From: a virus
IMG/VR virus record: IMGVR_UViG_3300007346_000233
Coordinates: 1 to 24,334 of that record
DNA length: 24,334 nucleotides
Reading direction: 5' to 3' (one strand)
Of the stretch, positions 1 through 24,334 are shown piece by piece; the stretch's first letter is position 1, and each line of letters opens with the position of its first letter. The translations under genes were made by a program, and so were the position numbers. The notes under the pieces were generated by a model, which was not told the origin of the DNA, did no database searches, and saw nothing but the letters and a program-made list of their open reading frames with translations.

Positions 1-228
1 AACTGGTATGACTTCTGTTGCAGCGAGTGGGGCGTTAAGTGGGATATTGAGCTTTCAAACGAAAATATTGATGTAGAGGAAGATACTATTTATATGAACT
101 TCTCTACTGCTTGGGGACCTCCTGCTGGTATTTATTATGCTATTCAAAAGGAGTTTCCTGAGCTAGAAATCTCTTGGTTCTACGATGAACCTGGTATGCA
201 ATTTGCTGGATATCTAAACAATGAATGA
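1..228 (+). CDS. Api92-like (DUF1281 type) protein, C-terminal part
   Basis: Partial gene, open from the first base to a TGA at 226-228, so only the last 75 codons are present. The visible residues begin NWYDFCCSEWGVKWDIE, followed by an aromatic-rich stretch with FSTAWGPPAGI and an acidic end. The pattern W-Y-x-W/F ... W-G-x-K-W-D ... T-A-W-x-P-P is what I recognise from the ferredoxin-like C-terminal domain of Api92-like proteins, small proteins of unknown function in phages and integrative elements. No catalytic residue is known to me. The next gene starts inside its last codons (8-base overlap), so the two are probably translated together. Family call by motif memory only. Confidence 0.65.
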   Translation, partial: NWYDFCCSEWGVKWDIELSNENIDVEEDTIYMNFSTAWGPPAGIYYAIQKEFPELEISWFYDEPGMQFAGYLNNE

Positions 229-775
229 TGATCTAGACTTTGCACGCGGCATTGTACATGACGCACTGAGCTACATGCACGAACAAATGGCATACCGAGA
301 CAATGCTTCATCTTCTATTATCAAGGCCATGGCGCAGCTAGGTAAGCCGTTCAATGATTCATTGGCTGCTGGCTTGCTAAGTATTGGTAATGTCCATGCT
401 CCTATCAAGCAAGCGTGTAGACTCTGGAACAATGAACATTGGTTTACAGAAATGTCTATGATGTATCTTGATGAACGTAGGATTCCTGGCTTTGGCTCAT
501 CTTGGTACAAGGAAGAACCTGATCCGGTAGTCGAACAGTTCTTTAGCTCTGTGCCAGCTGAGTATGGAGAACAACTTGAGCAGATGCATGAAATGGTAGA
601 ACAGATTAAGATTATTACTGATCATAGTCTATACCCTAATGCGGCATTAGCTACCGCGCTTGCATGTGACTGTCTTGAATTCTCTCCTGAGATTGGTATT
701 TTCCATGTTATTCAGGGTAGGATGTACGCGTGGCTTGACATCTACCAGAAGAATTATGTAGACTACGGTCTGTGA
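221..775 (+). CDS. Hypothetical protein, 184 aa
   Basis: I do not recognise this protein. The start ATG overlaps the end of the preceding gene by 8 bases, and no strong Shine-Dalgarno is visible, which fits coupling to that gene. The product is acidic and apparently soluble, with no signal peptide or membrane segment. It looks mostly helical (N-terminal residues 5-30, then around 105-135) with scattered Trp and Cys. It ends 5 bases before the first tRNA gene, so it probably shares a transcript with the tRNA cluster. The reading frame shows normal phage codon use, which supports it being real. Confidence 0.75.
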   Translation: MNDDLDFARGIVHDALSYMHEQMAYRDNASSSIIKAMAQLGKPFNDSLAAGLLSIGNVHAPIKQACRLWNNEHWFTEMSMMYLDERRIPGFGSSWYKEEPDPVVEQFFSSVPAEYGEQLEQMHEMVEQIKIITDHSLYPNAALATALACDCLEFSPEIGIFHVIQGRMYAWLDIYQKNYVDYGL

Positions 776-780
776 ATGTA

Positions 781-853
781 GCCTCCATAGCTCAGTTGGT
801 AGAGCATCGGACTTTTAATCCGCTGGTCGCTGGTTCGAGTCCAGCTGGGGGCA
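781..853 (+). tRNA. tRNA-Lys (anticodon TTT)
   Basis: A full cloverleaf can be folded by hand. The acceptor arm GCCTCCA (781-787) pairs with TGGGGGC (846-852) with one G-U, and the discriminator A is at 853. The D arm has GCTC/GAGC around AGTTGGTA. The anticodon loop is CTTTTAA with TTT at 814-816, and the T arm is GCTGG-TTCGAGT-CCAGC (829-845). The outermost pair of the anticodon stem is mismatched. No CCA is encoded. It would read AAA/AAG lysine codons. Confidence 0.93.
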
Positions 854-857
854 TTAA

Positions 858-938
858 GCACCGATAAGCTGCGTTGGCATGTAGCGGGTGACTTATAATC
901 GCCGTCATTTATCGCAGGTTCGAATCCTGCTCGGTGCA
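858..938 (+). tRNA. tRNA with anticodon TAT (Ile, AUA), atypical
   Basis: The acceptor GCACCGA (858-864) pairs perfectly with TCGGTGC (931-937), discriminator A938. The T arm is canonical: GCAGG-TTCGAAT-CCTGC (914-930). The anticodon stem GGTGA/TCGCC (887-891/899-903) encloses CTTATAA, which places TAT at 894-896, an isoleucine AUA reader. Two parts are unusual. The D stem is short (GCT/AGC), with three rather than two linker bases after the acceptor. The variable region (904-913) is 10 nt, between class I and class II, and its GCCGTCAT start resembles bacterial tRNA-Tyr. The amino acid identity is therefore less sure than the fact that this is a tRNA. No CCA is encoded. Confidence 0.8.
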
Positions 939-955
939 TTAGAAAGGAGATTCAC

Positions 956-1093
956 ATGGCAGGACGCACAAGCGTTGGAAGCAAAGACATGGTTCGGGGT
1001 CTTAAGCCCGGACGCCCTCGTCGTAGTAAGAAGAATAAGGGTAACAAGCCTGCGCGTACTTCTCGATCCGGTAATGGTAAGAGAATTCGATAG
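956..1093 (+). CDS. Small very basic protein, 45 aa
   Basis: A 46-codon frame lies between two tRNA genes. It starts at ATG 956 behind a good Shine-Dalgarno (AAAGGAGA, 942-949) and ends in TAG 1091-1093, 6 bases before the next tRNA. The product is strongly basic: more than a third of residues are Lys or Arg, with a Gly/Pro/Arg/Lys-rich middle (GLKPGRPRRSKKNKGNK) and no acidic residue after position 11. Such a composition suggests nucleic-acid binding or a disordered tail-like peptide (inference). I know no family for it. The strong ribosome site and exact fit between the tRNAs support it, but the shortness keeps it tentative. Confidence 0.6.
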   Translation: MAGRTSVGSKDMVRGLKPGRPRRSKKNKGNKPARTSRSGNGKRIR

Positions 1094-1099
1094 CATCTT

Positions 1100-1173
1100 G
1101 CTCCGGTAGCTCAGCTGGATAGAGCAGCTGACTTCTAATCAGCAGGTCGTAGGTTCAAGTCCTACTCGGAGTG
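1100..1173 (+). tRNA. tRNA-Arg (anticodon TCT)
   Basis: The acceptor GCTCCGG (1100-1106) pairs with TCGGAGT (1166-1172) with G-U pairs at both ends of the stem, discriminator G1173. The D arm is GCTC-AGCTGGATA-GAGC. The anticodon stem GCTGA/TCAGC encloses CTTCTAA, giving TCT for AGA/AGG arginine codons. The T arm is GTAGG-TTCAAGT-CCTAC (1149-1165), and the variable region is short, as normal. No CCA is encoded. Confidence 0.93.
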
Positions 1174-1178
1174 CTGTT

Positions 1179-1252
1179 GGGATCGTAGCCCAATCGGCAG
1201 AGGCAATGGACTTAAAATCCATCAAGTGTGGGTTCGAATCCCACCGATCCTA
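1179..1252 (+). tRNA. tRNA-Leu (anticodon TAA) with short variable loop
   Basis: The acceptor GGGATCG (1179-1185) pairs with CGATCCT (1245-1251), with one G-U pair and discriminator A1252. The D arm is GCC-CAATCGGCAGA-GGC. The anticodon stem ATGGA/TCCAT encloses CTTAAAA, giving TAA, a leucine UUA reader. The T arm is GTGGG-TTCGAAT-CCCAC. The variable region is only 5 nt (CAAGT), whereas bacterial tRNA-Leu normally carries a long class II variable arm. Leucine identity rests on the anticodon and A73 alone. No CCA is encoded. Confidence 0.9.
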
Positions 1253-1264
1253 TTGGAGATTATT

Positions 1265-1459
1265 ATGTCAAATTTACTTTATCTTTACGAATTAAAGAAG
1301 AATCTTGAACAATCTTTGACTACCATTAACCGAGCTATTGAAGCACAGACTACACCATCTGGGTATACTGGTCCTCAAGGGTTTCAAAACGTAGACACTA
1401 ACGGTAATTATTGCAGAGAAGATTTCACTAAGGATGAAACACCTCATTACGATTGTTAA
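1265..1459 (+). CDS. Hypothetical protein, 64 aa
   Basis: I chose ATG 1265 because TTGGAGAT sits just upstream (1252-1260). An in-frame ATG at 1226 lies inside the tRNA-Leu gene and is not credible. The N-terminal 35 residues (SNLLYLYELKKNLEQSLTTI and on) look like one amphipathic helix, probably a coiled coil. A Gly/Pro linker follows, and then a polar end containing two Cys residues. No family recognised. It is followed after 3 bases by the next gene, so they are likely co-translated. Confidence 0.65.
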   Translation: MSNLLYLYELKKNLEQSLTTINRAIEAQTTPSGYTGPQGFQNVDTNGNYCREDFTKDETPHYDC

Positions 1460-1462
1460 GCT

Positions 1463-1753
1463 ATGAACAAAGATTACTTTACTTTAGAAACTTGGTTTAT
1501 TGAAGACAATACTGGCATCGTTGTCTGGGAGATTCCGTTATCTAATCTTCCCGAAGGTATGACACCTGAGCAATTTGCTGAAGAATGCAGAATGGGAAAC
1601 CTTTCTCCTGATCAATTTGCAGACAGCGAATATTTTGAACACACCGACTGTCATTTAAACAGTATCGGTTACTCAGACATTGAACTTTGTGATTGGGAAT
1701 CCGATCTAGAAGATGACGTAGATCCCAACGCATATGGAAAGACAAATGAATAA
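1463..1753 (+). CDS. Hypothetical acidic protein, 96 aa
   Basis: Unknown, strongly acidic protein (Asp/Glu throughout, especially the last third), with no membrane segment or signal. It starts 3 bases after the previous stop without a clear Shine-Dalgarno, suggesting translational coupling. A net-negative small early-region phage protein is compatible with a DNA-mimic or host-factor inhibitor, but nothing in the sequence proves this. The last 8 bases overlap the start chosen for the next gene. Confidence 0.65.
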   Translation: MNKDYFTLETWFIEDNTGIVVWEIPLSNLPEGMTPEQFAEECRMGNLSPDQFADSEYFEHTDCHLNSIGYSDIELCDWESDLEDDVDPNAYGKTNE

Positions 1754-1967
1754 TTGGGAGAAGTATAGAGCCAACGCTTCCAAGGCTGCGCGTGGTGGAA
1801 ACTACCGAGCATGGAGCGGCGGCAAGGGAGATATTGACAGGTCGTCACATACTCCCTCATATAAACTTGGAGTAGAACTTATTCGCATTGCCGAAGAATA
1901 TGGCAAGGACTCCAAGGAATACCGCAAGGCAGAGAAGGAGTGGCGTAACTCCTTCAAGCGTAAGTAG
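1746..1967 (+). CDS. Hypothetical basic protein, 73 aa
   Basis: Lys/Arg-rich small protein of unknown function. I prefer ATG 1746, with GGAAAGACAA before it, over the in-frame ATG 1734, which has no ribosome site. The first half is polar and Gly-rich (ARGGNYRAWSGGKGD). The second half is predicted helical with a repeated charged pattern (EYGKDSKEYRKAEKEWRNSFKRK). Its opposite charge to the acidic product just upstream, with overlapping reading frames, makes a direct partnership conceivable (inference). Confidence 0.65.
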   Translation: MNNWEKYRANASKAARGGNYRAWSGGKGDIDRSSHTPSYKLGVELIRIAEEYGKDSKEYRKAEKEWRNSFKRK

Positions 1968-2006
1968 TAACTGAGATTCACTATCACTATTATCTAGGAC
2001 CAACGT

Positions 2007-2849
2007 ATGTTCACTGTATCTAAGTCACAACCTATTGTAGCTCAATGCAACCACGGCATTGTCAACTCCCCCGCCCATGTTCTTACGTATCGTACTGATA
2101 CCATGGAGCCACTGGGAGTTGTCAGCAATGGTTATGAAATCCTTCAACCAGACGAGGCTTATGATCTCGTTGCTGCAACCACTGGCTCTGACAAGGTAGA
2201 GACCAAGTGGGATGGTAAGAAGATGATCATCCAAGCTCCCATCAACCGGGCTTTGCTTCCCGGTGATGACGAGGTTGTAACCAACTTTGCTGTTATCAAC
2301 TCTTTCGATGGCACCAGCTCCATCTATGGTCTTGGTATCAGCTTCCGTCTGTTCTGTCAGAACCAGCTCAACACAGCTTTCCGGCAGAGCAAGGCTAACG
2401 GCACATCCAACCGCATCCGACACAACGGAGACTTTGATTACAAGCTCTCCCAGTTCAAGGAAGCGTGTGCTGCCATTGGTAATGGCCAGCGCGACTTCAT
2501 GAAGGATGTCCATACCCTGGTCAGCACCAAGGTAACGCAGACAAAGATCGAAGAGCTTTGGAAGAAGGTTGTCCCTCATATCATGACATTTGGTAAGAAG
2601 GATAGTCAGAACGAAGCCAAGATTAGCTCCTTTATTCAGTATGCTACTCGTACCTACGAGGCAGAGCGAGAGATGGGAGCGCCTGATTCTCTCTGGTTGG
2701 CTGCAAACGCTGTTACCAAGTATATCCAGCACAACATTGCTGGTCGGGGTCGTAAGCCCGACATGGACCGCCGCTTTGTAGATTGTGCTATCGGTGGCCG
2801 GGCAATGACCTCCGCTAAGGTCATGAGAGCTGCCCTTGAAATGGTCTGA
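2007..2849 (+). CDS. DUF932 domain protein (phage/plasmid-like TIGR03299 type)
   Basis: 280 aa. The order of motifs matches the DUF932 family: an N-terminal segment with VLTYRTDTMEPLGVVSNGYEILQPDEAYDL, a central INSFDGTSSIYGLGISFRLFCQNQLNT block, a helical middle, and a C-terminal part with two Gly/Arg-rich turns (AGRGRKPD, IGGRAM). The family is widespread in phages and plasmids, and its biochemical function is not established to my knowledge. A modest AGGA lies upstream of ATG 2007. Codon use differs from the neighbours, with many C-ending codons as in the SSB and capsid genes, which hints at high expression early in infection. It is the last gene before the phage RNA polymerase. Confidence 0.85.
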   Translation: MFTVSKSQPIVAQCNHGIVNSPAHVLTYRTDTMEPLGVVSNGYEILQPDEAYDLVAATTGSDKVETKWDGKKMIIQAPINRALLPGDDEVVTNFAVINSFDGTSSIYGLGISFRLFCQNQLNTAFRQSKANGTSNRIRHNGDFDYKLSQFKEACAAIGNGQRDFMKDVHTLVSTKVTQTKIEELWKKVVPHIMTFGKKDSQNEAKISSFIQYATRTYEAEREMGAPDSLWLAANAVTKYIQHNIAGRGRKPDMDRRFVDCAIGGRAMTSAKVMRAALEMV

Positions 2850-2852
2850 TAA

Positions 2853-2885
2853 CTTAGATACAGGGCGTTAACGCCTGAGTCTAAG
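2853..2885 (+). promoter_or_regulatory. Stem-loop upstream of RNA polymerase gene
   Basis: The 71-base gap between the DUF932 and RNA polymerase genes can fold into a long hairpin. CTTAGA (2853-2858) pairs with TCTAAG (2880-2885), CA with TG, and GGCG (2864-2867) with CGCC (2872-2875) around a TTAA tetraloop, with a two-by-two internal loop and one bulged G. No T-run follows, so it is not a standard terminator. It may be an RNA processing site, or a DNA element overlapping the 26-nt repeat. Confidence 0.6.
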
Positions 2886-2888
2886 AGA
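2863..2888 (+). repeat. 26-nt direct repeat, copy 1 (candidate phage promoter)
   Basis: This 26-base stretch is identical to 15191-15216. It begins GG and contains the perfect 12-bp palindrome GGCGTTAACGCC (2864-2875), then a purine-rich end. Both copies lie a few tens of bases upstream of a strong AAAGGAGA ribosome site, here that of the phage RNA polymerase. Length and placement fit a single-subunit RNA polymerase promoter or a processing site. The function is inferred. Confidence 0.7.
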
Positions 2889-2920
2889 GAACACCTATTC
2901 AGCTAGCTCAAAGGAGACTT

Positions 2921-5356
2921 ATGGATAAATGGAATGCCCTCGATGATGAGGCTAGAAAGAAACGATACACTTATCAGCATCATCTAGAAGAAACTCTATC
3001 TGAACAATCCTTAAATAAGTACTGGAAGGGTTATACTAACTGTAAGACTTCTTGTGCTGCTGAGCAAGATCTCATCCAAGAATTCATTGTCAAGTGTACT
3101 AAATCATTTGATATGGTCAAGGAAGAGATAGACAAGGATGGGCGGATGCGCGAATGGGCGCCCGCCCTGTTCCTTGTCCCTTCTGATGTCTTAGCTGCCA
3201 TTGTGATCTCCCAACTCGTTGAAGATCTCGTAGATGGTAAGGATATTAGAAAGAAGATTTATGCTAATGGTGTAGATAACTTTTATTCTATTGCTTATCG
3301 TATAGGCAAAGAAACTAAGTTAATTGCTTCGTTTAGGTATGCCAAGTTAAATAATTCTGATGACTATCAATACGTCAATAAATACATTAAACGATGGGAT
3401 CGCAAAAGATTCCACAGGTTTACCAAACGATGCGATGCATTGCAATCTTGGTCTAAGCGTCAAACGCTTTACCTAGGTACTTGTTTGCTTAATGTTGCAA
3501 AAGCACACAAGGTAGTCAATGTAGAAAAGAAGCAATACAAGCAAGGTACAAAGACTCGTAGCTACAATGAGATCAGCATTGATCCTAATATCATGCTTGA
3601 ACTTATTCGTAGGCACGACTACTACCAGTTCTTAAGATTGCTTTACAGACCAATGTTGGTTCCTCCTGTACCACATACACCAGATATCCCTGGCGGATGT
3701 CTTATGATGGACAGAAGAAAGCCAACCGTTGGTGGAATCAGCAAAGCTAGTCAAGAATGTTTAGATGCTATAAACACACTTCAATGTACTGAATGGTCTA
3801 TTAATGAACAAGTACTAGAAGTAATGGATACCATCTATCGACGAAACTCTGCTGAATGCAACATGCCTGCATACAATTTCGAAGAGTTCACATTTCTTCG
3901 ACCTTATCCTGAGGACGGGACAACCGAGGAGAAGTTGTCATGGAAACATGATAAGGAAGACCAGTATGCTAAATGGTACAAAGAAGTTCAAAAGAGAGCG
4001 CAAATGGAAATTAGACTTTCCTTAGCTAAGAAGCTAGTTAAGACTTCTTTCTTTTATCACTCCTATACAATGGACTTCCGTGGTAGAGCGTATACAGTTA
4101 CTGAGATGCTTAGTCCTCAGAGCGGTGACTTTGATCGAGGATTGATCAAGTTTGCCACGCCCTGCAAGGTAACTAAGGAAGGTATGTACTGGCTTATGGT
4201 TCATGTAGCAAATACCTTTGATGGCGTAGACTTTGGTAATGGTCCCGCAAATGACAAGGTCTCATTCGACGACCGTGTCCGATGGGTCAAGGCTAATCTA
4301 CAAGATATCAAAGACATCGCTGCAGATCCTTACACATATACTATGTGGATGGATAATGAAACTATTAAGAAGAACCCAAGCTTCCAACGATTAGCTGCTG
4401 CTATTGACTTAGCAGAAGCATTGGAAACTGGATACTCCAGCGTACCTGTTCAGTTAGACGGATCTTGTAACGGTAGCCAGCATTGGTCTGCTATCATGAG
4501 AGACGCTGACTTAGCAGCAAAGGTAAATGTATCGCCTACCATTGTACCTGGCGATCTGTATCAGATGGTAGCAGACGTTGCCACTGATATCTGCAAAGAG
4601 GGTGAGACCAAGTGGCGTGAAATTTTCTATGAGTATTGGGAACAAAACATTCCTCGAAAAGTTGTAAAGAGATCTACCATGTGTGATGCATACGGTATTA
4701 CCGATCATGGCATTCGTAGATACTGTCGAGAAGAGGGACACTTAGAATGGATTGAGGATAATTCCCAAAAGACCCAAGCCGTAAACGAACTAGCCGTTGT
4801 TATCCGCAACGCACTAGACGGCGCTTTACAGTCTGCAAACAAAGGTAAGATCTTCCTGCAAGATCTCACAGAACTTTGTGCAGCTCATGGAAAACACGCC
4901 TCTTGGATCACCCCAACTGGATTCCGTGTTGTCAACAGATACACACAAGAACGAGTCAAGGTATTAGATACGCACATGTATCGTAACTCTAGGCTCCAAC
5001 TTAGTATTGTAGAAGACACAAAGAACCCAGCCCCCAACTTAGCGGTTCAAGCTGTACCTCCTAATTACATTCACAGCATTGATGCTGCTCATATGATGAA
5101 GACAATCAATAGAATGGCTGAGGAAGGAATCCCAAGCTATTCTATGATTCATGATTCATTTGGTTGTCACTGTTCATTCATACCTATTATGAGAGACGCA
5201 CTAGTAGAAACATTTTATGAAATACACAAAGAACCACTCCTTGAGAAATTCAAACAAGACATCGAGGATGTCGTCGGGCCTATCGGCAGGAAACTTCCCG
5301 AACAGGGAGACTTCGACATCGCATCTGTCAGAGACGCCGAGTATCTATTCGGTTGA
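2921..5356 (+). CDS. T7-like single-subunit DNA-directed RNA polymerase
   Basis: 811 aa (T7 gp1 is 883). The enzyme transcribes phage genes from its own promoters. The catalytic signatures are intact: MDFRGRAY; DGSCNGSQHW with D513 (T7 D537); KRSTMCDAYG with K583 and Y591 (T7 K631, Y639); and IHDSFG with D745 (T7 D812). The promoter specificity loop corresponds to the segment between TGFRVVNRY and the conserved PPNYIHS, and it is quite unlike T7, so the promoter will differ too. The start ATG has an excellent ribosome site (AAAGGAGAC). The N-terminal domain is shorter and divergent compared with T7. The gene lies downstream of the repeat/hairpin element, and its last 140 bases are overlapped by the next open frame. 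Confidence 0.97.
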   Translation: MDKWNALDDEARKKRYTYQHHLEETLSEQSLNKYWKGYTNCKTSCAAEQDLIQEFIVKCTKSFDMVKEEIDKDGRMREWAPALFLVPSDVLAAIVISQLVEDLVDGKDIRKKIYANGVDNFYSIAYRIGKETKLIASFRYAKLNNSDDYQYVNKYIKRWDRKRFHRFTKRCDALQSWSKRQTLYLGTCLLNVAKAHKVVNVEKKQYKQGTKTRSYNEISIDPNIMLELIRRHDYYQFLRLLYRPMLVPPVPHTPDIPGGCLMMDRRKPTVGGISKASQECLDAINTLQCTEWSINEQVLEVMDTIYRRNSAECNMPAYNFEEFTFLRPYPEDGTTEEKLSWKHDKEDQYAKWYKEVQKRAQMEIRLSLAKKLVKTSFFYHSYTMDFRGRAYTVTEMLSPQSGDFDRGLIKFATPCKVTKEGMYWLMVHVANTFDGVDFGNGPANDKVSFDDRVRWVKANLQDIKDIAADPYTYTMWMDNETIKKNPSFQRLAAAIDLAEALETGYSSVPVQLDGSCNGSQHWSAIMRDADLAAKVNVSPTIVPGDLYQMVADVATDICKEGETKWREIFYEYWEQNIPRKVVKRSTMCDAYGITDHGIRRYCREEGHLEWIEDNSQKTQAVNELAVVIRNALDGALQSANKGKIFLQDLTELCAAHGKHASWITPTGFRVVNRYTQERVKVLDTHMYRNSRLQLSIVEDTKNPAPNLAVQAVPPNYIHSIDAAHMMKTINRMAEEGIPSYSMIHDSFGCHCSFIPIMRDALVETFYEIHKEPLLEKFKQDIEDVVGPIGRKLPEQGDFDIASVRDAEYLFG

Positions 5357-5624
5357 TCCTACTACACTACAGGTTGTATGTGTGGACTGGATTGATGCTG
5401 TATGCAGTGGAAGCTCTAGTTGGCAAACCTTTGAGGAAATTGAAGAGGCTGTAGAGAACGGTCCTTCAAGAGTACGCACAGTAGGTATGCTCATCAAAGC
5501 AACTCCTGAATACGTAGCTCTTTGCGATACCTTGATGCTTGACGGTGACTCAGGTGGTTACGTTCATATCATTCCACGTGGTATGATTCAATCACTAAGG
5601 ACATTACAATGGCCAAGTCAGTAA
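5217..5624 (+). CDS. Hypothetical protein, start uncertain
   Basis: The frame runs for 135 codons, but its first part lies within the end of the RNA polymerase gene and reads as low-quality Ser/Asn/Thr-rich sequence. Protein-like sequence begins around residue 46 (VDPTTLQVVCVDWIDAVCSG and on) and continues with a WQTFEEIEE helix, RVRTVGMLIKATPEYVAL and a PRGMIQSL end. That pattern I associate with small conserved marine-phage proteins of unknown function. Possible starts are ATG 5217, ATG 5268 (GAGG directly before) or GTG 5382, 26 bases after the polymerase stop. None has a convincing ribosome site. The stop overlaps the next gene by 16 bases. Confidence 0.7.
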   Translation: MKYTKNHSLRNSNKTSRMSSGLSAGNFPNRETSTSHLSETPSIYSVDPTTLQVVCVDWIDAVCSGSSSWQTFEEIEEAVENGPSRVRTVGMLIKATPEYVALCDTLMLDGDSGGYVHIIPRGMIQSLRTLQWPSQ

Positions 5625-5950
5625 ACTTTAAGATTTCATCGGAAGGTGACTGCGAGCGAGTCTCTAAGGTATTTATTGAGTGGCTAAGAATCAAAAGCCC
5701 AGAGTTAAAGAAGGAGCAACATGTAGAAGCTCCGTCCGCTATCTGGGCGCAGCTGTTTTCAGAGATCTATGCAGATGAGATTGCCAATAATAATCTCACT
5801 GATGAAGCAGAGAATAATATTATTCAAATAAACTTCTACGTAGATTCAATCTCAAATAAACCAGATTTATCAAAGCTAAGCAATGAGGAGCTTATGGAGC
5901 TTCTAGAGGAGTTTCTAGAAGACTTCGATGAAGAAGAGGATAATGAGTAG
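5609..5950 (+). CDS. Hypothetical acidic protein, 113 aa
   Basis: Unknown protein. The first 80 residues are mixed helix and strand with FKISSEGDCERVSKVFIEWL at the start. The last 25 are an acidic amphipathic helix and tail (ELMELLEEFLEDFDEEEDNE). Such tails are found on proteins that bind basic partners or mimic DNA, but no family is recognised. It starts inside the end of the previous frame (16-base overlap) and its own end overlaps the next start, as expected in a tightly packed phage operon. Confidence 0.7.
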   Translation: MAKSVNFKISSEGDCERVSKVFIEWLRIKSPELKKEQHVEAPSAIWAQLFSEIYADEIANNNLTDEAENNIIQINFYVDSISNKPDLSKLSNEELMELLEEFLEDFDEEEDNE

Positions 5951-6266
5951 AACACTAAGTAATGTACGTAAATTTATTAAGGGTGAGTTCTCTGGCACTC
6001 GTCTTGAAATTATGAATACTAAGCCAGCAACCAAGCTACCTGATGGTACTCCTATTGTAACTTATGATTACAACACGGATAAACTTACTACCACTCAAGT
6101 TTTACATCAGCTAGGTCAGATTGATGTTCATGCCCCTCAAGTCTTTGATCTTCTTAACGAAGATGATAAGGTTGTCTATAGGTATGAAGGTCCGTCAATA
6201 GCCCAAGAGTGGAAGCTGCTTGCTAATGGGCAGCGTCCATTCTATAGAAACATGGGGCGAGCATGA
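5943..6266 (+). CDS. Hypothetical protein, 107 aa
   Basis: I chose ATG 5943 because AAGAGGATA precedes it; the in-frame ATG 5928 would extend further into the upstream gene. The N terminus is basic (MSRTLSNVRKFIKGEFSG), followed by a strand-rich middle (LPDGTPIVTYDYNTDKL) and a C-terminal region with Trp and Arg. No membrane segment and no recognised family. Its stop overlaps the metallophosphoesterase start by four bases (ATGA), so the two are probably translationally coupled. Confidence 0.7.
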   Translation: MSRTLSNVRKFIKGEFSGTRLEIMNTKPATKLPDGTPIVTYDYNTDKLTTTQVLHQLGQIDVHAPQVFDLLNEDDKVVYRYEGPSIAQEWKLLANGQRPFYRNMGRA

Positions 6267-6955
6267 GTAATGTATTAGTAATTGGAGATACGCATTGTCC
6301 AGCAATGCTTGATGCGTATCCAGACTTCCTAGCTTCAATCTATGAAGCCTGGGATTGTAATCATGTAGTACACATTGGTGACCTTGTGGACTTTCATGGT
6401 ATCAGTTTCCATACCAAAGAGTTTGGAATTCCTGATATTGAACGAGAGATTCAAGAGGCACGGGAGCAGGTGCAAACTCTCTGTGAGTTGTTTCCTGATG
6501 TAGATTATCTTACTGGTAATCACTCTGCTCTTCCAGTTCGACAAGCACAAGAAGCGGGGCTTCCTCCTTCTATGGTCTTGTCACTAGCAGAGATCTTAGA
6601 TTTACCAGATACTTGGAATGTGCTGCCTAGATATACTGATCTTATTATTGATGATGTAATCTATCGTCATGGTGATAAGGGTCGAAGCAACCAAACAAAC
6701 GCAGCATTCCTTAATGCACAGAATGAATTCATGTCTGTTGTACAAGGACACATGCATTCCCAAGGTGGAGTTCTCTATGGTGCAAATCAATCAAAGAGAT
6801 ACTTCGGTATGCAGGTAGGGTGTGGAACTGACCCACGTTCTCCCTATCTAAATTACAGCAAGATCTACAGCAAGCGTCCTATGCTAGGATGCGGTGTTGT
6901 ACTAGATGGTGAAAGAGCTATCTTCGAGCCTTTATTCCTCGAAGAGTGGCGTTGA
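6263..6955 (+). CDS. Calcineurin-like metallophosphoesterase
   Basis: 230 aa. All metal-binding blocks of the family are present in order: VIGDTH (D9, H11), HIGDLVDFHG (D40), LTGNH (N86, H87), YRHGDKG and VQGHMHSQG (GHxH). The protein should be a soluble two-metal phosphoesterase. The natural substrate is unknown; related phage enzymes are seen next to replication genes and could act on nucleotides, nucleic acid ends or phosphoproteins. The start overlaps the previous stop (ATGA). A 58-base gap with two small inverted repeats separates it from the SSB gene. Confidence 0.88.
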   Translation: MSNVLVIGDTHCPAMLDAYPDFLASIYEAWDCNHVVHIGDLVDFHGISFHTKEFGIPDIEREIQEAREQVQTLCELFPDVDYLTGNHSALPVRQAQEAGLPPSMVLSLAEILDLPDTWNVLPRYTDLIIDDVIYRHGDKGRSNQTNAAFLNAQNEFMSVVQGHMHSQGGVLYGANQSKRYFGMQVGCGTDPRSPYLNYSKIYSKRPMLGCGVVLDGERAIFEPLFLEEWR

Positions 6956-6962
6956 ATTATAT

Positions 6963-6997
6963 TGGGAATGGTTCCCATAGCCAAGTTAAGTGTTAAC
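6963..6997 (+). promoter_or_regulatory. Two small inverted repeats upstream of SSB gene
   Basis: Two perfect short inverted repeats lie in tandem: TGGGAA-TGG-TTCCCA (6963-6977) and GTTAA-GTG-TTAAC (6985-6997). Their three-base spacers make them more likely DNA sites than stable RNA hairpins. They sit just upstream of the SSB ribosome site (AAAGGACAG) in one of the few intergenic gaps of the replication operon, a plausible place for a promoter or operator. Function is inferred. Confidence 0.35.
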
Positions 6998-7013
6998 AGA
7001 AAGGACAGACACA

Positions 7014-7520
7014 ATGGCAAATCGTAACAATGAACTCTATTCTCCGGTCGTTGAGGTTGCATGGGCAAACCTTCGTAAGCCTGATGAGTTCCGTGGTAGC
7101 AAGAAGCATGACATTCAGGTTGTTGTCAACGATGATTTCAAGAAGCAGCTTGATTCTTTCAACATGCCTCTCAACGGTACTTACACCGGCAAGGAGAGCG
7201 GTGATACCATCGTCAAGGTTAAGACGACTGAGTTCACCAAGCAGAACAAGGATCAGTACGGTCGCATCGTCGATTCACGCGGCGTGAAGACCGACTACTT
7301 CCCCGCGAAGGGCGACAAGGTTCGCCTTAAGATCTGGGCACGTGAGTGGGAAGGCAAGATGAGCCTGTTCCTTAGCGGTGTGCAGGTCATCGAGGCCAAC
7401 AACTCCAGCAGCAGTGGCTGGGAAGCCCACGACGATGGTTTCGTGGCAGAAGAGTCATCAGCTCCGGTAGTAGACAGCGAGACTACTCCCGATGTTAGCG
7501 ATGACGATATCCCGTTCTGA
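7014..7520 (+). CDS. Single-stranded DNA-binding protein (T7 gp2.5-like)
   Basis: 168 aa. I chose ATG 7014, which follows AAAGGACAGACACA at normal distance; an in-frame ATG at 6990 lies in the inverted-repeat leader. The N-terminal two thirds is the OB-fold-like part with conserved PDEFRGSKKHDIQVVV and the strand KGDKVRLKIWAREWEGKMSLFLSGVQVIE. The last 40 residues are acidic and disordered and end in DDDIPF, the typical acidic-aromatic SSB tail that contacts replisome partners. It coats ssDNA and coordinates polymerase and primase-helicase. Codons are C-rich, like the capsid gene, fitting high expression. The stop overlaps the RusA start (TGATG). Confidence 0.85.
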   Translation: MANRNNELYSPVVEVAWANLRKPDEFRGSKKHDIQVVVNDDFKKQLDSFNMPLNGTYTGKESGDTIVKVKTTEFTKQNKDQYGRIVDSRGVKTDYFPAKGDKVRLKIWAREWEGKMSLFLSGVQVIEANNSSSSGWEAHDDGFVAEESSAPVVDSETTPDVSDDDIPF

Positions 7521-7924
7521 TGACGTTATTGTATGAAGCTACGTTTCCAATCAACCCCGTAGCAGCCAGCCGACCTAGAGTAACTACCAAAGGTCACTCG
7601 TATTACGCTGGTCCATACAAGAACTTTCGGAAAGATATTCAACCCCTCATTGAGGAGCTGGCCAAGGGCTTCGTGCCCTTGGTCGGCCCTCTTTCGGTGG
7701 ATGTAGATATCTGGGTACAACGTCCTAAGTCTACTAAGTTGCTATCTCCCCGAGCCGATATTGATAATTATTTAAAGGCTATCTTTGATTCATTCAATGG
7801 AATCTTATGGGAAGATGACTCGCAAATCACAATCGTACATGCTATGAAAGCATGGACTGAAAGCAACGAAGTAGAGGGTTCATTCGACATCCGTATAGAA
7901 AAAGACTGGAACTTCGATGAGTGA
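7520..7924 (+). CDS. RusA-family Holliday junction resolvase
   Basis: 134 aa, close to the usual RusA length of about 120. Conserved features are the N-terminal FPINPVAASRPRVT, a basic AGPYKNFRKD region, and the catalytic block SPRADIDNYLKAIFDSFNGILWEDDSQI, with the Asp residues that bind metal in RusA (equivalents of D70, D72 and D91). It would cut four-way junctions and branched replication intermediates. It occupies the slot where T7 has endonuclease I (gp3), an apparent functional replacement. It overlaps both the SSB stop and the primase-helicase start. Confidence 0.88.
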   Translation: MTLLYEATFPINPVAASRPRVTTKGHSYYAGPYKNFRKDIQPLIEELAKGFVPLVGPLSVDVDIWVQRPKSTKLLSPRADIDNYLKAIFDSFNGILWEDDSQITIVHAMKAWTESNEVEGSFDIRIEKDWNFDE

Positions 7925-9623
7925 AGACAGTTATGTTATTGCTAGAGAGCAATGTCCCAAGTGTGCATCTCAAGGCCACGATAACTCCGAGGACAACCTA
8001 GCAAAGTACAGCGATGGTCATGCATACTGTTATAGATGCAAGTATTATATGAAAGGTGATATGATTTCAACACCACGACAACCTATCGGCGATTGGAAGC
8101 CTTTGTACGGAGACTACTCCGATCTCCCAGACCGTCGTCTAAATGAAGAAACACTGCGGAAGTTTGGCTACCAACAGATTAACCATCCTGAGAAAGGATG
8201 CATCCACATTGCCAACTTCTATTCCAACGGTACTCTTGTAGCACAAAAGTATCGCGGTCCTGACAAGCAGTTCAGGTGGCGAGGCGAAGCTCGTAGTGCT
8301 GGCTTGTTTGGTCAGCATTTGTTCGATGGCAGTAACAGTCGTCGATTGGTTATCACTGAAGGTGAGATCGACGCTATGTCGGTTTACCAAGTCAACGGTG
8401 GCTGGCCTGTTGTATCACTCAATGGTGGTACTGGTAATGCAGAGAACAATATCAAGGATAACCTAGAGTGGATCTCTAAGTTCCCAGAAGTTGTTCTTAT
8501 GTTTGACAGCGACGATGCAGGTCGAGAGGCAGCCGTTAAGTGTGCTCAGCTTCTACCGCCTGGTCGTACTAAGATTGCATCACTTCCTAGAAAGGATGCT
8601 AATGAAATGCTCCTTTCAATGGATGGCAAGGGAATTGTCAATGCAATCTTCCAAGCCAAGCTCTATAGCCCAGATGAGATCTTACATGTCAAGGATATTG
8701 CAGATTCAGATAATGAAGACATGCAAGTCTATGCCTATCCTTGGGACAAGCTTAGCGAGTTCCTTCTAGGCCAACGCAGCGGTGAGGTTAATCTGTGGTG
8801 CTCGGGTACTGGTTCAGGTAAGTCAACAATCCTACGTGAGATTGCCCACCATCATCTTGAAGAAGGTCGATCGGTAGGTATGATCATGCTAGAAGAATCT
8901 CCTGAAGAAACCAGAGATGACATGATCTCCTTGCTTATCAACAAGCCGGTTAGAGCAATTCGTGCTAATCGTATTATGAATGATCTTCGTAAGAAGATGG
9001 GCAAGGATCCTATTAACATTGAGTTTTTTGATGATATGGATCATGAGGAATACTCAGCAGCAAGAGAGCATCTTGAGTCTACCAACCTGTACATCTATGA
9101 CCATCTTGGTAACAGCGCAATGCAAAATATCATGGCTCGTATGGAGTACATGGCTATTTCATTGGGCGTAGATGTTATCATTCTTGACCACATTACTGCA
9201 CTGGCTGCGGGATTGATGGGACAAGACAGTGACGAGAATCAGAGCGAGCGCATCCTGATTGATACTGTTATGAAGCAGCTTCGATCTTTGTCCGTTCGAA
9301 CTGGTGTACATGTTGATATCGTGTCTCAGCTTAAGAAGACGGATAAAGCTTTTGAGGAAGGTACTAGAATTACCTTGCAGGATCTTCGTGGTTCTGGTAG
9401 CTTAGCGTCTGTGCCAAATACCATCATTGCACTTGAGCGAGATCGTCAAGCAACGTGTGAGTATGAAGCGAATACGACTGTCGTCAGAGTTCTAAAGAAT
9501 AGACTCACTGGTCGAGCAGGCGTAGCGTCTTGTTTATATTATGACCGTAAGAAGGGTAGGCTCCAAGAGGTGCCTTTCCAAATCTCTGAAGGTCATGTCG
9601 TTTTAGATCCTAATAGTAAGTAG
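7917..9623 (+). CDS. Primase-helicase (T7 gp4-like)
   Basis: 568 aa (T7 gp4A is 566). Domains in order: a zinc-binding domain with C13, C16, C38 and C41; a TOPRIM primase domain with ITEGEIDAM (E148) and VVLMFDSDDAGREA; and a RecA/DnaB-type helicase with Walker A GTGSGKST (297-304, K302), Walker B VIILDHI (D424), and a later SQLKK segment. It unwinds DNA ahead of the phage polymerase and makes primers. The start overlaps the end of the RusA gene. All key residues I can check are present, so it should be functional. Confidence 0.96.
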   Translation: MSEDSYVIAREQCPKCASQGHDNSEDNLAKYSDGHAYCYRCKYYMKGDMISTPRQPIGDWKPLYGDYSDLPDRRLNEETLRKFGYQQINHPEKGCIHIANFYSNGTLVAQKYRGPDKQFRWRGEARSAGLFGQHLFDGSNSRRLVITEGEIDAMSVYQVNGGWPVVSLNGGTGNAENNIKDNLEWISKFPEVVLMFDSDDAGREAAVKCAQLLPPGRTKIASLPRKDANEMLLSMDGKGIVNAIFQAKLYSPDEILHVKDIADSDNEDMQVYAYPWDKLSEFLLGQRSGEVNLWCSGTGSGKSTILREIAHHHLEEGRSVGMIMLEESPEETRDDMISLLINKPVRAIRANRIMNDLRKKMGKDPINIEFFDDMDHEEYSAAREHLESTNLYIYDHLGNSAMQNIMARMEYMAISLGVDVIILDHITALAAGLMGQDSDENQSERILIDTVMKQLRSLSVRTGVHVDIVSQLKKTDKAFEEGTRITLQDLRGSGSLASVPNTIIALERDRQATCEYEANTTVVRVLKNRLTGRAGVASCLYYDRKKGRLQEVPFQISEGHVVLDPNSK

Positions 9624-9636
9624 GAGAGCAGATCCC

Positions 9637-11319
9637 GTGCGACTGGTATTCGACATCGAGGCTGATAACCTGTACTGGAATGTCACGGAAGTATACTGTA
9701 TTGTAGCTCACGATATTGATACGCGCCAAACATGGAAGTTTACACCTGAAAATATCAAAGAGGGTGTTAGATTTATCATGTCAGCGGATACCCTCATCGG
9801 ACATAACATAGTTACTTTCGATATTCCCGTTTTAGAAAAACTATTCAACGTGGAGTACAAGGGCAAGGTACTAGATACGCTCGTCGTTTCTAGGCTTATG
9901 TATCCTGATGTAAGACAGCATCCATTTGGAGGCAATGGTCTTAAGCAGTGGGGTCAACACCTAGGTAACTATAAGATTGAGTTCAATGATTGGTCGCATT
10001 ATACAGAGGAAATGCTTGAATACTGTGTCCAAGATGTGTTACTGAACTACGATATTCTTCAAGCTCAAAAAGACTTTATCAAGGAATATGAGAAGGTTGT
10101 AAAGTTTGAGATCTTAGTTGCTCAGATTTGTTTCAAACAACAACTGCATGGGTTTGGCTACGATCTTAGTAAAGGCATCGACCTTGAACAGATCTTGGCC
10201 ATTGAACGGGCTGATCATCTAGACCAACTTCAATTGATCTTTCCTGACAAGGTAGAAGAACGATGGTCTCAGAAGACTGGTAAGCAATTGAAGTCTAAGA
10301 TTACTCCGTTTAATCCACAGAGCAATATCCAAGTCTATGAACGTCTTATTGAAAAGTATCCACATGTTCGTAAGATTATTCCAGAAACTGAAAAGGGGAA
10401 TCCTCAGGTTGATTCGTTGGTACTGGCTGAACTATCTAAGGCTGGGGTCACCGAGGCTGAGCAGATTCTAAAGTATCGAGATAATCTAAAGCTTGAAGGA
10501 CAACTGAAAGATTGGAACGACAGAGCATCCAAATCTAAGGATGGTCGTATCCACGGTGAAGTAAACACCCAAGGTGCTGGAACAGGACGATGCACTCATG
10601 CTAATCCAAACGTGGCTCAAGTGGCCAAGGATAAGCGAATGAGGGCGTTGTGGAATCCCGGCATCAAAGACTATGTACAAGTTGGTTGTGACTTGTCTGG
10701 TCTAGAACTGAGAATGCTAGCACATTATATGTATGAATACGACAACGGTGCTTATGCCGATGTTATCTTGAACGGAGATGTTCATACAATGAATCAGAAA
10801 GCTGCTGGTCTTGCTACAAGAGACCAAGCTAAGACCTTTATCTATGGCTTCTTGTATGGAGCTGGTGATGCAAAGATTGGCACCATTGTAGGTGGCAGTC
10901 GTAAGAAAGGTCAAGAACTAAAAGAAAAGTTCTTGGCTCAGTTACCAGCACTAAAGAAAGTCCTTGATGCCGTTCAATGGTCTTTTCTTGAACGAGGTGA
11001 GGTTCAACTTCCTGATGGGAGATGGGTCAAATGTAGATCCGAACATGCAGCTCTAAATACTATGCTCCAAGGCGCCGGTGCCATTGTATCCAAGTATTGG
11101 ATGGTGGTAGCTAATGCTAGGCTTAAACATCTAGGCAACAAAGTAATTCAAATGGCTTATGTTCATGACGAATTACAATTTGCTGTGCATAAAGATGTAG
11201 CCGACAAGGTCTGTAAGATCTTAGAGGCAGCTAGCTTAGAAGCTGGTGAACGTCTTGGAATCAAGATGCCGATTCATTCTGAAGCGTGCATTGGTTCTAA
11301 CTGGCAGGAAACACACTAA
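9637..11319 (+). CDS. Family A DNA polymerase with 3'-5' exonuclease
   Basis: 560 aa, shorter than T7 gp5 (704). The exonuclease motifs are intact: D6 and E8 (FDIEADN), D62 (GHNIVTFDIP), and Y129/D133 (YCVQDVL). Polymerase motif A is VGCDLSGLELRMLAHYM (D352, T7 D475), motif B RDQAKTFIYGFLYGAG, and motif C AYVHDELQFA (D511, T7 D654). The O-helix segment is the same as T7, including the Tyr at the sugar-discrimination site. The distance from exonuclease to motif A is much shorter than in T7, so the thioredoxin-binding insertion appears absent. The start is GTG (9637) following AGGAGAG. It is the replicative polymerase. Confidence 0.96.
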   Translation: MRLVFDIEADNLYWNVTEVYCIVAHDIDTRQTWKFTPENIKEGVRFIMSADTLIGHNIVTFDIPVLEKLFNVEYKGKVLDTLVVSRLMYPDVRQHPFGGNGLKQWGQHLGNYKIEFNDWSHYTEEMLEYCVQDVLLNYDILQAQKDFIKEYEKVVKFEILVAQICFKQQLHGFGYDLSKGIDLEQILAIERADHLDQLQLIFPDKVEERWSQKTGKQLKSKITPFNPQSNIQVYERLIEKYPHVRKIIPETEKGNPQVDSLVLAELSKAGVTEAEQILKYRDNLKLEGQLKDWNDRASKSKDGRIHGEVNTQGAGTGRCTHANPNVAQVAKDKRMRALWNPGIKDYVQVGCDLSGLELRMLAHYMYEYDNGAYADVILNGDVHTMNQKAAGLATRDQAKTFIYGFLYGAGDAKIGTIVGGSRKKGQELKEKFLAQLPALKKVLDAVQWSFLERGEVQLPDGRWVKCRSEHAALNTMLQGAGAIVSKYWMVVANARLKHLGNKVIQMAYVHDELQFAVHKDVADKVCKILEAASLEAGERLGIKMPIHSEACIGSNWQETH

Positions 11320-13217
11320 TGCCTACTTGGTATTCAATTAGAAACAGACTGGAGGCTGGCGAAGTAAGAGCCAGAAACTCCTTTGAACGATTCTTAACGT
11401 CGTTCATCACTTCTTATGGATGCTTGGATGTATGGTATAGATCCGTCGCTTCAGACTCTTCGGAGCTGGAGTGTCGGATCTTTTACATCCAATCAGATGA
11501 TTCCTATGTAGCTACAGAGACATGGGAACGTACGGGGGAACGCCCTGAGTTCTGGCTTCAGATGAAAGGTACTGCAGCTACAATCAGAGCCACTATTATT
11601 TCACTGTTACCTTACATTTCACAACTCCATTCAAAGAAACGACACGGTGAATGGAACTTCGGACCAATAGAACCATTCCTTGGTGAAGGGTCTATTACTG
11701 TTGATGTAGGAGGTAACACAATTATTACTGGTAGGTTTGGCGACATTGCTTTGTATAGCAATGGAGTTGAACTTGACTGGGAAGATATTGTATGGGACTT
11801 TGATGGATGCGCTACAACAGCAACCTGTCCACCAACAACTTCTGTATGCTTTTCAAACTTAGGCTATCCTATTGAAGATTGTACAGGTACAGTTGGAACA
11901 TGTGTACGAGGTAGCTGTGGATCGTGGATTGCAACGTATCCTGAAAGCTTAGCTGAGTGCGATGGTACTTGGTATGTTGGGGAAGACCTAACTAGCAAGA
12001 CTGGTGATTACTGGGATACTGTTTTCAGTTGCCCAGATCCAACAGGAACTTGTGTTACAGGTGATTGTACACTTGGGTTTACAGCATCCTATCCAGTAAC
12101 AGAAGCAGCTTGTACTGGCGACTGGTTTAAGGGCGTAGATCTTTCTAGCGAAGGTCCAGCTTATTGGGATGAATACTACAACTGCGAAGATCCAATTGGA
12201 TGCTGTGTAGTAGGAACAACTTGTGACTGGGATTCTATTTCTGTTACCACTGAAAGCGAATGTACTACATTAGGTGGCACATGGACTGAAGGAGTTAAGG
12301 GTAAAGAATGTACAATAGCACAATACGAAGAAGACAATAACTGTAACCCAGCTCCTCCGCAAAGTATTTCTTATGTAGTTACTTACTATGTAACTGATGC
12401 TCAGTTCTCAGCGCCTTTATTTCCCGGTATTGCAAGTCCTGCAGGACCTGTGTTTGATACTTCTGCATATGAAAACAATTGGTATACACATCCAGCTGTT
12501 ACACCCGGTTCCCAAGTAACATGGCCTTTAGCACTACAAGCTTCGTCCCCAGATTTTTGTGCAGGTTATACGCTTAATAACTATAGCTATAATAAAACAC
12601 AAGTAAGTGGTTCGTTAACTTTGATTTACAACTTTAGTTATCTTAGTGGTGATGAAGACGAAGCTGTATACGGTATTGATAGTATTGTAGGACACCCTGG
12701 TTTTAATTTAAATGACCAACTCGTAACGTTTAACACCGATGTTTGGTCGGATGATGCCTGTTGTTTTCCTTTTGATTGCTGCACAACAAATCCAACGTAT
12801 TGCGAAGGTATACACTACTATCAGCACTTGGGTACAATGACTACAATCAACGCTACCTTAAATGGAACACTAACTCGTACTTATAACGCAATTACAGGCA
12901 ATACTGATTACGCTGGTACAGTAACAGTACGGCCTCAGGATACTAGTCTAAGTAATACTACTATTGAATTTGGCTCTAATGTCTCATACTTTAGTACAGG
13001 AATCACAGATAGCCCTTCAAAATGGGTTTCAGCTGGTGCTGCTAGAGATGATTACCCAAAGAAAATTCACATCGGTTCTGTTACAATTCAAAATAATACT
13101 GATGTATCTTGGGGAGATAATCTTGTCCCTTATACTTATGAAGCAGGCGCAGACGGTTTATTCTTAGCTGGTGTACAAGCATACCGTCTTACTAATACAA
13201 TTTTGGAAACAGCATAA
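11319..13217 (+). CDS. Large Cys-rich repeat protein, beta-type, unknown function
   Basis: 632 aa, not assigned to a family. Residues 1-165 form a mixed domain rich in Trp and Tyr. From about 165 to 345 the protein is Cys-rich, with three tandem repeats of about 50 residues (near 192, 241 and 292). Each begins G-T/C-C-V-x-G-x-C and has a later Cys followed by a Trp-containing stretch, a Glu/Ser-rich loop and a closing Cys. Residues 360-632 are Thr/Ser/Asn/Tyr-rich with predicted strands and a second Cys cluster (CCFPFDCCTTN), resembling an exposed virion or adhesin-like protein. There is no signal peptide. It starts on the polymerase stop (TAATG) and sits, oddly, between replication genes. 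Confidence 0.85.
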   Translation: MPTWYSIRNRLEAGEVRARNSFERFLTSFITSYGCLDVWYRSVASDSSELECRIFYIQSDDSYVATETWERTGERPEFWLQMKGTAATIRATIISLLPYISQLHSKKRHGEWNFGPIEPFLGEGSITVDVGGNTIITGRFGDIALYSNGVELDWEDIVWDFDGCATTATCPPTTSVCFSNLGYPIEDCTGTVGTCVRGSCGSWIATYPESLAECDGTWYVGEDLTSKTGDYWDTVFSCPDPTGTCVTGDCTLGFTASYPVTEAACTGDWFKGVDLSSEGPAYWDEYYNCEDPIGCCVVGTTCDWDSISVTTESECTTLGGTWTEGVKGKECTIAQYEEDNNCNPAPPQSISYVVTYYVTDAQFSAPLFPGIASPAGPVFDTSAYENNWYTHPAVTPGSQVTWPLALQASSPDFCAGYTLNNYSYNKTQVSGSLTLIYNFSYLSGDEDEAVYGIDSIVGHPGFNLNDQLVTFNTDVWSDDACCFPFDCCTTNPTYCEGIHYYQHLGTMTTINATLNGTLTRTYNAITGNTDYAGTVTVRPQDTSLSNTTIEFGSNVSYFSTGITDSPSKWVSAGAARDDYPKKIHIGSVTIQNNTDVSWGDNLVPYTYEAGADGLFLAGVQAYRLTNTILETA

Positions 13218-13363
13218 TGCAAGGACTAGGTGACTTACTTTATTACGTCTTTCATTACACAGGCATTCATTGGTTAGTGCATAAGTTTAGTTACTATACT
13301 GGCTTTGAATGTGGATGTAATGCTCGACGTAAGAAACTTAATAAGAGATTTCCTTTTAAATGA
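13217..13363 (+). CDS. Small conserved-type phage protein, 48 aa
   Basis: A 48-codon frame exactly fills the space between two larger genes. Its ATG overlaps the previous TAA (TAATG) and its TGA overlaps the next ATG (ATGA). The first 30 residues are aromatic and hydrophobic (GDLLYYVFHYTGIHWLVHKF), possibly an amphipathic or membrane-surface helix. The end is FECGCNARRKKLNKRFPFK, a CxC followed by a basic Arg/Lys-Leu-Asn motif that I recall from many small marine-phage proteins of unknown role. The hydrophobic part is too charged and short for a confident holin call. Confidence 0.75.
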   Translation: MQGLGDLLYYVFHYTGIHWLVHKFSYYTGFECGCNARRKKLNKRFPFK

Positions 13364-13791
13364 AACATAAAATAATTCTTCGTGGTTGGAGGGATATCAA
13401 CAACGATTGGCGATCTAGATGGCTTCGGTATGGGACTGGCGATGAATTAACTCACTGTACCTTAAGTGTTGGTGACTTAACTCTCCATGTAAATTACAAA
13501 GGAAGTAACTGGTATCCGACTCATCGTTTGTTTAATACCTACGATAGCTACTTTGAATTACAAGATGCTATATACATAGGCGAAGTAAAACGACCCGTTT
13601 ATATCAAACCAGATCCGGGCAGTACATGGCAGGTTATCAAATGGAGATATCTGTTTGGTCCTCGACCTAATTGCTGCACTACGGCGTGTATAGACGCGTT
13701 AAGACAAAACGGAGTCGATTGCCCTGAGCTTATAATGCCACATAAACTTATTGATTACTTTGATAATGATTATATTAGGCCTGAGCGGTAA
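13360..13791 (+). CDS. Permuted papain-like (NlpC/P60 or YiiX type) protein, tentative
   Basis: 143 aa. An early His in a strand context (ELTHCTLSVGDL, H32) and a later Cys at the start of a helix (PNCCTTACIDALRQNG, C105/C106 and C110) give the His-before-Cys order of circularly permuted papain-fold hydrolases. Members cleave peptide or amide bonds in cell wall or lipids, but the phage versions are mostly uncharacterised. There is no signal peptide. It could contribute to cell wall or protein processing; with only these motifs to go on, the enzyme call is tentative. The start overlaps the 48-aa gene and the end overlaps the dNMP kinase by 26 bases. Confidence 0.75.
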   Translation: MKHKIILRGWRDINNDWRSRWLRYGTGDELTHCTLSVGDLTLHVNYKGSNWYPTHRLFNTYDSYFELQDAIYIGEVKRPVYIKPDPGSTWQVIKWRYLFGPRPNCCTTACIDALRQNGVDCPELIMPHKLIDYFDNDYIRPER

Positions 13792-14491
13792 AGCTCGGAC
13801 AGGAAAATCAAGACTATGTAAAGAATTATACGATGCAGCTGAGCGTTTAGGTTGGGACATTGAAATCAAACCGTTTGCCGGTCCCCTAAAGAAACACGTT
13901 GTGGAAACACTAGGGTTTACTAAAGAAAGTAATCCTAGTATGTATCGCAAGTACTGCCAAAAGATTGGCGCTGAAGAACGCAAGAAAGATCCAGATCATT
14001 GGGTAAAGCTATGGCATAAAGATATGCTAGAAGAATTCAAGACTGAGATGGAAACAAGCGAGCGTCCTGTTCTGTACTTGGTAGACGATGTGCGATATGC
14101 CAACGAGATTAAGACTCTTAATAGACCAGATGTAAATGCAACTATCTTGTTTGTTAAGCACGGTAAACGACAGATTGAAGATCCTGATGGAGCATGGAGA
14201 CAGCACGAATCAGAAAACTTAGCTAACACTTATGAAAAAAGTCCAGATGAATACTTAAAGAACGAGGTTGGTTATCACTTTGTAGTGCATAACGACAAAC
14301 CAGAAGAAGAGATTCAAAAGTGGGCTACTAATTTCATTAGTTACTTAGCCGCATCTGATCCGTGCTTATGTGAAACATGTGTTGCAAATTATGAAATGCG
14401 AGAACCAAACATAGACAAAATAGATGAGGAGCTAAAAGAGTTTCTCAACGATCTTTTAGGAGAAGAAGATGAAGAAGACGGCGATGCCTGA
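13766..14491 (+). CDS. Deoxynucleoside monophosphate kinase
   Basis: 241 aa from ATG 13766; a TTG at 13751 is in frame but has no better ribosome site. The P-loop GKARTGKS (8-15) is followed by the dNMP kinase pattern: FAGPLKKHVVETLGF, DPDHWVKLWHKDM, LYLVDDVRYANEI and VKHGKRQIEDPDGAWRQHESE. It phosphorylates dNMPs released from host DNA to dNDPs. The last 50 residues are an added tail with a CLCETC Cys motif (C200, C202, C205) and a run of acidic residues, which I do not know from the standard family. The kinase gene overlaps both neighbours and leads into the exonuclease gene. Confidence 0.88.
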   Translation: MIILGLSGKARTGKSRLCKELYDAAERLGWDIEIKPFAGPLKKHVVETLGFTKESNPSMYRKYCQKIGAEERKKDPDHWVKLWHKDMLEEFKTEMETSERPVLYLVDDVRYANEIKTLNRPDVNATILFVKHGKRQIEDPDGAWRQHESENLANTYEKSPDEYLKNEVGYHFVVHNDKPEEEIQKWATNFISYLAASDPCLCETCVANYEMREPNIDKIDEELKEFLNDLLGEEDEEDGDA

Positions 14492-15206
14492 CGTTGCTAT
14501 TCTAGATGCAGATATCATTGCGTATAAGGCAGCGTGCTGGGCTGAAGCTCATAGTTCTTCTTTGTCGGATATCAAAGATAGACTATCCTTTGATGTTAAC
14601 TATTGGACTCCTCCGGGTTTGTCTAGACGTATGCTGGCATTTTCTTGTAGTAGGCAGGATAATTATCGTAAAGATTATTGGCCAAGCTACAAAGAGAATC
14701 GAACAGGTAAGCCAAGACCTAAGTTCTTAGAGGTCTGTCAAAGGATCCTTCAAGAAACAGAGCAGACCGTTGCCTTGCCTCGCCTTGAGGCAGACGATAT
14801 TGTAGGCATCGGTATGAGTTCTGGGACTATGGTTGGAGTCAGCCTTGACAAAGATCTTAAGTCTTGCCCTGGTTGGTACTGGAATCCAGAAAAGCTGGAC
14901 TTCCCTATTTATATTAACGAAATAACAGCTAATCTATGGTTTCATAAGCAATGGCTTATGGGCGATTCAACAGACCACATTCCGGGTATCCCTAAAGTTG
15001 GTCCTGTTAAGGCCCAAAAGTTATTGGACTCTGTAACCCACGTTAACTGGACTCCCCTAGTCTTACATGAATACGAAAAACGAGGCTTTGATCTGGACTA
15101 TTGTCTGGCTCAGGCCCGTTGTGTCCGTATCCTTCGAGATGGAGAGTGGGACAAGGAGGCCAAGGTCCACGTGCCTTGGTCTCCTTGCTGGGGCGTTAAC
15201 GCCTGA
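14469..15206 (+). CDS. 5'-3' exonuclease (T7 gp6-like, flap endonuclease family)
   Basis: 245 aa. Acidic metal-binding blocks of the family: ILDADIIAYKAA (D13, D15), SYKENRTGKPRPKF (arch region), LPRLEADDIVG, VSLDKDLKSCPG, and the helix-hairpin-helix block GDSTDHIPGIPKVGPVKAQKLL. In T7 this enzyme degrades host DNA and removes RNA primers. It is preceded by GGAGAAGAAG within the acidic tail of the kinase gene (23-base overlap). The end of the gene contains a 14-bp inverted repeat and the start of the second 26-nt repeat, whose palindrome runs up to the stop codon. Confidence 0.93.
   Translation: MKKTAMPDVAILDADIIAYKAACWAEAHSSSLSDIKDRLSFDVNYWTPPGLSRRMLAFSCSRQDNYRKDYWPSYKENRTGKPRPKFLEVCQRILQETEQTVALPRLEADDIVGIGMSSGTMVGVSLDKDLKSCPGWYWNPEKLDFPIYINEITANLWFHKQWLMGDSTDHIPGIPKVGPVKAQKLLDSVTHVNWTPLVLHEYEKRGFDLDYCLAQARCVRILRDGEWDKEAKVHVPWSPCWGVNA
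15152..15187 (+). promoter_or_regulatory. Strong 14-bp stem-loop inside the 3' end of the exonuclease gene
   Basis: CAAGGAGGCCAAGG (15152-15165) pairs over its whole length with CCTTGGTCTCCTTG (15174-15187), with one G-U pair, around an 8-base loop. No T-run follows; the next element, 3 bases later, is the GGCGTTAACGCC repeat. In the mRNA the stem would be very stable. It could be a processing signal (RNase III-like), a barrier protecting the upstream message, or part of the regulatory element that precedes the dUTPase gene. Confidence 0.7.
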
Positions 15207-15216
15207 GTCTAAGAGA
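15191..15216 (+). repeat. 26-nt direct repeat, copy 2 (candidate phage promoter)
   Basis: Identical to 2863-2888. The palindrome GGCGTTAACGCC occupies 15192-15203 and forms the last codons of the exonuclease gene. The rest covers the stop and leads into the gap before the dUTPase gene. This copy lacks the CTTAGA arm found upstream of copy 1 but has the 14-bp stem-loop instead. Being shared by two leader regions with strong ribosome sites, it is the best candidate for a recognition site of the phage RNA polymerase. Confidence 0.7.
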
Positions 15217-15240
15217 AACTAAGAACTAAGCTATACTAAG
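15208..15240 (+). repeat. Short direct repeats (A/T)CTAAG x4 in dUTPase leader
   Basis: TCTAAG at 15208 and ACTAAG at 15218, 15225 and 15235 give four near-identical hexamers in 33 bases, with spacings of 10, 7 and 10. They directly precede the AAAGGAGAG ribosome site. They may be protein-binding sites, or simply keep the leader unstructured. Confidence 0.5.
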
Positions 15241-15254
15241 CAAAGGAGAGACAC

Positions 15255-15758
15255 TTGAATAGCTATACTACTAATCATAATGAATATACAAATGAGTCTT
15301 CTGTAACAACCGAGAGCCAAGTATTCTACATGCCCTCGATTAAGATCTATACATATCCAGACGCTAAGATGCCAACGGTAAGCACCCAAGGTAGCGGTGG
15401 CTTGGATCTATTTGTATATGATTATAAGGTTGAAGATCATCAAACTACCGTCTTTACAGGCGCTCATGTGGAGATTCCCCTTGGGCACGTAGGCTTGGTA
15501 ATACCTAGGTCTTCGACTGGAACCAAGGGATTCCGTCTCAAGAATACGGTTGGTGTCATTGATGCTGACTACCGAGGCGAGATCCGCCTTGTATGTGATA
15601 GATTTGAGAACGAGGAAGATGTAGTAGAGGTGGGAGTAAAGATTGCCCAGCTCGTTATTCTTCCTGTATGTCCATTCCCCGTGGAGCAGGTATCAAGTCT
15701 TGAGGATTTAAGTGAAACAGAAAGAGGGGCTAATGGATTCGGTTCAACAGGACTTTGA
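15255..15758 (+). CDS. dut: dUTP diphosphatase (dUTPase)
   Basis: 167 aa from TTG 15255, chosen because AAAGGAGAG sits directly upstream. A later ATG (15330, residue 26) fits the usual N terminus (MPSIKIYTYPDAKMP) but lacks a ribosome site. All five trimeric-dUTPase motifs are present: GGLDLF (49-53 region), PRSSTGTKG (84-92), GVIDADYRGEI (100-110), KIAQLVILP and RGANGFGSTG (157-166). Motif 2 has PRSS where PRSG is usual. It removes dUTP and supplies dUMP. The end overlaps the reductase start. Confidence 0.93.
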   Translation: MNSYTTNHNEYTNESSVTTESQVFYMPSIKIYTYPDAKMPTVSTQGSGGLDLFVYDYKVEDHQTTVFTGAHVEIPLGHVGLVIPRSSTGTKGFRLKNTVGVIDADYRGEIRLVCDRFENEEDVVEVGVKIAQLVILPVCPFPVEQVSSLEDLSETERGANGFGSTGL

Positions 15759-17643
15759 TTATTCAGACGATTGGAGTGAGTTTAGTAAGTTCATCCATCT
15801 GAGTAAGTACTCAAGGTGGAATGAAGATAAGAGGCGGCGAGAGACTTGGGGCGAAACAGTAGACCGCTGGTGGGTTTGGCTCAATGAGCAGGCCGCTAAG
15901 AACGGCGTTACTGAAGTTCCGTCTTTCGTTAAGGATCTGGTCTATAAGCGAGAGGTCATGCCAAGTATGAGATCTCTAATGACTGCCGGTAAGGCAGCTA
16001 ACAGAGACAATACTTGCATCTTTAATTGTTCATATCTGGAGTTGGACTCCCCAATTGCATTAGCGGAGCTGCTGTATATTCTTATGAATGGTACAGGAGT
16101 TGGCTACAGTGTGGAGAAGCGGGTCGTTGATAAGTGGCCTGCTATTCCAGAGAACATTGAACGCAACGAGGGCCACTACCTTGTAGCCGGAGATAACAAG
16201 GCAGGCTGGGCGGACATGGTTAAGCAATTACTTAATTGTTTAATTAATGGAAAGCACCCTACATGGGAACTCCATAACATCCGCCCTGCTGGTGCTAGAC
16301 TTAAGACCTTCGGAGGGCGCGCATCTGGTCCCGAACCCCTAGAAGATTGTCTTCGGTTTATTACCAAGACAATCTATGGGGCAAGGGGCCGTAAGCTGCG
16401 TCCTATTGAAATCCATGACATGGCTTGTGTCATCGCTAATTCAGTCATCGTTGGCGGCGTGAGACGCTCGGCTATGATTAGTCTATCAGATCTTGACGAT
16501 CATGAGATGGCTAGAGCCAAGTCAGGGAACTGGTGGGAGAACCACTCCTACCGTTCCCTCGCCAATAACAGCGCAGTCTATGAAGAGAAGCCAGCAATGG
16601 ATGTCTTCATGGAGGAGTGGCTAAATATTTACCGCAGTTATAGTGGTGAAAGAGGTATCTTTTCCCGGCAAGCTGCTCGGCATTGTGCTAATCAGATTAA
16701 TCGAAACTCGGATCATTACTTTGGTACTAATCCCTGTGGTGAGATTACTCTACGGCCTATGCAGTTCTGTAACTTGTCTGAGGTTGTCTTGCGGCCTAAG
16801 GATGGCATCCGTGCGGTGTTTGATAAGGTAGAGGCAGCAACCATTATTGGGTGCATCCAAGCTACCTGCACGCACTTCCCCTATCTTCGAAAGAAGTGGC
16901 GGGACAATACCGAAGAGGAGGCGCTGCTTGGCGTCAGCCTTACCGGCATCTGTGACTACGAGCCGTCATACGGAGAGTTGCTTGACTACCGAGAAAAGGC
17001 TCATAACGTTGCTGCAGAGTGGAGCACAAAGCTCGGCATTAAGATGCCTGCTGCTATCACTACGGTGAAGCCCAGCGGTACTGTATCGTGCCTTGTTGAC
17101 TCTAGTTCCGGCATCCATGAGCGATGGTCACAATACTACATCCGGCGTGTCCGCATGGACCGCAAGGATCCTATGTGCCAAATGATGATGGATCAAGGTA
17201 TCCCCGGCGCTCCATGCGTCAACAATCCTGATAACACCTATGTCTTTGACTTTCCTATTGGAAGCCAAACACCAGTTAAGCATAAGTCGGCCAATGGTCA
17301 GCTTCGAACTTGGGGACTGGTAAAGGAAGGATACACTGATCACAATCCAAGTGTTACTATTACTTATCAACCACATGAGTATATGGAACTTGGAGCTGAG
17401 CTTTATGGTAATTACTGGGAGATTGCACAAGGACTTTCGTTCTTGCCAAAGTCTGAACACGTATACCAACAGGCTCCTTATGAATCCATTACAGCTGAAG
17501 AGTATGAGCAGCTAGCTAAGGCTATGCCTACGATGGACTGGTCTGCTCTCAGTAAATATGAAATGGAAGATAACACTAAGTCCAGTCAAGCATTCGCTTG
17601 CACTGGCGGTGCCTGCGAAATCGTAGACACTACTGAAGGTTAA
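15733..17643 (+). CDS. nrdJ: Adenosylcobalamin-dependent (class II) ribonucleotide reductase
   Basis: 636 aa from ATG 15733, which follows AGAGGGG; the in-frame ATG 15712 has no such site. It resembles the monomeric Lactobacillus-type triphosphate reductase. The active-site pattern is intact: C99 (CIFNCSY), C335 and E337 (NPCGEI), C346 (FCNLSE, the same 11-residue spacing as C408-C419 in L. leichmannii), and the C-terminal redox pair C623/C628 (CTGGAC). It makes dNTPs without oxygen or a second subunit but needs host cobalamin, and this type is common in marine podoviruses. The 26-base overlap with dut indicates coupled expression. A terminator follows directly. Confidence 0.94.
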   Translation: MDSVQQDFDYSDDWSEFSKFIHLSKYSRWNEDKRRRETWGETVDRWWVWLNEQAAKNGVTEVPSFVKDLVYKREVMPSMRSLMTAGKAANRDNTCIFNCSYLELDSPIALAELLYILMNGTGVGYSVEKRVVDKWPAIPENIERNEGHYLVAGDNKAGWADMVKQLLNCLINGKHPTWELHNIRPAGARLKTFGGRASGPEPLEDCLRFITKTIYGARGRKLRPIEIHDMACVIANSVIVGGVRRSAMISLSDLDDHEMARAKSGNWWENHSYRSLANNSAVYEEKPAMDVFMEEWLNIYRSYSGERGIFSRQAARHCANQINRNSDHYFGTNPCGEITLRPMQFCNLSEVVLRPKDGIRAVFDKVEAATIIGCIQATCTHFPYLRKKWRDNTEEEALLGVSLTGICDYEPSYGELLDYREKAHNVAAEWSTKLGIKMPAAITTVKPSGTVSCLVDSSSGIHERWSQYYIRRVRMDRKDPMCQMMMDQGIPGAPCVNNPDNTYVFDFPIGSQTPVKHKSANGQLRTWGLVKEGYTDHNPSVTITYQPHEYMELGAELYGNYWEIAQGLSFLPKSEHVYQQAPYESITAEEYEQLAKAMPTMDWSALSKYEMEDNTKSSQAFACTGGACEIVDTTEG

Positions 17644-17652
17644 CCCCCGTCT

Positions 17653-17689
17653 GAGAGGGATCCGGCTAACGCTGGGTCTCTCTCTTTTT
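17653..17689 (+). terminator. Intrinsic terminator after nrdJ
   Basis: GAGAGGGATCC (17653-17663) pairs fully with GGGTCTCTCTC (17674-17684), with two G-U pairs, around a 10-base loop and followed by TTTTT (17685-17689). It lies 10 bases after the nrdJ stop and separates the nucleotide metabolism block from the virion genes. Confidence 0.88.
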
Positions 17690-17707
17690 CTATTTTCGGA
17701 GAACACA

Positions 17708-17962
17708 ATGTCATATTTAAACATGGAGGCAATCTTTCAACGCCTCCGGTCAGGTATCGTTATGCTGTCACAAGGTGAACAGCGTACAGTATTAAACTAT
17801 CTTGTGGATCAAGTACATGAGCTTAGAGAACAAGTTGAAAGCCTTCGTCGATCCGAATCTACCGAAGGTCCTCAAGGAGAGGATAGCGAAGGTAGAGTAC
17901 GTCGAGGACGAAAGCCCAAGTCTTACCAGGGAGAAACTGGCGAGACGGCAGGGGATGCTTGA
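17708..17962 (+). CDS. Hypothetical protein, 84 aa, coiled coil plus AT-hook-like tail
   Basis: ATG 17708 is preceded by CGGAGAACACA, a good ribosome site just after the terminator. Residues 5-45 look like a helix that continues as a coiled coil (YLVDQVHELREQVESLRR). The tail is charged and Gly-rich with RVRRGRKPKS, similar to an AT-hook core, so DNA binding is possible (inference). No family recognised. Its last 146 bases overlap, in another frame, the gene starting at 17817. Confidence 0.75.
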   Translation: MSYLNMEAIFQRLRSGIVMLSQGEQRTVLNYLVDQVHELREQVESLRRSESTEGPQGEDSEGRVRRGRKPKSYQGETGETAGDA

Positions 17963-18014
17963 CACAATTGCCATCTTAGAAGCCATGGTACGTGATCAAG
18001 AAAGGAAGAAGTAA
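17817..18014 (+). CDS. Hypothetical protein, 65 aa, overlapping gene
   Basis: This frame begins within the 17708 gene and runs 52 bases past it, ending at 18014 where the next gene begins (TAATG). From ATG 17817 the product is helical and charged with well-formed hydrophobic spacing (MSLENKLKAFVDPNLPKVLKERIAKVEY, then LARRQGMLDTIAILEAMVRDQERKK). A weak GGA lies 8 bases before the ATG. Since the end outside the overlap also looks protein-like and is coupled to the next start, I consider it real. A shorter version from ATG 17955 is an alternative. Confidence 0.6.
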   Translation: MSLENKLKAFVDPNLPKVLKERIAKVEYVEDESPSLTREKLARRQGMLDTIAILEAMVRDQERKK

Positions 18015-19084
18015 TGCCTATCTTTATGAACGACCCTACCATGCGAGATGTACAATATCAAGTTGGTAGTTATCGAGATAGTTTTAGTTTAGCAGATTTA
18101 TTTACTAATAGACTATCATCTCGTATGTCTCAATTTGGTGAAGCAGCTAAGACTAAAACTATGGAACTTACATCTGGGTTTCAAGATTTTGGTTTAAAGG
18201 ATATTCGAGAAGAGCGTAGAGAAGCGGAAATCGGCAAAGCATCTGCTGAATCCGAAAAGGCTTTAGGCGCGCTTGCTCAAGCTAAACAAAGTCGAGGACC
18301 AATTACAAGTTTATCAAAGCTTGTACAAACTCGTCAACAAAAACTACAGAATTTACAGCGTGCTCGTAAATCACTAGAACGTGCTAAAGACATGTACAAA
18401 ATGACTGGCACTTCCTTTGAATATGATTTAACAGGGTACGATGTAAAAGCCCCAGAAGCTGCAGCATTTGAAACTCAGTTTGATCAAGCTATTGAACAAC
18501 GTAAACAACAATACGCTGAAATGTATGGCTTTGATTCGTTTGAAGACATGCCTGCAGATTATGCATCCGTTGGTGCTGTCGGGCCTCAAGGTCAATCACA
18601 AGAAAGTACAATTGGACAACGTGATATTATGGATATGATCATGTCTGATATGACAGGCATGGATTATTCCGATCTTGTTCGACTTAACACATGGACTCAA
18701 GAGGGCTATCAGCATTCAGGTGCTGGTTGGTATCAGCCTTACGCACAACAAGGTTTACAAGATTATACTGGCGATCAAATGGAAGCCCTAAAAACTTTCT
18801 ATGTTACGTCTAATCTTCAATCTTATGAAGCAGCAAGGAAAACTGCTGAACAAGAAGATCTGTTTAGACAGAAAGCAGCTAAGACTGCTAGAGAACAAAC
18901 CATTGCTGGTGGCAAGGCTTTAGAGAAGTCAGCTACTAAAAGCATTGGTCAATCTTTAGAAGATGTTCAATTACAAATTAGAGAGCTAGACACAGATTTT
19001 ATGAATAAACTCGGAGCCTTTACCGAAGGACCTCGTAAGAAAAAAGTACGAAGCGTTTCTTTCGACGAAGGCAGACCACAATGA
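18014..19084 (+). CDS. Hypothetical protein, 356 aa, probable virion-associated
   Basis: Unknown. The composition is Gln/Lys/Glu/Ala-rich with long predicted helices and coiled coils: residues about 60-130 with QTRQQKLQNLQRARKSLERAKDMY, and 270-345 with repeated AA-K/E patterns. Between them is a Tyr/Asp/Met-rich middle (TSFEYDLTGYDVKAP, MYGFDSFEDM, QRDIMDMIMSDMTGMDYSDL). There is no signal or membrane segment. The basic end (GPRKKKVRSV) could contact nucleic acid. Its position between the terminator and the portal gene suggests a virion or ejected internal protein (inference). AT-rich codon use differs from the capsid gene. Confidence 0.8.
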   Translation: MPIFMNDPTMRDVQYQVGSYRDSFSLADLFTNRLSSRMSQFGEAAKTKTMELTSGFQDFGLKDIREERREAEIGKASAESEKALGALAQAKQSRGPITSLSKLVQTRQQKLQNLQRARKSLERAKDMYKMTGTSFEYDLTGYDVKAPEAAAFETQFDQAIEQRKQQYAEMYGFDSFEDMPADYASVGAVGPQGQSQESTIGQRDIMDMIMSDMTGMDYSDLVRLNTWTQEGYQHSGAGWYQPYAQQGLQDYTGDQMEALKTFYVTSNLQSYEAARKTAEQEDLFRQKAAKTAREQTIAGGKALEKSATKSIGQSLEDVQLQIRELDTDFMNKLGAFTEGPRKKKVRSVSFDEGRPQ

Positions 19085-19096
19085 TAGGAGATAACT

Positions 19097-19435
19097 ATGG
19101 GTGGTGGTCCTACAATTGCAGGCGGTATGAGTGAAGAACAATACCGTAAACTACAAATGGAAGAACGAGCTTACATGGCGCAACAAGAAGAGCGTCAGAT
19201 GAAGCTTATGGGTGAAATGGAAGATAAGCGTCTAGCTAGAGAGCAAGCTGAAATTCAAAAGCAAGAACGTGTTCGTGCTAGAGAAGAAGAAGCTCTCGGT
19301 GAACTTGAAGCCGGTATCGGTGAAGAGGTCACTGGCCTGAAGACTGCAGAGGAAGAAGAGGACAAGGATATTGTCATGGACTTCTATGGTAGTTTAGCTA
19401 AGGGTCAAGACAATAAAGGGAGTAGACCGGAATGA
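19097..19435 (+). CDS. Hypothetical Glu-rich coiled-coil protein, 112 aa
   Basis: Preceded by TAGGAGATAACT at good distance. After a Gly-rich start (MGGGPTIAGGMSEEQ), residues 14-75 form an almost continuous Glu/Gln/Arg/Met helix with heptad-like spacing (YRKLQMEERAYMAQQEERQM and on), ending in an acidic region (TAEEEEDKD). I recall similar small proteins just before the portal gene in marine podoviruses, with unknown function. It overlaps the portal start by four bases (ATGA), so portal synthesis is probably coupled to it. A head-assembly or portal-associated role is inferred from position. Confidence 0.8.
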   Translation: MGGGPTIAGGMSEEQYRKLQMEERAYMAQQEERQMKLMGEMEDKRLAREQAEIQKQERVRAREEEALGELEAGIGEEVTGLKTAEEEEDKDIVMDFYGSLAKGQDNKGSRPE

Positions 19436-21051
19436 ATCTAGCAGGTGAACTTGAAAGCACCATTGCAGATCGTTTTTCGGAACTAGATATCAGACGAAGA
19501 TCTAAACTAGATCGAGCACGTGAATGTGCTATTCTTACTGTACCAAGTTTAATGCCACCCGAGAACTGGTCTGAGGAGTTTGAACTTCCTCAACCTTATT
19601 CTTCTGTTGGATCAAGAGGAGTCACAGCTCTAGCATCTCGTATGCTATCAGCTTTGATTCCTCTTAACGATCTACCATTCTTTACCTTTGCTCTTAAGAG
19701 TGGGGTAGAGCCTGAGGTAGAAGTTGGAACTCTCCTTGATTCTTTAGCAATGCAAGTCTATGATAAGATGAAGAGCAAGAACATCCGTGAGGCGTTCTTT
19801 CAAGCACTTCAAAGTCTTATTGTAGTTGGTGATATTGCTGTAAAGATCGAGGAAGACTTTACATTTAGGTGCATTAGGTTTGACCACTATGTTGCTATCC
19901 GTGACGTAGTAGGGGATCTAGTTGAGTTTATTCATTTAGAATTTATTCCCGATGAAACTCCACTCCCAGCTGACAGTCAAGAGACTTGGGGCTATGGATT
20001 GTGGAACCGCAATGGTTTTAAAACTATTTTCTGTCGTTATGTTTTAGACGAAGAAGGTAAATGGCATGGGCGTAAAGAAGACTTTGATGGTAACGTCATT
20101 GATGAAGGCGTCTACGAAGTCTTCCCTTATGCCGTGCTTCGATGGAACTCCGTGGTCAGTGAAAACTATGGGCGTTCTAAATGTGAAGAGATCTTTGGTG
20201 ATCTAAAGACTCTTGAAGCTTATACAGAAAGTCTTATCAATGGAATGGCAGCCGCCTCTACATTCTTCATGTCTGTGTCTCCAACAGGAGTTACAGAACT
20301 TACCGATCTCGCAACAGCTCAAAATGGAGAATGGGTTGCTGCTAGACAAGAAGATGTCTATGTTATTTCGCCTGCTCAAACAATCAATCCGCAAATTCAA
20401 CAGACACAGAACAGTGTAGAGATGATGCGTCGAGAGATTGGCGAAGCCTTCTTAATGAACCGAGGTTCAATTAGAAACGCAGAGCGTGTAACTGCAACAG
20501 AAGTACGTATGATTGGTCAGGAATTAGAACAGGTCTTAGGCGGAGCGTTTAGCTCTATTGCTAGAGATCTTCTGGTTCCTGTTATTAAACGTACTATTTA
20601 CTTAATGGTAGAGGCTGGGGATATTGATCCTCGCCTATCACAAGACTTCTTTGATAGAGACGGTAGACTAACACTAGATATTGTTACTGGTCTACAAGCA
20701 CTTAGCAGAGATACAGAACTTCAGAAGCTTATGCAGATGGGCGAAATGATTCGTAACCTTCCGCAACAAGCTGTTCAACATTTCCGATTTGATGAATACG
20801 GCAAGGCTCTTATTTCAGCTCTTGGGTTTGATCCACGCAATTGGATTAAGTCACAAGGAGATCTTGATGAAGAGCGAGCTAAGATGATGCAAGAGCAAAC
20901 CCAAGCACAGGTAGCTGGCGCTGCGGGTCAAGGACTTGCTCAAGCTGCTGGTCAAGGTGTTGGCCAAGCGGCACAAGCCATGGCTCCACAGGTCATGGAA
21001 CAGATCATGACTGGTGGAGGCGCTCCTGTACAAGGAGGGCCGATGGGATGA
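19432..21051 (+). CDS. Portal protein (head-tail connector, T7 gp8-like)
   Basis: 539 aa, near the T7 gp8 length (536). The typical N-terminal part is present: helix, RRRSKLDRARECAILTVPSLMPPE, then SSVGSRGVTALASRMLSALIPLN with PFFTF. Further on are LRWNSVVSENYGRSKCEEIFGDLKTLEAYTESLINGMAAAS and the conserved RNAERVTATEVRMIGQELEQVLGGAFSSIARDLLVP. The C terminus is Ala/Gln/Gly-rich. Twelve copies would form the ring through which DNA is packaged and ejected. It overlaps the genes on both sides by four bases. Confidence 0.96.
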   Translation: MNLAGELESTIADRFSELDIRRRSKLDRARECAILTVPSLMPPENWSEEFELPQPYSSVGSRGVTALASRMLSALIPLNDLPFFTFALKSGVEPEVEVGTLLDSLAMQVYDKMKSKNIREAFFQALQSLIVVGDIAVKIEEDFTFRCIRFDHYVAIRDVVGDLVEFIHLEFIPDETPLPADSQETWGYGLWNRNGFKTIFCRYVLDEEGKWHGRKEDFDGNVIDEGVYEVFPYAVLRWNSVVSENYGRSKCEEIFGDLKTLEAYTESLINGMAAASTFFMSVSPTGVTELTDLATAQNGEWVAARQEDVYVISPAQTINPQIQQTQNSVEMMRREIGEAFLMNRGSIRNAERVTATEVRMIGQELEQVLGGAFSSIARDLLVPVIKRTIYLMVEAGDIDPRLSQDFFDRDGRLTLDIVTGLQALSRDTELQKLMQMGEMIRNLPQQAVQHFRFDEYGKALISALGFDPRNWIKSQGDLDEERAKMMQEQTQAQVAGAAGQGLAQAAGQGVGQAAQAMAPQVMEQIMTGGGAPVQGGPMG

Positions 21052-21311
21052 CCTTAAGTAAATCCGCTAAGTACTATAGATCAAACCCTAAAGCGCGTAA
21101 AGTTAAAAGCGAATATGATACTAAGTACCATAAGTCTCCATCTCGTCGTAAGTATCGTTCTGAACTTAATCAAGAGAACAGAAAGCGTGGAACCTACGGC
21201 AATGGAGACGGTAAAGATGTATCTCATACGCGCAAAGGTACTACTGTATTAGAAACACAATCTAAAAATAGAGCCAGACAAGGATCTGGCGGCAAACGCA
21301 AAAGGAAATAA
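21048..21311 (+). CDS. Conserved basic phage protein, 87 aa
   Basis: Very basic, polar protein with the pattern SKSAKYYRSNPKARKVKSEYDTKYHKSP, RRKYRSELNQENRKRGTYGNGDGKDVSH and TQSKNRARQGSGGKRKRK. I recall this as a small family widely found in marine T4-like and T7-like phages near capsid genes; its function is not known to me. The composition suggests binding to DNA or to acidic scaffold (inference). It starts four bases inside the portal gene end and is followed two bases later by the next gene. Confidence 0.85.
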   Translation: MTLSKSAKYYRSNPKARKVKSEYDTKYHKSPSRRKYRSELNQENRKRGTYGNGDGKDVSHTRKGTTVLETQSKNRARQGSGGKRKRK

Positions 21312-21313
21312 TA

Positions 21314-21529
21314 ATGGCAAAGTTTGATTATACTGGAGTTACTGCCGGTATTAGGGATAACGATTGGGAGACTTGGCTTGAAGCTGCTCCCCAAGATGTT
21401 GCTGACACTCTCGCTGGCATCGTTGGACTTACTGACGTAGGTACTGATGGCGATTGGGATGTTGTCAACGATTCTAACTATAATGAACTACTAACTCAAA
21501 CACGTGGTTTTTATAAGAAGGTGAAGTGA
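21314..21529 (+). CDS. Hypothetical protein, 71 aa
   Basis: Acidic, Trp-containing small protein (NDWETWLEAAPQDVADTLAGIVGL, then DGDWDVVNDSNYNELLTQTRGF) with no recognised family. It is preceded by AAAGGAAATAAT, a good ribosome site formed by the Lys/Arg-rich end of the gene before. The opposite charges of this protein and the previous one, both placed between portal and scaffold genes, make a joint role in head assembly possible (inference). Confidence 0.75.
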   Translation: MAKFDYTGVTAGIRDNDWETWLEAAPQDVADTLAGIVGLTDVGTDGDWDVVNDSNYNELLTQTRGFYKKVK

Positions 21530-21530
21530 A

Positions 21531-22403
21531 ATGAGTGAAGAGAACACTGAACAAGTTACTAACGAGGTATCAGCGACTGCTGCTGCTCCTCAGCCTGGTA
21601 CTCCTGAGTATGATGCTACTATGGCTGCTCAGGGTACTGTAGCTACTGGTAAGGTTCCTGATAAGTTTAAGAACCCAGATGGTTCTGTAAACATGGATGC
21701 CCTTATTAAGTCTTATACATCACTTGAACAAAAGCTTCATCAACCTACAGAGGTCGAAGAGACAGAGCCTACAATTGAAGATGCTGGTCCCGATGCTGTA
21801 GTTGATGAGCTTAGAGTTCCAGATGTAGAAAAGGAAGCAGAAGAAACAGTCGAAGCCGCAGCAAAGGTCGGGCTTACACGCGAAGACCTTGGTCACATGA
21901 CTAATGAGATCATGCGGTCTGGTACTATTTCAGATGAACAGCGAGCATCTCTCAACGATCGAGGGATTGATGATGCTGTTATCGACGCTGTTGTAGAAGG
22001 GCAACGTGCTCGTATGCGACAGCAATATTCTGCAGCTGCTGACATTGTTGGCGGCTCAGATCGTCTATCTAAGATTTTTGGATGGGCCGCTCATAATTTA
22101 GATGAAATGCAGCGTGCCCAAATCAATGCTGGCCTTGCCAGCAATGCAAGTGAAATCACATTACGTGGCTTAGCTTCTATGTATGATACTGCTGTAGCCA
22201 ATAAGCCGAAGAGTCAGGAGATGCAAGCTGGGCCTCGTAAACCGGGTCAGTCACCTGCTGGTAGAGAAGTTGTGCAGGGCTTCTCAACAAAGGCAGAGTA
22301 CTACAAGGCTTATGAGGATCTCACAAAGAATCCTCATGACCAGAAGCTTCGTAATACGATTGAAGAGCGTATGGTGAAAACTGATTGGACAACTATTAGG
22401 TGA
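21531..22403 (+). CDS. Capsid assembly scaffolding protein (T7 gp9-like)
   Basis: 290 aa, similar to T7 gp9 (307). Highly acidic and largely helical, with an unstructured Ala/Pro/Glu N terminus, the motif VPDKFKNPDGSVNMDALIKSYTSLEQKL that I associate with podoviral scaffolds, an acidic middle, a helical domain and a short basic end. Its position directly before the major capsid gene supports the call. It would guide capsid protein into procapsids and then leave. It starts one base after the previous gene ends. Confidence 0.9.
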   Translation: MSEENTEQVTNEVSATAAAPQPGTPEYDATMAAQGTVATGKVPDKFKNPDGSVNMDALIKSYTSLEQKLHQPTEVEETEPTIEDAGPDAVVDELRVPDVEKEAEETVEAAAKVGLTREDLGHMTNEIMRSGTISDEQRASLNDRGIDDAVIDAVVEGQRARMRQQYSAAADIVGGSDRLSKIFGWAAHNLDEMQRAQINAGLASNASEITLRGLASMYDTAVANKPKSQEMQAGPRKPGQSPAGREVVQGFSTKAEYYKAYEDLTKNPHDQKLRNTIEERMVKTDWTTIR

Positions 22404-22541
22404 TGCTCTCTAAGGACAGCTAAACCCTAATAGAAGTCAACGGCCCGCAAGGATAACCGTAATTAGAATAAACTATATTAACTTCGCTTGCAAGTTCAAA
22501 TTATTTTAACATTCAAAACAATTCAATAAGGATTAAAACAA
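22404..22541 (+). promoter_or_regulatory. 138-base leader of the major capsid gene
   Basis: This gap holds no ORF. Its first half is mixed in composition; from about 22460 it is AT-rich, with a small inverted repeat AACTT-CGCTTGC-AAGTT (22480-22496) and a low-structure A-rich run before the weak ribosome site AAGGATTAAAACAA. A late promoter upstream of the capsid gene is expected in this phage group, but the 26-nt repeat is not present. TCTAAGGA near 22410 resembles the purine-rich end of that repeat only weakly. Confidence 0.45.
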
Positions 22542-23852
22542 ATGGCCTATCCTGATATTACCTGGGATACTGGAAACATGTACGGTCGTACGACCGATCC
22601 CTCAACCGGCGCTACCACTGGTGGTGCTAGCGGTACTGATAAGCTTTGGCTTCCTATCTGGAGTGGCGAAGTCATTCGTGCCTACGACCACTACCGTATC
22701 TTTGAACCCATGGTTGAGAGCCGCTCTATTGCTAGTGGTCGCGCCATGGAGTTCCCAATCACTGGTACTGTTGCAATGAAGAGTGCATGGAACGCTGGTG
22801 AAGAGCTAGTTGGTAACATCGACGATCATGTCTCAAAGACTATTGCTGTTACCCTCGATGCTCGTCCCATCGCTGCTCACTTTGAAATTGACAACATCGA
22901 CCTTATGATTTCGCAGTGGGAGTTCCGTTCTGAGCTAGCCCGTCAGGCTGGTCAGACCCTCTCCAACGCCCGTGACCTTCAGGTCGGTGCTTACTTAGTT
23001 CGCGCTGCTTGCGAGAACCAGATTGCTACCGATCCCCGTCTTAGTGGCGTAGGTACTTCTACCACTTGGAGAAACACTCTTAAAGAGTCACCCCTATTCC
23101 ACGTCGGTGATGATGGCGCTGCTGGTACAGGCGTTGTTGGTAAGAGTGCTCTTGCAAACCTCGGTCTTGCAGGCGCAACTGCTGCTAACCGTGCAAGCGC
23201 AGCTCTTGCACTTCTTGAGTGCATTGAAGAGTTCATGGTCCACCTTCAGGAGATCAACGCTCCTACTGCCGGTGTTTACTGCGCAGTAACCCCACGTGTC
23301 TTCCAAGACATTCGTGCTCTAGGCGTTGCTCGTACTAGTGCTGACCTTGCTGGTGGCGCTGGTCGTCCATACTTTGGCGGTGTTGCTGAAGCTGGTGGCC
23401 TTGGTGCTGGTCTTTCCGATGGCATGGCTGCTCTTACTGACTCACTAGAGTACATGGGCTGCCGTATTGTTAAGACTAACCATCTCCCCAACTTTGATGC
23501 AGGTGCTACAGGCGCAGAGATTGGTGAAGCCCGTTACAACCTAAACTTTGCTAACGACGCTGGAACCTCTGCCGGTAACGGTATCGGTGTTGGTGCCGTT
23601 ATTTGGCAATCAGGGGCCGTCGCTTCTATCCAGAAGACTGGCCTCAAGGTTGACACCGTTGATGACGTTCGTCGCAACACCGTCTTCACCGTTGCTAGCA
23701 TCATGGCTGGTACTGGTGTACTTAAGCCAGAGTGTGCCTCAGTTGTTTGTGTCAAGGATCTTGGCACTGACACCAAGGCTCAAGCTCGTACCCTTCTCGG
23801 TATGACTGCTGAGTGGGCTGATCTTGCTGGTGGTTCAGGTTACTACGCCTGA
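22542..23852 (+). CDS. Major capsid protein (T7 gp10-like)
   Basis: 436 aa. It has the typical podoviral capsid layout: a Gly/Thr-rich N arm, LWLPIWSGEVIRAYDHYRIFEPMVESRSIASGRAMEFPITG, LDARPIAAHFEIDNIDLMISQWEFRSELARQAGQTLSNARDLQ, then an Ala/Gly-rich insertion, a long helix and PRVFQDIRALGV. Codons are strongly C-ending, far more than in the neighbours, as expected for the most expressed protein. It is preceded by a long untranslated leader and followed by a hairpin and strong terminator, as is gene 10 of T7. No frameshifted longer form is evident, since several stops follow in frame. Confidence 0.95.
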   Translation: MAYPDITWDTGNMYGRTTDPSTGATTGGASGTDKLWLPIWSGEVIRAYDHYRIFEPMVESRSIASGRAMEFPITGTVAMKSAWNAGEELVGNIDDHVSKTIAVTLDARPIAAHFEIDNIDLMISQWEFRSELARQAGQTLSNARDLQVGAYLVRAACENQIATDPRLSGVGTSTTWRNTLKESPLFHVGDDGAAGTGVVGKSALANLGLAGATAANRASAALALLECIEEFMVHLQEINAPTAGVYCAVTPRVFQDIRALGVARTSADLAGGAGRPYFGGVAEAGGLGAGLSDGMAALTDSLEYMGCRIVKTNHLPNFDAGATGAEIGEARYNLNFANDAGTSAGNGIGVGAVIWQSGAVASIQKTGLKVDTVDDVRRNTVFTVASIMAGTGVLKPECASVVCVKDLGTDTKAQARTLLGMTAEWADLAGGSGYYA

Positions 23853-23889
23853 TAATTAATAGACTGAAAGGAACCTTTGTTATGGTTTT

Positions 23890-23913
23890 GGTCCTCTCCG
23901 AAAGGGGGTGATC
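23890..23913 (+). promoter_or_regulatory. GAAA-loop hairpin downstream of capsid gene
   Basis: GGTCCTCTCC (23890-23899) and the segment 23904-23913 pair in nine of ten positions (several G-U) around a GAAA tetraloop. No T-run follows. It lies between the capsid stop and the terminator and could protect or process the capsid mRNA end. Confidence 0.45.
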
Positions 23914-23959
23914 CAGTCTCGCCAGCGGTAATCAATGGCGTTAAATCCGCAATACTTGA

Positions 23960-23994
23960 CCGGCTCTTGGGGGAAACCCCAAGGGTCGGCTTTT
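23960..23994 (+). terminator. Intrinsic terminator after the capsid gene
   Basis: CCGGCTCTTGGGG (23960-23972) pairs along its whole length with CCCCAAGGGTCGG (23977-23989), with two G-U pairs, around a GAAA tetraloop, followed by C and TTTT (23991-23994). Its placement matches T-phi of T7, which follows gene 10 and sets late transcript levels. Confidence 0.9.
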
Positions 23995-24017
23995 ACATCT
24001 TATATAGGAGATTCGAC

Positions 24018-24334
24018 ATGGGAGCTTACACAAGACTCCAAGCTGTTAACGAGATGCTCCTCTTTTCTGGTGAAACTCCTGTTGCATCTTTAGATTCATC
24101 CTCAGGAGTCGATACCACAATTGCAGAGCAGATTCTAGAACAGAAAACAATTGATGCTCAAGCTAGAGGCATGGCAAATAACCTGACTATCAGGGACTTT
24201 ACTGCCGATGCTGCTGGTTATGTGTTCCTTCCCTCTAATGTATTGTCAGCTGAAATGTTGACTATGGTCAATGCCGCTCATAAGGATGTTACTTATGCTC
24301 GCGTTGTGACCCGAGGATGGGAAACTGGTACACC
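24018..24334 (+). CDS. Tail tubular protein A (T7 gp11-like), 5' part
   Basis: Open from ATG 24018 (ribosome site ATAGGAGATT) to the end of the window, 105 codons visible. The start MGAYTRLQAVNEMLLFSGETPVASLDSSSG matches the conserved beginning of gp11-like proteins, which form the ring joining portal and tail nozzle. The next visible part (IAEQILEQKTIDAQARGMANNLTIRDF) is also typical. It follows the terminator by 23 bases, so it depends on read-through or on a promoter I cannot identify. Truncated only by the window edge. Confidence 0.9.
   Translation, partial: MGAYTRLQAVNEMLLFSGETPVASLDSSSGVDTTIAEQILEQKTIDAQARGMANNLTIRDFTADAAGYVFLPSNVLSAEMLTMVNAAHKDVTYARVVTRGWETGT

Follow-up and report, generated by a model that had tools for sequence, protein, structure and literature searches.

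Phages that encode a T7-like RNA polymerase (RNAP) provide several described systems with which the locus reported here can be compared. LUZ100 carries a phage promoter immediately ahead of its RNAP gene, and phi1 has been proposed to amplify the RNAP (PMC10134795). VSW-3 has the promoter TTAATTGGGCCACCTATA in four 21-bp copies (PMC9624206), while the genome of Syn5 is served by only two promoters, with the sequence ATTGGGCACCCGTAA (PMC3950665). In T7-class promoters generally, positions -8 to -12 are specific and positions -7 to +1 are common (PMC9596486).

The DNA analysed here, referred to as the window, is an entire IMG/VR record of 24,334 bases and represents a genome fragment. The sequence GGGCGTTAACGCCTGAGTCTAAGAGA is present in it in exactly two copies (2863–2888 and 15191–15216), both on the + strand and identical across 26 nt. 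The original prediction had described two identical 26-nt copies with a 12-bp palindrome, and both the coordinates and the exactness are confirmed. A chance origin had been judged very unlikely, in agreement with our estimate that only 1.0e-7 exact 26-nt same-strand repeat pairs are expected; the pair is the longest exact repeat of the window, with the runner-up 11 bases shorter (15 nt). The record's 24,334 bases contain no further copy; a palindrome match with two mismatches at 23937 was rejected as one. The 3′ end of copy 1 is followed after 22 nt by a Shine-Dalgarno sequence and after 32 nt by the ATG at 2921 (RNAP), and that of copy 2 after ~25 nt by a Shine-Dalgarno sequence and after 38 nt by the TTG at 15255 (dUTPase). 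The repeats therefore do stand before the ribosome sites of RNAP and dUTPase, as had been proposed, but the spacing of 35–65 bases given for them has to be corrected to 22 and ~25 nt. The last codons of the exonuclease gene and its TGA stop (15204–15206) lie inside copy 2.

Table 1. Positions of the repeat copies and neighbouring features in the window
Feature	Position	Strand	Basis or remark
Shine-Dalgarno AAGGAG of RNAP gene	2911..2916	+	sequence
Copy 1, conserved 28-nt block GGGCGTTAACGCCTGAGTCTAAGAGAGA	2863..2890	+	exact repeat; kept before RNAP in G003, G006
Palindrome GGCGTTAACGCC in copy 1	2864..2875		12 bp
T7-like single-subunit RNA polymerase, 811 aa	2921..5356	+	phrog_414 E 1.8e-156; PF00940 E 2.3e-79
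5′-3′ exonuclease	14469..15206	+	phrog_107 E 5.9e-43
Copy 2, same 28-nt block (GGGCGTTAACGCCTGAGTCTAAGAGAAA)	15191..15218	+	exact repeat; kept in relatives
Palindrome GGCGTTAACGCC in copy 2	15192..15203		12 bp
dUTPase, TTG start, first gene behind copy 2	15255..15758	+	PF00692 E 7.1e-23
Ribonucleotide reductase (RNR), B12-dependent type, second gene behind copy 2	15712..17643	+	PF02867, PF21995, weak matches
Intrinsic terminator closing dUTPase-RNR unit	17653..17684	+	14-pair stem + T-run

We suggest, with a probability of roughly 0.88, that the repeat serves as promoter for the T7-like single-subunit RNAP that the phage itself encodes; this reading, already made in the original prediction, is supported computationally by every prediction that could be tested on sequence. 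A T7-type RNAP with its catalytic residues (D537, K631, Y639, H811, D812) all intact is encoded in the same genome. The asymmetric motif of 17–23 nt looked for in such a promoter is present as a 28-nt block, found at four gene positions and on the coding strand. Its layout, TTAA / CGCCT / GAGTCTA / AGAGA, matches the parts of the T7 class: an AT-rich 5′ part, a specificity region, a TA-rich start-proximal part and a purine-rich initial transcribed sequence. The TATA-like element reads TCTA in the motif-carrying clade.

In size, in the order of AT-rich 5′ part, specificity region and TA-rich start, and in the purine-rich first transcribed bases, the block resembles the T7 and T3 promoters (TAATACGACTCACTATA, AATTAACCCTCACTAAA), and the T3 RNAP shares Asp748, Arg756 and Gln758 with the window RNAP; however, the promoter sequences are not alike, the window phage has Val at T7 position 746, and its copies are far fewer. 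LUZ100 is similar in its T7-like RNAP (28% identical), in a promoter placed directly before the RNAP gene, in a distinctive motif and in Asp at T7 position 748, but differs in having an unrelated sequence (ATTACCACACAG...), eight promoters and temperate features (PMC10134795). With VSW-3, the window phage shares a promoter of 18–21 bp, few intergenic copies per genome and TTAA near the 5′ end, whereas the specificity region of VSW-3 is GGGCCA (CGCCTG here), one of its copies lies behind the RNAP gene, and its RNAP is 25% identical. Few promoters, long transcription units and a TAA end before the starting G are common to Syn5, in which, unlike here, the promoter lies inside the RNAP gene, the sequence is unrelated and the RNAP is 23% identical.

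Copies of the block were found in a series of uncultured relatives, designated below by G and L numbers. An exact 21-nt scan of 2.9 million viral contigs gave 10 stretches across 9 other contigs, and 16 stretches matched a 19-nt pattern in which one base was left free. The copies fall into four site classes: before the RNA polymerase (a; window, G003 and G006), at the exonuclease 3′ end before dUTPase or RNR (b; window, G002–G005, G007–G009, L025 and L026), before the large terminase (c; G003, L003, L023/L027 and others), and, in the 69.5-kb contig G003, close to the right end behind a 15-kb gene (d). G003 alone has all four (13,574, 26,620, 46,893 and 69,149). A search for further copies, proposed earlier as a check, thus gave none more in the window but did give copies before late genes in relatives, where the additional copies stand ahead of the terminase gene and of internal virion genes, as well as close to the genome's right end. 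Every copy lies on the gene strand. In a weight-matrix scan the block sites score 38–50 bits, and the only other signal above the shuffled level in the clade contigs is the palindrome's own reverse-strand reading.

As pattern scans select for the pattern, searches were also run from the protein side. All 11 of the terminase loci of clade members recovered by protein search carry the block ≤100 nt before the ATG, with ≤1 mismatch in the 21-nt core. An RNAP protein search with single-sequence patterns found no viral contig, and one with an alignment recovered only two close relatives; both carry the block. When k-mers were counted in all gene leaders of ten contigs, the block was the only one widely shared. 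The promoter sequence appears to be new, with no counterpart among published or deposited promoters and phages: a BLAST comparison of the repeat plus flanks with 50,697 phage records gave no match, the core string is absent from 5.39 million open papers, and the near-exact 19-nt pattern had 0 matches in 84,980 bacterial and archaeal species (one genome each).

Several further features of these contigs were observed. A stem-loop of varying sequence lies between motif and terminase start in L037 (2453–2484), L038, L039, L041 and L003; L042 and L046 lack it. Strong hairpins stand directly 5′ of sites a and d in G003, and could insulate transcription units. The gene before the right-end copy is a single ORF of 5015 codons (L016:3051–18095, equal to G003 54051–69095), and its 5015-aa protein, scanned in thirds, had no PHROG or family match in any of them. 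The first few hundred bases of the G003 left end (L013:1–1000) are GC-rich, unlike the remainder, and a chimeric assembly is possible there. In the window, four tRNA genes (Lys, Ile, Arg, Leu; 781–1253) lie ahead of the RNAP region, and a DUF932 protein gene (2007–2849) is found immediately 5′ of the RNAP promoter candidate; G003 and G006 have a gene with similar size and start at its position, and it may be the last early gene. Right behind the RNAP stop, with a one-base shift, a frame (5357–5624) is conserved at the protein level in G003 and G006 (VVCVDWID/IVCIDWYD/VVCVDWWD). Neither the window nor G003 shows an ATG, GTG or TTG close to the beginning of this frame, while in G006 a TTG overlaps the RNAP stop; the frame may be entered by reinitiation, at a rare start codon or by a frame shift. 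This stretch was rejected as a motif site, being conserved coding sequence without a shared motif.

The conserved block can be written RGGCG-YTAACGCCTKAGTCTAAGAGARA, and other changes are rare. Between orthologous sites the 28 nt are 79–100% identical (96–100% at the RNAP sites), and the flanks have random identity in many pairs when 40 nt are compared ungapped, with 20–38% at the RNAP sites, close to random; some of the other flanks are higher because they include the upstream gene or belong to a near relative. At the exonuclease end the block spans three codon phases, with the protein ending ...WGVNA* in the window, ...AGR* in L004 and ...WALTPESKRN* in G003/G007, so it is the DNA (or RNA) that has been kept and not the protein end. 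Judging from these sequences, selection at the exonuclease end is on DNA, not on protein. The original prediction had argued from the window that copy 2 was kept despite coding constraint, and the three codon phases are a stronger answer than the window alone could give. A computed promoter of KP34, picked as a repeat of >20 nt, failed in vitro (PMC6834552), but the present case differs from it because of the clade-wide conservation, the four gene borders, the three reading frames and the tie to the specificity loop.

That tie follows from a comparison of polymerases. Residues 746, 748, 756 and 758 of T7 RNAP make base contacts, and an alignment of the window RNAP with those of T7, T3, SP6, Syn5, VSW-3 and LUZ100 places V, D, R and Q, respectively, at these positions of its specificity loop. 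Asp748 is the residue of T3, and N748D appears in T7 RNAP evolved toward T3 promoter use (PMC4633624). Among motif carriers the loop is 89–95% identical. A sister clade (G031, G035, G029, G030) was reached by exonuclease protein search; its RNAPs are ~40% identical to that of the window, with 50–58% identity in a palm/fingers stretch versus 5–16% in the specificity loop. The motif is absent from the sister-clade genomes, in which the exonuclease end before RNR carries TATAGGTGGAGTATAAAG or variants at the position equivalent to that of the block. Start-proximal GAGTNTA (GGGTNTA in some) is common to both clades but the upstream part differs, which is the same division as in T7-class promoters (PMC9596486). 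When the collection was scanned for the sister motif, four stretches came up, every one of them in the sister clade and two in G031; the proposed second copy in G031 is situated in noncoding DNA that is TATA-rich, and a match at G031 40,037 was set aside as it falls inside the terminase gene. Part of the similarity of the sister motif at the exonuclease end could be due to protein conservation. The specificity region thus seems to change together with the RNAP loop, a single clade contrast that gives good but not final support. An RNAP loop unlike that of T7 and a new promoter sequence to go with it had been expected, and indeed the sequence is new and its presence tracks the loop. An AlphaFold RNAP model from three sequences had a mean pLDDT of 33 and was left uninterpreted.

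The transcription start is predicted at A2884 or G2885 in copy 1 and at A15212 or G15213 in copy 2. With +1 at G2885, Asp748 would face a C at both -11 and -10, as it does in T3; with +1 at A2884, Arg756/Gln758 would be opposite C-9/T-8, again T3-like, the sister motif would have its TATA at -4 to -1, and +1 would be A in both clades. Both registers agree in part with the residue-by-base contacts of T7/T3, and we lean towards A2884 without claiming it.

The palindrome, treated earlier as a key feature, did not keep that role. Its 12 bp cover under half of the conserved block. Relatives vary most in its left half and hardly at all in its right half, and conservation peaks in the 13–15 nt that follow on the right. 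Among 16 distinct sites, the four-pair stem that it could form is broken in six (G006-a, G003-d, L042, L025, L037 and L038) and compensated in one (L041, GTCG..CGAC), and stem pair counts do not clearly exceed those of shuffle controls. The palindrome is real but secondary, and is not essential.

A more novel reading, which we consider unlikely, is a composite of a T7-class promoter and an upstream determinant, the partly palindromic RGGCG ~17–22 nt before the start, acting as an extended polymerase contact or as the site of a regulator of all four promoters. It is a point against the plain promoter reading that conservation continues upstream for ~5 nt beyond a T7-class footprint; the left GGCG is more conserved than flanking DNA. 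The same ~5 left-side nt, together with the perfect 12-bp palindrome in both window copies, could be taken to suggest an operator for a dimeric DNA-binding regulator at several gene borders, which we regard as very improbable given that the conservation is asymmetric, with its peak to the right of the palindrome, and that the left-right match is broken at 6 of 16 sites. Slightly less probable still is an RNA stem-loop serving as a processing or stability signal in the transcripts. The two copies of the window fold well as RNA, with z of -4.5 and -3.0, and the L041 site is compensated, but the stem is broken uncompensated at 6 of 16 sites, G003 and G006 do not have the strong additional pairing seen in copy 1 (UUAGA/UCUAA), and the most conserved part is outside the stem. 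Conservation as a hairpin only, named beforehand as the outcome that would speak against a promoter, was looked for and is absent.

In T7-like phages promoters double as origins, the T3 record annotates a primary origin beside promoter phi1.05, and one copy of the block is close to the G003 right end; nevertheless, most copies lie directly ahead of the translation starts of gene modules, with several per genome, making a replication origin or priming site in place of an expression promoter highly improbable. Recognition by a host sigma factor or an alternative one is exceedingly improbable, since, despite its position before genes on the coding strand, the repeat lacks a -35/-10 arrangement, the number of sigma-70-like matches in the window (37) is about that expected by chance (33.8), the one near-exact pattern is absent from the bacterial and archaeal species scanned, and its presence tracks the phage RNAP loop.

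If the repeat is the promoter of the phage RNAP, the first RNAP would come from transcription of the early region by the host polymerase. The phage enzyme would then bind the block, with its specificity loop reading about -12 to -8 (CGCCT), GAGTCTA would be melted, and transcripts would start at the A or G of CTAAGAGA. Firing of copy 1 would let the RNAP amplify itself together with the downstream replication genes, while copy 2 would drive dUTPase and RNR up to the terminator at 17653, and read-through past this point may reach the capsid genes. A terminator of different sequence is present at the equivalent place after RNR in G003 and G002. With four promoters per ~70 kb the polymerase must be processive, as in Syn5.

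On this promoter reading, an uncultured phage group would gain a transcription map, in which four promoters cut a ~70-kb genome into units of 13–22 kb. The RNAP, ~26% identical to that of T7, and its promoter would add a pair distant from those in use, and the contrast with the sister clade would constitute a natural experiment on joint change of polymerase and promoter.
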